In this document: positions 1 to 64,000 of the stretch, in pieces
Layout: each line of letters starts with the position of its first letter
How positions within the stretch are numbered: the first letter of the stretch is position 1
Notes under the pieces: model-generated
The model's database searches: none
The model's input: the letters and a program-made list of their open reading frames with translations, nothing else
Told to the model about the DNA's origin: nothing
DNA from: Hydrogenophilus sp.
GTDB taxonomy: Bacteria > Pseudomonadota > Gammaproteobacteria > Burkholderiales > Thiobacillaceae
Length of the DNA: 64,000 nt
Assembly (NCBI GenBank): GCA_020725265.1
Contig: DYFK01000002.1
Span: 1 to 64,000, forward strand
Direction: 5' to 3'
Program-made: the position numbers and the translations under genes

Positions 1-439
1 TTAGATCAAAAAGCAGCATTTCCAGATGTTCTAATCCGATTGCTACATCCTTGTGATGGGCCTTGACCAGTTCCGGTACGAAGGTGATTTCGACGAACTC
101 GGAGACCACCGCGCCCTGTTCGTTGCGGTGCGTCACCCACCAGACGCCGGCGCAGGCGGTTTCGCGCAGATTCGACTCGCCGTTGGCGTCCAGGGTTACC
201 GTGATCTCGCCCGCGCCAAGTCGCTCGCTCAGCCAGTCGAGATCGGCCGGCGTCAACGGCATGGCATGCAGGTCGATGGCGGCCGGCACGCCGTCGGCGA
301 GCAGCCGGCGAGTGTGTTCGGCGATCTCCCGCAGCACGGCGGGGGCGTTGCCGGACAACGCGTCACGGGTCAGACCGGCGTTCGGATCGGGCGGGACATC
401 GCCATGCACGACGACGATGGGAATGGTGTCAAGCGGCAT
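1..439 (-). CDS. hyaF: HyaF/HupH-type hydrogenase maturation protein (partial)
   Basis: The reading frame stays open to the left edge, so only the first 146 codons are visible. The protein starts MPLDTIPIVVVHG and contains GEITVTLDANGESNLRET followed by GVWWVTHRNEQG. This matches the C-terminal-type domain of HupH/HyaF proteins, which help mature the small subunit of uptake [NiFe] hydrogenase. E. coli HyaF has two such domains; here the first visible domain starts directly at the N-terminus, so this is either a single-domain form or one whose second domain lies outside the window. Its ATG overlaps the end of the upstream protease gene by 11 bp, which implies translational coupling. Confidence 0.75.
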   Translation of the reverse strand, partial: MPLDTIPIVVVHGDVPPDPNAGLTRDALSGNAPAVLREIAEHTRRLLADGVPAAIDLHAMPLTPADLDWLSERLGAGEITVTLDANGESNLRETACAGVWWVTHRNEQGAVVSEFVEITFVPELVKAHHKDVAIGLEHLEMLLFDL

Positions 440-902
440 GATTCCAGCGCTGGAGCAGTTCTTGAATGGCCGCGCAGACGGGCGGGATGGCGGCGGCGAC
501 TTCCGGTGTCGGCAGTTCGCCCCAGTCGACCACGCGCGGCTGGATCGCCAGCAGCGCGCGCCGTTCCGGCCAGTGGCCAGCGAGCATGGCGATGGCACGC
601 AGATCGGTAAGGCCGACTTCATGCACCGACGCCTTGCGGTTGCTCATCAGGAAGGCGTCCATGGCATCGCCCTCGAACAGCCGCCAGTCGCCGGCGCGGG
701 ATTTGAGATTGGCGGCGTCGATCACGATCAGGGCATCGGCCTCCTCGATCGGTCCGGCCAAGGTGAACGACAGGGTGCCGCCGTCCAGCAGGGTGATATC
801 GGGATCGTCCGGAAGGCTGGGCGCCAGTGCCGTCAAGACATGGACGCCGATTCCTTCATCGGAAAGCAGGGTGTTGCCTATGCCCAATATCAGGGTTCGC
901 AT
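429..902 (-). CDS. hyaD: [NiFe]-hydrogenase maturation protease HyaD/HupD family
   Basis: This 157-residue protein is a typical length for endopeptidases that clip the C-terminus of the hydrogenase large subunit after nickel insertion. Visible motifs are GIGNTLLSDEGIGVH at the N-terminus with Glu16, Asp62 (VIDA) and His94 (VHEVGL), matching the three nickel-sensing ligands of HybD/HyaD. I chose the internal ATG at 902 because it places the GIGN motif at residue 7, as in the family; an upstream ATG at 938 would add 12 unconserved residues. It is followed by the overlapping hyaF-like gene. The hydrogenase structural genes are not in the window. Confidence 0.9.
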   Translation of the reverse strand: MRTLILGIGNTLLSDEGIGVHVLTALAPSLPDDPDITLLDGGTLSFTLAGPIEEADALIVIDAANLKSRAGDWRLFEGDAMDAFLMSNRKASVHEVGLTDLRAIAMLAGHWPERRALLAIQPRVVDWGELPTPEVAAAIPPVCAAIQELLQRWNHAA

Positions 903-993
903 GGAACTCAGCTTAATGGGCGACATGGGCAATAACAACCCCGAAAATCACTCAAGTTCCCGAATATTCATACGTTTAATTGATTTTTCATAC

Positions 994-1007
994 ATGATCC
1001 AGGTCAA
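994..1007. promoter_or_regulatory. Possible FNR/Anr-type site in the hyaD-hypC divergent region
   Basis: The 14-mer ATGATCCAGGTCAA differs from the FNR consensus TTGAT-N4-ATCAA at two positions. It lies in the AT-rich spacer between the leftward hyaD and rightward hypC genes. A TATACT hexamer at 1039-1044 could be a -10 for hypC, but the spacing to the site is not the classic -41.5 arrangement. Oxygen control of hydrogenase genes is common, so the context fits, but this is a weak motif call. Confidence 0.35.
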
Positions 1008-1074
1008 TCCGCGACCGCATCGGAAAGGCGGGCGAGGCTATACTGGCCCGGTCCGGACTCCCTGTTCCCCCGCC

Positions 1075-1305
1075 ATGTGCCTCGCCATCCCCATGCGGAT
1101 CACCGCCATCGACGGCTTCAACGCGCGCTGCGAAGCCAAGGGCGTGTTCCGCGACGTCTCCCTGTTCATGATGCAGGACGAACCACCAGCCATCGGCGAT
1201 TTCGTCATGGTCCACGTCGGCTACGCCATCCAGAAGATGACCGAGGCGGAAGCCCGCTCCACCTGGGAACTGCTCGACCAGGTGCTGGAAGAGACCCCCA
1301 ACTGA
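1075..1305 (+). CDS. hypC: Hydrogenase maturation chaperone HypC
   Basis: This 76-residue protein begins MCLAIPMRI, carrying the invariant Cys2 that HypC/HybG chaperones need to bind the Fe(CN)2CO unit together with HypD and then deliver it to the large subunit precursor. Length and the acidic C-terminus match the family. The ATG is the only one that leaves Cys at position 2. hypD follows after 10 bp, so the two partners of the HypCD complex are probably co-transcribed. Confidence 0.95.
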   Translation: MCLAIPMRITAIDGFNARCEAKGVFRDVSLFMMQDEPPAIGDFVMVHVGYAIQKMTEAEARSTWELLDQVLEETPN

Positions 1306-1315
1306 CCCATCCGCC

Positions 1316-2440
1316 ATGAATACCGAATCCGAAGCCCGGCAGTGGCTGGAAAGAATCCGGGCGCTGGGCATCGACCGCCCGGTGCGCCTGATGAACGTCT
1401 GCGGCGGCCACGAGCGTTCGATCACCCAGGCCGGCCTGCGCGGCGCGCTGCCCGCCAACGTCGAACTGATCCCCGGGCCGGGCTGCCCGGTCTGCGTCTG
1501 TCCGGAAGAGGACGTTTACCAGGCGATCCGGCTCGCGCTCGACGAAAAGGTCACCCTGGTCGCCTTCGGCGACATGCTGCGGGTGCCAGTCAACGTGCCC
1601 AAGGGGGAAGTCCGCTCGCTGGTCGAGGCGCAGGCCACCGGCGCCGACGTCCGCCCGATCGCCAGCCCGACCGAGGCGCGCCGCGTCGCGCTGGAGCATC
1701 CCGACCGCCAGGTGGTGTTCTTCGCCGCCGGCTTCGAGACCACCACGGCGCCGGTCGCCGCCATGATCGCCGAGGGCATCCCGGACAACCTGTCGATCCT
1801 TCTCTCGGGGCGTCTGACCTGGCCGGCGGTGGCCATGCTGCTCGATTCCGAGACGCCCGGTTTCGACTGTCTGGTCGCGCCCGGCCACGTCTCCACGGTG
1901 ATGGGGCCGGAGGAATGGCAATTCGTCATCGACCGCCACGGTCTGCCCACCGCCGTCGCCGGCTTCACGCCGGAATCGCTGCTCGCGGCCTTCTACTCGG
2001 TGCTGCGCCAACTCCAGAGCGGCGAACGCTTCCTCGACAACTGCTACCGCGAAGTCGCCCATGCCGGCGGCAACGCCACCGCCCGGCGCCTGCTCGACGC
2101 CACGCTCGACGTGGTCGACGCCAACTGGCGCGGCATCGGCGTCATCCCGCGTTCCGGCTACGCGCTGAAACCGGCCCACGCTGGCGCCGATGCCCGCCTG
2201 CGCTTTCCCGACCATACCGATCCCGACCGGCGCCGGGCCGGCCAGATGCCGCCCGGCTGCGACTGCGCCAGAGTGGTACTTGGCCGCCTCTATCCCAACC
2301 AGTGCCGGCTCTATGGCAGCGCCTGCACGCCGCGCACGCCGGTTGGCCCGTGCATGGTCTCGGACGAGGGCGCCTGCCGCATCTGGTGGGCCGGCGGCGT
2401 GCGCGAAGCGGCGCCGGTCGCCGTCACCGACCCGATCTGA
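1316..2440 (+). CDS. hypD: Hydrogenase maturation factor HypD
   Basis: This 374-residue protein is full length for HypD, the [4Fe-4S] scaffold on which the Fe(CN)2CO cofactor of [NiFe] hydrogenase is assembled with HypC and HypE. Visible motifs are CGGHE (residues 29-33), GPGCPVCVC (54-62), FGDMLRVPV, FAAGFETTTAP, and the C-terminal cysteine cluster (GCDCARV, NQCRLYGSAC, GPC). The usual next gene, hypE, is absent: a sulfotransferase gene begins 5 bp after the stop. Confidence 0.97.
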   Translation: MNTESEARQWLERIRALGIDRPVRLMNVCGGHERSITQAGLRGALPANVELIPGPGCPVCVCPEEDVYQAIRLALDEKVTLVAFGDMLRVPVNVPKGEVRSLVEAQATGADVRPIASPTEARRVALEHPDRQVVFFAAGFETTTAPVAAMIAEGIPDNLSILLSGRLTWPAVAMLLDSETPGFDCLVAPGHVSTVMGPEEWQFVIDRHGLPTAVAGFTPESLLAAFYSVLRQLQSGERFLDNCYREVAHAGGNATARRLLDATLDVVDANWRGIGVIPRSGYALKPAHAGADARLRFPDHTDPDRRRAGQMPPGCDCARVVLGRLYPNQCRLYGSACTPRTPVGPCMVSDEGACRIWWAGGVREAAPVAVTDPI

Positions 2441-2445
2441 GCACG

Positions 2446-3222
2446 ATGGCCGTATTGGACGCGCCGGCCACGCGCGCCTGCGTCGTCGTGCTCGGCTCCG
2501 GCCGCTGCGGCTCGTCGGTACTGATGCAGGTGCTGGGCACTCTCGGCGTGCGTCTGTCGGAAAGCCTGATCGATGCGGGCCGGGAAAACCCCACCGGCTT
2601 CTTCGAGGACGCCGACATCGTGCGCGCCCATGTCGCGCTGCTGAAAGCCCTGGGCGCCTGGCCCTACCACCCGCCGCCGCCCGACTGGGAGACGCACCCG
2701 GCAACCGCCACCACCGCCGAAACCTTGCGCGCCCTGTTGCGCGCGCGCATGGCCGGTCCTGGCCAATGGGGCTTCAAGGATCCGCGCGCCGCCACCTTCC
2801 TGCCGCTGTGGCGGCGCCTGTTCGCCGAACAGGCGATTGAACCGCGCTACGTGCTGGCGCTGCGCGAACCGGGCGCGATCATCGAATCGTTCATGCGCGC
2901 CTACGGCGCCACCGCCCCGGAAGCCGAACGGATTTGGCTGACCCGCACGCGCGAGGCACTGCGTTGGACCGAGGGCCGCTGCCACCTGGTCCATTACGAG
3001 GACTGGTTCCGCCAGCCACGCGCCACCGCCGAGGCGCTCGCCGACTTCGTCGGCCTGCCGAGGCAAGGCATCCCGGCCGCGCTCGCCCTGCTCCGCCCCG
3101 AACTCGACCACGCCGGCCGGCAGCCCCACGTCTTCCACGCGCCCGAAGCCGCCGCCCTGCACGCCAGCCTGCGCGACCGGCGCGGGTTGATCGGAGAGGA
3201 TGTCGTGGCCAGCTTGCGGTGA
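2446..3222 (+). CDS. Sulfotransferase family protein downstream of hypD
   Basis: A 258-residue protein with GSGRCGSSVLMQVLGTLG near residue 15, which resembles the 5'-phosphosulfate loop of PAPS-dependent sulfotransferases, GFKDPRAATFLPLW in the middle, and ALREPGAIIESF, the usual 3'-phosphate-binding Arg/Ser segment. Such proteins transfer sulfate from PAPS to a hydroxyl or amine; the acceptor is unknown. It starts 5 bp after hypD and so is probably co-transcribed, though it has no known link to hydrogenase. It may be a displaced member of the sulfotransferase set seen in the exopolysaccharide locus. Confidence 0.75.
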   Translation: MAVLDAPATRACVVVLGSGRCGSSVLMQVLGTLGVRLSESLIDAGRENPTGFFEDADIVRAHVALLKALGAWPYHPPPPDWETHPATATTAETLRALLRARMAGPGQWGFKDPRAATFLPLWRRLFAEQAIEPRYVLALREPGAIIESFMRAYGATAPEAERIWLTRTREALRWTEGRCHLVHYEDWFRQPRATAEALADFVGLPRQGIPAALALLRPELDHAGRQPHVFHAPEAAALHASLRDRRGLIGEDVVASLR

Positions 3223-3365
3223 TGCGAGACGTCAGCGATCGTCAGCGACGGTCAAGCGGCATGTTCATGCACACCCATCTCCCGCCCGACAAAACGGCTC
3301 GGCGCGTTCGGTGAATCCGGCATCGTTGGCGTCATCGCGGACCGGCACCGGCCGGGCCCACGACT

Positions 3366-6300
3366 TCAGCCGACGATTTCCGCCCAGCGTTTTTCCAGGC
3401 GTTTGACCGAAACCGGCTCGGGCGTGCGCAAGGTCTGCGCGAACAGACCGACGCGCAGTTCTTCCAGGCGCCAGCGGAAATCCTCCAGGGCGGCGGCCTG
3501 GGTCGGGTTGGCCGGGCGTTCCCGGCGGCCGCGCCAGGCGCTGAGCAGGCCGGCCATTTCATTCATGGCGCCAAGGTCGCGGGCGAGGTGATGGGGCAGC
3601 TTGTCCAGGCGCAGGCGCATGGCCTTCAGATAGCGCGGCAGGTGGACCAGGCGTTCCGGCGGGTGGGTGGCGATGAAGCCCGGGAACACCAGTTCCGCGA
3701 GCTGGCCGCGCAGATCGGCGATGGCGTCGCGCCAGGTGGTGGGGGCCTTGGTCAGGGTCTGGGCGATGTCGAGGGCGGCGCCGATGCATTCGACGGCGAG
3801 GCGGGCGCGCTGGTCGAGCTGTTCCGGCAGGCTCGGCCGAACCCGCGCGCGCAACGCGTCGAAGCCGGCGGCGGTACGTGGCGTCGGCTGCCCGGCCATG
3901 GCGGCGAGGGCGGCGGCGTCGAGCAGGTCGCGGGTCAGGTGTTCGTGGCGCTCGCCCGGGAACAGCAGCGCGTAGTGCATCGAGCTGGCCTTCAGGCGGG
4001 CGCCGAGGTCGCGTTCCGACTGCCGGCGCAGATCGCCGTGGCACAGCCAGATCAAGTGAGCGACGCCGCGCCGGTGGGCAGCCTCGGCGGCCTCGGCGGT
4101 GTCGCACAGAGTCAGGCGCAGGCCGCCATCGGCGCGCGCTTCCAACGCCGGAAAGGCGGCCAGGCCGGCGCGCGCGCCGGTGGTCAGGCGCAGGCTGTCG
4201 GGCAGGTCGCCGAAATCCCAGGCAGTGACGTCGTCGCGCGCGTAGCCGGCGGCCGGGTCGCCGGCGCCGCCCTGGGCGCGGTCGACCACGCGGCCGAGTT
4301 CGGCGCGCGCCTCGCCGCCGAGCCGCCGGCGCAGTTCGAACAGGTCGCGGTCCTCGGCGAGCACCTTGCCGCGCGTGTCGACGACCCGGAAGTTCATGCG
4401 CAGATGCGGCGGCAGCGCTTCCGGCCGCCAGGCGTCGCGCGGCACGTTCTGACCGGTGGCCCGGCGCAGGAAGGCGGCGAGCGCGTCGGTCAGCGGCTCG
4501 TCGGCATCGGCGCCGGCGAGCGCCTCGCGCGCGGCGCGGGCATACTCGGGCACCGGCACGAAGGCGCGGCGGATCGATTGCGGCAGGCTTTTCAGCAGCG
4601 CAACCAGTTTTTCCTCGAGCAGGCCGGGCACCAGCCATTCGCAGGATCCGGCCGGAATCTGGTTGAGCGCGGCCAGTGGCGCCTCCAGGGTGACACCGTC
4701 GTCCGGCGTGCCCGGATCGAAACGGTAGCGCAACGGGAAACGCGCGCCGTTGAATTCGACATGGGGCGGGAAGTCGCTCGCGCTCGCCCGCCGGTCGCCG
4801 GCGAGCAGCTCGTCGCGGTCCAGGAACAGCAGCTTCGGCCGCGTCACTTCCGCCTCGCGCCGCCATTTCTCGAAAGCGGCGCCGTTGTGGATGCCGTCGG
4901 GAATGCGTTCGTCGAAGATGCGATGGAGCACGTGCTCGTCGACCGCCAGGCGGGCGTCGCGGGCGCGCTGGGCGAGGTCGTCGATCTCGTCGAGCAGGCG
5001 CCGGTTGTGCGCGAACCAGGGCGCGCGCGTGTCGTATTCCCCGGCGACCAGGGCGCCGCGGATGAACAGCTCGCGCGACAGCACCGGATCGATCGGACCG
5101 TAATGGACCTTGCGACCGTTGATGATCGGCAGACCGTACAACGTGCCGCGCAGGCTGGCGGCGACATGGGCGGGCTTCTTGGCCCAATGCGGATCGCTGT
5201 AGGACAGCCGCAGCAGATGCCGGCCGGCGTGCTCCACCCATTCCGGCTCGACCCGGGCGACCATGCGCGCGTACACCCGGCGGGTCTCGACGATCTCCGC
5301 CGCCATCAGCCACTTCGGCTTCTTCCTGACGCCGGAACCGGGAAAGATCGCGAACTTGACTTCGCGCGCGCCCAGATAGACGCCGTCCTCGGTGAGCATG
5401 CCGAGGTTGCCGAGCAAGCCCGGCAGCAGGGCCTGGTGCAGGGAGGCGTAAATGGGGAGTGGGGGGGACTCCGGGCTTTTCCCACTTCCGACTCCCCACT
5501 CCCCACTACCTATTCCCGATTCCCCGCTCTCCACCTTCCACCCCAGTTCCTTCACCTGCGTCATCAACTGTCCGTGCACGTCGCGCCACTCGCGCACCCG
5601 CGTCGGCGACAGGAAGTCGGCTTTCAACGCCTCGCGGAACTTGCGCTGCGACTTGCGGTGCTGGTTGAGCGCGTCGATGTGCGCCCACAGCTTGAGCAGC
5701 GCGATGAAGTCGGAATGCTCGTCGGCGAAGCGGCGGTGCTTCTGGTCGGCCGCTTCCTGGCGGTCGAGCGGACGGTCGCGCGGATCCTGGCTGCTGAGCG
5801 CGGCCGCGATCACCAGCACCTCGGCCAGGCAACCCTTGTCGCGCGCGGCGATCAGCATGCGGCCGACACGCGGATCGACCGGCAACCGCGCGAGCTGGCG
5901 GCCGATCGCGGTCAGCCGGTCGGCGTCGTCGAGCGCGCCCAGCTCGACCAGCAACTGGCGGCCGTCGCGCACCCGCTTGCCCTCGGGCGGGTCGAGAAAG
6001 GGAAACGCCTCGATGTCGGGCAGGCGCAGCGCCTTCATGCGCAGGATCACGCCGGCCAGCGACGAGCGCAGCAATTCCGGCGTGGTGTATTCCGGCCGCG
6101 CCAGGAAATCCGCCTCGTCGTACAGACGCACGCAGATGCCCTCGGCGACCCGGCCGCAACGACCGGCGCGCTGGTTGGCGGCGGCCCGCGACACCTTCTC
6201 GATCTTGAGCTGCTCGATCTTGTTGCGGATCGAATAGCGCTTGACCCGGGCCAGGCCGGCGTCGACCACGTAACGGATGCCGGGCACGGTCAGGGAGGTC

Positions 6301-7229
6301 TCGGCGACGTTGGTGGCGAGCACGATGCGGCGGCCGCCGTGCGGCTGGAACACCTTTTCCTGCTCGGCCACCGACAGGCGCGCGAACAGCGGCAGGATTT
6401 CGGTATGCGGCGGATGGTGCTTGCGCAAGGACTCCTGGGCGTCGCGGATCTCACGCTCACCGGGCAGGAACACCAGAATGTCGCCCGGCCCGTCCGTGGC
6501 CAGCTCATCGACGGCGGCGAGCAGGGCCGCCTCGAAACCGTCCGGGATCTCCTCCGCCGCGCGCGCCGGCGGCGCGCCGGCGCCGTCCCGCTCGCCCTGG
6601 TCGAGCGGCCGATAGCGGATTTCCACCGGATAGGTCCGGCCCGACACCTCGACCACCGGCGCGCCGCCGAAGTACGCGGAAAAGCGGTCCGCCTCCAGGG
6701 TCGCCGAGGACACCAGCAGCTTCAGGTCGGGCCGGCGCGGCAGCAGGCTCTTCAGGTAACCGAGCAGGAAATCGATGTTCAGGCTGCGCTCGTGCGCCTC
6801 GTCCAGGATCAGCGTGTCGTAAGCGCGGAATTCCGGATCGGACTGGGTCTCGGCGAGCAGGATGCCGTCGGTCATCACCTTGATCCGGGTATCCGGCCCG
6901 GCCTGGTCGGTGAAACGCACCTGCCAGCCGACAAAACCACCCAGGCGCGTCCTGGTTTCCTCGGCCAGCCGGCTGGCCACGCTCTTGGCGGCGATCCGGC
7001 GCGGCTGGGTCATGCCCACCCGGGCGGCGACGCCGCGACCGGCGGCCAGCGCGATCTTGGGCAGTTGCGTGGTCTTGCCGGAACCGGTCTCGCCACAGAC
7101 GATGACCACCTGATGCGCGGCCAGCGCGGCGGCGATGTCGGCGCGTCGCGCGCAAACCGGCAGATGTTCGGGAAACTCGATCACCGGCGCGGACGCGCCG
7201 GCGGACGATACCGGAGGCGGAAGGATCAT
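3366..7229 (-). CDS. hrpA: ATP-dependent RNA helicase HrpA
   Basis: This 1287-residue DEAH-box helicase unwinds RNA and is linked to ribosome rescue and mRNA processing in the cytoplasm. It shows Walker A GETGSGKTTQLPKI (about residues 46-59), LDEAHERSLNIDFLLGYL, SATLEADRFSAYF, the helicase C motif QRAGRCGR, and the long C-terminal region (DUF3418) typical of HrpA. Length matches the family. At about residues 567-592 (DNA 5455-5530) there is a low-complexity Gly/Ser/Glu insert encoded by short tandem repeats, still in frame. It is a monocistronic-looking gene, convergent with the sulfotransferase gene at 2446. Confidence 0.96.
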   Translation of the reverse strand: MILPPPVSSAGASAPVIEFPEHLPVCARRADIAAALAAHQVVIVCGETGSGKTTQLPKIALAAGRGVAARVGMTQPRRIAAKSVASRLAEETRTRLGGFVGWQVRFTDQAGPDTRIKVMTDGILLAETQSDPEFRAYDTLILDEAHERSLNIDFLLGYLKSLLPRRPDLKLLVSSATLEADRFSAYFGGAPVVEVSGRTYPVEIRYRPLDQGERDGAGAPPARAAEEIPDGFEAALLAAVDELATDGPGDILVFLPGEREIRDAQESLRKHHPPHTEILPLFARLSVAEQEKVFQPHGGRRIVLATNVAETSLTVPGIRYVVDAGLARVKRYSIRNKIEQLKIEKVSRAAANQRAGRCGRVAEGICVRLYDEADFLARPEYTTPELLRSSLAGVILRMKALRLPDIEAFPFLDPPEGKRVRDGRQLLVELGALDDADRLTAIGRQLARLPVDPRVGRMLIAARDKGCLAEVLVIAAALSSQDPRDRPLDRQEAADQKHRRFADEHSDFIALLKLWAHIDALNQHRKSQRKFREALKADFLSPTRVREWRDVHGQLMTQVKELGWKVESGESGIGSGEWGVGSGKSPESPPLPIYASLHQALLPGLLGNLGMLTEDGVYLGAREVKFAIFPGSGVRKKPKWLMAAEIVETRRVYARMVARVEPEWVEHAGRHLLRLSYSDPHWAKKPAHVAASLRGTLYGLPIINGRKVHYGPIDPVLSRELFIRGALVAGEYDTRAPWFAHNRRLLDEIDDLAQRARDARLAVDEHVLHRIFDERIPDGIHNGAAFEKWRREAEVTRPKLLFLDRDELLAGDRRASASDFPPHVEFNGARFPLRYRFDPGTPDDGVTLEAPLAALNQIPAGSCEWLVPGLLEEKLVALLKSLPQSIRRAFVPVPEYARAAREALAGADADEPLTDALAAFLRRATGQNVPRDAWRPEALPPHLRMNFRVVDTRGKVLAEDRDLFELRRRLGGEARAELGRVVDRAQGGAGDPAAGYARDDVTAWDFGDLPDSLRLTTGARAGLAAFPALEARADGGLRLTLCDTAEAAEAAHRRGVAHLIWLCHGDLRRQSERDLGARLKASSMHYALLFPGERHEHLTRDLLDAAALAAMAGQPTPRTAAGFDALRARVRPSLPEQLDQRARLAVECIGAALDIAQTLTKAPTTWRDAIADLRGQLAELVFPGFIATHPPERLVHLPRYLKAMRLRLDKLPHHLARDLGAMNEMAGLLSAWRGRRERPANPTQAAALEDFRWRLEELRVGLFAQTLRTPEPVSVKRLEKRWAEIVG
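5455..5536. repeat. 7-bp-type tandem repeat inside hrpA
   Basis: On the + strand this stretch is built from variants of ACTCCCC and ATTCCCG/ATTCCCC. It is read on the minus strand as GESGIGSGEWGVGSGKS. Similar heptamer arrays are known between genes in some proteobacteria; here the array sits within a conserved helicase gene and keeps the frame. Confidence 0.75.
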
Positions 7230-7254
7230 GCGCGTCGGTCCGCGCGGTGGCGTT

Positions 7255-7917
7255 TCACTTGCCCCACAGGTAACGGCGGTCGTCGAAGGTAGCCACCCAC
7301 TCCGGCTTGTAGATGACCATCACGGTCATCAGCATGCCGGTGGAAAAGGCCTCGGCGAACGACATCAGCAGGTAATAGGGCAGGTACTCATCGAGCAGGT
7401 AATCGAGCGTATAGGCACCGGCCAGCGCGGCGAACGCGGTCGACGCCACGCCGACCGCCAGGATGGCGAGCGCGGCGCCAAAGAAGGCGTTGACGAACAG
7501 GTAGATGAACAAATGCCTGGGCAGCACCCGCTCGACCAGCCGGAACAGCCCCCAGGCGATGGCCACCGGCACCGCCCCCATGATCAGCCAGTTCACCGGA
7601 AAGGCCGCGTACTCGCCCTCCCACAGCGCCAGGCCGGCGGTCAACAGGCCGATCGACAGCAGCGCGAACAGCGGCCGGAACATCAGGGTCAGCGCGGTGG
7701 CGCCGAGCAGATGGAAATTCAGGCCGGGCTTGATGCCGGTCTTGATCAGCCACAGGCCGAGCACCACCACCGTGGCGCCCAGAAAGACGTGCAGATTGCG
7801 AGGGTCGGCGAGCACGCGCCACCAGGCGCGACGGACGATGAGCAGGGCGAGCGCGCCGGCCAGCAGCCAGAGCGTCCACAACCAGGGCGTGGGAATGTTG
7901 GCGGAAACGAGATTCAT
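7255..7917 (-). CDS. CbiM-like energy-coupling-factor permease family membrane protein
   Basis: A 220-residue protein with about six hydrophobic segments, for example LWTLWLLAGALALLIV, ATVVVLGLWLIKTGI and GLNFHLLGATALTLMF. The GLNFHLLGAT segment and late EAFSTGMLMTVMVIYKPEW are like the CbiM-related family (COG3235). CbiM proteins are the S/M components of nickel or cobalt ECF importers, but this branch stands alone without CbiN/Q/O genes nearby. A nickel role would suit the hydrogenase genes 5 kb away; that is only inference. The ATG at 7917 removes an unconserved N-terminal extension of the open frame. Confidence 0.7.
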   Translation of the reverse strand: MNLVSANIPTPWLWTLWLLAGALALLIVRRAWWRVLADPRNLHVFLGATVVVLGLWLIKTGIKPGLNFHLLGATALTLMFRPLFALLSIGLLTAGLALWEGEYAAFPVNWLIMGAVPVAIAWGLFRLVERVLPRHLFIYLFVNAFFGAALAILAVGVASTAFAALAGAYTLDYLLDEYLPYYLLMSFAEAFSTGMLMTVMVIYKPEWVATFDDRRYLWGK

Positions 7918-8068
7918 GGCCGCGCATTTTATGGGAAAAGCCCGACCGGCCATGCCGCGATCCGAGATCACGATTCGGCGTAGGGCAAGGCCGGAAGCCG
8001 GAACCCCGATCATGGCGTAACATGCGTGGGAAAACCTGGGATCGCCGCTGGAGACGGATGCAGCAACC

Positions 8069-10792
8069 ATGAACGGAAATCACCGATCAAACCCTCTCCG
8101 CGCGGGCGATCGCCCCGCATCCGGCGCCGGCTGGCGCGCGCGCGTCGGCATCTGGTCGCTGGTCATGGCGCTCCTGCTGGCGATGTCGACGATCCCCCTC
8201 GCGCGCGCGGCCGAGGAGGCAGCCCCGACCAGAACCGAACCGGTGATCACGCTCGGCGTGCTGGCCCTGCGTGGGCCGGAGCGCGCGGTGCGGATGTGGG
8301 CGCCAACCGCCGAATATCTGCATGGACGGATGCCCGACCGCGAGTTCCGCGTGATCCCGCTCGATTTCGACGAGATACACCTGGCCGTGCGCCAGCGCCG
8401 GGTCGATTTCGTGCTCGCCAACCCGGCCTATTACGTCGAGCTGGAAGCCCGCTACGGCGTCAGCCCGGTCGCGACCATGCGCAATCGCCACGACGGCGGC
8501 GCCGGCTACAGCCAGTTCGGCGGCGTCCTGTTCACCCGCGCCGACCGGCGCGACATCCGCGACACCGGCGATCTCAAGGGCAAGACCTTCGTCGCCGTCG
8601 ACCGCAACTCGTTCGGCGGCTGGCATGTCGGCTGGCGCGAGCTGCTGCGTCGCGACATCGACCCGGAAAAGGATTTCAAGCGTCTGGACTTCGCCGGCAC
8701 CCATGACGCCGTGGTCAAGGCCGTGCTCGACCGTCGCGCCGACGCCGGCACGGTGCGCACCGAAACCCTGGAGCGCATGGCCGAGGAAGGCGTCATCGAC
8801 CTGGCCGACCTGTTCATCCTGCACGAACGTCGCGACGACAGTTTTCCGCTCCTGCACAGCACCGATCTGTATCCGGAATGGCCGCTGGCGCGGGTCAAGG
8901 GCGTGCCCGACGCGCTCGCCGTGCGGGTGGCGGTGGCGCTGATGCAGATGCCGGCCGATGACGCCGCCGCCATCGCCGGCCAGGTGGTCGGCTGGACCCT
9001 GCCGCTCAACTATCAGCCGGTGCACGATGCCCTGCGCGTGCTGCGCATCGGCCCTTACGAATACCTGCGCGAACTGAGCCCGGCCGAGGTGTTCCGGCAA
9101 TACGGACACTGGCTGGCGCTGGCATTGGCGCTGGCGCTGACGGCGCTGGCCGGCACCGTCTACGTCGGCCGCGTCAACCGGCGGCTGCGCCAGCACCAGA
9201 ACGAACTGCGCGTGCTCAACAGTGGTCTGGAGCAACGCGTGCGCGAACGTACCGACCGGGTCGAGCTGCTGCTCGGCCGGGAACGCTACCTGCGCGGCAT
9301 TCTGGCGATGGTCGCCGACGTCAACGAAATCCTGATCACCACCGGCAGCCAGGAGGAAATGCTGAAAGCCTGTTGCGACCGCCTGGTCGCGCACGCCGAC
9401 TACCGGTTCGCCTGGGTCAGCCTGCTCGGCGACGATGGCGAACTGCAAGTCGCCGCCAAGTCCTACGGCAGCGCCGAGCTGTCGCGCAAGCTGCGCCACT
9501 GCCTGGACAACGGCCCGGCCGACCGCGCGGTGCGCGACAACCGCACGATCATCGACAACGATGGCGCCCTCGACGAGCCGCTGATCGAAGCCCATATCGT
9601 CGCGGTCGCCTCGCTGCCGCTGCGCAAGGATGCCTATGCCGAGGCGTTCGGCGCGCTGTGCGTGCTGACCACGCGCGTGGACGGCTTCGACGCCGAGGAA
9701 ATCGCCATGCTCGAACAGCTCGCCGGCGACATCGGCTTCGCCGTCCAGGCCTACCGGCAGCGCGCCGAGACCGAACGTCTGCAACGCGAACGCATCGGCA
9801 ATTACGAGGAAACCATCCTGTCGCTGGTCGACATGATCGAGCAGCGCGACACCTACACCGCCGGCCACACCCGCCGGGTCGCCCGCTATTGCGAACTGAT
9901 CGCGCGCCAGCTCGAACTGCCGGACGACGACATCGAACGCCTCAAGGGCGCGGCGGTGCTGCACGACATCGGCAAGATCGTGATTCCGGACGCGGTGCTG
10001 CTCAAGCCGGGCTCGCTGACGCCCCGGGAATACGAACTGATCAAGCAGCACGTCCGGGTCGGCTACGAAACCATCGCGCGCATCAAGATGTACCGCGAAC
10101 TGGCGGAAATCATGCGCCACCATCACGAACGCCACGACGGCGCCGGCTATCCGGCCGGCCTCGCCGGCGAGGCGATTCCACGCCTGTCGCGGATCATGTC
10201 GGTGGCCGACGCCTTCGACGCCATGACCACCAACCGCATCTACCGGCCGCGCATGCGCGTCGACCAGGCGCTGGCCGAACTCCTGCGCCTGGCCGGCAGC
10301 CAGTTCGATCCCGACATCGTCGCCGCCGCGCGCGCGGCGTTGATCGAGGTGGAACCGCCCGCGCTGTCCGACCAGTTGCCGAAGACCCCGCTGGAACGCC
10401 AGCGCTTCGCCTATTTCTTCGATGATCACCTGACCGGCCTGCACAACGCCGAATACCTGCGCTTCCTGCTCAACAACGGCCTCGACGCCGACAGCCAGCA
10501 CGCCAGCCTGATCCTGCTGCGGCATTTCTCGCGCCACAACGCCGAACATGGCTGGGCCGCCGGCAACCGCCTGCTCGCCGGCTTCGCCACGCAGCTCGCC
10601 GACCGCTACCCGGACGCCACGCTGTGCCGGGTCATGGGCGACGATTTCCTGGTGCTGTCGGCCACGCCGCTGAGCATCGACGCCGACCGGCTGCGCGCCG
10701 ATTCGATCCTGCGCGACAGCGGCGTCGAACTCGAAATCCGCGCACTCGATCTCGCCGGCGACGGCCGCGAAGGCCTGCGCGAGCTGCTTTAG
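8069..10792 (+). CDS. PhnD-like binding domain / GAF / HD-GYP phosphodiesterase / degenerate GGDEF protein
   Basis: A 907-residue signalling protein. Residues 28-48 are a signal/anchor, 57-325 resemble a PhnD-type periplasmic binding domain (phosphonate-type ligand fold), 347-366 are a membrane helix, 370-405 a coiled coil, about 420-560 a GAF domain, and 595-745 an HD-GYP domain with HDIGK (632-636) and HHERHDGAGYP, the c-di-GMP phosphodiesterase signature. The tail (about 775-900) looks like a GGDEF domain (DDHLTGLHNAEYL) whose active motif has decayed to MGDDF, so cyclase activity is unlikely. An extracytoplasmic ligand probably tunes c-di-GMP hydrolysis. A GGAGACGG ribosome site precedes the ATG. 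Confidence 0.88.
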   Translation: MNGNHRSNPLRAGDRPASGAGWRARVGIWSLVMALLLAMSTIPLARAAEEAAPTRTEPVITLGVLALRGPERAVRMWAPTAEYLHGRMPDREFRVIPLDFDEIHLAVRQRRVDFVLANPAYYVELEARYGVSPVATMRNRHDGGAGYSQFGGVLFTRADRRDIRDTGDLKGKTFVAVDRNSFGGWHVGWRELLRRDIDPEKDFKRLDFAGTHDAVVKAVLDRRADAGTVRTETLERMAEEGVIDLADLFILHERRDDSFPLLHSTDLYPEWPLARVKGVPDALAVRVAVALMQMPADDAAAIAGQVVGWTLPLNYQPVHDALRVLRIGPYEYLRELSPAEVFRQYGHWLALALALALTALAGTVYVGRVNRRLRQHQNELRVLNSGLEQRVRERTDRVELLLGRERYLRGILAMVADVNEILITTGSQEEMLKACCDRLVAHADYRFAWVSLLGDDGELQVAAKSYGSAELSRKLRHCLDNGPADRAVRDNRTIIDNDGALDEPLIEAHIVAVASLPLRKDAYAEAFGALCVLTTRVDGFDAEEIAMLEQLAGDIGFAVQAYRQRAETERLQRERIGNYEETILSLVDMIEQRDTYTAGHTRRVARYCELIARQLELPDDDIERLKGAAVLHDIGKIVIPDAVLLKPGSLTPREYELIKQHVRVGYETIARIKMYRELAEIMRHHHERHDGAGYPAGLAGEAIPRLSRIMSVADAFDAMTTNRIYRPRMRVDQALAELLRLAGSQFDPDIVAAARAALIEVEPPALSDQLPKTPLERQRFAYFFDDHLTGLHNAEYLRFLLNNGLDADSQHASLILLRHFSRHNAEHGWAAGNRLLAGFATQLADRYPDATLCRVMGDDFLVLSATPLSIDADRLRADSILRDSGVELEIRALDLAGDGREGLRELL

Positions 10793-10824
10793 AATCGCGG
10801 CTCGCCCACTTCCACCGATCCACC

Positions 10825-11484
10825 ATGCGCCTTGCCCTGTTCGACCTCGACAACACCCTGCTTGCCGGCGATTCCGACTTCGAATGGGCGCAGTACCTGA
10901 TCGAGCGCGGCGTGCTCGATCGCGAGGTCTACGAAGCGCGCAACCAGGATTTCTACGACCAGTACAAGGCCGGTACCCTGGACATCCACGAATTCCTCGA
11001 CTTCCAGTTGAAACCGCTGTCCCGGCATCCGCGCGCCCAGCTCGACGCCTGGCACCAGGACTTCATGGCCAGCCGCATCGTGCCGATCGTCGCCGCCGGC
11101 ACGCCGGCGCTGCTCGAACGGCACCGCGACGACACCCGCGTGATCATCACCGCCACCAACCGTTTCGTCACCGCGCCGATCGCCGCCCATCTGGGCGTGC
11201 CCCACCTGATCGCGACCGAACCGGAGGAAACCGATGGCGAATTCACCGGGCGGCCGGCCGGCACGCCATCGTTCCGGGCAGGCAAGGTGACCCGCCTGGA
11301 GCAATGGCTGGCGGCACGCGGCAAGACCTGGGCCGACGTCGAAGAAAGCTGGTTCTACAGCGATTCGCTGAACGATCTGCCATTGCTGGAACGCGTCCAC
11401 CACCCGGTCGCGGTCGATCCCGATCCAACCCTGCGCGCCCACGCCGAACGCGCCGGCTGGCCGGTGCTCAGCCTGCGCGGATGA
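10825..11484 (+). CDS. HAD-superfamily IB phosphatase (phosphoserine-phosphatase-like)
   Basis: A 219-residue protein starting MRLALFDLDNTLLAGDSD, which holds the catalytic DxDxT motif at residues 7-11. Later motifs are ITATN (motif II), GKVTRLEQW with the Lys of motif III, and FYSDSLNDLPLLE (motif IV). This matches the HAD-IB family of small-molecule phosphatases related to SerB; the substrate is not evident. The start at 10825 puts the nucleophile at the N-terminus as expected. Its stop overlaps the next ATG (ATGA), joining it to dsbB. Confidence 0.88.
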   Translation: MRLALFDLDNTLLAGDSDFEWAQYLIERGVLDREVYEARNQDFYDQYKAGTLDIHEFLDFQLKPLSRHPRAQLDAWHQDFMASRIVPIVAAGTPALLERHRDDTRVIITATNRFVTAPIAAHLGVPHLIATEPEETDGEFTGRPAGTPSFRAGKVTRLEQWLAARGKTWADVEESWFYSDSLNDLPLLERVHHPVAVDPDPTLRAHAERAGWPVLSLRG

Positions 11485-11924
11485 CCGGGCCGGTGCGACG
11501 CCTCTCCCACGACACCGGCTGGGCACTGCTGTTCACGGCCTGGCTGGTCGCCGCCGTGTCGACGCTGGCCGCGCTCTATCTGGGCGAAGTCGCCGGTTAC
11601 ACGCCCTGCGTGCTGTGCTGGTACCAGCGCATCTGCATGTTCCCGCTGGTCCTGATCCTGGCCGCCGGCCTGTTCCCGTTCGACCGTCGGGTGGTTCGCT
11701 ACGGGTTGCCGCTGGCCACGCTCGGCGGCCTGATCGCGGCCTATCACCTGGGCGTCGCCAGCGGCCTGATTCCGGAAGCGGCGACGCCGTGCCGGCAAGG
11801 CGTACCGTGCTCGGTCGAGCAGATCGTCTGGTTCGGTTTCCTGACCCTGCCGATGCTGTCGGTCCTGGCGTTTTCGGCCATCATCGCGCTGTTGTCGTTC
11901 ATCCACTTCAAGGTATCCGAATGA
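11481..11924 (+). CDS. dsbB: DsbB/BdbC-type disulfide oxidoreductase
   Basis: A 147-residue inner-membrane protein with four hydrophobic helices. The first periplasmic loop has CVLC just before WYQRICMF, and the second loop has CRQGVPC, giving the two redox pairs that pass electrons from a DsbA partner to quinone. The WYQR context is typical of the BdbC branch. It overlaps the HAD gene upstream and the DsbA-like gene downstream by ATGA, so the three form one translationally coupled unit. Confidence 0.9.
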   Translation: MTGPVRRLSHDTGWALLFTAWLVAAVSTLAALYLGEVAGYTPCVLCWYQRICMFPLVLILAAGLFPFDRRVVRYGLPLATLGGLIAAYHLGVASGLIPEAATPCRQGVPCSVEQIVWFGFLTLPMLSVLAFSAIIALLSFIHFKVSE

Positions 11925-12571
11925 AAAAAGCCGTATTCGTCGTCGCCGGCCTGATCCTGCTCGCCGTGTTCGTCACCGCCGTCCTGCTGAACAAGGCCGA
12001 AACCGTCGAACAGGCGGAACAGGTCGCCAGTCTCAACAGCGAAGCCTTGTCGCGTCCGGAAGCGCCGAGTTTCGGACCGGCCGACGCGCGCGTGACCATC
12101 GTCGAATTCCTCGACCCCGCCTGCGGCACCTGCCGGCGTTTCTACCCGCTGGTCAAGGCCATGATGGCCGAGCAACCGGATCGCATCCGTCTGGTCGTGC
12201 GCCACGTACCCTTCCACGAGAATGTCGATCAGGTGGTCGCGCTGCTGCTGGCCGCCGAAAGGCAGGGCAAATACCGGGAAGCCCTGGAAGCCCTGCTCGA
12301 TGCCCAGGACGAATGGGTCGCCCATCACGTCGCCCAGCCGGAGCGGGCATTTCCGCTGGTCGAGCGACTCGGCCTCGATCCCGAGCGGCTGCGCGCGGAC
12401 ATGAACGACCCCGCGATCGCCGCGCGCATCCGTCAGGATATGGATGACGCCCGCGCGCTCGGCGTCGAGAAGACTCCGGAATTCTTCGTCAATGGCCGGC
12501 CGATGCCCAGCTTCGGCCATGACCAGCTCAAGCAACTGGTCGACCGGGCGCTGGCCGAAGCCTACCGCTGA
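11921..12571 (+). CDS. DsbA-family thiol:disulfide oxidoreductase
   Basis: A 216-residue exported or membrane-anchored protein: residues 4-24 form a signal anchor. VTIVEFLDPACGTCRRFYP holds the thioredoxin-fold active site CGTC, and TPEFFVNGRPMPSF holds the cis-proline loop of DsbA/DsbG-like proteins. It is coupled to the DsbB-like gene by an ATGA overlap, which makes it the probable substrate-side partner. Its 3' end overlaps the convergent histidine kinase gene by 10 bp. Confidence 0.9.
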   Translation: MKKAVFVVAGLILLAVFVTAVLLNKAETVEQAEQVASLNSEALSRPEAPSFGPADARVTIVEFLDPACGTCRRFYPLVKAMMAEQPDRIRLVVRHVPFHENVDQVVALLLAAERQGKYREALEALLDAQDEWVAHHVAQPERAFPLVERLGLDPERLRADMNDPAIAARIRQDMDDARALGVEKTPEFFVNGRPMPSFGHDQLKQLVDRALAEAYR

Positions 12572-14295
12572 TTCGCGCCACCCCGGCGCAGCGCGAAACA
12601 GACCTCGCCGTCCAGGTTGCGGGCAAGTTCCAGCCGATAGCCGAGGTTGGCCGCCTGCTTGCCGGCCTGGTACAGCCCGATGCCGAGGCCGTCGTGGGTC
12701 GAGACCGGTTCGCGGAACAGTTTCTCGACCACCTCCGGTTGCGCGGAATGACCGCTGTCGCAAACCGTCAGGCTGCCATCGGCGGCGCTCGACAGCTCGA
12801 CGCGGACCTGAATGTCGGGCGCGCCGACCCGTTTGCGCAACGCGTTCTGGATCAGGTTGTCGGCGACGCTGTCGTAGAGGTCGCGCGGCAGCCAGAGCAT
12901 GGATTCCTCATCGTCGACATGGAACGCGATCGGCTCGCGCGCGTATCGGTTGCGGATGTTGCGCCACCATTCGCGCGCCAGGATTTCGCCTCGGTCGGCC
13001 GCCCGTTCCGGTGATTTCAGCTTGTCCAGCGTGATTTCCAGGCGCTTGGCGATCTGCGGCAGCTGCCGCTGCATCAGGGCTTGCAGGGAAGCGGCCTGAT
13101 CCGGCTGGCTGTGCTCGGCCGCCGAGCACAGCGTCTTCAACGATTGCAGCAGGTTCTTGACGTCGTGGGTCAGGCGCGAGCCGGTCTCGTAGATCGCCTG
13201 CGAATAGGCGTTGGCCTGCATCGCCCGCTCGCGCGTCTTGGCGGCGTGGAAATAGCCGATGATCTCGGTGAGCAGGCGCAGATGCAGGGCGAACGCCGGA
13301 TTGACCGGCGCTTCGGTGAAGAAGCGGACTTCCACGCCCTGATGCGAGAACGCGGTCGAATGATCGCTGCGGCGCCCGAGCTCGCCGCGCCCCTGGGCGG
13401 TCGACCAGACCACGCCGGTCGACCAGGGCAGATGGATGAAACCGGCCATCGCCGCGCGCAGGAACACCTCGGGATCGCGCTCCTGCTCGGCCACCTCCGA
13501 CAGTTTCTTCAGCCAGTCCTCGAGCGGCAAGCCCAGCGACAGCACATACCGGGAAAACAGGTTGCGCAGGCCAGTGGTCTCACCGCGCGGCTGCCACAAC
13601 CAGGCGATCAACAACACCGACACGGTCAGCGCGCCCAGGCTGACCATCACCCCGCGCGCGTAGCCGATGCCGCCCAGGTGCATGGCGACGTAGCTGCCCA
13701 GACCGAGCACGCCGATCAGCAGCACGAACAGCAGCGTATAGAGCAGGTCGACGACGCCGGTTCGGCGTTGCAGGCCGGGCGCCGGAAACAACGCCAGCGC
13801 GAGCGGCAACAGGAGCGGCAGGTCGCGCCAGACCGGTAGCCCGGACGGGACGTCGGTCCACACCTGGAAGCCTCTGGGCAGCATCCAGACGAACAGCAGC
13901 AGCAGCAGGTACAGCACCGCCAGCCACAACCCCAGACGTTCACGCGGGTTTTCCAGGCTGGCGGTCATGCCGCCAAGCAGGCCGGCCAGCAGCAGACACC
14001 AGAGCGTCACCGCCCAGACGCTGTCGACGATGGCCAGCACCACGCCGACCGCGAGCACCCCCAGCGCGCGCGCCACCGACAATTCCTGACGACCGCTGAC
14101 GAACGGCTGCCAGAGCAGAAAGGCACCGTAATGCGCCAGGGCCAGGGCCTGGCCCCAGGACTCACCCTGCCCCCAGACGAAGGCCGCGTGCAGGAACAGC
14201 AGCATGGCCGCCAGCAGACGGTTGCCATGGCGCTGCAACAGGGCATCGCGACCGGCGTCGTCGGCCTGGACGGAGGGGACATGCTCGGCGGACAT
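12562..14295 (-). CDS. Orphan membrane sensor histidine kinase
   Basis: A 577-residue protein with about eight hydrophobic segments in residues 25-240, a linker of about 120 residues that may be a poorly conserved GAF-type domain, then a kinase core. The H-box is SRLTHDVKNLLQSL (phospho-acceptor His), the N-box is YDSVADNLIQNALRKR, and the G-boxes are VCDSGHS and DGLGIGLYQAGKQA. It resembles in layout the XrtA-system kinase PrsK, but the membrane part and H-box are not close enough to name it. No response regulator lies beside it, so its partner is elsewhere. Confidence 0.85.
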   Translation of the reverse strand: MSAEHVPSVQADDAGRDALLQRHGNRLLAAMLLFLHAAFVWGQGESWGQALALAHYGAFLLWQPFVSGRQELSVARALGVLAVGVVLAIVDSVWAVTLWCLLLAGLLGGMTASLENPRERLGLWLAVLYLLLLLFVWMLPRGFQVWTDVPSGLPVWRDLPLLLPLALALFPAPGLQRRTGVVDLLYTLLFVLLIGVLGLGSYVAMHLGGIGYARGVMVSLGALTVSVLLIAWLWQPRGETTGLRNLFSRYVLSLGLPLEDWLKKLSEVAEQERDPEVFLRAAMAGFIHLPWSTGVVWSTAQGRGELGRRSDHSTAFSHQGVEVRFFTEAPVNPAFALHLRLLTEIIGYFHAAKTRERAMQANAYSQAIYETGSRLTHDVKNLLQSLKTLCSAAEHSQPDQAASLQALMQRQLPQIAKRLEITLDKLKSPERAADRGEILAREWWRNIRNRYAREPIAFHVDDEESMLWLPRDLYDSVADNLIQNALRKRVGAPDIQVRVELSSAADGSLTVCDSGHSAQPEVVEKLFREPVSTHDGLGIGLYQAGKQAANLGYRLELARNLDGEVCFALRRGGANQR

Positions 14296-14354
14296 GCGCG
14301 CGATAACGGCCGGAGGGTGGGAAAATTGAGCGGGAACGGACTGGCGCCGGCGCG

Positions 14355-14603
14355 CTCAGTCCCGCCGGGCCGCCCCGAGAGACTGATCCGCCCCCTCGGG
14401 GGGCAGCGAACGAAGTGAGCGCGGGGGCGGTTTCATCTCAGTCCCGCCGGGCCGCCCCGAGGGACTGATCCGCCCCCTCGGGGGCAGCGAACGAAGTGAG
14501 CGTGGGGGCGGTTTCATCTCAGTCCCGCCGGGCCGCCCCGAGGGACTGATCCGCCCCCTCGGGGGGCAGCGAACGAAGTGAGCGTGGGGGCGGTTTCATC
14601 TCA
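14355..14603. repeat. Three tandem copies of an ~82-bp palindromic repeat
   Basis: Units start at 14355, 14437 and 14518 (82, 81 and 82 bp), each beginning CTCAGTCCCGCCGGGCCGCC. Each unit holds inverted elements: GCCCCGAGGG against CCCTCGGGG, and CCGCCCCC against GGGGGCGG around a GAACGAAGTGAGCG core. The array fills the 305-bp gap between the histidine kinase start and the RND pump stop, and its last bases (TCA) supply the pump's stop codon. The hairpins could terminate transcription or stabilise the pump mRNA. It is related to the array at 19234, in the opposite orientation. Confidence 0.93.
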
Positions 14604-17600
14604 AGCCGTCGCCAGTCGCCGCTTCATCAGCCAGCCGTGCATGATCGGCGTCAGGAACAGGGTCAATGGCGTCGCCACCGCCAGGCCCCAGATGATGCTG
14701 GAGGCGAGCGGGCTCCAGAGCAGGGAATCACCGCCCCAGCCGAAGGCGAGCGCAACCAGGCCGCCGATCACCGTCAGCGTGGTGATCAGGATCGGCAGCA
14801 GGCGCCGGCGCGCGGCCAGGAAGGCCGCCGTCATCGGCGCCAGTCCCCGCGCCAGGCGGTCCTCGCCGGCGGCGGCGAGCACGATCGAGGCATTGACGGC
14901 GACACCGGACAGGGCGACGCAGCCATACAGCGTGTACAGCGTCAGCGGCTCGCCCTCGATGAGCAGGCCGATGGCGACACCGGCCAGCGCCATCGGCGCG
15001 GTGGCCAGAATGACCAGCGGCAACACCGGCCGGCCAAACTGGGCGGCGAGCAGCAGGTACATCAGCGCGAAGCCGAGCACCAGCAGCGCCAGCAGGTTCT
15101 TCAGGCTGGCCTTGACGTCATCCAGTTCGCCGCCCTGGGCAAGCTGGACGCCGGGATGACCCGCGCCCAGCTCGGCCCAGGCCCTTTCGACCTCGGCCAC
15201 CGCATGGCGCGCGGTCAGCCGATCCTGATCGAAGCTGGCGTGCAGGGTGATGGCGCGCGCGCCGTTGACCCGGCGCAGTTCACCGGGCGCGTCTTCCATG
15301 ACCAGGGTGAACAGCTCGCCGGGATTGACCCGGCGGCCATCGGGCAGGCGCCAGGGTTCCGACAGCCAGCGGCGCAGTTCGGCCTGATCCATGGGCAGGC
15401 CGCGCACCACCAGATCCAGGGTTTCCTCGCCGTCACCGATCTTGCCGACCGCCACCCCTTCGAAATGCAGGCGCACCAGCGCCGCCAGCCGGAACGGATC
15501 GAGACCGGCTCGGGCGGCGGCGGGCGCGTCGACGCGCAGGGTCAGGCGAGGCTGGCTGAAACCGGCGTCGTCGCGCAGATCGGTGAAGCCATCCACCTTC
15601 GCCAGCGCCTCGCGCAAGTCGCGGGCGGCGCCGGCCAGCCGGTCGAGCGGCGCGCCGCTAAGGCGCAACGACAGGCTGGAGAGCATCGGCAGATCGGCGG
15701 ACAACACCTGCACGTCGATGCTTTCCGCGCCGCTCGCGCGCAGGGCGGGTCGCAACGCGGCGACATAATCGGCGACACCGCGCCCGGCCGTCGATTCCGG
15801 CGCCAGGCTGACCGTGACCTGACCGACCTGTTCGCCGATCACCAGTTCGCTGGGTGTGAATTGCAGGCCGGCCACCGCCAGGGTCGCGTTCAGTTCACCC
15901 GGCCGCGCCACCGTCCGCGCCGCCTGTTCCAGCTCGCGGGTGGCGGCCATCGTGGTTTCCAGACTAGAGGCCGGCGGCATCTGCACGTTGATGTTGAACA
16001 CGCGCAGCGGGTCGGAGGCGAACCAGCGCGGCTTCACCCATTCCAGGCCGATGCTGGCGCCGGCCACCGCGAATACCACGGTGAACAACGCGAACACCGG
16101 CGCCGGCCGGCGCATCGCCCGGAGCAACGCGCGGCTGTAGCGACGGCGCATGGCGCGCGACACCGCGTCACGCCAGCAGGCGTCACGACCACAGTCACGC
16201 TCGACCCGGCCCCAGCTCACCGCGTGGCGGGGCAGGATCCAGAGCGAGGCGATCATGCTGAACAGCAAGGTGACGATCACCGTCAGCGGCGTCACGAACA
16301 TGAAGCGGCCCATCAGCCCGGGCAGGAACAGCAGCGGCGCGAACGCCAGGCAGGTGGCCAGCACCGAGGCGGTGATCGGCCGCGCGACTTCGGCGATCGC
16401 CGCGCGCACGGCCGTCAGCCGGTCCATGCCGGCGGCCAGGCGCAGGCGAATCGCCTCGGCCATGACCACGGCGTCGTCGAGTGGGATGCCGAGCACGATG
16501 GCGACGCCGAGCAGTACCGAGACGTTCAGGGTCTGCCCCATCAGGTGCAGCGCAAGGAACATGCCGGCGAGCGCGAATGGCACGCCCAGGCTGGTGAGCA
16601 GGGCCATGCGGCCGCCCAGGAAGAACCAGGTCACGGTCAGCACCACGGCCAACCCGAACAGGGCATTGGCCTGCATCACGCCGATCGCCTCGCGAGTGGT
16701 TGCGCTCTGGTCGTCGAGCAGGGTCAGCACCGGCCCGCCAAAATCGCGGTTGGAGCGTTCGACCAGATCGTGGATGGCGTCGGTCAGCGCCAGCGTATTC
16801 ACGTTTTCCCGCTTGGTCACCGACAGCAACACCGCCGGCTTGCCATCCAGGCGCACCAATTCGCGCGGTGGCGACACGCCGGCGCGGACCCGCGCCAGTT
16901 CGCCCAGCTCGACCATGCGTCCATCCTCGGTCGCGATCGGCAGCTCGGCCAGGAAATCCGGATTGGCGTTGAGCCCCTCGACGCGCAGCGCGTAACGACG
17001 GCCACCCATGTCGGCCATGCCCGCCGGCAGCGTCCGGCTCTGCTCGGCGACCGCGCGGGTCAGGGCCTCCAGCGAAACCCGTTGCTCGACCAGCGCGGCC
17101 GGATCGAAATTGACCGACAGCTCGCGCGCGCGCATGCCGTAGGACCAGACCCGACCGACGCCCGGCAGTTGTTCGAGCGCGTCGCGAGTCGTCTCCGCCA
17201 GCCGGCAGACGCGGCCGTCGGCGGCCTCGCCACTGACCACCACCATGGCGGTCGGGAAGAAGTTCGACGAGGTCAGTTCCAGCACCCGGGGCGGCCGCGC
17301 ATCCTTGGGAAATTCGCTGGCTGCCTGGCGGATCTCGCGGTCGAGCGCGGCCAGGCGCCGCTCGAAACGGCCGTGCGGCAGGTCGTGGAAACGCACCAGC
17401 AGGGTTGCGACGTGATCGCGCGAGGTGGCGGCCACGTAACGGATGTCGGCGACCCGGCGCGCCGCCGCTTCCAGTGGCAGTGTCAGCTCGCGCTCGACAT
17501 CCTGGGCGGAAGCGCCCGGCCAGACCGCCGCCACCGCCACCCAGTTCAATTCCACTTCCGGATACTGGGCGCGCGGCATCGCGAAATACGCCCAGGCGCC

Positions 17601-17663
17601 GAGCGCGAGCACCACGACCAGGACCAGGTCGGCAAGACGGTGGGAACGCGGGATGGAGGGCAT
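14601..17663 (-). CDS. RND-superfamily efflux transporter (AcrB/MexF-like), orphan
   Basis: A 1020-residue inner-membrane pump with two homologous halves, each one N-terminal helix, a large periplasmic region and a six-helix bundle. Visible are PRAQYPEVELNWVAV at the first helix exit, the helix-4 motif GIPLDDAVVMAEAIRL (second Asp relates to proton relay), and the C-terminal bundle ending FLTPIMHGWL. It is full length for the HAE-RND family. No periplasmic adaptor or outer-membrane channel gene is adjacent, which is unusual. I chose the ATG at 17663 because the first helix follows at once; an open frame continues to 17762. The divergent SRPBCC gene starts 29 bp away. Confidence 0.88.
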   Translation of the reverse strand: MPSIPRSHRLADLVLVVVLALGAWAYFAMPRAQYPEVELNWVAVAAVWPGASAQDVERELTLPLEAAARRVADIRYVAATSRDHVATLLVRFHDLPHGRFERRLAALDREIRQAASEFPKDARPPRVLELTSSNFFPTAMVVVSGEAADGRVCRLAETTRDALEQLPGVGRVWSYGMRARELSVNFDPAALVEQRVSLEALTRAVAEQSRTLPAGMADMGGRRYALRVEGLNANPDFLAELPIATEDGRMVELGELARVRAGVSPPRELVRLDGKPAVLLSVTKRENVNTLALTDAIHDLVERSNRDFGGPVLTLLDDQSATTREAIGVMQANALFGLAVVLTVTWFFLGGRMALLTSLGVPFALAGMFLALHLMGQTLNVSVLLGVAIVLGIPLDDAVVMAEAIRLRLAAGMDRLTAVRAAIAEVARPITASVLATCLAFAPLLFLPGLMGRFMFVTPLTVIVTLLFSMIASLWILPRHAVSWGRVERDCGRDACWRDAVSRAMRRRYSRALLRAMRRPAPVFALFTVVFAVAGASIGLEWVKPRWFASDPLRVFNINVQMPPASSLETTMAATRELEQAARTVARPGELNATLAVAGLQFTPSELVIGEQVGQVTVSLAPESTAGRGVADYVAALRPALRASGAESIDVQVLSADLPMLSSLSLRLSGAPLDRLAGAARDLREALAKVDGFTDLRDDAGFSQPRLTLRVDAPAAARAGLDPFRLAALVRLHFEGVAVGKIGDGEETLDLVVRGLPMDQAELRRWLSEPWRLPDGRRVNPGELFTLVMEDAPGELRRVNGARAITLHASFDQDRLTARHAVAEVERAWAELGAGHPGVQLAQGGELDDVKASLKNLLALLVLGFALMYLLLAAQFGRPVLPLVILATAPMALAGVAIGLLIEGEPLTLYTLYGCVALSGVAVNASIVLAAAGEDRLARGLAPMTAAFLAARRRLLPILITTLTVIGGLVALAFGWGGDSLLWSPLASSIIWGLAVATPLTLFLTPIMHGWLMKRRLATA

Positions 17664-17691
17664 GGAGGCTGGACGGCTATACTCGACGGTC

Positions 17692-18237
17692 ATGAAAACG
17701 CTGTGCCGACTCATTCTCTCATTGTGGCTGGCCATCAACCTAGCCCATGCCGAAACCGGCATGCGCGTGCGTCAGGATGGCATGCTACTGACCGTCGAGG
17801 GCAGCCTGGCGACACCGGTCGATGCCGCCCGTGCCTGGCGCGTGCTCACCGATTACGCGCGCTTTCCCGAGTTCGTGCCCGGCATTCACGGCAACCGCCT
17901 GGTGCGCGAGCAGGACGGTTTCAAATTCGTCGAACAGCGCGGCGAGGTGGTCACCGGCGCCTTCCGCATGGCCTACGGCGGCATCCTCCGCATCCAGGAA
18001 TTCAGGCCCGACGGACTGCGCATCCAGTTCATCTCCGGGCCGTTCAAGGACGCCGAGGGCGAATGGCGCGTGCAGGCGGGCCAACCGTTGCGACTGAGCT
18101 ACCGGCTGCGCATGGATCTGATGAAATCCCCGTTCCCGCCCCCGCTCGCTCCCGGCATCGCCGAACAGCAGGTACGCGTCTGGGTGGAAGCGTTCGCCCG
18201 TGAAATGGAAAAACCCGATGGAAAAGTCGCAAAATAA
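17692..18237 (+). CDS. Exported SRPBCC/START-like lipid-binding family protein (copy 1)
   Basis: A 181-residue protein with a Sec signal peptide (MKTLCRLILSLWLAINLAHA) followed by an SRPBCC (polyketide cyclase/START-like) fold: AWRVLTDYARFPEFVPGI, then beta-rich segments ending in a long C-terminal helix. This fold binds hydrophobic ligands. Being exported and divergent from an RND pump, it may handle a ligand in the periplasm; that is inference. A similar gene follows after 39 bp, so the two are probably tandem duplicates. Confidence 0.78.
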   Translation: MKTLCRLILSLWLAINLAHAETGMRVRQDGMLLTVEGSLATPVDAARAWRVLTDYARFPEFVPGIHGNRLVREQDGFKFVEQRGEVVTGAFRMAYGGILRIQEFRPDGLRIQFISGPFKDAEGEWRVQAGQPLRLSYRLRMDLMKSPFPPPLAPGIAEQQVRVWVEAFAREMEKPDGKVAK

Positions 18238-18276
18238 CAGCGTCACCCTCGACGTCCCGTCCTCGAAGGAAATCTC

Positions 18277-18864
18277 ATGATGCGTGCCCTGCTGGCGACG
18301 CTACTCGTATCGTTCGCCACCATGTCCCTGGCCGCCGGAGCCCGCGTCAAGGCCAACACCGGCCTGAGCGGCGTGCGCGTCGAAGCGAGCCAGAAGCTCC
18401 AGGTCGACGCCGACACGCTGTGGGATACCCTGACCGATTACAACCGGCTCGCCACCTTCATTCCGGACATGGTTTCGTCGCGCCTGATTTCCGCGCCGGG
18501 CGCGCCCAAACGGGTCGAGCAGATCGCCGACGCCGGCCTGTTCGCCTTCGTCATGCCCGATCACGTCGTGCTGGCGATGGAGGAGACGCCGACCAACCTG
18601 ATCCGTTTCCGCGCGGTGTCGGGCAAGCTGGTGGCGATGACCGGAGAGTGGCGCATCGTTGGCGACAGCGCGCCGGTAACCCTGGTCTACCGTGCCCATA
18701 TCGTGCCGATGAGCCCGATTCCTCCTCTGGGATCGGGCTTTTTCGTCGAGGACGAAGTGCGCGCCCGTTTCGAGGCGGTCGGGCGCGAGGCGGAACGGCG
18801 CATGCGCGACAAGGCGTCGGCGCGCAAGCCCGCGGTTTCCGGCAACCCCTATCTCACGCGCTGA
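18277..18864 (+). CDS. Exported SRPBCC/START-like family protein (copy 2)
   Basis: A 195-residue protein with signal peptide MMRALLATLLVSFATMSLA. TLWDTLTDYNRLATFIPDM parallels the WRVLTDYARFPEFVPG region of the preceding protein, and both share a late proline-rich loop (SPIPPLGSGFFVEDEV here, SPFPPPLAPGIAEQQV there). They therefore look like diverged paralogues with the same fold and location. The ligand is unknown. The next gene, a lipoprotein, begins 13 bp downstream. Confidence 0.78.
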   Translation: MMRALLATLLVSFATMSLAAGARVKANTGLSGVRVEASQKLQVDADTLWDTLTDYNRLATFIPDMVSSRLISAPGAPKRVEQIADAGLFAFVMPDHVVLAMEETPTNLIRFRAVSGKLVAMTGEWRIVGDSAPVTLVYRAHIVPMSPIPPLGSGFFVEDEVRARFEAVGREAERRMRDKASARKPAVSGNPYLTR

Positions 18865-18877
18865 ACCGGAAGACGAC

Positions 18878-19237
18878 ATGCCCCGCCATCCCGTCTGGCC
18901 ATTGCTCCTCGCCCCCTTCCTGCTGACCGGCTGCGACCAGCTTTCCGAGCGCGCCGGCTTCGAGAATCCGGCCAAGCTCGAAGCCGAGGGCAAGGCCATC
19001 GGCGCCGCCTGCCGGCATGCCGGACGCGGCCTGGAAGATTGCTACCGGCTCAACCGGACCGCCCAGAAGGCGGCGGTGTTCGCGGGCTGGCGGGAAATGA
19101 ACGACTACATGGTCAAGAACAACATCGAGGTCATCGAACCCAGCGTTCCCGCCGACACGCCACGACGCGCGCGCAAGACCGAGGAAACCGCCGAGGCGAC
19201 GGCCGCCGCGCCCGCCGAAACCCCTGGCAAACCCTGA
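18878..19237 (+). CDS. Small predicted lipoprotein
   Basis: A 119-residue protein with a lipobox (FLLTGC) at residues 15-20, so Cys20 would be acylated. The mature part has two cysteines in ACRHAGRGLEDCYRLN, a motif NDYMVKNNIEV, and a Pro/Ala/Thr-rich C-terminus of low complexity. I do not recognise the family. It is the last gene of a run of exported proteins, and its TGA lies at the first base pairs of the 83-bp repeat array. Confidence 0.65.
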   Translation: MPRHPVWPLLLAPFLLTGCDQLSERAGFENPAKLEAEGKAIGAACRHAGRGLEDCYRLNRTAQKAAVFAGWREMNDYMVKNNIEVIEPSVPADTPRRARKTEETAEATAAAPAETPGKP

Positions 19238-19399
19238 CATGCGACGGCCCCCTTACTCGCCATGCTCGTTTCCCCCCGGGGGGGAGGGTCAGTTCCTTCG
19301 GGGCGGCCGGGCGGAACTGACATGCGACGACCCCCTTACTCGCCATGCTCGTTTCCCCCCGGGGGGGAGGGTCAGTTCCTTCGGGGCGGCCGGGCGGAA
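19234..19399. repeat. Two tandem 83-bp repeats abutting a start codon
   Basis: Units at 19234-19316 and 19317-19399 differ by one base. Each begins CTGACATGCGACG and contains a C6/G7 palindrome (TTTCCCCCCGGGGGGG) and GGTCAGTTCCTTCGGGGCGG. Each ends where the next CTGACATG begins, and the third CTGACATG (19400-19407) is the start of the EEP gene. Read on the opposite strand, the array at 14355 has the same order of parts (C-rich/G-rich palindrome, then CTCGGGGCGGCCCGGCGG), so the two are one family. Confidence 0.93.
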
Positions 19400-19404
19400 C
19401 TGAC

Positions 19405-20166
19405 ATGAAGCCCGATCTTCGCATCGCCAGCTACAACATCCACAAGGGCCTGTCGTTCTTCAACCGGCGCGTGGTGCTGCATGACGTGCGTGATCGCCTG
19501 ATGGGCATCAACGCCGACATCGTCTTCCTGCAGGAAGTCCAGGGCCACCACGCCCATCACGCCTGGCGCTTCGATCAATGGCCGGCCAAACCGCAGCACG
19601 AGTTCCTGGCCGGTGGCCACTGGCACGCCACCGCCTACGGCCGCAACGCGGTCTACGAACATGGCCATCACGGCAACGCCATCCTGTCGCGTTTTCCGAT
19701 CCTGAACTGGGAGAACGTCGACATTTCCGCGCATGCCTTCGAAAACCGCGGCCTGCTCCACTGCGAACTCGACGTGCCCGGCCTGGGCCGGTCGCTGCAT
19801 GCCATCTGCCTGCATCTGGCGCTCAACGAATCCGGCCGGCGCAAGCAGATCCATCAGCTTGGCGAACGCATCCGGCGCATGGTGCCGGATGACGCGCCGC
19901 TGATCGTGGCCGGAGACTTCAACGACTGGCGCCAGCGCGTCGACCGCTATCTGGCCGAGGAACTCGGCGTCAAGGAAGTGTTCGAGACCGCCCACGGCCG
20001 ACCGGCGCGCAGCTTTCCGGCGGCCCTGCCGCTGTTCACGCTTGATCGCATCTACGTGCGCGGTTTCGGTGTCACCGCCGCCAAGGTGCTGCACGGCAGC
20101 CACTGGCGCAGCCTGTCCGACCACGCCGCGCTGACCGCGCACCTGCGCCCGGCCACCACGAAGTGA
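19405..20166 (+). CDS. Endonuclease/exonuclease/phosphatase (EEP) family protein
   Basis: A 253-residue cytosolic-looking protein with the EEP fold: SYNIHKG near the N-terminus, LQEVQGHH with the metal-binding Glu, GDFNDWRQRVD, LDRIYVRG and SDHAALTA with the catalytic Asp-His. EEP enzymes cut phosphodiesters in nucleic acids, lipids or inositides. Genes of this type often pair with cardiolipin synthase ClsB, as here (GTGA overlap), which favours a lipid-related role. The ATG at 19405 is chosen because upstream in-frame codons are repeat-derived. Confidence 0.86.
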   Translation: MKPDLRIASYNIHKGLSFFNRRVVLHDVRDRLMGINADIVFLQEVQGHHAHHAWRFDQWPAKPQHEFLAGGHWHATAYGRNAVYEHGHHGNAILSRFPILNWENVDISAHAFENRGLLHCELDVPGLGRSLHAICLHLALNESGRRKQIHQLGERIRRMVPDDAPLIVAGDFNDWRQRVDRYLAEELGVKEVFETAHGRPARSFPAALPLFTLDRIYVRGFGVTAAKVLHGSHWRSLSDHAALTAHLRPATTK

Positions 20167-21320
20167 TCGTCCCGGGCAACCGGCTCACCCTGCTGGAAAA
20201 CGGCGCCGAATACTTCCCGGCGCTGATCGCGGCGATCGACGCCGCGATCAGCGAAATCCATCTGGAAACCTACATCTACGCCGCCGACGATGCCGGCCGC
20301 GCGGTCGCCGACGCGCTGATCCGCGCGGTCCGGCGCGGCGTCACCGCCCGCGTGGTGCTCGACGGCTTCGGCTCGCGCGGCCTGCCGGCGGCGTTCATCG
20401 CCGGCCTGCGCGCGGCCGGCGTCGATCTGCTGGTATTCCGCCCGGAGCTGGCGCGCCTGCGCATGCGCCGGCAACGGCTGCGCCGGATGCACCGGAAACT
20501 GGCGGTGGTGGATGCCCGCGTGGCCTTCGTCGGCGGCATCAACATCATCGACGATCTCAACGGCCACGGCCTCAAGGCACCGCGCCAGGATTACGCGGTC
20601 CGCGTCGAAGGCCCGCTGGTCGCCGAGATCCATGCCGCCGCGCGGCGATTGTGGCGGCTGCTGATCTGGAGCCGTTTCGGCCTGAACCGCGCTGACGACG
20701 CCTGGCTGAAACCGGCCGTCACCGCGATCGGCGCGCAGGACGCGGAGTTTCTGACCCGCGACAGCGTGCGCGGACGGCGCGCGATCGAAACCGCCTATCT
20801 GCGCGCGATCGCCCGGGCGCGCCGGGAAATCCTTCTGGCCAACGCCTACTTCCTGCCCGGCCGCCGCTTCCGCCGCGCCCTGATCGACGCGGCCCGGCGT
20901 GGCCGGCGCGTGGTGCTGATGACCCAGGGCCATACCGACCATCCGCTCTATCAGGCGGCGACCCGGGCGCTGTACCGGCATTTCCTGGAAAACGGCATCG
21001 AAATCCACGAATACCAGCGCAGCGAGCTGCACGCCAAGGTCGCCGTCATCGATGGCCATTGGGCAACGGTCGGCTCCAGCAACATCGACCCGTTCAGCCT
21101 GCTGCTGGCGCGCGAGGCCAACATCATGGTCCACGACCCGGCGTTCGCCGGACAATTGCGGGCCAGCCTGGAAGTCGCCACGCGCCGGGGCGCGCACCGC
21201 ATCCATCGTCTGATCTGGCGGCGCATCCCCTGGTACAAGCGCCTGGCTTCCTGGCTCGCCTACGGCCTGGTGCGCGGACTGATGGGCCTGGCCGGTTTCG
21301 GCCGGCGCTGGGACGGCTGA
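20163..21320 (+). CDS. clsB: Cardiolipin synthase ClsB
   Basis: A 385-residue phospholipase-D-superfamily enzyme with two HKD motifs: HRKLAVVDARVAFVGG (about residue 113) and HAKVAVIDGHWATVGSSNID (about residue 290). ClsB joins phosphatidylglycerol molecules (or PG with another lipid) to make cardiolipin at the inner membrane. There is no N-terminal transmembrane helix, which is a ClsB trait. Translation starts at GTG within the stop of the EEP gene, so the two are coupled. Confidence 0.92.
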   Translation: MIVPGNRLTLLENGAEYFPALIAAIDAAISEIHLETYIYAADDAGRAVADALIRAVRRGVTARVVLDGFGSRGLPAAFIAGLRAAGVDLLVFRPELARLRMRRQRLRRMHRKLAVVDARVAFVGGINIIDDLNGHGLKAPRQDYAVRVEGPLVAEIHAAARRLWRLLIWSRFGLNRADDAWLKPAVTAIGAQDAEFLTRDSVRGRRAIETAYLRAIARARREILLANAYFLPGRRFRRALIDAARRGRRVVLMTQGHTDHPLYQAATRALYRHFLENGIEIHEYQRSELHAKVAVIDGHWATVGSSNIDPFSLLLAREANIMVHDPAFAGQLRASLEVATRRGAHRIHRLIWRRIPWYKRLASWLAYGLVRGLMGLAGFGRRWDG

Positions 21321-21335
21321 CCGACGACAGCCCGC

Positions 21336-22103
21336 TCACAGGCGCACGTAAACCCAGCCTTCGCTCATGCGCGTGGTGATTTCCTGGATCGCCGATGACG
21401 CGGTCTGGGCGACCGGCAGCAATTCGACGCGCCGCCCTTCCCGCTCCAGGCGAGCGATGGTCTGGCCGCAGGCGACGAAACCGAGGTTGGCATGGCGCGC
21501 GGCCAGGTCGGCGATGCGCTGGCCGAGCGCCCGATCCGGTGGGGTCACGTCGGCGCGCAGCAGATCCAGGCCATAGCTGTTGACCACGAGCTGAACCCGG
21601 GCATCGTCGTCGCGGGCCGCCAGCAACCGTTCGGCGACGTCGAGCGCGCGCGCCATGCGCGCCGGCTCGCCGGCATCCAGATGCAGGACGACCCGGTCGG
21701 GATCGGCATGCGCCGCCGGCGCCACCGGGTGGTATTCCTCCGGCAGGCCGGCCAGTCGGTCGAAAACCGGCGCGTCGGTGACTCGATCGCGCAGGGACCA
21801 GCCAACGCCCAGCCCGGTCGCCAGCAACAGGCCGGCCGCCATGGCCCGCCACCAGAGCGTGCCGGCCCCGCCTGGGCGGCGGCCGCGCGCCGGCTCGGGT
21901 GGCAGCGCGTAGGCGCCTTTGACCCAGGCCTTGAGCGCGTGCGCCTCGCACACCGCCGCCTTGAATCCGGGATCGTCGCGCAAGCGCTCCAGGGCCAGAT
22001 CGCGTTCATCGGCGGCCAGCTCGCCATCGACGAAGGCGTTGAGATATTCCTGACTGATCGGTGGGTTCGACCGGCTCATCGCATCCTCCTGTTTCATTGT
22101 CAT
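21336..22103 (-). CDS. Membrane anti-sigma factor with C-terminal DsrE-like domain
   Basis: A 255-residue protein whose ATG overlaps the sigma gene stop (ATGA). Residues 17-65 (YLNAFVDGELAADERDLAL) resemble N-terminal sigma-binding domains of membrane anti-sigma factors, though the zinc HxxxCxxC motif is absent. Residues about 83-103 form one membrane helix. Residues about 135-255 (VVLHLDAGEPARMARALDV, LVVNSYGLDLL, GFVACGQTI, SEGWVYVRL) look like a DsrE-type fold and would be periplasmic. The same motif order is present in the exported protein at 22807. It probably senses a periplasmic signal and releases the sigma factor. Confidence 0.72.
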   Translation of the reverse strand: MTMKQEDAMSRSNPPISQEYLNAFVDGELAADERDLALERLRDDPGFKAAVCEAHALKAWVKGAYALPPEPARGRRPGGAGTLWWRAMAAGLLLATGLGVGWSLRDRVTDAPVFDRLAGLPEEYHPVAPAAHADPDRVVLHLDAGEPARMARALDVAERLLAARDDDARVQLVVNSYGLDLLRADVTPPDRALGQRIADLAARHANLGFVACGQTIARLEREGRRVELLPVAQTASSAIQEITTRMSEGWVYVRL

Positions 22104-22660
22104 TTCACCCGACGCAGACCGTTTCGCGGCGCCGCGCCGGCCTGATCGTCCCGTTCGGCCAGACGCTCGCGCAAGGCTTGGCGCGCGCGCGACAGGCGGC
22201 TCATGACGGTACCGACCGGCACGCCGAGGATGCCCGCCACCTCGGCGTAGCCAAGCTCCTCGAGATCGACCAGGGTGATGGTCTGGCGCTGCCCCATCGG
22301 CAGGCCGGCGATCGCGCCGCGCACGCGCTGGCTGATCTGGCGGCTGGCGTAAAGCTGTTCCGGACCTTCGGCGTCGGACACCACCAGTTCATCGAGCGCT
22401 TCCGGATCGGCGAAATCCCGTCGCCGGCGCAGATGGTCGCGCCAGCAGTTGTTGAGGATCGAGAACAGCCAGCCCTCCAGCGCCTGGCCGTCGCGCAACT
22501 GCTCGACCCGGGCCAGCGCCTTGGCCAGGGTTTCCTGGGCGAGATCGTCGGCCAGGGCCGGATCGTGGCACCAGGAATGCGCCAGCCGATACAGACGCGG
22601 ACGCAGGTCTTCCAGGCGTCGACGCGACGAGGGATGCAACAGGTTCAGCAATGCGCGCAC
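22100..22660 (-). CDS. ECF-type RNA polymerase sigma factor
   Basis: About 186 residues with sigma region 2 (LADDLAQETLAKAL, GWLFSILNNCWRDHLRRRRD) and region 4 (GLPMGQRQTITLVDLEELGY, VPVGTVMSRLSRARQALRERL); region 3 is missing, as in ECF factors. The frame is open from a TTG at 22690, but the promoter motif at 22692-22717 puts the likely transcript start near 22684, downstream of that TTG. I therefore take the GTG at 22660. It is coupled to its anti-sigma gene and divergent from the DsrE-like gene. Confidence 0.88.
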   Translation of the reverse strand: MRALLNLLHPSSRRRLEDLRPRLYRLAHSWCHDPALADDLAQETLAKALARVEQLRDGQALEGWLFSILNNCWRDHLRRRRDFADPEALDELVVSDAEGPEQLYASRQISQRVRGAIAGLPMGQRQTITLVDLEELGYAEVAGILGVPVGTVMSRLSRARQALRERLAERDDQAGAAPRNGLRRVK

Positions 22661-22691
22661 GGTGGCCCCGTTCGAGGACGATGACAGCAAG

Positions 22692-22717
22692 GACGTGGCG
22701 ACTGGTCGATTTATTCC
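22692..22717 (-). promoter_or_regulatory. ECF-type promoter for the sigma/anti-sigma operon
   Basis: On the minus strand there is GGAATA (22717-22712), a 16-bp spacer, then CGTC (22695-22692). The hexamer and tetramer match the general ECF pattern (GGAAT-like -35, CGTC-like -10). It would start transcription near 22684, giving a short leader before the GTG at 22660. Same motif and spacer as the divergent promoter, which suggests autoregulation. Confidence 0.65.
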
Positions 22718-22728
22718 ATGTTCCGGCT

Positions 22729-22754
22729 GGAATATTCCCGACGGTGGCTACGTC
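22729..22754 (+). promoter_or_regulatory. ECF-type promoter for the exported DsrE-like gene
   Basis: GGAATA (22729-22734), a 16-bp spacer and CGTC (22751-22754), identical in motif and spacing to the oppositely directed promoter. A transcript from about 22762 would have a leader of roughly 45 bases with a good AGGAG ribosome site (22793-22797). This links the DsrE-like gene to the adjacent sigma factor. Confidence 0.65.
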
Positions 22755-22806
22755 CTACCCGGCGTGGAGTGTTCCACATCCAATCCATTCACGAGGAGAC
22801 CCCATC

Positions 22807-23259
22807 ATGCAACGCCATTCCCTGCTCGCCGCCCTGCTCTGCGCCGGACTCGCCATGCCGATCGCCCAGGCCGCGCCGATGCCGGCGGCCGGCGAGGCGG
22901 AAACCGCCGCTGTCGAGAAAGTGGTCTACCACATCAACGACAGCGCCGTTGCCCGCATCGCGATGCGCAACATCGAGAACCATCTGGGCGCCTCGCCGGA
23001 CGCGCGCATCGTCGTCGTCACCCACGGCAAGGGCATCGACTTCCTGCTCAACGACGCCAAGGACGAGCGTGGCGCCTACGCGCCCCAGGTCGCCGGTCTG
23101 CGCGACAAGGGCGTCGATTTCCGGGTCTGCCGCAATACCCTGAAGGGCCGCAAGCTCGACGACGGCGCCGTGATCATGGAAGCGCGCGTGGTGCCGGCCG
23201 GCGTCGCCGAGATCGGCCGCTTGCAGGCCAGGGAAGGCTACGTCTACCTGAAACCCTGA
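22807..23259 (+). CDS. Exported DsrE-like protein
   Basis: A 150-residue protein with a Sec signal peptide ending AQA at about residue 23. The mature part (VVYHINDSAVARIAMRNIE, VVVTHGKGIDFLL, DFRVCRNTL, GYVYLKP) has the DsrE/COG1416 pattern with a single cysteine. DsrE-family proteins in the cytoplasm carry sulfur as persulfide or bind small ligands; a periplasmic one has no settled role. Its motif order matches the C-terminal domain of the divergent anti-sigma factor. AGGAG lies upstream of the ATG and an ECF-type promoter at 22729. Convergent with ubiX. Confidence 0.85.
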   Translation: MQRHSLLAALLCAGLAMPIAQAAPMPAAGEAETAAVEKVVYHINDSAVARIAMRNIENHLGASPDARIVVVTHGKGIDFLLNDAKDERGAYAPQVAGLRDKGVDFRVCRNTLKGRKLDDGAVIMEARVVPAGVAEIGRLQAREGYVYLKP

Positions 23260-23260
23260 G

Positions 23261-23884
23261 TCAGAATCCCCGAGACGCCGGGTCGTCATCGCCCCAGCGC
23301 GCGATCAGCGCGTGCTCGACGCCGAGCTGGTCGAGCACGCGGGCGACGACGAAATCGACCACACGGTCGACCGACTCCGGCCGATGGTAGAAGCCGGGAT
23401 TGGCCGGCAGGATGATGGCGCCAGCCTCGGCCAGCGCGGTCATGTTGCGCAGATGGACGAGCGAGAACGGTGTCTCCCGGGGCACCAGGATCAGCGGCCG
23501 CCGTTCCTTGAGCATGACGTCGGCGGCGCGCTCGATCAGGTTGTCGGCGAGGCCGTGGGCGATCGCGGCCAGGCTGCCCATGGTGCACGGACAAACCACC
23601 ATGGCGTCGGCCGGGTTCGAGCCGGAGGCCGCCGGCGCGAACCACTCCTCCTTGCCGTAAGCGCGCAGCCGGCCGGCGTGGCCGGCGAAACGGGCATCGA
23701 AAAAAGCCACCAGTTCGGCGTTGTCGGCGGGCAGGCGCAGATCGAGTTCCTGGCGGGCGACGATGCGCGCGGCCTGGGAAGCCAGCAGATCGACCGCGTG
23801 GCCGGCGCGCAACAGGCATTCGAGCAGACGCAGGCCGTATGCCATGCCGGAAGCGCCGGTGAGGGCGAGCGTGATGCGTTTCAT
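23261..23884 (-). CDS. ubiX: Flavin prenyltransferase UbiX
   Basis: A 207-residue flavoprotein of normal UbiX length. It adds a dimethylallyl group to FMN to make prenylated FMN, the cofactor of the UbiD decarboxylase in ubiquinone synthesis. Visible motifs are LALTGASGMAYGLRLLE (FMN-binding loop), VVCPCTMGSLAAIAHGLADN, and LVPRETPFSLVHLRNM. The stop lies one base after the convergent DsrE-like gene. Confidence 0.95.
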   Translation of the reverse strand: MKRITLALTGASGMAYGLRLLECLLRAGHAVDLLASQAARIVARQELDLRLPADNAELVAFFDARFAGHAGRLRAYGKEEWFAPAASGSNPADAMVVCPCTMGSLAAIAHGLADNLIERAADVMLKERRPLILVPRETPFSLVHLRNMTALAEAGAIILPANPGFYHRPESVDRVVDFVVARVLDQLGVEHALIARWGDDDPASRGF

Positions 23885-23917
23885 GATGGGAATGCCTTGT
23901 GCGAGATGGCTCGTATG

Positions 23918-24430
23918 CTACGCCGGGCGCCAGGTTCGGAGCAGATGCGCGGCGGCCAGGCCATTGACCAGACCGGTGATCCAGGCCGCGGTCAGGAACA
24001 GCGGCAGTATCGCGAACAGGCTGACGCCGGGCAGCAGCCAGGCATCGACCACCAGCAACTGACTACCGATATGGGCGAACGCGGCCAGCAACGACAGCGA
24101 CACCGGTCCGAACCAGCCCGCCGGCAGGCGCACCGCCAACGCCAGCACCAGCAGGCTGGCGACACCGCCGGACAGGCTGAGCACGAAAGCCGGGGTCAGG
24201 AACTGGCCGAGCGCGAGCGCGCCGGCGAAGATGCGCAGGCCGGCGACCCAGGCGGCGGTGCGCCAGCCATAGCGGTACAGCACGACCAGGGTGATGATGT
24301 TGGCCAGACCCGGTTTGACGCCCGGAATCGGTAACGGAATCGCCGCTTCCGCCAGGGTCAGGCCGATCGCCGCCGCCGCCAGCCCGGCGACGCGGCGATC
24401 CTCCTCGCTGGCATGCAGTTCGATGGTCAT
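23918..24430 (-). CDS. Gx transporter family membrane protein (heptaprenyl diphosphate synthase component I family)
   Basis: A 170-residue protein with about five hydrophobic helices; LPIPGVKPGLANIITLVVLY and GGVASLLVLALAV are typical of this family (PF07456). Despite the family label, such proteins look like substrate-binding membrane subunits of transporters, with Gly-rich helices. The ATG at 24430 gives the usual length. It follows a NusG-domain-II protein after 20 bp, a common pairing. Confidence 0.82.
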   Translation of the reverse strand: MTIELHASEEDRRVAGLAAAAIGLTLAEAAIPLPIPGVKPGLANIITLVVLYRYGWRTAAWVAGLRIFAGALALGQFLTPAFVLSLSGGVASLLVLALAVRLPAGWFGPVSLSLLAAFAHIGSQLLVVDAWLLPGVSLFAILPLFLTAAWITGLVNGLAAAHLLRTWRPA

Positions 24431-24450
24431 GACGGCGCGCGGTGGTGGCG

Positions 24451-24810
24451 TCAATAATTCAGCGTGTCGTAGCCGGTGGCGGCATTCTCGACGCTGACCC
24501 GGTTGGGCAGGCAGACCGCGGCGCCCCCCGGCGGTATCCAGCCCTGACGCACGCAAAGCTGGTGTGGCCCGGGATCCTCGGCGACGCGCACACGGCCATC
24601 GCGGATTTCGATCCGGCTGATGCCGAGCGGCCCCGGCACCTCGATCACCCGGTTCAGACGCAGACCGGCTTCCTGGAACACCTGGCCATCGAGCCGGACC
24701 ACGACCCGGCCCTCCAGGCTGTCGGCCTGCCGCAGCCAGAGCCCGACGATCAGCGCGAGCCCGGCGGCCAGCACCAGCCAGTCGCCGGGGCGCGGCACCG
24801 GCAAGGTCAC
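24451..24810 (-). CDS. NusG domain II-containing protein
   Basis: A 119-residue protein with one N-terminal membrane helix ([18 protein letters not shown]) and a small beta-rich domain ([40 protein letters not shown]). This matches the NusG domain II family found beside Gx transporters. The two cysteines may form a disulfide outside the cytoplasm. The start is a GTG overlapping the rapZ stop (GTGA), so it is coupled to rapZ. Confidence 0.83.
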
Positions 24811-25652
24811 GACAGTTCCCGATGCCGGACCAGAACCTGCTGGCTGCCCTGGAAATACGTGGCCAGGGTTTCCGCGAAATAGACCGACCGGTGCTGGCCA
24901 CCGGTGCAACCGAGCGCGACCGTGAAATAGCTGCGGTTGTCCTCGATGTAGGTGGGCAGCCACTTCTCCAGCCAGGCGCGGATGTCGGCGAGCATGTCCA
25001 GCACCGGCGGCTGGGCGCGCAGGAATTCGATCACCGGCGCGTCGCGCCCGGTCAGCGGCCGTAGCGCCAGGTCGTAATGGGGATTGGGCAGGCAACGCAC
25101 GTCGAACACCAGATCGGCGTCCAGCGGCACGCCATGCTTGAAGCCGAACGACTCGAACACCAGCGTGAAGCTGGCGTTGCTCAGTTCCAGGAATTCACGC
25201 ACCCAGGCGCGCAGCGCGTTGGCCGACAGGTCGCTGGTATCGATGCGATGACCGATGGCGGTGATGCGCGACAGCAGTTCGCGCTCGGCGCGGATGCATT
25301 CCTCCAGCGAGCGTTCGCCGGTCGCCAGCGGGTGCCGGCGCCGGGTCTCCGAGAAACGCCGCACCAGGGCGTCGTCCTTGGCGGTCAGGAAAATGACGCG
25401 CGGTTCCGACCCCAGCGCGCCATGGCGGCGCAACCGCTCCAGGCTTTCCGGCAGTTCCGGCAGGCCGGCGCCGCTGCGCGCGTCGATGCTCACCGCGACC
25501 TCGCGGGCGCCGGCGGTGCGCAGAAAGGCGACGGTTTCCACCAGCAGGCCGGCCGGCAGGTTGTCGACGCAGTAATAACCGGCATCCTCCAGCACCTTCA
25601 GGGCGACGCTCTTGCCGGAACCGGACAGGCCGCTGATGACGACCAGGCGCAT
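24807..25652 (-). CDS. rapZ: RNase adaptor / nucleotide-binding protein RapZ
   Basis: A 281-residue cytoplasmic protein of the YvcJ/RapZ family. Walker A GLSGSGKS is at residues 8-15, GYYCVDNLP follows, and the C-terminus has [31 protein letters not shown] and QHRSV. In E. coli RapZ delivers sRNA GlmZ to RNase E to tune amino-sugar synthesis; in betaproteobacteria the target is less clear. It lies directly after hprK (2-bp gap) in the PTS-Ntr block. Confidence 0.96.
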
Positions 25653-25654
25653 GC

Positions 25655-26656
25655 TCAGTCTTCTTCTTCCGAGGCGGCGATGGCCGCGCGCTGACGATCC
25701 GCGAATTCCAGCGACGGGTTGAAGCCGCGCAGCTTGAGGATGTGGTTGCGCACCGCCACCTCGACCAGCACCGCCAGGTTGCGGCCGACCGCCACCGGAA
25801 TGCGTACTTCCGGGATTTCCACGCCGAGGATGTCGCGGTTGCGCGCGTGCATGACCAGACGATCGACCTCGTCCCATTTTTCGGCCGGGGTCAGGTGGAT
25901 GATGAGCTTGAGATTCTTCTTCTGCTTGACCGCCGTCTCGCCGAACAACCGGCGGATGTTGAGCACGCCCAGGCCGCGCACTTCCATGAAATCCTGTAAC
26001 AGGGTCGGACAGCGGCCCTCCAGGGTATCGGGCGAGACCGCGAACAGTTCGAGCACGTCGTCGGCGACCAGGCGATGACCGCGGGTGATCAGTTCCAGCG
26101 CCAGTTCGCTCTTGCCCACCGCCGGATCGCCGGTGATCAGCACGCCCAGGCCGGACACTTCCAGGAAGACGCCGTGCATGGCCGTCGATGGCGCCAGCGC
26201 CTGGGTCATGACGTGGGCGAGCACGCGCATCAGGAACGGGCTCTGCTCCGGCGACAGGAACAAGGGCGTGTTGGTGCGCTCGGCCTCGGCGCGCATCGGC
26301 TCCGGCACCTCCTCGTTGTTGGCGACGACGACGGCGGCGATCTCGGTGGCGTACAGGTTCTGGATGGCCTGGCGCATGGCCGCTTCCGGCAGGCCGCGCA
26401 GATAGTCCATCTCGGCGCAGCCCAGCACCTGGATGCGGTTGGGATGAACGAAATTGAGATGGCCGATCAGGGCCAGCGTCGGTTTCTGGATGGTGTCGGA
26501 GGTCAGCAGCCGGCCGCCACCGCCGTGTCCGGCGATCCAGGTCAGTTGCAGGCGGTCGCCGGCGTGGCGGAACAGTTCGCCGACCGTGACCTGATGCTGG
26601 GTTACCGTCGCCGGATCGCCAGCCGGCGCGGCCGGTTCCGGATTCAGGGGGTCCAT
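25655..26656 (-). CDS. hprK: HPr kinase/phosphorylase
   Basis: A 333-residue protein. HprK phosphorylates and dephosphorylates Ser46 of HPr, linking carbon status to PTS-Ntr. The Walker A loop is [14 protein letters not shown], followed by LVADDV, the signature [16 protein letters not shown] and DRLVMHARN. The N-terminal domain has MDYLRGLP. It overlaps ptsN by 13 bp and is followed by rapZ. Confidence 0.96.
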
Positions 26657-27108
26657 TCGGTGATCAGGCGGCGCAACGCGTCGGCGTCCGGAGCCGATCG
26701 CAGACGGGCGCGGAAGCCCTCGTCGGAAAACATCGCGGCCAGTTCGCCCAGGATGCGCAGATGAACATCGGTGGCGGCCGCCGGCGCCAGCAGGATGAAC
26801 AGCAGATCGACCGGCTGGCTGTCGGGCGCGTCGAAATCGATCGGCGTTTTCAGGCGGATGAAGGCGCAGGCGGTTTCCTGGAGATGCTTGATGCGCCCAT
26901 GCGGAATCGCGATGCCATAGCCCAGCGCGGTGGAGCCCAGTTTCTCACGCGAGAACAGGCTCTCGAACACCTCCACCGCCGGTACGTCGTGACTCTTCTG
27001 AAACAGCTGGCCGGCCTGTTCGAACAGGCGTTTCTTGCTGGTGGTCTCGCAGTCGGCCAGAACGTTCTCCGGCCGGAGCAAAGGGGAAACAAGATTCATG
27101 ATGGGCAT
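26644..27108 (-). CDS. ptsN: PTS IIA-like nitrogen-regulatory protein PtsN
   Basis: A 151- to 154-residue EIIA-Ntr protein. [11 protein letters not shown] holds the phospho-acceptor His (residue 70 from the first ATG). PtsN takes phosphate from NPr in the PTS-Ntr relay and controls potassium and nitrogen functions by binding partner proteins. Two ATGs (27108 and 27099) are possible; MNLVSPLL at 27099 is closer to relatives, and neither has a clear ribosome site. Confidence 0.95.
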
Positions 27109-27115
27109 CCGGTGC

Positions 27116-27134
27116 CCCGGCCCGGTGGGCCGGG
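27116..27134. terminator. Perfect GC hairpin between hpf and ptsN
   Basis: CCCGGCCC (27116-27123), a 3-base loop, and GGGCCGGG (27127-27134) make an 8-bp perfect stem. There is no following T run on either strand, so it is more likely an attenuating or mRNA-protecting hairpin than an intrinsic terminator. Confidence 0.4.
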
Positions 27135-27147
27135 CGGGGTTAACGGA

Positions 27148-27480
27148 TCATTCGAGTTCGGCGCTCTGACGCTTGACGCCACCGGATTCACGGTGGACAT
27201 CGCCGCTCTTTTCCTTGTGCTTGACGACCTGACGGTCGAGCTTGTCGGCGAGCGCGTCGATGGCGGCGTACATGTCGGCATCGACGGCCTCGACGAAGAT
27301 GTCCTTGCCGCGCACGTGCAGGTTCACTTCCGCCTTGTGCTTGAGTTTCTCGACGGCGAGGATCACGGTCACGTCGATGACCTGATCGAAGTGCCGGGTG
27401 ATGCGAGCCATTTTTTCTTCCACATAACCCCGGATGGCGGGGGTCACTTCGAGGTGGTGACCAGTGATGGTGAGGTTCAT
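27148..27480 (-). CDS. hpf: Ribosome hibernation promoting factor (HPF/RaiA)
   Basis: A 110-residue protein starting MNLTITGHHLEVTPAIRGYV, the standard start of short HPF. It binds the decoding site of 30S subunits and favours inactive 100S or hibernating ribosomes in stationary phase. DIFVEAVDADMYAAIDAL and LDRQVVKHKEK are family features. It is encoded right after rpoN, a conserved order in proteobacteria. Confidence 0.95.
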   Translation of the reverse strand: MNLTITGHHLEVTPAIRGYVEEKMARITRHFDQVIDVTVILAVEKLKHKAEVNLHVRGKDIFVEAVDADMYAAIDALADKLDRQVVKHKEKSGDVHRESGGVKRQSAELE

Positions 27481-27509
27481 AAACAGGCTCCTAGAGTGTT
27501 ATGCGCGCG

Positions 27510-28928
27510 TCAGATCGACTTGCGCTGGTTGGCGGGAGGGATGTTCATCAGCTCCCGGTATTTGGCGACGGTGCGCCGGGCGACGACGAACCCCTGCTTG
27601 CCCAACAGTTCCGCGATGGTGTTGTCGGACAGGGGCTTGGCGCGGTTCTCGGCGTCGATGAACTGACGGATCAGGGCCCGGATGGCGGTGCTGGAAGTGG
27701 CGCCGCCTTCCTCCGTGGCCAGCGAACTGCCGAAGAAGTACTTGAATTCGAACAGTCCGCGCGGCGTCATCATGTACTTCTGGGTGGTGACCCGCGAGAT
27801 GGTGGATTCGTGCAGTTCCACGGTATCGGCGATTTCCTTCAGGGTCAGCGGCCGCATCGCGACCTCGCCGTGCTCGAAGAACATGCGCTGGCGGTCGACG
27901 ATGGCCTGGGACACTTTCAGGATAGTCTCGAATCGCTGCTGCACGTTCTTGATCAGCCAGCGCGCTTCCTGCAACTGGGCACCGAGCGAAGCGCCGCCTT
28001 CGCGGTTGCCGCGCAGGATGCCGGCGTACAGCTCATTGATGCGCAGCTTGGGCACGGCTTCCGGATTCAGGCTGCTGACCCACAGGCCCTTGATCTTGCG
28101 CACGAACACGTCCGGCGTCACGTAGCGGGTGTCGAGCGGCGCGAACGCGGCGCCCGGGCGCGGATTCAGCGAGGTGATGAGCTGGCGCAACTGGATGAAC
28201 TCGGGGTCGGCAAGGTTGAGCAGCTTCTTGAGCTTGCCGTATTCGCGATCCGCCAGCAGGTTGAGATGCTGGCGGACCAGGATCTGGGCGGCATCCAGGA
28301 ACGGGGTATCGCCCGGCAACGCGCGCAGCTGCAACCACAGGCATTCGCCCAGGTCGCGCGCGCCGACGCCGGCCGGGTCCAGGCTCTGGATCAGCTTGAG
28401 GGCGGTTTCCAGCTCCAGCGGGTCGAGCTCCATCTCGGCCGGGAACAGTTCGGCCAGCTCGTCGATCGGGGTGTTCAGATAGCCATCGTCGTCCAGCCCC
28501 TCGACCAGGAGTTCGGCAAGCTGCCGGTCGCGCGCCGACATCGGCGTCAGCGACAACTGGTCGAGCAGGTGCCGGCGCAGGTTGTCATGGCTGGCGTCGG
28601 CCTGCTGGAAGTCGCGGTCCTCGTCGTCGTCACCCCCGCTCCCCTGGGAGACCACGACCTGACGATCTCCCCAGGCCATTTCGTCGTAGACCTCGTCCCG
28701 TTCGTTGCGGGGTTCCTCGGCGCCGGACGCCGCGGGCTCGGCGGCCGAAGCCGGCCCATCGAAGCGATCCTCGCCATCGGCCCGTTCCAGCAACGGGTTG
28801 TCCTGCAGCATCTGCGAGATCTCCTGACTCAGCTCCAATGTGGAAAGCTGCAACAGACGGATCGATTGCTGTAGCTGGGGCGTGAGGGTGAGCTGCTGAT
28901 GCAGCTTGAGCTGAAGGCTCTGCTTCAT
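27510..28928 (-). CDS. rpoN: RNA polymerase sigma-54 factor RpoN
   Basis: A 472-residue protein with the Gln-rich activator-binding N-terminus (SLQLKLHQQLTLTPQLQQSI), an acidic linker, the core-binding domain, a helix-turn-helix region, and the RpoN box ARRTVAKYREL near the C-terminus. It directs RNA polymerase to -24/-12 promoters that need an enhancer ATPase. In organisms with XrtA loci, exopolysaccharide genes can depend on sigma-54, but no clear -24/-12 element was seen in this window. Confidence 0.97.
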   Translation of the reverse strand: MKQSLQLKLHQQLTLTPQLQQSIRLLQLSTLELSQEISQMLQDNPLLERADGEDRFDGPASAAEPAASGAEEPRNERDEVYDEMAWGDRQVVVSQGSGGDDDEDRDFQQADASHDNLRRHLLDQLSLTPMSARDRQLAELLVEGLDDDGYLNTPIDELAELFPAEMELDPLELETALKLIQSLDPAGVGARDLGECLWLQLRALPGDTPFLDAAQILVRQHLNLLADREYGKLKKLLNLADPEFIQLRQLITSLNPRPGAAFAPLDTRYVTPDVFVRKIKGLWVSSLNPEAVPKLRINELYAGILRGNREGGASLGAQLQEARWLIKNVQQRFETILKVSQAIVDRQRMFFEHGEVAMRPLTLKEIADTVELHESTISRVTTQKYMMTPRGLFEFKYFFGSSLATEEGGATSSTAIRALIRQFIDAENRAKPLSDNTIAELLGKQGFVVARRTVAKYRELMNIPPANQRKSI

Positions 28929-28975
28929 GGGTGAAGCGAAGAAGGCACGATCGATACGATATGGAAGGGGGGAGG

Positions 28976-29698
28976 TCAGAGCCGGAAATGCTCTCCGAGA
29001 TAAACCTTGCGGACGGCCTCATTATAAATGATTTCGTCCGGGGTCCCGGCGGCCATGACCTGACCTTCGTTGAGGATGTAGGCACGGTTGCAGATGCCCA
29101 GGGTTTCGCGCACGTTGTGGTCGGTGATCAGCACGCCGATGTCGCGCTCGGTCAGGAAGCCGACGATTTTCTGGATGTCGATGACCGAGATCGGGTCGAT
29201 GCCGGCGAATGGTTCGTCGAGCAGGATGAAACGTGGCGAGGTCGCCAGCGCCCGGGCGATCTCCACCCGCCGGCGTTCACCGCCGGACAGGCCGGCCGCC
29301 GGCGCGTCGCGCAGGTGCGTGATGTGCAGATCCTCCAGCAGCATGTCCAGCCGCCGGTCGACCTCCGCCTCGTCATGGCCTTGCAGTTCAAGCATCGCCG
29401 CGATGTTGTCGGCGACGCTGAGGCGACGAAAGATGGAGGCTTCCTGTGGCAGGTAGGACAACCCCAGCCGGGAACGCTTGTAGACCGGCAACCGGGTGAT
29501 GTCGGTGTCGTCCAGCCGGATTTGCCCGGCATCGGCGCGCACCAGACCGACCAGCATGTAGAAGCAGGTCGTCTTGCCGGCGCCGTTGGGGCCGAGCAGG
29601 CCGACCACCTCGCCGCTGGACACCTGGATCGAAGCGTCGGCGACGACCTGGCGCTTCTTGTAGCGTTTCGCCAGTTTTTCGGCGTTCAGCGTGCTCAC
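28976..29698 (-). CDS. lptB: LPS export ABC transporter ATPase LptB
   Basis: A 240-residue ABC ATPase with Walker [18 protein letters not shown], the Q-loop LPQEASIF, signature [15 protein letters not shown] and Walker [13 protein letters not shown]. It powers LPS extraction from the inner membrane with LptF/G and the LptC-LptA bridge. Its start overlaps the lptA stop, and rpoN follows. Confidence 0.97.
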
Positions 29699-30225
29699 GG
29701 CTGGCCGGTCCGGGATTTCGGCTGGATGATCGCGCGGACTCGCCCCGGCGCGCCGTCGATGCCGCCCTGGGCCTGATAGAACTCGGTGGCGCCGTCATAG
29801 GAGATCAGGTTGCCGCGCAGATCCTCGTCACCGCGCTTGAGACGGGCGTTGCCGGTCAGGCGCAGCTTGTCGGCGCGGCCGTCGTATTCGATGCGGTCGG
29901 CCCAGCCCTCGGCGTATTCCGGGCGCCCTTCCAGCTTCTGCCGGAAATAGACCTGGCTGCCGCGCGCGTCGCCGAACGAAAAACCCTCGGCATCCTGGCG
30001 CACCTCGATGCGATCGGCGGTAAGCATCATGGTGCCCTGGCTCAATACCACCTTGCCCTCGTAGACGGCGACCTTGCGGTTGTCATCGACGCGCACGCTG
30101 TTGGCCTCGATCAGCACCGGTTTGTCGCGGTCGGCGCGTTCGGCCAGGGCCGGCGCGGCCAGGCCGAGCCCAAGCGCGAGCGCGGCCGCCAACCACCGAC
30201 CGGGACGTTCAATGAGTTCGGTCAT
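29695..30225 (-). CDS. lptA: LPS transport periplasmic protein LptA
   Basis: A 176-residue exported protein: signal peptide to about residue 28 ([11 protein letters not shown]). The mature part is an OstA-like beta-jellyroll ([47 protein letters not shown]). LptA forms the periplasmic bridge carrying LPS to LptD. It overlaps lptC by 17 bp and lptB by 4 bp. Confidence 0.93.
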
Positions 30226-30781
30226 AGGTCCCCCGCACGCCCCCCCCCAGCGAAAGCACGCCGGCCTTGCCATCGGCGAACAGGGTACTGGCGGTGATGG
30301 TTGAATTGCCCTGCCGGAAGACCACGCCCTTGTCGGTGCGCATGACGCGTTCGTCGGGGGTGACGTGCAGGTATTCGGTTTCCATCGTGATCGGCTCCCG
30401 CCCCGCCTGGGACCGGCGGGATACATGAACCTGATCCATGAAATGGACATGGCGCCGGTCGGCGGACAGCAGCGCCCGGCGGGCGCGTACGTCGACCGGA
30501 TCGAGCGGATCGGTGGACACGAAAACGGGGTTGTCGAGCACGGTGGTGTCGTCGTCCATGTAGTGGGTCATGCGTTCCGCCGCCAGACGATGGCGGGGCT
30601 CGCCCCGGACATCGAAGGCCAGGGCATCGAAGCGTTCGACCACGTAATCGGGGTCGTGGCCGAAACCGGCATTGTCGACGATGTTCGGGCGGACGCCGAC
30701 GAGATTCAACCAGAAGCCGAGCAGCGCCAGCAACGCCGCCAGCGCCAGCGGCGGCCAATGGATGTGGTGGCCGCCGATCAT
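30209..30781 (-). CDS. lptC: LPS export system protein LptC
   Basis: A 190-residue protein with one N-terminal membrane helix (PPLALAALLALLGFWLNLVG) and a periplasmic beta-jellyroll (DPDYVVERFDALAFDVRGEP, LAAERMTHYMDDDTTVLDNP). LptC receives LPS from the LptBFG complex and hands it to LptA. The ATG at 30781 overlaps the kdsC stop (ATGA). Confidence 0.9.
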   Translation of the reverse strand: MIGGHHIHWPPLALAALLALLGFWLNLVGVRPNIVDNAGFGHDPDYVVERFDALAFDVRGEPRHRLAAERMTHYMDDDTTVLDNPVFVSTDPLDPVDVRARRALLSADRRHVHFMDQVHVSRRSQAGREPITMETEYLHVTPDERVMRTDKGVVFRQGNSTITASTLFADGKAGVLSLGGGVRGTYDRTH

Positions 30782-31311
30782 CGGTCGTAGCGCGCCAGCA
30801 ACCCGGCCCAGCGATCCTGGGCGCGCAGCAGCAGTTCGCAGGCTTCGCGGGCGGCGCCACGCCCGGCCGGAGCGCGGGTGATGACGTGGCAACGGGCCAG
30901 CACTTCCGCGGGCGCGTCGGGTACGGTGATGGCCAGACCACAGCGGTTGAGCACCGGCAGATCGACCAGATCGTCGCCCATGTAGGCAATCTGGTCGGGC
31001 GCCAGGCCGGTGTCGGCGAGTAGGCGGTCGAACGCCTCCAGCTTGTCCTCGGCGCCCTGGTGGACGTGTTCGATGCCCAGGTTGAGCGCGCGCAGCGGCA
31101 CCACACGGGAAGTCCGGCCGGTGATGATGGCGACCTCGATGCCGCCGGCGCGCAGCATCTTGATGCCGTGGCCGTCGCGCGAGTGGAAGGCCTTGTATTC
31201 CTGGCCATCGTCGCCGTAGAACAGGCTGCCGTCGGTGAGCACGCCATCGACGTCGAACACCAGCATGCGCACGGCGCGCGCGCGCGCCAGCAGATCCGGT
31301 GACAGGTTCAT
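30778..31311 (-). CDS. kdsC: 3-deoxy-D-manno-octulosonate-8-phosphate phosphatase KdsC
   Basis: A 177-residue HAD phosphatase that makes free Kdo for LPS core. Catalytic FDVDGVLTDG is at residues 19-28, followed by FHSRDGHGIKML, ITGRTS and MGDDLVDLPVL. Length and lack of a cap domain are typical. It overlaps kdsD and lptC, so Kdo synthesis and LPS transport are one operon. Confidence 0.96.
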   Translation of the reverse strand: MNLSPDLLARARAVRMLVFDVDGVLTDGSLFYGDDGQEYKAFHSRDGHGIKMLRAGGIEVAIITGRTSRVVPLRALNLGIEHVHQGAEDKLEAFDRLLADTGLAPDQIAYMGDDLVDLPVLNRCGLAITVPDAPAEVLARCHVITRAPAGRGAAREACELLLRAQDRWAGLLARYDR

Positions 31312-32297
31312 ACCACCCCCGCGCGCATCAGATCGTGCATGTTCAGGGCGCCGACCAGGCGGCCGTCGGCATCCACCGCGAGCAGGCCGTTGACCTTGTG
31401 CTCCTCCATCACCCGAGCCGCCTCGGCGGCCAGCGCGCCGGCGGCGATGGTGCGCGGGCCGGTCTTCATGACCTCGGCGATGCGCGCGGCGCGCACGTCG
31501 ATGTCGCGATCGAGCAGGCGGCGCAGATCGCCGTCGGTGAAGATGCCGGCCAGACGGCCGCCGGCGTCGACGATGGCGGTCATGCCCAGGCCCTTGCGGG
31601 TCATTTCCAGCAACGCATCCTTGAGACTGGCGCCGAGGTCGACCACCGGCAGCGCGTCGCCCTGGTGCATCACGTCATGCACATGCACGAGCAGGCGCCG
31701 GCCCAGGCTGCCACCCGGATGGGTACGGGCGAAGTCCTCGGCGGTGAAGCCGCGCGCGTGCAGCGTGGCCACCGCCAGCGCGTCGCCGAGCGCGAGCGAG
31801 GCGGTGGTGCTGGCGGTCGGCGCCAGATTGAGGGGACAGGCTTCCTGGGCGACGCCGGCGTCGAGATGGATGTCGGCCTCGCGCGCCAGGGTCGAGGCCG
31901 GGTTGCCGGTCATCGCGATCAGCCGGGCGCCGCGCCGCTTGATCAACGGCACGATGCCGGCGATCTCGGCGCTTTCGCCGGAATTGGACAGGGCGATGAC
32001 AACGTCGTCACCGGTGATCATGCCGAGGTCGCCATGGCTGGCCTCGGCCGGATGCATGAAGAAGGCGGGCGTGCCGGTGCTGGCCAGGGTGGCGGCGATC
32101 TTGCCGCCGACATGACCGGACTTGCCCATGCCGGTGACGACGACGCGACCACGACAGGCAAGCAGGGCCTCGACCGCGCCCAGGAAGGTGGCGTCGACGC
32201 GGCCGGCCAGACTGGCGACCGCGGCGGCCTCGATCTCGAGGGTCCGACGCGCCAGATCGAGTATGGCCTCGGGAGCGGAAGCGATGGGCGATGTCAT
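31308..32297 (-). CDS. kdsD: D-arabinose-5-phosphate isomerase KdsD
   Basis: A 329-residue cytoplasmic enzyme interconverting ribulose-5-phosphate and arabinose-5-phosphate, the first step to Kdo. The SIS domain shows VVVTGMGKSGHVGGKIAATL and ALSNSGESAEI; two CBS motifs follow (LGMTAIVDAGGRLAGIFTDG, KVNGLLAVDADGRLVG). I prefer the ATG at 32297 to one at 32318. It is divergent from the Kef-type gene, with 42 bp between. Confidence 0.95.
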   Translation of the reverse strand: MTSPIASAPEAILDLARRTLEIEAAAVASLAGRVDATFLGAVEALLACRGRVVVTGMGKSGHVGGKIAATLASTGTPAFFMHPAEASHGDLGMITGDDVVIALSNSGESAEIAGIVPLIKRRGARLIAMTGNPASTLAREADIHLDAGVAQEACPLNLAPTASTTASLALGDALAVATLHARGFTAEDFARTHPGGSLGRRLLVHVHDVMHQGDALPVVDLGASLKDALLEMTRKGLGMTAIVDAGGRLAGIFTDGDLRRLLDRDIDVRAARIAEVMKTGPRTIAAGALAAEAARVMEEHKVNGLLAVDADGRLVGALNMHDLMRAGVV

Positions 32298-32339
32298 AAT
32301 CGGCGAAAGTATAGCCATTCAGTCCAAGCCGCTCTAGCG

Positions 32340-34307
32340 ATGCCGTCCGCCCTGGAACTCACCCTCATCCTGCTCGCCAGCGGCGTCGTCGCCGTGGCCG
32401 CGCTCAAGGCGCTCGGTCTGCCCGGCCTGCTCGGCTACGTTCTCATCGGCATCGGCCTGAGCCCGTTCCTGCATGGCACCGACGCGGAATCGCCCACCGC
32501 CCACCATCTCGCCGAATTCGGCGTGGTGTTCCTGATGTTCTCGATCGGTCTGGAGTTCTCGCTGGCGCGCCTGAAGACCATGCGCCGGCTGGTATTCGGG
32601 CTGGGCGGTCTTCAGGTCGGCCTGACCATGCTCATCGTCATGGTCCTGGCGCAAGCGCTTGGCCTGTCGTGGGAAGCAGGCCTGGCCCTGGGCGGTGTGC
32701 TGGCGATGTCGTCGACCGCGATCGTCAGCAAGCTGCTGTCCGAACGCGACGAGCTCGACAGCGAGCACGGCCGGCCCATTCTGGGTGTGCTGCTGTTCCA
32801 GGATCTGGCGGTGGCGCCGCTGATCATCTTCGTGCCGGCGCTGGCCAAGAGCGCCGGACTCGGCGAGGCATTGCTGCTCGCCTCGGTGAAGGCCGTGCTG
32901 GCGCTGGCGCTGATCCTGGTGGTCGGCCAGAAACTGATCCGGCCCTGGTTCCACCTGATCGCGCGCGCGAAATCCAGCGAATTGTTCATGCTCAACGTAC
33001 TGCTGGTCACGCTCGGCCTCGCCTACGTCACCGACCACGCCGGCCTGTCACTGGCGCTCGGCGCCTTCCTGGCCGGCGTGCTGATCGCGGAAACCGAATA
33101 CCGCTATCAGGTGGAAGCCGACATCCGGCCGTTCCGCGACGTGCTCATGGGCCTGTTCTTCGTCACCGTCGGCCTGATGCTCGACCTTGGCGCGGTCGCC
33201 CGCCACTGGGACAAGATTCTCGCCCTGCTGGCCGCGCTGATCGCCGGCAAGTTCCTGGTGGTCGCCCTGCTCGCCCGGTTGTTCACCGGCCACCCGCCTT
33301 CGGTGGCGCGGGTCGGCTTCGGCCTCGCGCAGGCCGGCGAATTCGGTCTGGTCCTGCTGGCGCTCGCGCTCGGCAACCGTCTGATCGACGGTGACCAGCA
33401 CCAGATCGTGCTCGCCGCCATGATCCTGTCGATGCTGGTCGCGCCGCTGCTGATCCTGGCGGGTGACCGCCTGGCCCACGCGCTGGAAGGTGGCGCCTGG
33501 GTCGAACAGGCGCGCGGCGTGCATGAAATCGCGGCGCGCGCGTTTGGCATCCAGAAGCACGTCATCCTGTGCGGTTACGGGCGCAGCGGCCAGAGCCTGG
33601 CGCGCCTGCTGGCATCGGAACAGGTGCCGTTCATCGCCCTCGACCACGATCCGCGCCGGGTACGCGCCGCCGGCCAGGCCGGCGATGCCGTGGTGTTCGG
33701 TGATTCGACCCGTGCCGAAGTGTTGATGGCGGCCGGCGTGCACCGCGCCCGCGCGGTCGTGATCAGCTTCGCGCACACCCCCTCCGCGCTCAAGATCGTC
33801 GCCGCCGTGCGCCAGTTGCGTCCGGACGCGCCGGTCATCGTGCGCACCGTCGACGACAACGATCTCGATCGCCTGCGCGAGGCCGGTGCCAGCGAGGTGG
33901 TGCCGGAAGTGATGGAAGGCGCGCTGATGCTGGCCTCGCAGACCATGCTGATGGTCGGCGTGCCGCTGACGCGCGTGCTCAAGCGCATCCGCCAGACCCG
34001 GGAAGCACGCTACGGCGCGATGCGCGGCTATTTCCGCGGCCTCACCGACGAAACCGAGGACGAAACCGGCGGCGAGCGCCTGAATTCGTTGCTGATCGAA
34101 CCGGCCCTGCGCGGCAACGGCAGGACGCTGGGCGAACTGGCGTTGGAAAGATACGGCGTCACCGTGGTTGGCGTACGCCGTCCGGGTGGCCAGACCGGCC
34201 TCGACGCCCCCGGCGCGGATCTGTGCCTGAAATCCGGCGACATCCTGCTGCTGCGCGGCGTGCCGGATGCGCTGGCAGCCGCCGAGATCGCGCTCGGGAA
34301 GGGCTGA
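32340..34307 (+). CDS. Kef-type cation:proton antiporter (CPA2) with TrkA-N and TrkA-C domains
   Basis: A 655-residue protein. Residues 1-390 hold about 12 membrane helices, with LGGVLAMSSTAIVSKLL and FGLAQAGEFGLVLLALALG typical of the CPA2 family. Next is a Rossmann RCK domain (HVILCGYGRSGQSLARLL, VVFGDSTRAEVLMAAG), and a TrkA-C domain ends the protein (GDILLLRGVPDAL). It probably exports potassium or another cation for protons under control of NAD(H) or a similar ligand. No KefF/G ancillary gene is adjacent. Confidence 0.92.
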   Translation: MPSALELTLILLASGVVAVAALKALGLPGLLGYVLIGIGLSPFLHGTDAESPTAHHLAEFGVVFLMFSIGLEFSLARLKTMRRLVFGLGGLQVGLTMLIVMVLAQALGLSWEAGLALGGVLAMSSTAIVSKLLSERDELDSEHGRPILGVLLFQDLAVAPLIIFVPALAKSAGLGEALLLASVKAVLALALILVVGQKLIRPWFHLIARAKSSELFMLNVLLVTLGLAYVTDHAGLSLALGAFLAGVLIAETEYRYQVEADIRPFRDVLMGLFFVTVGLMLDLGAVARHWDKILALLAALIAGKFLVVALLARLFTGHPPSVARVGFGLAQAGEFGLVLLALALGNRLIDGDQHQIVLAAMILSMLVAPLLILAGDRLAHALEGGAWVEQARGVHEIAARAFGIQKHVILCGYGRSGQSLARLLASEQVPFIALDHDPRRVRAAGQAGDAVVFGDSTRAEVLMAAGVHRARAVVISFAHTPSALKIVAAVRQLRPDAPVIVRTVDDNDLDRLREAGASEVVPEVMEGALMLASQTMLMVGVPLTRVLKRIRQTREARYGAMRGYFRGLTDETEDETGGERLNSLLIEPALRGNGRTLGELALERYGVTVVGVRRPGGQTGLDAPGADLCLKSGDILLLRGVPDALAAAEIALGKG

Positions 34308-34312
34308 ACGGG

Positions 34313-35005
34313 CTAGAACAGCGCGGCGGCGCCGCAGTTCGCCGCGTTGCCGGCCGCGCGCCAGAGCCCGCTGGCGCGGTCATAGCAATGGTCGTCGCGC
34401 GGCGCGCCACCGCCACCGTCGAAATCGCTGAACCGGAACTGGCCGCTGTCGGCCCGGCCGTCATCGATCTTGCGGTCGATTTCGGCCAGCACCTTGGCGG
34501 GGATCTGGTTGCCGGTCTTCAGATTCAGTCTGGGCTGCCCGCCGGAACCCGCGAACTGGGCGTCGTGATGGAGTTTCAACATGGCGCCGTAGGGATTGCG
34601 CGGCCATTCGCCGTTCGGATCGGGCTGGCCGCCGGTGGCGCGGTAATGGCCGGCGATCAGGTTGGCGTGCGACAGATGCACCCAGACCAGCAGGCTTTCC
34701 CGCGCCAGCGGGGTATCGCGCACGAGGCCGTCACCGTTGCCGCCGACCTGATTGTTGACGATGCCGGACAGGTTGGCGTGCGCCAGCCGGCCCGGATAGT
34801 CGCCCGGTTGCGCCTGATAGCGATCCTGGAAGCTGTAGAAAGCGGCGCGGATGCTGTCCATCTGCGAGATCAGATTGCGCGCGCGCGCGCTTTCGATCAG
34901 CTCCTGGCCCTTGAGCACGCCGCCAAGCAGCAGGCCGATGACGACCAGGACGATGGCGAGCTCGATCAGGGTAAAGCCGTGTTGCAAGGAAACGATCCGG
35001 TTCAT
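34313..35005 (-). CDS. Prepilin-type N-terminal cleavage/methylation protein
   Basis: A 230-residue pseudopilin/pilin-like protein. It has a short basic leader ending in Gly, then FTLIELAIVLVVIGLLLGG, the class III prepilin site (cut between G and F, with Glu5). The rest is a globular Gly/Asp-rich domain (SQMDSIRAAFYSFQDRYQAQ, GDYPGRL). No other pilus or type II secretion genes are beside it, so it is an orphan. An in-frame ATG at 35044 would add 13 residues before the leader. Confidence 0.85.
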   Translation of the reverse strand: MNRIVSLQHGFTLIELAIVLVVIGLLLGGVLKGQELIESARARNLISQMDSIRAAFYSFQDRYQAQPGDYPGRLAHANLSGIVNNQVGGNGDGLVRDTPLARESLLVWVHLSHANLIAGHYRATGGQPDPNGEWPRNPYGAMLKLHHDAQFAGSGGQPRLNLKTGNQIPAKVLAEIDRKIDDGRADSGQFRFSDFDGGGGAPRDDHCYDRASGLWRAAGNAANCGAAALF

Positions 35006-35159
35006 GGCGCCGGAGCGAGCAAAAAACGAGCCCCAAAAATCCATCGATCAATCATGGGCTTAGCATCGAACCCCGGGGAACGGATGGCGATTGTTCGACG
35101 GCGGCGTCGAAGTGACGCCAACCCGCGCCATCCACCGGCGGCGATGCGCGTGGCGATCT

Positions 35160-36290
35160 TCAAGCCAGTTCCTCGATGTCGAAAATCCGGCGATGTTCAA
35201 GGATGGCGTAGCGGTCGGTCATGCCGGCGATGTAGTCGGCCACCGCCCGGAACGGGTCGCGGTCGGCGCGCGCCCGATGCTCGGGCGGCATCAGCGCCGG
35301 TTCGGCGGTGAAGGCATCGAACAGGTCGCGCAGCAGCCGGCGCGCCTTGTCGCTCATGCGCGCCACCTTGTAGTGGCGATACAGGTTCTGAAGCAGGAAG
35401 CGCTTGAGTGCCCGATGCCGTTCCAGGATTTCCGGGCTGAACGCGGCCAGCGGCGGCGCCGCGCGCACTTCATCGAGGCTGGCCGGCCGATGTTCGGCCA
35501 GATTGCGCCGGGTCTGTTCAAGCAGGTCGACCACCAACGTGTTGATCATCCTGCGCACCGTCTCGTGCACCAGCCGGCGGTCGGTGAGGTCGGGATGGCG
35601 GGCGCGCACCGCGCGCAGATGGTCGGCGAAGATTTCCACCGTCTCCAGTTGTTCCAGGCTGATCAGACCGGAACGCAGACCATCGTCGACGTCATGGTTG
35701 TTGTAGGCGATCTCGTCGGCCAGATTGGTGATCTGCGCTTCCAGCGACGGCTGGCGACCGTTCAGGAAACGTTCGCCGACGTCGCCGAGCTTTTCCGCGT
35801 TCTTGCGCGAACAGTGCTTGAGGATGCCCTCGCGCGCCTCGAAGGTCAGGTTGAGGCCCTCGAATTCCGCGTACTTCTGCTCCAGCTCGTCGACCACGCG
35901 CAGCGATTGCAGGTTGTGCTCGAAACCGCCGTGATCCTTCATGCAGGCATTCAGCACGTCCTGGCCGACGTGACCGAACGGCGTGTGGCCAAGATCGTGC
36001 GCGAGCGCCAGGGTCTCGGTGAGATCCTCGTCCAGGCCGAGCATGCGCGCCAGCGTGCGGCCGATCTGCGCCACCTCCAGGCTGTGGGTCAGACGGGTGC
36101 GGAACAGATCGCCCTCGTGGTTCACGAACACCTGGGTCTTGTATTCCAGCCGGCGGAACGCGGTGGAATGGATGATGCGGTCGCGGTCGCGCTGGAATTC
36201 CGAACGCGGCGCCGCCGGCGGTTCCGGGTGACGGCGCCCGCGCGTGCATTCGGGATGGGCGGCATAGGGCGCGAGTTCGGGCATGTTCAT
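35160..36290 (-). CDS. dgt: Deoxyguanosinetriphosphate triphosphohydrolase-like protein
   Basis: A 376-residue HD-domain enzyme. It hydrolyses dNTPs to the deoxynucleoside plus tripolyphosphate. The motifs [29 protein letters not shown] and [18 protein letters not shown] carry the metal-binding His-Asp residues. This is the type 2 dGTPase-like branch, which often follows aroB in betaproteobacteria; here HipBA sits between them. Confidence 0.93.
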
Positions 36291-37486
36291 TCCTTGTTCA
36301 GGCGGCGGGCGATGTCCGCCGCGAAGCGCTCGATTTCAGCGGCGGGCACGTCATGGCGGCCGGCGGTTTCGGCAAAACGGCTCAATGCCGCAACCACGTC
36401 GCGGACGATGGCGGCATGGCCGGTGACGCCCCATTTCCGGCCGAGCGCCGTGAGCCCCGCCGGGCCGGGCGGGATCGGCGACAGGTCGAACAACAGGACA
36501 TGCTCGCGGCGCGCGCCGGTGTCCGGCAACAGATCGAAAGCGGGCGACAGGCCGTAGCCGTTTTCGTCGCGCAACAACCAGAAGTTTTTCAGGTGGTCGT
36601 CGGTGTTGCCGATCAGGGCATTGAACACCATCTGCCTGAACAGGGCCGGCACATCGACCTCCGGGCGGCTGGCATGCGCGCGCAGGGCCGCGATCAGGTC
36701 CGCGTATCGCAGCACGTAATAACCGTCGGCGGCAAGCAGGGCGCGCAGGCTCAGCATGTGGCGACGGCCGTTCGGCGTCAGGTCGAAGCGGCGCACCAGC
36801 AGGGCGCGCCGGCCACCGGACAGGGGCGCAAGCCGGAAATCGGGCACGCTCAAGCCGGCGGCGCCCGCCAGCGCCAGGCAGGTGGCTTCCAGGCCAACCT
36901 CGTCGACCTGGTCAAGCCGGCTGGCGAATTTGGCCAGCCAATGCTCCCCACCCTCGCGGACCAGCGCCTTCGGCCGCGCGCCGCCGGGCGAGCTGCCGGC
37001 GGCGAGCAAGGGCCGGAATCGGTCATCGATGGGCTGGCCGGCTTCCAGATCGGCGGCGGCACTGGCGAGCGCGTCGAGCTCCAGGATGTCGGCATCGGGC
37101 TGGGCGCTCTCGGGCGCGAGGCCGGGCGCGAAGAAACCGAGCGCGCCCAGCCCTCGTCCCGCCAGCACGCGCAGGAGATGAGGCTCGCTTTGTTCGCGAC
37201 GCGCGAGTTCTCCGCGCAGGATCAGCAGGCGGCGCCCCCAGGCATCGGGCAGGGCGTCGTCGAACACCATCAGCGGCGGCGTCAGCCGATCGGCCTGATA
37301 CTCCGTCGGACCAAGCGGCAGATTGGCGGGATCGAGGGCAAACGCCGCCGGATCGCGCAGCCAGTCCGGCGTGTAACGGAATGCGCTGACGTAACGGCCT
37401 TGCTGATCGGCCTCGGAAAAAGCCAGTTCACCGACCCGACGGCAGGCGCCATCGGGCAGCGTCAACCAGGCGTCAAGCCGCATCAT
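36287..37486 (-). CDS. hipA: HipA-family toxin kinase
   Basis: A 399-residue Ser/Thr kinase. HipA toxins phosphorylate glutamyl-tRNA synthetase or other targets, slowing growth and causing persistence. Visible are [20 protein letters not shown] (ATP-binding Lys), [14 protein letters not shown] with the catalytic Asp and Asn, and [11 protein letters not shown] with the metal-binding Asp. Full length. The ATG overlaps the HipB stop (ATGA). Its stop overlaps the dgt start, so the toxin gene lies tightly in this operon. Confidence 0.92.
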
Positions 37487-37776
37487 GGCCGTGAACGCGC
37501 GCGTTGCCGTGATTTCGGTTGTGCGGCGGCATCGAACAGACTGTAACGGGGCGCGAGCAGGGCTTCGAAATCGGCCGGCCGGCCGAGCAGTTCGAGCGCG
37601 GCCAGCCAATGGCCGATCTGCGCGGTGGGATCGCCCTGTTCCATGCGCCGCAAAGTGGGCACCGACACGCCAAGACGGGCAGCGAAACGGGCTTGCGGCT
37701 CGTTGCGCGCCAACCGCTCGGCGCGCAGGCGGGCGCCAAGCCGGATCAGCGGCGGATGCTTATCAGTGGAAACCAT
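37483..37776 (-). CDS. hipB: HipB-type helix-turn-helix antitoxin
   Basis: About 97 residues with an XRE-type helix-turn-helix (GARLRAERLARNEPQARFAA, RLGVSVPTLRRMEQGDPTAQ). It should bind HipA and repress its own promoter. Several starts are possible (ATGs at 37788, 37785 and 37776, TTG at 37794); I prefer 37776, which has GGAAA upstream. A palindrome covers this start. Confidence 0.88.
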   Translation of the reverse strand: MVSTDKHPPLIRLGARLRAERLARNEPQARFAARLGVSVPTLRRMEQGDPTAQIGHWLAALELLGRPADFEALLAPRYSLFDAAAQPKSRQRARSRP

Positions 37777-37813
37777 GATTTCCATCATAGGCAAAAATAG
37801 CCATTAATGGAAA
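37767..37813. promoter_or_regulatory. Probable HipB operators and AT-rich hipBA promoter
   Basis: TGGAAA-N6-TTTCCA (37767-37784) is a perfect spaced palindrome. CCATTAATGG (37801-37810) is a second one, and ATGGAAA (37807-37813) repeats the first half-site. The stretch is AT-rich in a GC-rich genome and lies at the 5' end of hipB. This resembles the multi-operator arrays bound by HipB. Confidence 0.5.
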
Positions 37814-37825
37814 ATTTGGTTTGTT

Positions 37826-38911
37826 TTATTTCCCGACCGCCTCGGACAGCGTCCGCTTCAGGAGATCGGCCGGCGCGTCGGCGGTGACGTAGCACTCGCC
37901 CACCTTGCGGAACAGCACGAAGCGCATCCTGCCGGCCTCGACCTTCTTGTCCACGCCCATGTAATTCATATAGGCGTCCACGCCGAGGTCGGGCGCCACG
38001 GTAGGCAGGTTGGCGCGTTTGAACAGGTTGGCGATGCGGTCTTCGTCGGCCTGCGTGAGATTGCCCATGCGCCGCGACAGGTCGGCCGCCAGCATGGTGC
38101 CGGCGGCGACGCCCTCGCCGTGCAGCCAGACGCCATAGCCCATGCCGGCCTCGACGGCGTGGCCGAAGGTGTGGCCCAGGTTGAGCAGGGCGCGCTGGCC
38201 GGCTTCGCGCTCGTCGGCGGCGACCACCTCGGCCTTGTTCTCGCACGAGCGGCGGATGGCGTGGGCGAGCGCTTCGGGATCGCGCGCGACCAGCCGGTCC
38301 ATGTTCGTCTCCAGCCACTCCAGGAAAGGCAGGTCGCGGATCAGGCCATATTTGATGACCTCGGCCAGGCCGGCGGACAGTTCGCGCTCGGGCAGGGTGT
38401 TCAGGGTGGTCGTGTCGGCCAGCACCACTTTCGGCTGGTAGAACGCGCCGATCATGTTCTTGCCGAGCGGGTGGTTGATGCCGGTCTTGCCGCCGACCGA
38501 GGAATCGACCTGGGCGAGCAGCGTGGTCGGCGCCTGGATGAAGGGCACGCCGCGCTGATAACTGGCCGCCGCGAAACCGGTGAGATCGCCGATGACGCCG
38601 CCGCCCAGGGCGATCAGCGTGGTCTTGCGCTCGGCGCGGTTGGCCAGCAGGGCATCGAAGATCAGGTTCAGCGTTTCCCAGTTCTTGTACGCCTCGCCAT
38701 CGGGCAGGACGATCGGCAGCACGTCGACGCCGGCCTCCCGCAGGGTTCCGGTCAGACGCTCCAGATATAACGGCCCGACCGTGGTGTTGGTGACGATGGC
38801 GACGCGCTTCTGGGCGAGATGAGGCACGATCAGGTCGGCGCGATCGAGCAGGCCGGCGCCGATGTGGATGGGGTAACTACGATCGCCAAGTGCGACAGTC
38901 AGCGTCTGCAT
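37826..38911 (-). CDS. aroB: 3-dehydroquinate synthase AroB
   Basis: A 361-residue NAD-dependent enzyme of the shikimate pathway, turning DAHP into 3-dehydroquinate. [40 protein letters not shown], and [11 protein letters not shown] hold the NAD and zinc-binding residues. Full length. aroK, a usual upstream neighbour, is not present; the divergent gene is xrtA. Confidence 0.96.
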
Positions 38912-39042
38912 GGTTAGAATTCCCGCGCTTCAAGAAAAATAAGACCGGGACGACGCCATGCGCCGGACTCGGTCGACAACGGAGCGATTGTAAGAGAAGT
39001 CAGAGAAAGCACGGACAACCCGGCCAGAGAGAGAACCCGACC

Positions 39043-40575
39043 ATGTCGACCGCTGCATCCTCCGTCCCGCCAACCCCGGTCGCCACGCGCGCCTGGTGGC
39101 CGGCCATCGGCCTGGTGGCGCTGGTCTGGGCCGGCCTCGTGCTGCTGCTGTGGCCCAGCGCCGCGAGCATGGTCGCGGTCTGGAACAGTTCGGAAACCTA
39201 CACCCACGGCTATGTCGTCCTGCCGATCGCGCTTTGGCTGATCTGGCGGGCCCGCCACGCCGCCATGGCGACGCCGGCGGCGCCGGACTGGCGGGCACTG
39301 GCCCTGGTCGCGGCGCTGGCCGGGTTGTGGCTGGCCGGACGCGTGGTCGGCGCCCAGGTGGTCGAGCACTACGCGCTGGTCGGCCTGGCGCTGGCGACGG
39401 TCTGGGCGCTGCTTGGCGTCCACCTGGTCCTGGCCCTGCTGTTCCCGCTGTTCTATCTGCTGCTGATGGTGCCGAGCGGTGATTCGTTGATCGCGCCGAT
39501 GATCGACTTCACCGCCGACTTCACGATATTCACCCTGCGTCTGCTCGATTTCCCGGTCTACCGCGAAGGCAATTTCTTCTCCATCCCGAGCGGCGACTGG
39601 AGCGTGGTCGAGGCCTGTTCCGGCATCCGCTACTTCCTGTCCTCGATCGTGCTCGGCTGGCTGTACGCCTACCTGACCTACCGGACCTGGTGGAAGCGTG
39701 TCGCCTTCGGCGTCGCCGCCATCGTCGTGCCGATCCTGGCCAACGGCCTGCGCGCGGTCATCATCGTCCTGATCGGCCACTACTCGGGCATGACCCTGGC
39801 GGTCGGCGTCGACCACCTGATCTACGGCTGGGTCTGGTTCGGCATCGTCATGCTCGCCATGTTCTGGGTCGGCGCGCGCTGGCGCGAGGACGAGGATTCC
39901 GGCGCCACGCCGCCCGCGCCGGTGGCGCCGCGCATCGGCTGGCGCATGCCGGTGGCGGTGCTGGCCCTGGTGGCGCTGTTCCCCGCCTACGAAGGCATGC
40001 TCAACGCCCGCGAACCGGCGCCCTCCCCGCTCGCCGCCGTGGCGGCGCCAACCGGCTGGCGCGACGCCGACACTCCGCTCGCGGACTGGAAGCCGCGCTG
40101 GCTGGGCATGGATGACGAACGCGCGGCCAGTCACGCCCGCGACGACGCGCGCGTCGACCTGCACCTGTTCTGGTACGGCGCCCAGGACCAGGACTCCGAA
40201 CTCATCAGCAGCCAGAACATCCTCGCCCATGAAAAGGACGAAATCTGGCGGGTCACGCGGGATCGCGCCATCGTCGTCGACCTCGGCGGCGAACGCCTGC
40301 CGCTGCGTCAGGCCGAGCTGGTCGACAAGCGCTCCAGCCAGCGCCTGCTGGTCTGGTACTGGAACCGGATCGGCGGCCGCGACTACAACAACCCGTTCCG
40401 CGCCAAGCTCGATCTGGCTCGCGACAAACTGCTCGGCCAGGGCGACGCCGGCGCCGCCGTGATCGTCGCCGCGCCCTGGCTCGACAAACCGGACGAGGCC
40501 GAAACCGTGCTGCGCGCCTATGTCGAGGCCCTGCGCCCCGACCTCAACCGGTTGCTCGACGGAGCCGGCCAGTGA
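39043..40575 (+). CDS. xrtA: Exosortase A (XrtA) with C-terminal EpsI domain
   Basis: A 510-residue protein. The first 280 residues form about eight membrane helices with the exosortase catalytic residues Cys192 (VVEACSGIRYF), Arg237 (LANGLRAV) and His258 (VDHLIYGW). The rest (about 300-510) is an EpsI-type periplasmic domain. Exosortases cut and anchor proteins bearing a C-terminal PEP-CTERM signal in organisms that make the matching exopolysaccharide. The ATG at 39043 follows a GAGAGAGAAC stretch. It begins the locus; the next gene overlaps by GTGA. Confidence 0.95.
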   Translation: MSTAASSVPPTPVATRAWWPAIGLVALVWAGLVLLLWPSAASMVAVWNSSETYTHGYVVLPIALWLIWRARHAAMATPAAPDWRALALVAALAGLWLAGRVVGAQVVEHYALVGLALATVWALLGVHLVLALLFPLFYLLLMVPSGDSLIAPMIDFTADFTIFTLRLLDFPVYREGNFFSIPSGDWSVVEACSGIRYFLSSIVLGWLYAYLTYRTWWKRVAFGVAAIVVPILANGLRAVIIVLIGHYSGMTLAVGVDHLIYGWVWFGIVMLAMFWVGARWREDEDSGATPPAPVAPRIGWRMPVAVLALVALFPAYEGMLNAREPAPSPLAAVAAPTGWRDADTPLADWKPRWLGMDDERAASHARDDARVDLHLFWYGAQDQDSELISSQNILAHEKDEIWRVTRDRAIVVDLGGERLPLRQAELVDKRSSQRLLVWYWNRIGGRDYNNPFRAKLDLARDKLLGQGDAGAAVIVAAPWLDKPDEAETVLRAYVEALRPDLNRLLDGAGQ

Positions 40576-41744
40576 CCGCGCCGACCACGCCACCGCTGAT
40601 CGCCCACGTCGTCTACCACTTCGGCACCGGTGGCATGGAAAACGGCATGGTCCACCTGTTCAACCACCTGCCGCCCGACCGCTTCCGCCACGTCGTCATC
40701 TGCCAGACCGGCTACGGCGACTTCCGCCAGCGCATCACCGCCCAGCACGTCGATTTCCTCGACCTCGACAAACGGCCCGGCCACGACTACCGCTGGATGC
40801 CGCGCCTGTACAAACTGCTCGGCGAACTCAAACCGGCCATCCTGCACACCCGCAACCTGAACGCGCTCGAAGCCCAATTCGTCGGCGCCGCGCGCGGCGT
40901 GCCCGGTCGCGTGCACGGCGAACACGGCCGCGACATGTACGACCTCGACGGCAGCAACTGGAAATACAACCTGATGCGCCGCGCCGCGCGCCGGATCACC
41001 CACCAGTACATCGCGGTCAGCCGCGACCTGGAAGACTGGCTGCGCGTCACCGTCGGCGTGCCCACCGACCGCCTCCACCAGATCTACAACGGCGTCGACC
41101 ACCAGCGCTTTCACCCGCGCGCCGACGCCGCCCGGCCGGAGCCCGGTCCACCCGGCTTCCTGGCCGGCGCCAGTTGCGTGATCGGCAGCGTCGGCCGCAT
41201 GGCGGCGGTCAAGGACTACCCCACCCTGGTGCGCGCCTTCATCCGCCTGTGCCGGGAACGGCCGCACGGCCTCGACCCAGCCGGCCTGCGCCTGATCGTG
41301 GTCGGCGACGGCCCCACCCGCGCCGAATGCCAGACCCTGATCGGCGACGCCGGACTCGCCGGTCAGGCGCACTTCCCCGGCGACCGTGCCGACACCCCGG
41401 ACTGGCTGCGCGCCTTCGACCTGTTCGCGCTGCCCTCGCTCGGCGAAGGCATCTCCAACACCATCCTGGAAGCCATGGCCAGCGGCCTGCCGGTCATCGC
41501 CACCCACGTCGGCGGCACCCCGGAGCTGGTCGAAAAGGGCGTCACCGGCGCCCTCTGGAAACCTGGCGACGTCGACTCGCTCACCCGCCTGCTCGGCGCC
41601 TACGCCGCCGACCCGGAACGCCGCCGGCGCGAAGGCGCCGCCGCCCGCGCCCGCGTGGAACGGGAGTTCTCCTGGCCGAAAACGGCGGCGGCCTACCAGG
41701 CGATTTATGAAAAACTGTTGCGACATCATGGCGACCCCGATTGA
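40572..41744 (+). CDS. XrtA-associated glycosyltransferase (family 4, TIGR03088-type)
   Basis: A 390-residue GT4/GT-B glycosyltransferase: HVVYHFGTGGMENGMVHL is the typical start of the exosortase-associated sugar transferase; the donor-binding half has GSVGRMAAVKDYPTLV, VVGDGPTRAE and LPSLGEGISNTILEAMASGL with the E-x7-E motif. It adds a sugar to a lipid-linked exopolysaccharide precursor. GTG start within the xrtA stop. Confidence 0.92.
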   Translation: MTAPTTPPLIAHVVYHFGTGGMENGMVHLFNHLPPDRFRHVVICQTGYGDFRQRITAQHVDFLDLDKRPGHDYRWMPRLYKLLGELKPAILHTRNLNALEAQFVGAARGVPGRVHGEHGRDMYDLDGSNWKYNLMRRAARRITHQYIAVSRDLEDWLRVTVGVPTDRLHQIYNGVDHQRFHPRADAARPEPGPPGFLAGASCVIGSVGRMAAVKDYPTLVRAFIRLCRERPHGLDPAGLRLIVVGDGPTRAECQTLIGDAGLAGQAHFPGDRADTPDWLRAFDLFALPSLGEGISNTILEAMASGLPVIATHVGGTPELVEKGVTGALWKPGDVDSLTRLLGAYAADPERRRREGAAARARVEREFSWPKTAAAYQAIYEKLLRHHGDPD

Positions 41745-41794
41745 TCGTTAAGATGCTCACCCGGATTTCCTGACCCCAGCCCGAGACCCCCATC

Positions 41795-43690
41795 ATGTGC
41801 GGCATCACCGGCATCTTCGACCTGCGCGAGACGCGCCCCATCGACCGCGAGGTGCTCGCGCGCATCAACGACATGCAATGGCATCGCGGCCCGGACGAAG
41901 CCGGCCTGCACCTGGAACCGGGCCTGGGCCTCGGCCATCGCCGCCTGTCGATCATCGACATCGCCGCCGGCCAGCAGCCGCTGGCCAACGAGGACGACAG
42001 CGTCTGGGTGGTGTTCAACGGCGAGATCTACAACTTCGTCGACCTGATTCCCGAGCTCACCGCGCTCGGCCACGTCTTCCGCACCCGCTCCGACACCGAA
42101 ACCATCGTCCACGCCTGGGAGCAATGGGGCGTCGACTGCGTCCACCACTTCCGCGGCATGTTCGCGTTCGCGCTGTGGGACCGTAAACAGCAGGTGTTCT
42201 TCATGGCGCGCGACCGGCTCGGCGTCAAACCGCTGCACTACGCGCTCACCGACGATGGCTTCCTGGTATTCGGCTCGGAACTGAAGACGCTGACCGCCTG
42301 GCCCGGCTTCCGCCGCGACCTCGACGACGAGGCGGTGGAAGACTACTTCGGTTATGGCTACGTGCCGGAACCGCGCACCATCTACAAATCGGCCCTGAAA
42401 CTGCCACCCGGCCATCGCCTGCTGATCCGACGCGGCCGGCCGGTGCCGGCGCCCGAGCAATACTGGGACGTGCCGTTCGAGGGACACGGTCCGATCAGCC
42501 TGGCCGACGCCGGCGCCGAATTCATCGAACGCTTCCGCGAGGCAGTGCGCATCCGCATGGTCGCCGAAGTCCCGCTCGGCGCCTTCCTGTCCGGCGGCGT
42601 CGATTCCTCCGCCGTGGTCGCCATGATGGCCGGCCTCACCGACCAACCGGTCAAGACCTGCTCGATCGCCTTCAGCGACCCGCGCTATGACGAATCCGGC
42701 CACGCCCGCCAGGTCGCCGAACGTTACCGCACCGACCACCACATCAACACCGTCGAGGCCGACGACTTCAGCCTCATCGACGAACTCGCCCGGCTCTACG
42801 ACGAGCCCTACGCCGATTCCTCGGCCATGCCCACCTACCGGGTCTGCCAGCTCGCCCGCCGCGACGTCACCGTCGCCCTGTCCGGCGACGGCGGCGACGA
42901 GAACTTCGTCGGCTACCGGCGCTACCGCTGGCACGGCATCGAGGAACGCATGCGCCGCAAGATCCCGGACGGCATCCGCCAACCCCTGTTCGGCTGGCTC
43001 GGCCGCGTCTACCCCAAGGCCGACTGGGCGCCGCGCGTGTTCCGCGCCAAGACCACCTTCGAAGCGCTCGGCCGCGACAGCATCGCCGGCTACTTCCACG
43101 GCGTCTCGGTCTGTAGCGACGGCCTGCGCGCGCGCATCTTCAGCGACGCCTTCAGGAAACGCCTGAACGGCTACAACGCGGTCGAAGTCCTGCGCCGCCA
43201 CGACCGCGCCAACCCCACGCGCGACGTTTACGGCCAGGTGCAATACCTCGACTTCAAGACCTACCTGGTCGGCGACATCCTGACCAAGGTCGACCGCGCC
43301 AGCATGGCCCACGCCCTCGAAGTGCGCGTCCCCTTCCTCGACCACAAACTGGTGGAATGGGTGTCCGGCCTGCCCTCCTCGCTCAAGATCCAGGGCGCCG
43401 AAGGCAAATACATGCTCAAGAAAAGCCTGGAACCCTACCTGCCCCACGACATCATGTACCGGCGCAAGATGGGCTTCTCCATCCCGCTGGCGGAATGGTT
43501 CCGCGGCCCGCTCCAGGACAAGCTGCGCGCCGCCCTGCTCAGCCCGCGCATGGCCGACACCGGCCTGTTCGAAATGACCGCCGTGCGCGCTCTCATCGAC
43601 GAACACGTCAGCGGCCGACGCGACCACAACCCCGCGCTCTGGTCGCTGCTGATGTTCGAAGCCTTCCTTCGCCAGCGGGAAGCCGGCTGA
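41795..43690 (+). CDS. XrtA-associated asparagine-synthase-like amidotransferase
   Basis: A 631-residue protein with an N-terminal glutaminase domain (Cys2 nucleophile in MCGITGIF, RGPDEAG, FNGEIYN) and a C-terminal synthetase domain with PP-loop FLSGGVDSSAVVAMM and SGDGGDENFVGYRRY. It is full length for the exosortase A-associated amidotransferase family (TIGR03108). It probably amidates a sugar or amino-acid group of the polysaccharide rather than making free asparagine. No strong ribosome site precedes the ATG. Confidence 0.93.
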   Translation: MCGITGIFDLRETRPIDREVLARINDMQWHRGPDEAGLHLEPGLGLGHRRLSIIDIAAGQQPLANEDDSVWVVFNGEIYNFVDLIPELTALGHVFRTRSDTETIVHAWEQWGVDCVHHFRGMFAFALWDRKQQVFFMARDRLGVKPLHYALTDDGFLVFGSELKTLTAWPGFRRDLDDEAVEDYFGYGYVPEPRTIYKSALKLPPGHRLLIRRGRPVPAPEQYWDVPFEGHGPISLADAGAEFIERFREAVRIRMVAEVPLGAFLSGGVDSSAVVAMMAGLTDQPVKTCSIAFSDPRYDESGHARQVAERYRTDHHINTVEADDFSLIDELARLYDEPYADSSAMPTYRVCQLARRDVTVALSGDGGDENFVGYRRYRWHGIEERMRRKIPDGIRQPLFGWLGRVYPKADWAPRVFRAKTTFEALGRDSIAGYFHGVSVCSDGLRARIFSDAFRKRLNGYNAVEVLRRHDRANPTRDVYGQVQYLDFKTYLVGDILTKVDRASMAHALEVRVPFLDHKLVEWVSGLPSSLKIQGAEGKYMLKKSLEPYLPHDIMYRRKMGFSIPLAEWFRGPLQDKLRAALLSPRMADTGLFEMTAVRALIDEHVSGRRDHNPALWSLLMFEAFLRQREAG

Positions 43691-43714
43691 CAAACACGAC
43701 GACGGGAGGACACC

Positions 43715-44533
43715 ATGAAACCATCACTCGCCCTGCGCCTGGCCGGAAGCCTGCTCACGAACCCCAAGTCCTTCCTCGCGCATGAAACCGTGCTCCTGTT
43801 CAGCCACATGCGCGCGAACACCAGCCTGCTCGGCCACATCATCGGCAGCCACCCGGAAATCGACGGCTACTATGAACTGCACATGTCCCACTTCAGCTGG
43901 AAAAGCCTGTGGCGGCAGAAATTGCTGTATCTGAACGAACACGCGCTCAAATCCACCTCCCACATCTTTTTCGACAAACTGCTGCACAACCACTGCCGGG
44001 TCTCGCCGAACATCCTGGAACGCCGCGACACCCGCGCGGTATTCATGTTGCGCGCGCCCGAACAGACCATCCGCAGCATCGTCAACCTGTACCGCAAGAA
44101 AAACAACGATCACGAATACACCCGCCCCGAGAACGCGGCCACCTACTACATCGACCGGGTCAACCGACTGGCCGAACTCGCCCAGACCATGCCCCACGGG
44201 TATTTCTACCTGGACGCCGAATCCCTGATCGACCAACCGGATACCACCCTGCGATCCCTCGGCGACTGGCTTGGCCTGAAAAGCCCGCTGCAATCGGAAT
44301 ACGGAATATTCGAGAAAACCGGCCAGGCCAAGGCCGGCGACAGCTCGGAGAAGATCAAAAGCGGAAAGATCGACCGGACGGCCAGCGATTACAGCGACAT
44401 CCGGATTCCAGAGGAAGCCTTGAGCGGTGCCCAGCAAGCCTATGAACGGTCCCGGAACGCGCTGATCGGACATTCGGACGGGCACGGCGCATTACTCCCG
44501 GAGACAGACCACCCCAACTCCATCAGGCAATAA
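43715..44533 (+). CDS. Sulfotransferase-like protein (degenerate PAPS loop)
   Basis: A 272-residue protein with LLFSHMRANTSLLGHIIGSH in the place of the 5'-phosphosulfate loop and AVFMLRAPEQTIRSIVNLY as the 3'-phosphate-binding segment (Arg...Ser). The C-terminal third is charged and not conserved. A clear GGGAGGA ribosome site lies upstream. The loop lacks the usual Gly/Thr pattern (MRANTS in place of xRSGTT), so PAPS use is plausible but not sure. It follows the amidotransferase gene by 24 bp. Confidence 0.7.
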   Translation: MKPSLALRLAGSLLTNPKSFLAHETVLLFSHMRANTSLLGHIIGSHPEIDGYYELHMSHFSWKSLWRQKLLYLNEHALKSTSHIFFDKLLHNHCRVSPNILERRDTRAVFMLRAPEQTIRSIVNLYRKKNNDHEYTRPENAATYYIDRVNRLAELAQTMPHGYFYLDAESLIDQPDTTLRSLGDWLGLKSPLQSEYGIFEKTGQAKAGDSSEKIKSGKIDRTASDYSDIRIPEEALSGAQQAYERSRNALIGHSDGHGALLPETDHPNSIRQ

Positions 44534-44675
44534 CCGCAAGCAAACCCGGCTCAAATAGCTCTCGGAAAGCGATGAACATTCTCAAGGAACTCCCGGAAAT
44601 GACCGTGGTGTTCCGTTTCCTTGTTGTCATGAATAAGCTTTCCATCCCATCCTGACCGCCGCCATTCGCCGATCG

Positions 44676-45833
44676 ATGAAAATCCTCTATCACCACCGCA
44701 TCGCTTCCAAGGACGGCCAGAACGTCCACGTCGAGGAAATCATCCACGCCCTGCGCGAGCTTGGCCACGAGGTGCGCGTGGTCGCGCCCGGCCTGCATGA
44801 CGACACCGAGTTCGGCGACGGCGGCGGCTGGGTGGCGCGCCTGAAGGCGGCGTTGCCGAAGGCGATCTACGAAATCCTGGAAATGGGCTATTCGCTGCAC
44901 GCCTATCGCCGGCTGGCGCGGGCGATCCGCGAGTTCCGGCCGGATGTCATCTACGAACGCTACAACCTGTTCCTGTTCGCCGGCATCTGGGCGCGCAAGC
45001 GCTTCAGCCTGCCGCTGCTGCTGGAAGTCAACGCGCCGATCGCGGAGGAACGCGCGCGCTACGACGGCATGGCCTTCGCCAGCCTGGCGCGCCGACTGCA
45101 AGCCTGGACCTGGCGGCAAGCCGACGTCTGTCTGCCGGTCACCCGGGTGCTGGCCGGTTATCTGGAACGCGCCGGCGTCGCGCCGGAACGCATCGAGGTC
45201 ATCCACAACGGCATCAACACCGCGCACTTTGGTGAAATGCCCGACAGCGCCGCCGCCAAGGCCGCGCTCGGCCTGGAAGACCGGGTGGTGCTCGGCTTCA
45301 CCGGTTTCGTGCGTTCCTGGCACGGGCTCGACAAGATCATCCGCTGGATGGCCACCGAAGGCCGCGAGGACGTGCATCTGCTGGTGGTCGGCGAGGGTCC
45401 GGCCCGGGTCGAGCTGGAAACCCTGTCGCGCGAACTTGGCCTGTCCGACCGCGTCACCTTCACCGGACTGGTCCAGCGCGAACGGGTGCCGGCCCTGGTC
45501 GCCGCCTTCGACGTGGCGCTCCAGCCGGCCGTGGTCGATTACGCCTCGCCGCTCAAGCTGTTCGAATATCTGGCGCTGGGCCGGGCGGTGGTGGCGCCGC
45601 GCCAGGCCAACCTGATGGAAATCCTCAAGGACGGCGACAACGCCCTGCTGTTCGACCCGGACCGGCCGGGCGATCTGGAAACCGCGCTCGGCCGCCTGTG
45701 CGACGACGCCAGCCTGCGCGCCCGCCTCGGCGAGTCCGCCCGACGCGGCATCGAGGAGCATGGCTTCACCTGGCGCCGCAACGCGGAACGCATCGTCGGA
45801 TTGTTCCGGCGTTGCCTGGAGACGACACGGTGA
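44676..45833 (+). CDS. Glycosyltransferase family 4
   Basis: A 385-residue GT-B protein. It begins MKILYHHRIASKDGQNVHVE, then VIYERYNLFLFAGIW, and ends with LGFTGFVRSWHGLDKIIRWM, VVGEGPARVELE and SPLKLFEYLALGRAVVAP, the nucleotide-sugar E-x7-E region (KLFEYLALG). It probably extends the lipid-linked glycan. The 142-bp gap before it has no other gene. It ends in a GTGA overlap with the next transferase. Confidence 0.9.
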   Translation: MKILYHHRIASKDGQNVHVEEIIHALRELGHEVRVVAPGLHDDTEFGDGGGWVARLKAALPKAIYEILEMGYSLHAYRRLARAIREFRPDVIYERYNLFLFAGIWARKRFSLPLLLEVNAPIAEERARYDGMAFASLARRLQAWTWRQADVCLPVTRVLAGYLERAGVAPERIEVIHNGINTAHFGEMPDSAAAKAALGLEDRVVLGFTGFVRSWHGLDKIIRWMATEGREDVHLLVVGEGPARVELETLSRELGLSDRVTFTGLVQRERVPALVAAFDVALQPAVVDYASPLKLFEYLALGRAVVAPRQANLMEILKDGDNALLFDPDRPGDLETALGRLCDDASLRARLGESARRGIEEHGFTWRRNAERIVGLFRRCLETTR

Positions 45834-47053
45834 AGGCGGCTTCTCCGACAGCCACGCCCCGCATCCTGGTCTTCTCCAGCCTGTTCCCGTTTCCGGGCGA
45901 CCCCAGCGCCGGCGTGTTCATCCGCGAACGCATGTTCCGGGTCGGCGAGCATCTGCCCATCGTGGTCGTCTCGCCGAAGCCGTGGTCGCCGTTCGACGGT
46001 CTGATCCGCCGGTTCCGGCCGCGTTTCCGGCCGGTGGCACCACGCGTCGAGGTCCAGCGCGGCGTCACCGTGCACGCGCCGCGTTTCTTCAGCCCACCCG
46101 GCGTATTCAAGGCCTGGGACAGCACCTTCATGGCCCTGGGCAGCTATCTCACGCTGCGCAGGCTGCGCCGGGAGTTCGATTTCAACCTGATCGACGCCCA
46201 TTTCGGCTATCCGGACGGCCACGCCGCCAGCCTGCTGGCGCGCTGGTTCCGGGTGCCGCTGACCATCACCCTGCGCGGCTCGGAGCGCACTTACGCGGAA
46301 ACGCCGGCCTTCCGCAAGCGCATTGCCGCCGGCCTGCGGGCGGCCGACAAGGTGTTCGGCGTGTCCGATTCGCTGCGCCGGCTGGCGGTTTCGCTGGGCG
46401 CGCCGGAGGCGCGCACGCTGGCGGTCGGCAACGCCGTCGACAGCCAGCGCTTCCAGCCGGTCGACCGCGCCGAGGCGCGCCGCCGGCTGGGCCTGAACGA
46501 TACCGACCCGGTACTGATCTCGGTCGGCTGGCTGATCGAGCGCAAGGGCTACCACCGGGTCATTGAAATCCTGCCCGAACTGGTCCGCCGCCATCCCGAC
46601 CTGCGCTACCTGATCGTCGGCGGCGCCACCGGCGCCGACGACACGGAAACCCGACTCAAACGCCAGGTCGCCGACCTGGGCCTGGAACGACACGTACGCT
46701 TTCTAGGGCCAATGCCCTCGGACCAGCTCAAGGGGCCACTGTCGGCCGCCGACCTGTTCGTGCTCGCCACCCGGCGCGAGGGCTGGGCCAATGTGTTCCT
46801 GGAAGCCATGGCCTGCGGCCTGCCGGTGGTCACCACCGACGTCGACGGCAATCCGGAAGTAGTATGCAAGCCCGAGCTCGGCGAGATCGTGCCGTTCGGC
46901 GATGCCGACGCATTGCGCGAGGCAATCCATCGCGGCCTGGAGAAACCCTGGGATCGCGCCGCCATCCGCGCCCACGCCGAGGCGAACTCCTGGGACCGGC
47001 GGGTGGACACCCTGTGCGCATGCTTCCGGGAGGTGGTGGAGGAAACCTCGTGA
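45830..47053 (+). CDS. Glycosyltransferase family 4
   Basis: A 407-residue GT-B protein: ILVFSSLFPFPGDPSAGVFI at the N-terminus, DAHFGYPDGHAASLLA, then SVGWLIERKGYHRVIEILPE, VGGATGADDTETRLK and ATRREGWANVFLEAMACGLP, the E-x7-E donor motif. Start is GTG, coupled to the preceding transferase gene. It is similar to transferases of exosortase-linked loci; the sugar is unknown. Confidence 0.9.
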   Translation: MKAASPTATPRILVFSSLFPFPGDPSAGVFIRERMFRVGEHLPIVVVSPKPWSPFDGLIRRFRPRFRPVAPRVEVQRGVTVHAPRFFSPPGVFKAWDSTFMALGSYLTLRRLRREFDFNLIDAHFGYPDGHAASLLARWFRVPLTITLRGSERTYAETPAFRKRIAAGLRAADKVFGVSDSLRRLAVSLGAPEARTLAVGNAVDSQRFQPVDRAEARRRLGLNDTDPVLISVGWLIERKGYHRVIEILPELVRRHPDLRYLIVGGATGADDTETRLKRQVADLGLERHVRFLGPMPSDQLKGPLSAADLFVLATRREGWANVFLEAMACGLPVVTTDVDGNPEVVCKPELGEIVPFGDADALREAIHRGLEKPWDRAAIRAHAEANSWDRRVDTLCACFREVVEETS

Positions 47054-47201
47054 CGCCCCTTCGGACCCGCCTGGCATGCCGGGGCAGACACTATCGCCCT
47101 ACAATGCGCATCGACAGCGAAGCGCGACATGCACGCCACCAGACCATGGAACAAGGGCTGAAGACGCCTCGGAAATCCTGAAACCGGCCAAATCCACCGC
47201 C

Positions 47202-47384
47202 ATGAACCTGTCCGCCCTCACCCCCTACCTCAGTCCGGAAGACGATCTGGCTGGCGAGCCGCTCGCCCAGATCAAACACGAATATGTCGATGGCGAGGTG
47301 TACGCCATGGCCGGCGCGGGCGAAATCAACATCGCGCTCAGCCTGGATGACCTGTACGAGGACGTACGCGTCCCGGCGATCTGA
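47202..47384 (+). pseudogene. Uma2-family endonuclease remnant (internal deletion)
   Basis: A 60-residue frame starting MNLSALTPYLSPEDDLAGEP, then IKHEYVDGEVYAMAGAGEIN and LDDLYEDVRVP. The first part matches the N-terminus of Uma2 (DUF820) nucleases and the last part their C-terminus (LDDLYEDV). Full-length Uma2 proteins are about 190 residues, so about two-thirds, including the catalytic core, is missing by an in-frame deletion. Confidence 0.6.
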
Positions 47385-47439
47385 CCCCGATGATGCCAAT
47401 GGAACGCGTTGAACCAACCCAGGGAAGCCCGAAGAACCC

Positions 47440-47466
47440 GTCATTCCCACGAAGGCGGGAATCCAG
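47440..47466. repeat. REP-like palindrome GTCATTCCC...GGGAATCCAG (copy 1)
   Basis: GTCATTCCCACGAAGGCGGGAATCCAG: inverted arms ATTCCC and GGGAAT around a short GC core. This is a common extragenic palindrome in beta- and gammaproteobacteria. Confidence 0.85.
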
Positions 47467-47503
47467 ATTTCCGGATTTACCGGTTGCCGCCGTCGGGGAG
47501 ACG

Positions 47504-48907
47504 ATGAGCCGAGGGTTTTTCGCGGTACCCCAGGAGCCCCCCCCCGTGCCCGCCACGGGAAACCCCGAAAACCCCGTCATTCCCGCGAAGGCGGGAATCC
47601 AGCTCTTTGGCTTTTCTCGGCTCCCACCTACCCGGGAGCGACGGATCGAGGGTTCTTCGAAGCGCCCCACAAGGATCACGCCCCCTTCCCCGCTTGCGGA
47701 GAGAGGACGGCACTTTGGACGCGCCATCGCTTTCCTCCTCCTGTGCATCCTCTTCGCCCCCCTCCAGGCCGCCACCCTGAAAGTCGGCCCTCGGCACCCC
47801 CTCCAGCTTCCCAGCCAGGCCGCGCAAATCGCCCGTGACGGCGACATCATCGAGATCGAGGCCGGTGACTACCCGCGCGACGTCGCCGTCTGGCGCGCCA
47901 ACCGGCTCACCCTTCGCGGCGTCGGCGGCAAGGCCCGGCTGCTCAGCCAGGGCCAGGTCGCCCAGGGCAAGGCCATCTGGGTCATCAAGGGGGACGACAC
48001 CACCATCGAACACATCGAATTCCACGGCGCCTGGGCACGCGACCGCAACGGCGCCGGCATCCGCCAGGAAGGCCGCAACCTGACCGTGCGCCACAGCCTG
48101 TTCCGCGACAACCAGAACGGCATCCTCACCGGCGCCAACCCGGACAGCGAAATCCTGGTCGAATACAGCGAGTTCGACCACAACGGCCACGGTGACGGCC
48201 GCTCGCACAACCTGTACATCGGCGCCGTCGGCAAGTTCACGCTGCGCTTCAGCTACAGCCATCACGCCCGCGTCGGCCACCAGGTCAAGAGCCGCGCGCG
48301 CGAGAACCACATCCTCCACAACCTGCTCGCCGATGGCGGCAGCGGCCGCTCCAGCTACCTGCTCGACCTGCCCTCCGGCGGCCTCGCCCATGTGGTCGGC
48401 AACGTCATGCATCAGGGCCCGCTGGCCGAGAACAGCACGCTCATCTCCTACGGCGCCGAGAAAATCCGGCACCAGGACAACCGCCTGTTCCTGATCCACA
48501 ACACCCTGGCCAACAGCCGGGTCGCCGGCTGCCGCGTGCTGCGCGTGCGCGAAGGCCTGGAACCGGCGCGCGTGGTCAACAACGCGCTGGTCGGCTGCAC
48601 CCGCATGAACGGCCCGGTCGAAGCCGCCGGCAACGTTTCCCTGCCCTGGAAGGCACTGGTCGATCCCGACGAGCTGGATTTCCGCCTGAAACCCGGATCA
48701 TTGCCGGACGGCGCCGGCATCGACCTCGACCAGGCCGGGCTGGAGAAACCCACCCATCAATACCGCCACCCGGCCGCGGGCGAACCCCGCCCCGACGCCG
48801 GCAAACCCGTGATCGGCGCCCTCGCCAACGCCACGGCCCACCCCAGCCCCGTCATTCCCGCGCATGCGGGAATCCAGCCCACCATCGGCATCTTCAACCT
48901 GGCCTGA
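47504..48907 (+). CDS. Exported right-handed parallel beta-helix protein
   Basis: The core is a signal peptide (RAIAFLLLCILFAPLQA, about 47712-47767) and a repetitive beta-helix domain (IEHIEFHGAWARDRNGAGIR, VRHSLFRDNQNGILTG, ILVEYSEFDHNGHG). Beta-helix proteins of this kind are often polysaccharide lyases or epimerases and occur in exopolysaccharide loci. The start is unclear: no ATG, GTG or TTG lies just before the signal peptide, and the open frame upstream (back to 47390) is REP-derived. I give the nearest ATG, 47504; a GTG at 47546 is also in frame. The last 20 or so residues are encoded by a third REP copy. Confidence 0.75.
   Translation: MSRGFFAVPQEPPPVPATGNPENPVIPAKAGIQLFGFSRLPPTRERRIEGSSKRPTRITPPSPLAERGRHFGRAIAFLLLCILFAPLQAATLKVGPRHPLQLPSQAAQIARDGDIIEIEAGDYPRDVAVWRANRLTLRGVGGKARLLSQGQVAQGKAIWVIKGDDTTIEHIEFHGAWARDRNGAGIRQEGRNLTVRHSLFRDNQNGILTGANPDSEILVEYSEFDHNGHGDGRSHNLYIGAVGKFTLRFSYSHHARVGHQVKSRARENHILHNLLADGGSGRSSYLLDLPSGGLAHVVGNVMHQGPLAENSTLISYGAEKIRHQDNRLFLIHNTLANSRVAGCRVLRVREGLEPARVVNNALVGCTRMNGPVEAAGNVSLPWKALVDPDELDFRLKPGSLPDGAGIDLDQAGLEKPTHQYRHPAAGEPRPDAGKPVIGALANATAHPSPVIPAHAGIQPTIGIFNLA
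47576..47602. repeat. REP-like palindrome (copy 2)
   Basis: GTCATTCCCGCGAAGGCGGGAATCCAG, differing from copy 1 by one base. It lies just upstream of the signal peptide of the beta-helix protein and, read in that frame, gives VIPAKAGIQ. Confidence 0.88.
48851..48877. repeat. REP-like palindrome (copy 3), inside the 3' end of the beta-helix gene
   Basis: GTCATTCCCGCGCATGCGGGAATCCAG, with arms ATTCCCGC and GCGGGAAT. In the beta-helix gene frame it reads VIPAHAGIQ, so the natural C-terminus has probably been replaced or extended. Confidence 0.88.
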
Positions 48908-48913
48908 TCAACG

Positions 48914-50230
48914 ATGCGCGACCTTCTCGTTTTCGGCATCGTCGTCTGGTTCCTGCTCCAGGTTTTCACGCGCGCCCATATCGGCGTCTACCTGTGGACC
49001 TGGATCAGCCTGATGAACCCGCACCGGCTCGGCTGGGGCTTCGCCACCACCTTTCCGTTCGCCATGCTGATTGGTGTCGTCACCCTGTTCAGCCTGTTCA
49101 CCAGCAAGGAGCCGCGCAACAAGATCTGGCACCCGGAAACCGTGGTCATATTCCTGCTGGTGCTGTGGGTCAGCCTGACCACTTTCGTGTTCGCGCTGAA
49201 TCCAAACGGGGCATATAGCGAATGGGACCGCTTCATCAAGATCCAGGTCTTCATCTTTCTGACCGTCCTGTTGATTTCCGACAAGGCCAAGCTCGACGGC
49301 TTTATCTGGGTGCTGGCGCTATCGATCGGTTTCTACGGCATCAAGGGAGGCATATTCACCATCATGACCGGGGGTGGCGCGCGCGTGTGGGGGCCTTCAG
49401 GCTCCTTCATCGCCGGCAACAACGAAATCGCGCTGGCCCTGCTGATGTGCGTCCCGCTGCTTCGCTACCTGCATCTTCAGGAGCCGCGAAAATGGGTCAA
49501 GCATGGCCTGGGTGTGGCCATCTTCCTGTGCATGCTGGCCATCGTCGGCACCCAGTCGCGTGGCGCCCTGCTTGGCATCATGGCGATCGGCCTGTTCCTC
49601 TGGATCAAGAGTCGCAACAAGATCGGCACCGGCATGCTGGTGCTGGCGGCCGGACTGACCATCCTGATGTTCATGCCCGACACCTGGTGGGAGCGGATGA
49701 ACACCATCAAAACCTATGAAGAAGATGATTCCGCGCAAACGCGGATCAACGCCTGGTGGGTTGCCTGGAACGTAGCCAAGGCGACCTTCGTCGGCGGTGG
49801 CGCCAACATGTTCATCCCCTCTGTCTACGCGAAATACGCACCGGACCCGACCCGGGTATACGACGCGCACAGCATCTATTTCGAGATGCTGGGCGAGCAG
49901 GGCTACCCCGGCTTTTTCCTGTTCATGCTGCTCGGCTGGCTGTTCTGGCGACGCAGCGGGAGTCTGATCAAACAATACAAGAACGACCCGGAACGGAAAT
50001 GGGCCGCCGACCTGGGCGCCATGCTCCAGGTCAGCTTCATCGGCTACGCGGTATCCGGCGCGTTTCTGGGGCTTGCCTACTTTGACTACTATTACGATCT
50101 GGTCATTACCGCCTTGATCGCGTCGATAATCGCCGAACGTCAGGCTGACGCGCCGACATCGCAGCCGGCCAAGCCTGGCAAGCGAACACCAGGCTTCTCA
50201 CTTACTCCGCATCGAATCAGAAACACATGA
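48914..50230 (+). CDS. XrtA-associated O-antigen ligase/polymerase (TIGR03097-type)
   Basis: A 438-residue membrane protein with 10-12 helices. WTWISLMNPHRLGWGFATTF near the N-terminus and GPSGSFIAGNNEIALALLMC are hallmarks of the exosortase A-linked putative O-glycosylation ligase; YDAHSIYFEMLGEQGYPGFF is the Wzy/WaaL-type loop. It probably polymerises or transfers the lipid-linked glycan on the periplasmic side. Its stop overlaps the next gene (ATGA). Confidence 0.93.
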   Translation: MRDLLVFGIVVWFLLQVFTRAHIGVYLWTWISLMNPHRLGWGFATTFPFAMLIGVVTLFSLFTSKEPRNKIWHPETVVIFLLVLWVSLTTFVFALNPNGAYSEWDRFIKIQVFIFLTVLLISDKAKLDGFIWVLALSIGFYGIKGGIFTIMTGGGARVWGPSGSFIAGNNEIALALLMCVPLLRYLHLQEPRKWVKHGLGVAIFLCMLAIVGTQSRGALLGIMAIGLFLWIKSRNKIGTGMLVLAAGLTILMFMPDTWWERMNTIKTYEEDDSAQTRINAWWVAWNVAKATFVGGGANMFIPSVYAKYAPDPTRVYDAHSIYFEMLGEQGYPGFFLFMLLGWLFWRRSGSLIKQYKNDPERKWAADLGAMLQVSFIGYAVSGAFLGLAYFDYYYDLVITALIASIIAERQADAPTSQPAKPGKRTPGFSLTPHRIRNT

Positions 50231-51072
50231 GTTTCCCTCCCGACGTCTATCTGATCGGCGCCATGAAGGCCGGCACCACCACCCTGGCGGATCTGCTTTC
50301 CCAACACCCGGACATCTGCCTGTCATCCCCCAAGGAACCCCATTTCTTCACAGAGAAGGAAGGCCAGAACCTGGACTGGTATCAAACCTGTTTTGCCCAG
50401 CCGAAGCGCAGAATACTCATCGACGCCTCCACCAGCTACACCATCGCCCCCGTCGAGGTGGGCATCCCCTTCAAACGGGTCTGCGAAAAATACCGGGGCA
50501 TCCCGGAAAAAATCCACAGCTACAACCCGGAGGCAAAATTCATCTACGTACTGCGCGAACCGGTTTCTCGCACCTATTCCCATTACAACCACAACGCCCG
50601 GGATGGCTGGGAAAAGCGGCCATTCATGCAGGCCATCCGCGAGGATGCCCAATACCTGAGCGCCAGCCACTACCTGCAACAACTGGAGGCCTATTGGGCG
50701 TTTTTCCCCAAAGAGGCATTTTTGCTCTTGCCCTTTGAGGAAATCATGAAGTCCCCAGCCTATGCCGCACGGCGTTGCTGTAATTTCCTGGGCTTGCCGC
50801 CACAGCCGGAGATCGAGGAGACCCGGGCAAAGAACGTGGGCTTCGTGTACAACCCCATCGGCCAGAAACTGCACAAGCTGGGCCTCATGGAACTGGCCTC
50901 CCGACTACTGCCGGATGCAGTCAAGCAGTGGCTGGCGCCCCTGGTCAGCCGGAGCATTCCCCCCATGAACCCCAAAGACCAGCAGGAACTGGCCCGGCAC
51001 TTCCAGCCCTACAACCAGCGTTTGCAGGAAACCACGGGGTTTGATACATCAAGCTGGACTAGAAACACATAG
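50227..51072 (+). CDS. Sulfotransferase
   Basis: A 281-residue protein, the clearest sulfotransferase in the locus: YLIGAMKAGTTTLADLLSQH (5'-phosphosulfate loop), KEPHFFTE, and FIYVLREPVSRTYSHYNHN (3'-phosphate site). It resembles the NodH/heparan-type family and could sulfate the exopolysaccharide. Overlaps the preceding polymerase gene by 4 bp. Base composition begins to fall below that of upstream genes here. Confidence 0.92.
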   Translation: MSFPPDVYLIGAMKAGTTTLADLLSQHPDICLSSPKEPHFFTEKEGQNLDWYQTCFAQPKRRILIDASTSYTIAPVEVGIPFKRVCEKYRGIPEKIHSYNPEAKFIYVLREPVSRTYSHYNHNARDGWEKRPFMQAIREDAQYLSASHYLQQLEAYWAFFPKEAFLLLPFEEIMKSPAYAARRCCNFLGLPPQPEIEETRAKNVGFVYNPIGQKLHKLGLMELASRLLPDAVKQWLAPLVSRSIPPMNPKDQQELARHFQPYNQRLQETTGFDTSSWTRNT

Positions 51073-51086
51073 TAAAGGACGCATAC

Positions 51087-51989
51087 ATGTTCCATGCCTA
51101 TAAGAAGGCCGCCCGCAAGAAATGGTTCGACATCAGCGCCCGGGGCATCCGCAACACCCCCCGGGTGGCCTGCGACCCCAACAGCCGGCTCATCGTCCTG
51201 ACCCAGCTCCATCACCCCGACGTCACCATGTACCTTGTGGCGGCAAAGTCCTTTGCTCGCTACATCACGCCATTGAAGTTCGTTATTGTGGATGACGGAT
51301 TAACCCAGGAGGATCGCGCACTTCTGGTACAACACTTTGAGCTTATCGAGTTCTTTAGTACAAAGCAGATCGTCACTTCCCCTTGCCCAAAGGGGGGAAC
51401 GTGGGAACGCATATTATATATAGCCTCATTAAATGCCTCGCACTACGTGATACAACTTGATGCGGACACAATTACCATTAACGAACCAACAGATGTAATT
51501 GAGTGCATCAACAACAATCTTTGTTTTGCCATGGGCACCCCAGGAGGTGAAACCATAGTTTCGCTAGAAGAAGTTCGTGACCAGACCGCAAATTGGTCAA
51601 AAGAACACGTCCAAGTACTATCAGAGAAAAATATGTACAAGTTGCCTGAAGGTTTTGGCAGACACTATGTACGTGGTTGTTCCGGCTTCGCCGGTTTCGC
51701 ACCGTCTAGCATCACGATTGAAGATATCCAGTCCTTCTCATCCGCCATGGAAAACCTGTTAGGGCCAGCCAAATGGAGTGAATGGGGCAGCGAGCAGGTC
51801 ACTTCAAACTATTTGGTGGCTAACCAACCAGGTGCCAACATTCTGCCAATCGACACTTATCCCTTCTGGAAAAACGGCAAAAACATCTCAAATGCACGCC
51901 TCATCCATTTTTTTGGCACACATCGATTTGAATCTGGTCAGTACATCAAGTCCGCCAAGGATATAATTACGGACATTCAGGCAAGATGA
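51087..51989 (+). CDS. Uncharacterised protein with a DxD motif, possible glycosyltransferase
   Basis: A 300-residue protein I do not recognise. LIVLTQLHHPDVTMYLVAAK, FVIVDDGLTQEDRALL and YVIQLDADTITINEPTD resemble a GT-A fold with a metal-binding DxD. No signal peptide or membrane helix. An AAAGGA site precedes the ATG. The first 150 bases have the GC-rich codon use of the chromosome; from about 51240 it becomes AT-rich, so the gene appears mosaic. Confidence 0.6.
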   Translation: MFHAYKKAARKKWFDISARGIRNTPRVACDPNSRLIVLTQLHHPDVTMYLVAAKSFARYITPLKFVIVDDGLTQEDRALLVQHFELIEFFSTKQIVTSPCPKGGTWERILYIASLNASHYVIQLDADTITINEPTDVIECINNNLCFAMGTPGGETIVSLEEVRDQTANWSKEHVQVLSEKNMYKLPEGFGRHYVRGCSGFAGFAPSSITIEDIQSFSSAMENLLGPAKWSEWGSEQVTSNYLVANQPGANILPIDTYPFWKNGKNISNARLIHFFGTHRFESGQYIKSAKDIITDIQAR

Positions 51990-52036
51990 ATACCGGACCC
52001 CCCCGTGCACTATAACCCCCCTTTCACAACTAAACA

Positions 52037-53485
52037 ATGTCAATAAGAAGATCCCTGGGCTTATCCTTTCTGGATCGCTATTCAGGGTTAATCATTACAA
52101 TAGGCTCGACCATGGTGTTGGCAAGACTGCTAACACCAGCACAAATGGGTATTTTTGCGGTCACCATGGTTTTTGTGTCCGTACTCTCCAGCCTAAGGGA
52201 TTTCGGGGCTTCGAGTTACCTAATACAAGAAAAAGAACTTACAGATGAAAAAATACGTGCCGCATGGATGTTGCAAATTGGCATTGGCCTTACACTAGGC
52301 ATCATCATTGCCGCAATAGCCACTCCCGTTGGAAATTTCTATAACGAAGCAGAAATAACTGACATCCTGCTTCTACTATCAGTTAATTTCATAATAAATC
52401 CAATTGGAACCATAACAATTGCATGGTGGATGCGCGAAATGCAGTTCGGCCGTATCGCGATTACGCGTTTTTTTGGAGCTTTGACTGGGGCCATGGTTTC
52501 GATAACCCTTGCCTGGCAAGGTTGGGGCCCAATTAGTCTGGCATGGGGCAGCTTGGCAACCACACTGGCAAGTATTGCAGTAACCACATTGCTCCGCCCA
52601 GATAATTTACCTAGAACACCAGGCCTTAAGAATATTAAGGCTGTCGCCACATTCGGGGGAAAACTATCTGGCGCCACAATAGTCGGCTCTGTGGCAAATG
52701 GTGCTCCTGAAACTTTAATCGCAAAATTGCAAGGTGTTACTGATGCTGGATTACTTAGCCGAGCCAGCGGCCTCGCGGGCATCTTTGATCACCTAATCAT
52801 GAACGCGGTAAGGCAAGTTATCTTACCGGCCTTTTCCCATAATCTGCGCGAGAAAAACCCGGTCGACCATCTATACCTCAAGGGTGTTGAACTTATAACC
52901 GGAATAGGATGGACTTTCTTTGCGGCACTAGCCATCACTGCCTTTCCGGTTATTCGATTGCTCTACGGCGACCAATGGGATAGCTCTGTTGAAATCGCTC
53001 AGATACTATGTCTGGCTGCTGCAATCGGACTCCCTGCTGGACTCAGCCACGGAATCCTGCTTGCTTATGGAAAAGTTGGAACCATTCTCGCATTAACAAT
53101 TATTGCCAGCAGCTTAAAATTGGCGCTGAGCTTTATTGGCGCATACTACGGGTTGATCACACTAGGTTGGCTGCTGCTCCTGCATTCACTTGTTTTTTCA
53201 ATCGTTGGGATGGCGCTAATAAAAAAATTGATCAACACCCCCAATCAAAAGCTCTTCAGCGCACTTGGTAAAAGTTTTTTCTTGTCCATAGCGACCGCCG
53301 CGCCAGTTTTGGCCATAAGCATTAATTATGGCATTGACATCGGCACTACCAATTGGCCAGCGTTTTTTTCTGCCATTTTAATAGCATTGATCGCCTTTTT
53401 GTTAGTTTCAAAAATAATCCGGCATGAAGTTTATTTTGAGCTATTAAAAATACACCATGTGTTTCGACCAGTAGCATCAAAGTAA
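52037..53485 (+). CDS. Oligosaccharide flippase (Wzx-type, MOP superfamily)
   Basis: A 482-residue membrane protein with about 12-14 helices (SGLIITIGSTMVLARLLTPA, WGSLATTLASIAVTTLL, YGDQWDSSVEIAQILCLAAA). LTPAQMGIFAVTMVFVS is typical of polysaccharide flippases that move lipid-linked units across the inner membrane. Base composition is clearly AT-richer than the chromosome, suggesting transfer from another lineage. Confidence 0.9.
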   Translation: MSIRRSLGLSFLDRYSGLIITIGSTMVLARLLTPAQMGIFAVTMVFVSVLSSLRDFGASSYLIQEKELTDEKIRAAWMLQIGIGLTLGIIIAAIATPVGNFYNEAEITDILLLLSVNFIINPIGTITIAWWMREMQFGRIAITRFFGALTGAMVSITLAWQGWGPISLAWGSLATTLASIAVTTLLRPDNLPRTPGLKNIKAVATFGGKLSGATIVGSVANGAPETLIAKLQGVTDAGLLSRASGLAGIFDHLIMNAVRQVILPAFSHNLREKNPVDHLYLKGVELITGIGWTFFAALAITAFPVIRLLYGDQWDSSVEIAQILCLAAAIGLPAGLSHGILLAYGKVGTILALTIIASSLKLALSFIGAYYGLITLGWLLLLHSLVFSIVGMALIKKLINTPNQKLFSALGKSFFLSIATAAPVLAISINYGIDIGTTNWPAFFSAILIALIAFLLVSKIIRHEVYFELLKIHHVFRPVASK

Positions 53486-53501
53486 CTTTAGATATCACCC
53501 T

Positions 53502-55226
53502 ATGATTTTAATTTTAGACGCAGACATGACTCCAGCCTTGGCGGTCGTCCGCGATCTTGCGCGCCTTGGCCTGACCGTTGATGTTGCAAGTTCAACGCCT
53601 GATCCAATCGCTGGCTATTCCCGCCATTGCAACAATGCTCTTGTGTACCCAGACCCCCTCACCCATGAGGCAGATTTTCTGGTCTGGTGCACCCATCTCT
53701 TGGCGCAGAACACCTACGACTTGATTATCCCCGTGACCGAACGGACGGTTGTTCCCCTTCAAGCCTTGCTAGATACCCCAGGGGGGGATCGAATCACCAT
53801 CGCGCGGCCAGAGGCCTTAGCTGTGGCCCTGGACAAGGACCGCACCTTGGCCTTGGCAGCCCAACTGGGCATTCCGGTGCCGGCCTCGCATCTGATCACC
53901 GGGCTGGAGCAGGTCGGCCCGCTGGCCGCGACACTGCGCATGCCCGTGGTGGTGAAACCGGCGCGCTCGATCGGCGAGAACGCCCAGGGCCGTCGCCAGT
54001 TGAGCGTGGATTACGCGTTCGACCAGCGCGGCCTGGAGGCCAGCGTCGAACACCAGCTCCGCTTCGGCCCGGTGCTGTTGCAGGAATACGTCCGCGGACA
54101 AGGCGTCGGCATCGAATTGATCGCCGACCGGGGGGAAATCGTTTTTGCCTTCCAGCACCAGCGGCTGCACGAAGTCCCGCTCACCGGCGGTGGCAGCAGC
54201 CTGCGCGTCAGCGTGCCGATCGCGCCGCCGTTGCTGGAAGCCTCGCGCAAGCTGATGCGCGCGTTGTCCTGGCATGGCGTGGCCATGGTCGAGTTCAAAT
54301 GGGAACCGGCCAGCGGAGCCTTCTCGCTGATGGAAATCAACGGCCGGTTCTGGGGGTCGCTGCCGCTGGCGGTCGCCGCCGGCGCGGATTTTCCGGCGAT
54401 GCTGTACGAGCTGATGATCGAGGGCCGGGTGCGCGAACGGCCGCCTTACCGGACCGGAATTTATTGCCGCAAGTTGTCGAGCGACATCTACTGGCATGAA
54501 CAGATCCTGCGCCGGGACGCGCCCGCCGGTCTGGTCGAATTCCCGGACGGCGCCCGCCTGGCGCGCGACCTGTTCAAGATCGTTTCCCCGCGTCATCACT
54601 TCGATGTCCAGCAATGGCGCGACCCGCTACCGGGTCTTGTCGACCTGGCCCGGATCGGCGCCAACTATCTGGAGCGACTGGGCCGCCTGTTCCGGGAAAA
54701 GCGCGCACGCGCGGCGCTGCGCAAACCCTGGCGCGACGGCCACGCGGCGGCGCGCATCGGCCAGGCCCGCCGGCTGCTGTTCATCTGCTACGGCAACATC
54801 AACCGCAGCGCGCTGGCCGAACGCTACTTCCACTCGCTGCCCGCCAGCCGCCACGTCGAAGCCATTTCCGCCGGATTTCACGAAACCGAGGGCCGCCCGG
54901 CCGACCCGGTCATGGTCGAGGTGGCGGCGGCCAGCGGCATCGATCTGCGCGACTGGTCGTCGCGCAAGGTCACCCGGGACATGATCGACGCCAGTGACGT
55001 GGTGCTGGTCATGGAAGACCGGCATTATCGACAGATCGCCACGCTGTTCCCGGACGCGGCCGAACGCACCTTCCTGCTCGGCATGGCCGCCGACGCGCGC
55101 GGCGAGGGCGAAATCGCCGATCCCTACGGCAGACCGCGGCACTTGTACGAACGCTGCGCCGGCCAGGTCCGCGGCGGCGTGGATGCCATCGCCGGACTGC
55201 TCCGCCACGCCTCCGGACAAGGATGA
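53502..55226 (+). CDS. ATP-grasp ligase fused to a low-molecular-weight tyrosine phosphatase
   Basis: A 574-residue two-domain protein. Residues 1-330 form an ATP-grasp (carbamoyl-phosphate-synthase-like) ligase: MPVVVKPARSIGENAQG, LLQEYVRGQGVG, MEINGRFWGSLPLAV. Residues about 422-574 are an LMW-PTP: P-loop CYGNINRS with Cys429 and Arg435, and the general-acid loop DPYGRP with Asp540. The usual second Cys of the loop (NICRS) is Asn. LMW-PTPs (Wzb) control polysaccharide export kinases, so a single polypeptide may couple ligation of an amino acid or acyl group to dephosphorylation. The first 360 bases are AT-richer than the rest. Confidence 0.88.
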   Translation: MILILDADMTPALAVVRDLARLGLTVDVASSTPDPIAGYSRHCNNALVYPDPLTHEADFLVWCTHLLAQNTYDLIIPVTERTVVPLQALLDTPGGDRITIARPEALAVALDKDRTLALAAQLGIPVPASHLITGLEQVGPLAATLRMPVVVKPARSIGENAQGRRQLSVDYAFDQRGLEASVEHQLRFGPVLLQEYVRGQGVGIELIADRGEIVFAFQHQRLHEVPLTGGGSSLRVSVPIAPPLLEASRKLMRALSWHGVAMVEFKWEPASGAFSLMEINGRFWGSLPLAVAAGADFPAMLYELMIEGRVRERPPYRTGIYCRKLSSDIYWHEQILRRDAPAGLVEFPDGARLARDLFKIVSPRHHFDVQQWRDPLPGLVDLARIGANYLERLGRLFREKRARAALRKPWRDGHAAARIGQARRLLFICYGNINRSALAERYFHSLPASRHVEAISAGFHETEGRPADPVMVEVAAASGIDLRDWSSRKVTRDMIDASDVVLVMEDRHYRQIATLFPDAAERTFLLGMAADARGEGEIADPYGRPRHLYERCAGQVRGGVDAIAGLLRHASGQG

Positions 55227-56197
55227 GCCCCATGGATTTCACCATCGTCATCCCCTCGCGCAACCGCGCCGGCCTGCTCCGCCAGGCCATTGAATCGGTG
55301 CTCGCGCAGACGCACCCGGCGGTCGAGGTGATCGTCGCCAATGACGGCTCCGACGGCGATCAGGCCGTCGAATATGCCGGCATGGCCTCGGAATGGCCGG
55401 AGCGGGTGCGCTTTCTCGACCTGGAACCGACGCCCCGTGGCCACGGCCCGAGCTATGCCATCAACCGGGGCGTGGATGCCGCGCGCGGTCTCTATGTCGG
55501 CTTTCTCGACGACGATGACGTCTGGACCGACCCGGAACACCTGGCGCGCGCCTGGCGCGTGCTCACCGACGGCGCGCCCATCGGCGACCTCTATTTCGCC
55601 AACCAGCGCGCCTGGCGGGGCGACCGGCTGGTCGAGGAAGACCTCTGGCTGAGCGGTCTGCGCGCGCATCTGGAAGGCCGGGCCCAGCCCGACGCGCATG
55701 GCGCCTACCGAATCGACGCCGATCTGCTCATGAACGCGCTCGACGGCAAGTTCAACCACCTCAACACCACCCTGGTCCGGCGCGCGCTCTATCTCCAGAT
55801 CCAAGGCATGGACGAGCACATCCGTTACGAATGCGAATGGGATCTGTACCTGCGTCTGCTTGCCGCCACCACGCGCATCGATTACCACCCGGGCGTGGTC
55901 GCCCGCCACAACGTGCCCGATCCGGCCAAGGCGGTGAACGTCTCCACCGGCATGCCGGTCGCCCAGAAGCTGCTGTTCCGCGGCATGGTGCTGGACAAGG
56001 CGATCGTCTTCAGCGAGCGCGCCAGCATCCGGCGCATGGCGGCCCGGCACAGGATTTATACTTCGCGCCGTCTGGCGACGCTGCTGGCCGGAGAGAAACG
56101 CTTCGAACAGGCCGCTTTCCACGCCCGCCAGGCCGTCACCGGCCCGCTCGATGTCAAATGGTGGCTGTACGCGGCCTATCTGTCCCTGAAGCGGTGA
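55223..56197 (+). CDS. Glycosyltransferase family 2
   Basis: A 324-residue GT-A protein: FTIVIPSRNRAGLLRQAIES, EVIVANDGSDG and YVGFLDDDDVWTDPEHLARA, with the DDD metal-binding motif. Probably adds a sugar in the repeat unit. ATG overlaps the stop of the fusion gene (ATGA). Confidence 0.92.
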   Translation: MSPMDFTIVIPSRNRAGLLRQAIESVLAQTHPAVEVIVANDGSDGDQAVEYAGMASEWPERVRFLDLEPTPRGHGPSYAINRGVDAARGLYVGFLDDDDVWTDPEHLARAWRVLTDGAPIGDLYFANQRAWRGDRLVEEDLWLSGLRAHLEGRAQPDAHGAYRIDADLLMNALDGKFNHLNTTLVRRALYLQIQGMDEHIRYECEWDLYLRLLAATTRIDYHPGVVARHNVPDPAKAVNVSTGMPVAQKLLFRGMVLDKAIVFSERASIRRMAARHRIYTSRRLATLLAGEKRFEQAAFHARQAVTGPLDVKWWLYAAYLSLKR

Positions 56198-56230
56198 ATC
56201 GACAATAGAGAGCAATAGAGAGGAACAAGC

Positions 56231-57001
56231 ATGATCGTCATCGGCCTGGGCTCTGGTCGCACCGGCACCGCGTCCCTGTCGCACCTGATCGGCAGCCAGC
56301 GCGGCGCCATCTGCTTCCATGAGCTCAACCCCACCGGCGCCGTGTTCTCCGGCAACCCGCAGCCCATGCTCAACGCCATCCGGGAATTCCAGGCCATCCT
56401 CGACGGCGGCGACAAGCGTCTGCTCGCGCTCGACTACGCGCGCCCGGCCTCGGTGAAGAAATACCAGGAACTCCAGGCCATTCCGGAAGTTCGGCTGATG
56501 GGCGACATCGCCTATTACTACCTGAGCTACGTCGACGACATCCTGGCCATCAACCAGGGGGTGCGGTTCGTCTGCATCAAGCGCGACCGCGAGAAAACCA
56601 TCGAAAGCTGGATGCAGAAGTCGTCCATCCCGCGCTGGCGCTCGCTGAGGATCGCCGATCGTCTGAAATCCTGGATCACCCGCTCGCCCTATCACGAAAG
56701 CCGCAATTTCTGGCAGGAACACGACGGCAGCGTCTACCAGCACGATCCGGTCTGGGACAAGACCTTTCCCAAGTTCGAGGCCACAAGCAAGCGCGAGGCG
56801 ATCGGCAAGTACTGGGACTTCTACTACGCCGAGGCGGAAACACTGGCGGCCCGGCATCCGGAGCATTTCCGGATTTTTCCGATCGAGATGATGAGCAACC
56901 GCGACGGTCAGCGGGCGATCCTGGAATTCATCGGCATACCGGAAGCCGAGATGGTGCTGAAGGACAGTTTCCACATGCACAAGAGCAAGCCCGAGGACTG
57001 A
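56231..57001 (+). CDS. Sulfotransferase-like P-loop protein
   Basis: A 256-residue protein with MIVIGLGSGRTGTASLSHLI (P-loop like that of sulfotransferases), VRFVCIKRDREKTIESWMQK as the 3'-phosphate segment, and FRIFPIEMMSNRDGQRAILE near the end. Other residues are less conserved than in the 50227 protein. Ribosome site GAGAGGAAC precedes the ATG. Confidence 0.75.
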   Translation: MIVIGLGSGRTGTASLSHLIGSQRGAICFHELNPTGAVFSGNPQPMLNAIREFQAILDGGDKRLLALDYARPASVKKYQELQAIPEVRLMGDIAYYYLSYVDDILAINQGVRFVCIKRDREKTIESWMQKSSIPRWRSLRIADRLKSWITRSPYHESRNFWQEHDGSVYQHDPVWDKTFPKFEATSKREAIGKYWDFYYAEAETLAARHPEHFRIFPIEMMSNRDGQRAILEFIGIPEAEMVLKDSFHMHKSKPED

Positions 57002-57008
57002 TCCGGAG

Positions 57009-57989
57009 ATGCCGCCCGCTCCGATCCAGGCCCGGTCCGAACCGGCGTTCTCGGTCGTCATCCCGGCCTACAACGCGGCGCGTTTCATCGCCGAGACGCT
57101 CGACGCGATCCTTGGCCAGAGCCATCCCCCCCGGCGCGTCATCGTCGTCGACGACGGCTCGGAGGATGAAACCCGCGAAATCGTGACCCGGCGTTTTCCC
57201 GATGTCGACTGCCTGACCATCCCGAACCAGGGGACGCCGGTCGCGCGCAGGATCGGCATCGAGCACAGCGATACCGACTGGATCGCGCTGTGCGACGGCG
57301 ACGATGTCTGGACGCGCGACCATCTCGAGCGCAAGCAGGACCTGCTGCAACGGTTTCCGGATGCCGAACTGCTGTTCTCCAACTTCCATTCGTTCGGGGA
57401 TAGCGTGAAAGGCTGCCCACAGCATTTTTCCTCCGCACCGGAAGGCTGGTTCGAGCGCTTCCAGGGCGAAACGCACGGCGACTGGTTCCTGCTCGACACC
57501 CCCTACCGGGCGATTCTTGCCTTCAATCCCGCCTACATGTCCGGACTCGCGTTCAGCCGCTCCGCCTACGACCGCATGGGCGGCTTCCTCGACAAGTACG
57601 CGAGAATCCAGTGCGAGGACGCCGAATTCCTGAGACGTTTCTCGGCGCTGCCCAACCTTGTCGCGGCCGGCGACCGACAGGCGACCTGGGGCTACCGCCG
57701 ACACGGCGCGAACAAGTCCCGGACGCGCTGGCGGCGGTTTTACTGCAAGGTCGCCATCCTGCGGGAGCATCTCGATCTCGGCGTCGTCCCGCCGTGCTAC
57801 CGCGACGACGTCCTGCGGGAAATCCGCGCGCGCCTGGCGCGCGCCTTCGATATCGCCTGCTGGGACCGGTCGCGGGAAGGCGTGGATGCCCTGTGGAACG
57901 AACTGCCCTCGAACCAGAAAACTTTCCGACGCCATCTGAGGCGCTGGCTGGTCCGGCAACGCCTGATCCCGCCCAGTCTGTTGCCATGA
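57009..57989 (+). CDS. Glycosyltransferase family 2
   Basis: A 326-residue GT-A protein: FSVVIPAYNAARFIAETLDA, VIVVDDGSEDET and WIALCDGDDVWTRDHLERKQ (DGDD metal site). The C-terminus is basic. CCGGAG ribosome site 5 bp upstream; 7-bp gap after the preceding gene, so likely one operon. Confidence 0.92.
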   Translation: MPPAPIQARSEPAFSVVIPAYNAARFIAETLDAILGQSHPPRRVIVVDDGSEDETREIVTRRFPDVDCLTIPNQGTPVARRIGIEHSDTDWIALCDGDDVWTRDHLERKQDLLQRFPDAELLFSNFHSFGDSVKGCPQHFSSAPEGWFERFQGETHGDWFLLDTPYRAILAFNPAYMSGLAFSRSAYDRMGGFLDKYARIQCEDAEFLRRFSALPNLVAAGDRQATWGYRRHGANKSRTRWRRFYCKVAILREHLDLGVVPPCYRDDVLREIRARLARAFDIACWDRSREGVDALWNELPSNQKTFRRHLRRWLVRQRLIPPSLLP

Positions 57990-58051
57990 CCCCTTGTCGA
58001 AGGAAAATCACGCAACACCCATCCATAACTTGAACCCGACCAGGATCGACC

Positions 58052-58297
58052 ATGACCGCGCTTGAGATCGCCATCTCCCTTCTCCGCAACGCCTTGCAGC
58101 TCGGCACCCGCGCCGACGGCCTGACCGCCGACTCCCCACTGATGGGCGGCTTTCCCGAATTCAACTCGCTGACCGTGGTCGGCATCATCGCCGGCATCGA
58201 GGAACAACTGGGCTGCGAAGTCGGCGATACCGAAATCACCGAGGATGTATTCCAGACCGTCGGCACGCTCGCCGACTTCATCGAATCGAAGATGTGA
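58052..58297 (+). CDS. Acyl carrier protein
   Basis: An 81-residue helical protein. FPEFNSLTVVGIIAGIEEQL carries the phosphopantetheine site; Ser39 is present but the usual Asp before it (DSL) is Asn. It probably shuttles an acyl or aminoacyl group used to decorate the polysaccharide or in the exosortase-linked acyl pathway. TGATG junction with the next gene. Confidence 0.88.
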   Translation: MTALEIAISLLRNALQLGTRADGLTADSPLMGGFPEFNSLTVVGIIAGIEEQLGCEVGDTEITEDVFQTVGTLADFIESKM

Positions 58298-59154
58298 TGT
58301 CGACATCCAGCCTTCCCTTGCCGGAACCCTTTTTTCTGGCCGGCACGGCCGGCCGGGTGTTCTGCCTGCATCTGCCCGCCGTGGGCGCGTGCAAGGGCGG
58401 CCTGCTCTATCTGCCGCCGTTCGCCGAGGAAATGAACCGCTGCCGCGCGACGGTGGCCGCGCAGGCGCGCGCGTTGAGCCGGCTCGGCTATGCCTGCCTG
58501 CTGGTCGACCCGCTTGGCACCGGCGACAGCGACGGCGATCTGGCCGACGCGGACTGGGCAACCTGGCGCGCGGACGCCCTCGCCGCCGCCGACTGGCTGA
58601 CGGAACGCTGTGGCGCGCCACCAATACTCTGGGGCCTGCGCCTGGGCGCCCTGCTGGCGGCCGATCTGGCCAACCACGCACCCGACCGTTTCCGCCGGCT
58701 GCTGCTCTGGCAACCGGTCGCCGACGGCAGGCTGTTCCTGACCCAGTACCTGCGCCTGCGCGTCGCCTCCCTGATGGATCGCGGCCTGCCGGCGGAAACC
58801 ACCGACGGCATCCGGGCGGCGCTCCAGGCTGGCGAATCGGTGGAAGTCGCCGGCTACCGCCTGGGTGGTCGCCTGTGCGCCGACATCGACACGGTCAAGA
58901 TCGCCGACATGGCCGGGCTTTCCGGGCATGACATCGACTGGTTCGAGCTGGTCGCGGAAACCGGCCAGCCGATGACCCCGGCCAGCCGGAAGCTGATCGA
59001 CAAGCTCACCGCGCAGGGCTGCGCGGTCACGACCCGCGCTTTCACCGGCCCGCCGGTCTGGCAACTGCACAAGCGCGACGAACTGCCCGAACTGCTGGCG
59101 GCAACCACCGCCCGCTTTGCCGGAACCGACACCACTTCGAGGGAGACGACATGA
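58297..59154 (+). CDS. XrtA-associated alpha/beta hydrolase, type 2 (TIGR03101-like)
   Basis: A 285-residue alpha/beta-hydrolase-fold protein: LLYLPPFAEEMNRCRATVAA, LLVDPLGTGDSDGDLAD and ILWGLRLGALLAADL. The nucleophile elbow (usually GxSxG) reads GLRLG, with Arg115 where the Ser should be, so it may lack esterase activity or use another mechanism. A GTG at 58294 is also possible. It is linked to the ACP gene by TGATG and to the next hydrolase by ATGA. Confidence 0.85.
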   Translation: MSTSSLPLPEPFFLAGTAGRVFCLHLPAVGACKGGLLYLPPFAEEMNRCRATVAAQARALSRLGYACLLVDPLGTGDSDGDLADADWATWRADALAAADWLTERCGAPPILWGLRLGALLAADLANHAPDRFRRLLLWQPVADGRLFLTQYLRLRVASLMDRGLPAETTDGIRAALQAGESVEVAGYRLGGRLCADIDTVKIADMAGLSGHDIDWFELVAETGQPMTPASRKLIDKLTAQGCAVTTRAFTGPPVWQLHKRDELPELLAATTARFAGTDTTSRETT

Positions 59155-60005
59155 GCGCGCGGGAAATCCCGGTCGCCATTCCATGCGAGGGCGATGCCAT
59201 GATCGGCATCATCCACGTGCCGGAACGGCACGCCGAACGCGGCATCCTCGCCATCGTCGCCGGTGGCCCCCAATACCGGGGTGGCTGTTGCCGACAACTG
59301 GTCGACATGGCGCGGATGCTGGCGGCGGAAGGCTACGCCGTGATGCGTTTCGACTACCGTGGCCTGGGCGACAGCGCCGGCGAGAACAAGGGGTTCCAGC
59401 ACATCGGCCCCGATCTCGACGCCACCATCCGGGCATTCGTCGAAAACGCCCCGGGCGTACGGGAAATCGTGCTCTGGGGCGGTTGCGACGCGGCCTCGGC
59501 GGCGATGATCCACGGCCCCCGGCATCCGCTGGTCAAGGGCCTGATCCTGGGTAACCCCTTCGTCCACAACGAAGCCACCCACGCCAAGGTGATCGTCAAG
59601 CATTACTACCTCAAGCGCCTGCGCGAAAAGGCGTTCTGGATGAAATTGCTGTCGTTGCGCATGAATCCGCTCAAGGTGTTCGGTTCCGTGCTCCGGAATC
59701 TCAAACTGTCGCGTCAGTCCGGTGCCCGCCCGGCCGGCGGCGAATCCGACAACCGCCCGTTTCCGGAACGCATGCTCGCCGGCACCCGGAAGTTTCAGGG
59801 GCGGATCCTGCTGCTGATGAGCGGGCAAAGCCTGGTCAGCAAGGAATTCGACCAGCTCGTCGCCAGCTCGCCAGCCTGGACCGAGGCGATCCGGCGCCCC
59901 AACGTCAGCCGCGTGGACATCGAGGAAGCCGATCAGGCCTTCTCGACCCTGGAGGCACGGGAAAAGATGATGGCGGCGGCGTTGCGCTGGCTGAAATCCG
60001 CTTGA
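59151..60005 (+). CDS. XrtA-associated alpha/beta hydrolase, type 1 (TIGR03100-like)
   Basis: A 284-residue alpha/beta-hydrolase: LAIVAGGPQYRGGCCRQLVD, FDYRGLGDSAGENKGFQHIG, and LWGGCDAASAAMIHG. The elbow has Cys112 in place of Ser, as in this exosortase-linked family. The substrate may be a thioester carried by the ACP. GGGAGA ribosome site. It is the last gene of the rightward cluster. Confidence 0.86.
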   Translation: MSAREIPVAIPCEGDAMIGIIHVPERHAERGILAIVAGGPQYRGGCCRQLVDMARMLAAEGYAVMRFDYRGLGDSAGENKGFQHIGPDLDATIRAFVENAPGVREIVLWGGCDAASAAMIHGPRHPLVKGLILGNPFVHNEATHAKVIVKHYYLKRLREKAFWMKLLSLRMNPLKVFGSVLRNLKLSRQSGARPAGGESDNRPFPERMLAGTRKFQGRILLLMSGQSLVSKEFDQLVASSPAWTEAIRRPNVSRVDIEEADQAFSTLEAREKMMAAALRWLKSA

Positions 60006-60086
60006 ATCGCGGCGCCTCGTAACAGGCGTGAGGGCGTAGCCACCCGGGCGTCAAGTCAGACGGTGGCGGGCATCCGCACTCCGGAT

Positions 60087-61106
60087 TCAGGGGCAGAACC
60101 GGCAGTAGGGATTCCCAGGTGGCTTTTCCGGCATGGCCGGCGCATCCGTGGTCTGTTGCACGGGATTCGGTTCGATTGTCTCTTGGCTCTCTACTTGCCC
60201 TGGGGCTTCGTCAATGGCAGGCGTGACGGCTTCGGGCTCGCCCGTCGGCTCGACGGGTTGATCCCGTCCGTCCCTCGGGTAGGGCTCCGGCATCGGGTCG
60301 CTGCCGCCCAGTTCACGATAGCGGCGCACCAGCGCGCGCGCGCCGGGAACATGGCGCAGGCCCTCGGTGACGAATTCCAGTGCTTTCTTTTTATTACCTA
60401 ACGCTTGGTAACTATCCGATAAAATCCAGTAGGCATTCACATGCCTGGGATCAAGCTCGATAGCCTTTATCGCCGACTTAATGGCCAAAGAGAAATTATT
60501 TTCAGCCAAGTGCGATTCCGCAATCTCAGCATGAACCAGCGGCAAATAAACCCATTGTTTACCTTGTTTATCTGTCCAGTCCACAATGTATTGCATCCCC
60601 CCCCTCCACAATCTAATCTCTGTACTTCTTCTATATTTATCACTTGCACTCACCGAACGCATTTTAGACAACAACCCCCAACAATAATGATGAAACCAGA
60701 CCGCACCTTTAGCCATGGCATTCTCAGGGCGATCCAGAATTGCTTCTTGTCCCCTTTTTCTTAGCCCTTCTGCCCAAAACACGCCATCAATCCGCCCCAT
60801 ACCAATAGCCACACAAGCTTGAGGCATGGCATTAGCTTCCGCGACAGTCATCGGTGCAGTGCTAGCCTGTCCCTCTACAACCAAACCAACCAATCCAGAC
60901 CGGTCACTGGCCCAAACCAACTGCCAAAATGATGACATAACATATAGCCATACAACACAAACAATCACAAGAAAAGAATTACCAATAATAAATTTACCCC
61001 CACACCACCCGAGAGAAAAATACCGGGGACATTTAACAAATAACGATAACATTAACTTTGAAATATCATTATCGATATTTAATAATTTACGCAGTAAATC
61101 AGTCAT
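60087..61106 (-). CDS. Membrane-anchored TPR-like protein
   Basis: A 339-residue protein with one N-terminal helix (FIIGNSFLVIVCVVWLYVM), a middle region and tetratricopeptide-like helices (AIKAIELDPRHVNAYWILSD, NKKKALEFVTEGLRHVPG), and a Pro/Glu-rich tail. I do not recognise its precise family; TPR proteins may scaffold glycan assembly. The N-terminal two-thirds (about 60370-61100) is AT-rich, the tail GC-rich. It overlaps the sulfotransferase gene upstream by 8 bp. Confidence 0.72.
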   Translation of the reverse strand: MTDLLRKLLNIDNDISKLMLSLFVKCPRYFSLGWCGGKFIIGNSFLVIVCVVWLYVMSSFWQLVWASDRSGLVGLVVEGQASTAPMTVAEANAMPQACVAIGMGRIDGVFWAEGLRKRGQEAILDRPENAMAKGAVWFHHYCWGLLSKMRSVSASDKYRRSTEIRLWRGGMQYIVDWTDKQGKQWVYLPLVHAEIAESHLAENNFSLAIKSAIKAIELDPRHVNAYWILSDSYQALGNKKKALEFVTEGLRHVPGARALVRRYRELGGSDPMPEPYPRDGRDQPVEPTGEPEAVTPAIDEAPGQVESQETIEPNPVQQTTDAPAMPEKPPGNPYCRFCP

Positions 61107-61821
61107 GGCGTTTCCCGTAATTTTTCAGATAGATGGCGGCCGCCTTGGCCAGATTGAACCAGCCATGTTGCCGGCGATACAGCCGGCCGCGGAACACCTG
61201 TTTCAGATGATCGATGTCCAGGTGGGTTCCGGACAAATCGTTGATCGCGGCAATCGCGGCCTCGGGCCGGGTCAGGAGATCCTCGTAGCGGAGATCCAGG
61301 TAACCACCGTCGGCGTCATTCAGGAAGCCGATCAGACTGGCGTGGATGCCGTCCTCGTAGGCGCGGGCGTGGCGCGGGCTCTGGATCTGCCGGCGCAGGG
61401 TGGTGGAAATCCAGGATTGCAGGGGGTCGCGCCGGACCACGATGAAAGCGGTGTCGGTCAGGTTCAGGAATGGCCGCCAGAAACGGATGGTCAGCCACAG
61501 CCGGGGATCCTTCCAGACCCAGGGCGCGTGGGCGTCGCAGGCGCGCGCGAAGTCGGCGAATGGCACCGGATCGACGCGATCGGCCAGCGCGGCGACGCGG
61601 TCGATGTCGCCGGGACGAAAACGCATGGTCCAGTCGTCGGCGATACCGGCTTCCGCCAGCAGATGCTTGTTCAGGTCGATCAGACCCTGGTTCTCCCAGG
61701 TGTCGTAATCGTTTTTCTTGAAGGTCTGGTCGCCCGGCCAGAGGCCGTCGCGCGCCAGCAGCGCGGTCACCACCGAGCTTCCGGCCAGGCCGCCGGTCAG
61801 GACGACGACGTTTTTCCTCAT
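61099..61821 (-). CDS. Sulfotransferase family protein
   Basis: A 240-residue protein: VVVLTGGLAGSSVVTALLAR (phosphosulfate-type loop), WVWKDPRLWLTIRFW and TAFIVVRRDPLQSWISTTLR (3'-phosphate segment). It resembles the 2446 sulfotransferase (GFKDPR; REP...S). ATGA overlap with the hydrolase gene. Confidence 0.8.
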   Translation of the reverse strand: MRKNVVVLTGGLAGSSVVTALLARDGLWPGDQTFKKNDYDTWENQGLIDLNKHLLAEAGIADDWTMRFRPGDIDRVAALADRVDPVPFADFARACDAHAPWVWKDPRLWLTIRFWRPFLNLTDTAFIVVRRDPLQSWISTTLRRQIQSPRHARAYEDGIHASLIGFLNDADGGYLDLRYEDLLTRPEAAIAAINDLSGTHLDIDHLKQVFRGRLYRRQHGWFNLAKAAAIYLKNYGKRHD

Positions 61822-62717
61822 GTTCCGGAGCGACCCGCCGGCGTTTCCGCGCTGCCGGCGCGCGCGGCGCGGTTGAGCAGCCAGCCGGCGGTCCAGGCGC
61901 CCACCTGATTGCGCCATTCCTCGCGCGCGAAGGTGTGGTTGGCGGCGTGCAGGGAAATGCTCGATATCGCGGGGCCCTGGCAGACCCGTTGCCATTTCGG
62001 ATCGCTGTCGAGCAGGGAACGGAATTCCTGGGCGGTCAGGTCGTCCTTGCCGCTCAGGACGATGAGCAGCTCGCCGGGAAAGCGTTCCGCGCCCTCGCGC
62101 ATGCGCTGGACAAAGCCGTCCTCGGCCGCCGCGCCGTCGTCCCGGCGCTTGCGCAGGCGGATGAAGCCGAACATTTCCTCGAAGGCCTTGCGCAGGTTGA
62201 TTTCCAGCCGCAGCAGCTTGCGCCAGAAGCCGTAGGAAAGCAGCCGCGCCGGGTAATAGCGACGCAACCGGGCGACAGCCTCGGCGGATTCGGTGTGGAC
62301 CCAGGGATTGAGCAGCACCAGACCACGCACGCGCGGATCATGCTGGCCGTAGAACAGGGCGGCCGAGGCGGCATCGCACAAGCCCCAGATGGCCACGCCG
62401 GCAAGCGCCGGCAGGCGTGCCATGAAGGCATCGACGGCGGCGCGGATGTCGGCGTCGATATGCTCGAAGTTGCGCATATCGCCCTCGCTATCGCCCATGC
62501 CTCGGTAATCGAAACGGAACGAGGCGATGCCCTGTCCGGCGAGCTGGCGCGCCAGCAGCGTGAACTGGCGGTGACTGCCGGCGCGGTACTGGGGACCGCC
62601 AACCACGATGAGCACGCCGGTATCGACCATGTCGGCGACATCGCCAGGCTGGGTGACGATGCCGATCAGGCGATCGCCCTCGCATTCGAACAGCAGGGGA
62701 TGCTCGGTCCAGGTCAT
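61818..62717 (-). CDS. XrtA-associated alpha/beta hydrolase, type 1 (second copy)
   Basis: A 299-residue protein: LIVVGGPQYRAGSHRQFTLL, FDYRGMGDSEGDMRNFEHID and IWGLCDAASAALFYG, with Cys114 at the nucleophile elbow. It is a paralogue of the 59151 gene on the facing operon. The ATG at 62717 gives the family length; the frame stays open upstream to 62804. Confidence 0.86.
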   Translation of the reverse strand: MTWTEHPLLFECEGDRLIGIVTQPGDVADMVDTGVLIVVGGPQYRAGSHRQFTLLARQLAGQGIASFRFDYRGMGDSEGDMRNFEHIDADIRAAVDAFMARLPALAGVAIWGLCDAASAALFYGQHDPRVRGLVLLNPWVHTESAEAVARLRRYYPARLLSYGFWRKLLRLEINLRKAFEEMFGFIRLRKRRDDGAAAEDGFVQRMREGAERFPGELLIVLSGKDDLTAQEFRSLLDSDPKWQRVCQGPAISSISLHAANHTFAREEWRNQVGAWTAGWLLNRAARAGSAETPAGRSGT

Positions 62718-62739
62718 CGGCGCGGAATCAGGGGTGGCT

Positions 62740-64000
62740 TCAGGAAGTACCGGAATGGTCGCCGGATTGTACGCGCGCCGGACGTCTCGCCGGGCGTAGT
62801 CCAAGCGCGGCGCCGATCAGCAGGAACGACAGCAGGGCGACGCGCGGCGCGTCGACCAGACTGTCGAACAGACCGACCACGAAGAAACCGAGCAGCGCGC
62901 CCGCCAGCGCCGGCGCCAGCGCGTGGCCGGCGGCGCGGCCGAGCGTGACCCGATGCAACGCGACCAGACCGAGCAGGCCGAAGGCGAGCAGGCCGAGCGC
63001 GCCCTGTTCGACGTAGTAATGCAACCACAGATTCTTGGCATGCCAGGGCAGATGGTGGCGGTCGCTGCTGAAGAACCAGCGATCGCCCCAGGATTCGAAA
63101 TCGCCGTTGGCGAGACGGCTCGCGCCCGTCGCGTCGCGCAGGACGATATCGTCGACGTCGATGCGTCGGCCCTTGGCCAGGCTGGCCACCGAGAATGTCG
63201 TCAACTTGGGCGGCCAGCCGTCCGCCTGGACAAACCCGGAACGGTTCAGCGCGGCGCTCAGATCGACCCAGTCGCCGGTGGCGGGCACGCGCAGCTCGGC
63301 GCCGGCGCAACCGCCGGGATAGAGCAGATGCTTGCGGCAGATTTCGACGCGCAGGCGGGCATCGCCATCCGGCGCGCGGGCGCGCAGCGTCAGGGCGAAC
63401 GGCGGCGGCGCGGTGGGGGCGACCCGATGCGAAACCCGGTACAGCTCGCCGGAACTCAATTGATGACGCGGCCCGCCCAGACGCAGATGACGGTTGCCAT
63501 CCTCCTCGCGTACCTGGTGGCTGCCCGGGTACATGCCGTCCGGCACGTCCCAGAAATAGCGTTCGGCGAAGCGGCCGGCGCCGATGCCGAGCCAACGCTC
63601 CAGGCCATCGCCAGGCAGGCCGGCGGCCAGCGCCCAATGCCGCTGGCGACCTTCGAGATCCTCCGTCACCGTCTCGAAGCGCTGGCTGGCGTAATAGGTG
63701 TGGGTCACCAGGATCGCCGCCAGCAGCGCCCCCAGGGCAAGCAACGCGACCACGGCGGCACGCGCGTCGGCACGCCAGCGCAGCGACGGATGGGCGACGA
63801 TCAGACCGAGCGGCGCCAGCAGCAGCAACACCGTGGCGGCGGCCGACAGCAGGCCGTCGATGCCGGTCTCGCTCCAGTGCAGGGTGACCAGCACGGCATT
63901 GACCGCCAGCCAGAACAGGCCGGCGGCGGCGATCAGGCCGCGCCCGCGCGGACGCATGCCGCCGTTACCCGGCCGGGTCGCCGCGATCAGCACGATCAGA
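62740..64000 (-). CDS. O-antigen-ligase-like membrane protein with large periplasmic domain (partial)
   Basis: The frame is open to the right edge, so the N-terminus lies outside the window; at least 419 codons are visible. Several membrane helices are followed by a domain of about 170 residues that looks beta-rich (RHLRLGGPRHQLSSGELYRV, LTLRARAPDGDARLRVEICR, GDWVDLSAAL), then HAKNLWLHYYVEQGALGLLA, a WaaL/Wzy-type motif, and final helices. It probably ligates or polymerises glycan, with a carbohydrate-binding-like loop domain. It leads the leftward operon. Confidence 0.75.
   Translation of the reverse strand, partial: LIVLIAATRPGNGGMRPRGRGLIAAAGLFWLAVNAVLVTLHWSETGIDGLLSAAATVLLLLAPLGLIVAHPSLRWRADARAAVVALLALGALLAAILVTHTYYASQRFETVTEDLEGRQRHWALAAGLPGDGLERWLGIGAGRFAERYFWDVPDGMYPGSHQVREEDGNRHLRLGGPRHQLSSGELYRVSHRVAPTAPPPFALTLRARAPDGDARLRVEICRKHLLYPGGCAGAELRVPATGDWVDLSAALNRSGFVQADGWPPKLTTFSVASLAKGRRIDVDDIVLRDATGASRLANGDFESWGDRWFFSSDRHHLPWHAKNLWLHYYVEQGALGLLAFGLLGLVALHRVTLGRAAGHALAPALAGALLGFFVVGLFDSLVDAPRVALLSFLLIGAALGLRPARRPARVQSGDHSGTS

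Follow-up and report, generated by a model that had tools for sequence, protein, structure and literature searches.

What does an ECF sigma factor respond to when the outer half of its membrane anti-sigma factor has the fold of an exported protein encoded divergently beside it? The question is raised by a module in a 64,000-nucleotide stretch of Hydrogenophilus sp. DNA (contig DYFK01000002.1, "the window"), in which open reading frames and family profiles delineate an ECF sigma factor, a membrane anti-sigma factor with a DsrE-fold outer half and a divergent gene for an exported DsrE protein; the three frames and their order are as an earlier inspection of the letters alone (the sequence-only reading) had described. 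The best reading of the circuit is an unnamed, sulfur-linked ECF system, a variant of the ECF/anti-sigma systems, and we consider it likely that it is dedicated to sulfur handling in the periplasm.

The sigma factor (185 residues) is encoded on the reverse strand from 22100 to about 22657; a GTG start is preferred, and the frame stays open as far as a TTG at 22690, which lies inside the predicted promoter of the operon. As in other ECF sigma factors it has regions 2 and 4 only (Pfam Sigma70_r2, 8e-16; Sigma70_r4_2, 6e-15), no Sigma70 region 3 being matched by the 185-residue form among families at E ≤ 10. Directly downstream, with a four-base overlap, is the gene for the anti-sigma factor (21336..22103, reverse strand, 255 residues), a membrane protein with an N-terminal anti-sigma domain, as an ECF pair requires. 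An AlphaFold2 model gives it a helical domain at residues 18-64 (21912..22052, reverse strand), presumed to bind sigma in the cytoplasm, one transmembrane helix at residues 82-109 (21777..21860, reverse strand) and the C-terminal DsrE-fold domain. The Pfam family zf-HC2 is detected at E ≤ 1 in 21 of 27 anti-sigma members (best 1.8e-5), with the window protein below the cut-off at E = 0.076; Cys52 is found in 26/27 sequences and the HxxxCxxC motif in none of the 27. Lysine and arginine residues are more numerous before the helix than after it in 19/27 sequences, equal in five and opposite in three, a modest support for the predicted topology, in which the DsrE-fold half is outside, in the periplasm. 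MucA and RseA are built on the same plan, with a cytoplasmic helical sigma-binding domain, one transmembrane helix and a periplasmic domain, and the N-terminal part of the anti-sigma factor is weakly similar in profile searches to RseA and AlgU negative regulator entries (E = 0.17 and 0.18); their periplasmic parts, however, are not DsrE folds, and bind MucB or RseB.

The exported protein (22807..23259, forward strand, 150 residues) begins with a probable Sec signal peptide, read by eye (residues 1-23; 22807..22875, forward strand), and a lipobox occurs in one of 20 aligned homologues (L086). Its match to the DsrE family (PF02635, 3.5e-10, above cut-off) and a conserved cysteine place it in the DsrE superfamily; this residue, Cys108 of the VCRNTL motif, is present in 20/20 aligned sequences and is the sole cysteine after residue 30. 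The sequence-only reading had proposed that the anti-sigma factor ends in a parallel domain, and that domain (residues 136-254; 21342..21698, reverse strand) is assigned to the superfamily by profile comparison and fold, the single-sequence Pfam match of residues 140-253 staying below the cut-off (E = 0.096; 13.3 bits versus 22.7). DsrE is detected in four of 27 anti-sigma members at E ≤ 1 (best 5.8e-4). BLASTP aligns residues 136-254 of the window anti-sigma factor with the exported protein (E = 1e-6), comparison of profiles from 27 anti-sigma and 20 exported sequences gives 98.1% (E = 8.3e-14), the anti-sigma profile matches the solved structures 1L1S (MTH1491, 1.6e-13) and 2PD2 (6.6e-6), and residues 137-254 are modelled as an alternating strand/helix domain with block-mean pLDDT of 92-97. 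The parallel in motif order is also genuine: the cysteine of ACGQT, Cys212, is invariant (27/27), as is that of VCRNTL in the exported proteins.

Thiobacillus, Sulfuritalea and many further genomes in the class also carry the module, and many of these hosts are probably sulfur-oxidising bacteria. Sigma is upstream of anti-sigma in 42/42 class modules, and a divergent DsrE gene lies beside the module at 52/62 near loci and 25/42 class loci; one of the ten near loci lacking it (L096) is not a full module. Two of the genomes with such loci (G012 and G029, 58% and 89% complete) have no exported DsrE of the module type genome-wide at 1e-10. In the phylum, 15/398 genomes match the anti-sigma factor at 1e-20, full-length in three, all in the class; the remaining matches begin at position 65 or later, with no relative of the sigma factor near them in five loci viewed (1.5 kb flanks). 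The three-gene set is present far beyond one genome, and neither of the outcomes that the sequence-only reading had named against itself, confinement to one genome or lack of a significant profile match between the two domains, was observed, so that its interpretation is supported overall. No paper on a DsrE-domain anti-sigma factor appeared among the open-licence papers listed, and the group may already carry a name in one of the large ECF classification tables.

Two back-to-back ECF promoters of the form GGAAT-N17-CGTC are predicted between the sigma and exported DsrE genes, one for the sigma/anti-sigma operon (22690..22718, reverse strand) and one for the DsrE gene (22728..22756, forward strand), each reading TGGAATA-N16-CGTCCT. 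Across 105 loci a site is found on the sigma side in 89 and on the DsrE side in 69, for which base shuffles expect 0.28 and 0.14. The DsrE-side site is present in 50/52 near loci with a divergent DsrE and in 0/10 without, but in only 13 of 25 more distant class modules with such a gene; eight of the other 12 have neither site, which suggests that the promoters drifted or differ there. DsrE genes located elsewhere in the genome keep the site in G002, G021 and G056, with a near-match in G026, and in eight DsrE-bearing genomes without the anti-sigma factor no site was found at the DsrE gene. Exact strict sites occur in 20/27 relatives with the anti-sigma factor, being absent in seven, versus 1/34 without (reversed control 0/61). 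The earlier guess that sigma controls the exported DsrE gene gains support from this conserved promoter, at the module and at DsrE genes elsewhere. Other genes behind sites in the relatives encode a SoxB-like hydrolase, a porin, a YeiH-like transporter and further DsrE proteins.

A role in sulfur metabolism, also suggested earlier, is supported by neighbouring genes and by co-occurrence. SoxB is found in 64/66 class genomes with the anti-sigma factor versus 86/303 others (p = 4.5e-27, in a test that ignores kinship among genomes); at E ≤ 1e-60 there is none in the Hydrogenophilus sp. genome or in G115, both of which have the anti-sigma factor. Sox genes adjoin the module in a few genomes: soxXYZAB is downstream of the anti-sigma gene at two loci (L218 and L232), and at a third (L093) soxYZ lies on both sides of the module with SoxB downstream. 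By BLAST, SoxB or a SoxB-like protein is adjacent at 5/102 loci, and one more (L220) was added by eye. In the Hydrogenophilus sp. genome itself, a DsrE pair lies near dsrA.

The genes, homologous domains, recurring order, promoter-like sites and sox link were computed, and from here on we infer the signal, the cysteine chemistry, the release step and the feedback. In the absence of signal the membrane anti-sigma factor would hold sigma. Its outer DsrE-fold domain would meet a sulfur species of the periplasm (sulfane sulfur, thiosulfate or sulfite being the likeliest), loaded on, or reacting with, the invariant Cys212, through which the sensing probably takes place. The resulting change would free sigma, either because the anti-sigma factor rearranges or because it is proteolysed. 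RNA polymerase with sigma would then read the two promoters, of its own operon and of the exported DsrE gene, and the exported DsrE protein would probably carry or buffer periplasmic sulfur of that same kind, so lowering the signal. Among relatives, this sigma also appears to serve the SoxB-like hydrolases, the porin, the YeiH-like transporter and, by position, the sox genes. Such an arrangement points to a circuit that regulates itself and deals with sulfur compounds beyond the cell membrane.

The alternative that survives best, possible although on balance we do not favour it, is that the module is an ECF26-like circuit of the RpoE4/SigE type (Sinorhizobium, Starkeya) with another sensor domain, answering sulfite from sulfur oxidation. 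ECF26 sigma factors include RpoE1 and RpoE4 from Sinorhizobium meliloti and the Starkeya novella SigE (PMC3511301, PMC6527743), and a sulfite response of this group is described in PMC3511301. They resemble the module in pairing an ECF sigma with an anti-sigma factor, in a link to sulfur compounds, in having few targets and in the reported promoter consensus of GGAAT at -35 and CGTC at -10 (PMC6527743), which the module sites share. Their known targets are sulfite-oxidising enzymes, whereas the target of the module is an exported DsrE protein. The 2019 paper (PMC6527743) calls the mechanism of release from ECF26-type anti-sigma factors as yet unknown, and the molecular details of anti-sigma sensing in such sulfite circuits open work. 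In a plasmid search the sigma factor matched 503 records, all below 60% identity (35-43% among the 40 matches listed, of which two were viewed: H1; H19, without annotation), and the anti-sigma factor none at E ≤ 0.01. Anti-sigma factors beside related plasmid-borne sigmas of Ensifer (L269) and Azospirillum (L270) share the N-terminal and transmembrane parts (E = 3.7e-11 and 4.3e-11), but unlike the module protein they have no DsrE match at E ≤ 10.

Less probable, and in our view unlikely, is that the circuit reads its own carrier and not a small molecule, the exported DsrE binding the anti-sigma DsrE domain as a mixed oligomer whose sulfur-loaded or free state sets the release of sigma. DsrE-fold proteins are commonly oligomeric, the profiles put one fold on both sides of the circuit, and promoter and product go together in the near group, all of which would suit such a feedback; some modules, however, have no adjacent exported DsrE, and the two genomes named above have none at all at 1e-10. 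The phylogeny bears on this reading and on the favoured one alike. In an unrooted tree of 55 rows, hand-picked from a larger set and drawn with midpoint rooting, the anti-sigma DsrE domains form one group (support 100/96) and a branch of 100/99 splits it from the window's exported type, ruling out a recent duplication of the window product into the sensor. Measured by branch length, the sensor domain is closer to another exported DsrE subfamily than to the window product, which makes a simple model of a shared ligand or a dimer less convincing, and differing exported subfamilies occupy the divergent slot although the sensors are one clade. In favour of the feedback is a second fusion, at L097 in genome G046, where a zinc-type anti-sigma factor is fused to a C-terminal DsrE domain with both Pfam domains above cut-off; this domain sits in the exported type I branch, indicating an independent event. 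L097 resembles the module in that a gene for an exported DsrE protein runs divergently next to its sigma gene, but differs in its zf-HC2 score, in the placement of its DsrE domain and in that no GGAAT/CGTC site was found there.

Release of sigma could also follow general envelope stress without a sulfur ligand. That the system is a general redox or envelope-stress sigma factor, its DsrE domain merely a stable outer domain with an oxidisable cysteine and the sulfur genes incidental, seems quite improbable: one conserved cysteine on each side of the membrane and the faint likeness to RseA and the AlgU regulator would fit, but most of the gene families found behind sites are of the DsrE, SoxB-like, porin or YeiH-like kinds, a few genomes have sox clusters next to the module and the presence of the anti-sigma factor tracks SoxB. 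The chance that the two domains are alike by accident, or are unrelated Rossmann-like folds, is negligible, for although the single-sequence Pfam score is below cut-off and short LexA stretches weakly match the anti-sigma profile (best E 0.01), the BLASTP, profile-profile and solved-structure matches, the AlphaFold2 fold and the invariant cysteine motif common to both make it very unlikely.

Among other DsrE proteins, MTH1491 and ST0148 (2PD2), which we take to be COG1416-like, belong to the same family and are matched by the profile of the exported protein as well as by that of the anti-sigma domain; they are stand-alone archaeal proteins, and we know of no link to a sigma factor. DsrEFH and TusBCD, of the same superfamily and likewise found in sulfur-oxidising hosts, are cytoplasmic heterohexamers that hand sulfur on, whereas the module forms are exported and membrane-fused, with a signal peptide (by eye) and one DsrE gene in the window module in place of a cytoplasmic three-subunit set. 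How sulfur oxidisers outside the Alphaproteobacteria switch their periplasmic sulfur oxidation genes is, to our knowledge, poorly understood. In the module there is a concrete sensor domain to work with, together with a candidate residue that is invariant and defined promoter-like sites. It may, though we hold this at somewhat below even chances, represent a widespread unnamed class of sigma circuits in which a sulfur-carrier fold was made into a periplasmic anti-sigma sensor at least twice independently, controlling exported carriers of the same fold and Sox-linked genes, with sensor and effector competing for or handing over the same persulfide sulfur and the cell reading how far its pool of periplasmic sulfur is loaded. 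A metabolic carrier fold would then twice have become the sensor of its own circuit.

In the Hydrogenophilus sp. genome the loose pattern GGAAT-N16-18-CGTC has 122 matches (reversed control 6) and is uninformative alone, and the strict pattern with up to two mismatches has 57 versus 41 in the reversed control, near noise; a one-mismatch site (C26:5026) is probably due to chance, since it falls within an extended open frame (-931 to +488). The exact strict sites are just the two of the intergenic region described here, and a large regulon is rejected for this genome. The regulon in this genome appears to be minimal and to lie in that single intergenic region.

The sigma factor gene (22100-22657, minus strand; regions 2 and 4) overlaps by four bases the anti-sigma factor gene on the same strand (21336-22103), and the exported DsrE-family protein is encoded divergently (22807-23259, plus strand); the module lies between a PLD-domain gene (20163-21320) and a flavoprotein-domain gene (23261-23884). 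Pfam DsrE matches the exported protein above its cut-off and the anti-sigma factor below it (E=0.096). The sequence-only reading, which had seen a parallel between the C-terminal domain of the anti-sigma factor and the exported protein, is borne out by direct comparison: BLASTP aligns the two over anti-sigma residues 136-254 (E=1e-6), and profile-profile comparison of 27 anti-sigma with 20 exported sequences gives a significant match over most of the mature protein (98.1%, E=8.3e-14). The outer domain of the anti-sigma factor and the exported DsrE protein are related. The anti-sigma profile also matched 1L1S (1.6e-13) and 2PD2 (6.6e-6), and weakly some short LexA stretches (best 0.01); its N-terminal part has a weak likeness to RseA (E 0.17) and to an AlgU negative regulator (E 0.18). 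An AlphaFold2 model of the window anti-sigma factor built with 27 sequences (mean pLDDT 87.5) has a helical N-terminal domain (residues 18-64), a transmembrane helix (82-109) and a domain of alternating strands and helices (137-254; block mean pLDDT 92-97).

The question of whether the three-gene set extends beyond one genome, raised in the same reading, could be addressed by genome surveys, and the set was found far more widely. Among 61 relatives, 30 have an anti-sigma match at 0.001 and 27 a full anti-sigma factor, the weak or partial matches in G041, G046 and G047 being left out. A scan of named genomes gave 55 loci, their titles comprising 20 Thiobacillus (including T. thioparus DSM 505), six Hydrogenophilales or Hydrogenophilaceae, five Sulfuritalea, and a remainder of Betaproteobacteria and others. 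Within the class, 92 of 369 genomes have an anti-sigma match at 1e-8; a hand count among the matches listed gives 66 genomes with a near full-length protein, partial matches cut by contig ends (for example, G319 and G150) being excluded. Forty class regions were taken, 37 down the match list and three (G361, G122 and G405) out of order for a listed nearby DsrE match; they hold 42 modules, and the sigma gene lies upstream of the anti-sigma gene in all 42. Two class loci (L206, L211) each carry two tandem sigma/anti-sigma modules with more DsrE genes alongside. At phylum level and 1e-20, 15 of 398 genomes have a match, full-length in three, all from the same class; the remaining matches start no earlier than anti-sigma position 65, and of these the five inspected have the transmembrane/DsrE part and no anti-sigma part.

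Between the sigma GTG and the DsrE ATG lie 149 bases that contain two copies of TGGAATA-N16-CGTCCT, facing apart. Sites were counted in 104 non-redundant loci with a sigma match below 1e-30, a rule which excludes L097, the locus of a zinc-type anti-sigma fusion. In the near group (the window with the loci of relatives and of the named scan), a DsrE-side site is present in 50 of 52 loci with a divergent DsrE gene and in 0 of 10 without one, L096 among these ten having the anti-sigma N-terminal part only; in the class group the figures are 13/25 and 6/17, the three regions taken out of order (L236-L238) all having a divergent DsrE gene. An earlier count under slightly looser rules found the sigma-side site in 59/63 loci and the DsrE-side site in 50/53 with DsrE and 0/10 without. 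Of 105 loci, 89 have a site on the sigma side and 69 on the DsrE side, where base shuffles expect 0.28 and 0.14. Eight of the 25 class modules with a divergent DsrE gene have no site on either side, so the class promoters have partly drifted or are different, with the arrangement kept. In the 65 loci with both sites, the distances between -35 boxes (window 22690-22756 and equivalents) are 12-13 bp (6 loci), 22-24 (34) and 36 (3), with the rest scattered; the preferred distances approximate steps of one DNA turn.

The promoter also accompanies the DsrE gene away from the module. In seven relatives the anti-sigma locus lacks a divergent DsrE gene: in G002, G021 and G056 an exported DsrE gene elsewhere bears the site, in G026 one bears it with a -10 box altered at one position, in G013 a contig end truncates the gene elsewhere, and in G012 and G029 no exported DsrE gene was found in the genome at 1e-10. 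The second DsrE genes of G056 and G026 have no site, nor does DsrE in any of eight DsrE-bearing relatives without the anti-sigma factor (G001, G004, G005, G006, G008, G009, G011 and G030). Of the 27 relatives with the anti-sigma factor, 20 carry the strict pattern, versus 1 of the 34 without; the reversed pattern, as a control, is in none of the 61. Extra sites precede a second exported DsrE gene (G018), a SoxB-like metallophosphatase (G010, with the same 29 bases in G007), a YeiH-like membrane protein (G050; Cons_hypoth698 4e-47; TIGR00698 1.1e-21, below cut-off), a small ORF (G043) and a response regulator (G015), the last possibly by chance; G035 also has one outside the module. The only exact strict sites in the genome of the window are the two between sigma and DsrE.

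Sulfur oxidation genes adjoin some modules. L218 and L232 have the one-strand order sigma, anti-sigma, soxX, soxY, soxZ, soxA, soxB, all five sox genes of L218 scoring above NCBIfam cut-offs and those of L232 being identified by BLAST against L218 (SoxB by profile too). The L093 module is flanked on each side by soxYZ, with soxB downstream of it; in L105 a soxB truncated by the end of the contig lies 3.8 kb downstream of the sigma start. The site is followed, on the divergent strand, by a gene for a SoxB-like protein in L230 (SoxB profile 1.8e-51, below its cut-off) and, judged by eye, in L220. Such adjacency is the exception, since SoxB or SoxB-like genes were found by BLAST in 5 of 102 loci. 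At genome level, SoxB is present in 64 of the 66 class genomes that have the anti-sigma factor versus 86 of the 303 that lack it (Fisher p=4.5e-27, uncorrected for kinship). The genome of the window is one of the two exceptions, SoxB not being found at E<=1e-60 (three of five candidates scored); it has two dsrA genes (G000:C15:132003 and G000:C25:26223), one of which has a DsrE pair close by. Another three DsrE-family matches fall inside 4.3 kb of that genome (G000:C5:72460-76683), and in G227 an anti-sigma gene is about 2 kb from SoxB (C3:92850-97362). A further exported DsrE-family gene occurs in 13 near and two class loci (PF02635 1.1e-14 for one member), and in the Thiobacillus loci L118 and L119 such a gene lies about 3-5 kb from sigma. 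Of 102 loci, 45 (26 from the class group) have a porin-like gene on the divergent strand. It usually follows DsrE, as in the L209 operon, and stands in its place in L205 and L222; one member matches Porin_4 (7e-7), and the L205 protein gave no match.

Cys212 is invariant in all 27 aligned anti-sigma sequences and Cys108 is kept in all 20 exported sequences, 19 of which have no further cysteine past residue 30. That every aligned sensor and product retains its cysteine favours a sulfur- or thiol-based signal more than a DsrE domain with a purely structural role. In such a circuit the sigma factor would be held at the membrane by the anti-sigma factor; a periplasmic sulfur species would release it by acting on the DsrE domain, with Cys212 as the probable site, and the exported DsrE protein, and in other genomes Sox-linked genes as well, would then be made. 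The product and the sensor might also be in direct contact. Two papers (PMC3511301, PMC6527743) describe ECF26 sigmas of Sinorhizobium and Starkeya that respond to sulfite or sulfite-forming substrates, with promoters of -35 GGAAT and -10 CGTC, boxes common to this module, and a sigma release step given as unknown. The module, not described in the portions available of PMC7787665, PMC4949241 and PMC2147049, is best placed as an ECF/anti-sigma system with a DsrE sensor, perhaps in or near ECF26.

When 55 DsrE domains were placed in an unrooted tree, those of the anti-sigma factors grouped together (support 100/96). A 100/99 branch parts them, together with a second exported subfamily, from the window's exported type; on the anti-sigma side are exported DsrE proteins of class loci, L092, L094, one of L097 and the phylum matches L301-L304. 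The sensor is by branch length nearer the second subfamily, which as one group is weakly supported (87/51). The zinc-type anti-sigma/DsrE fusion of L097 (5687-6385, minus strand) is independent, its DsrE domain grouping with the window's exported type. The fold has thus been recruited as an anti-sigma sensor on at least two occasions, and the divergent slot has changed partners, with the sensor remaining a single clade. Plasmid anti-sigma factors beside related sigmas in Ensifer (L269, 3.7e-11) and Azospirillum (L270, 4.3e-11) share the N-terminal and transmembrane parts and gave no DsrE match, which fits a modular swap of the sensor. Next to the L097 fusion are a solute-binding protein (SBP_bac_11, 2.3e-32) and two genes for exported DsrE proteins. 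Solute-binding proteins with a short Cys motif lie near the module in four loci of the clustering (L097:7656-8669, L137, L145 and L238), L145 coming from the same genome as L094.
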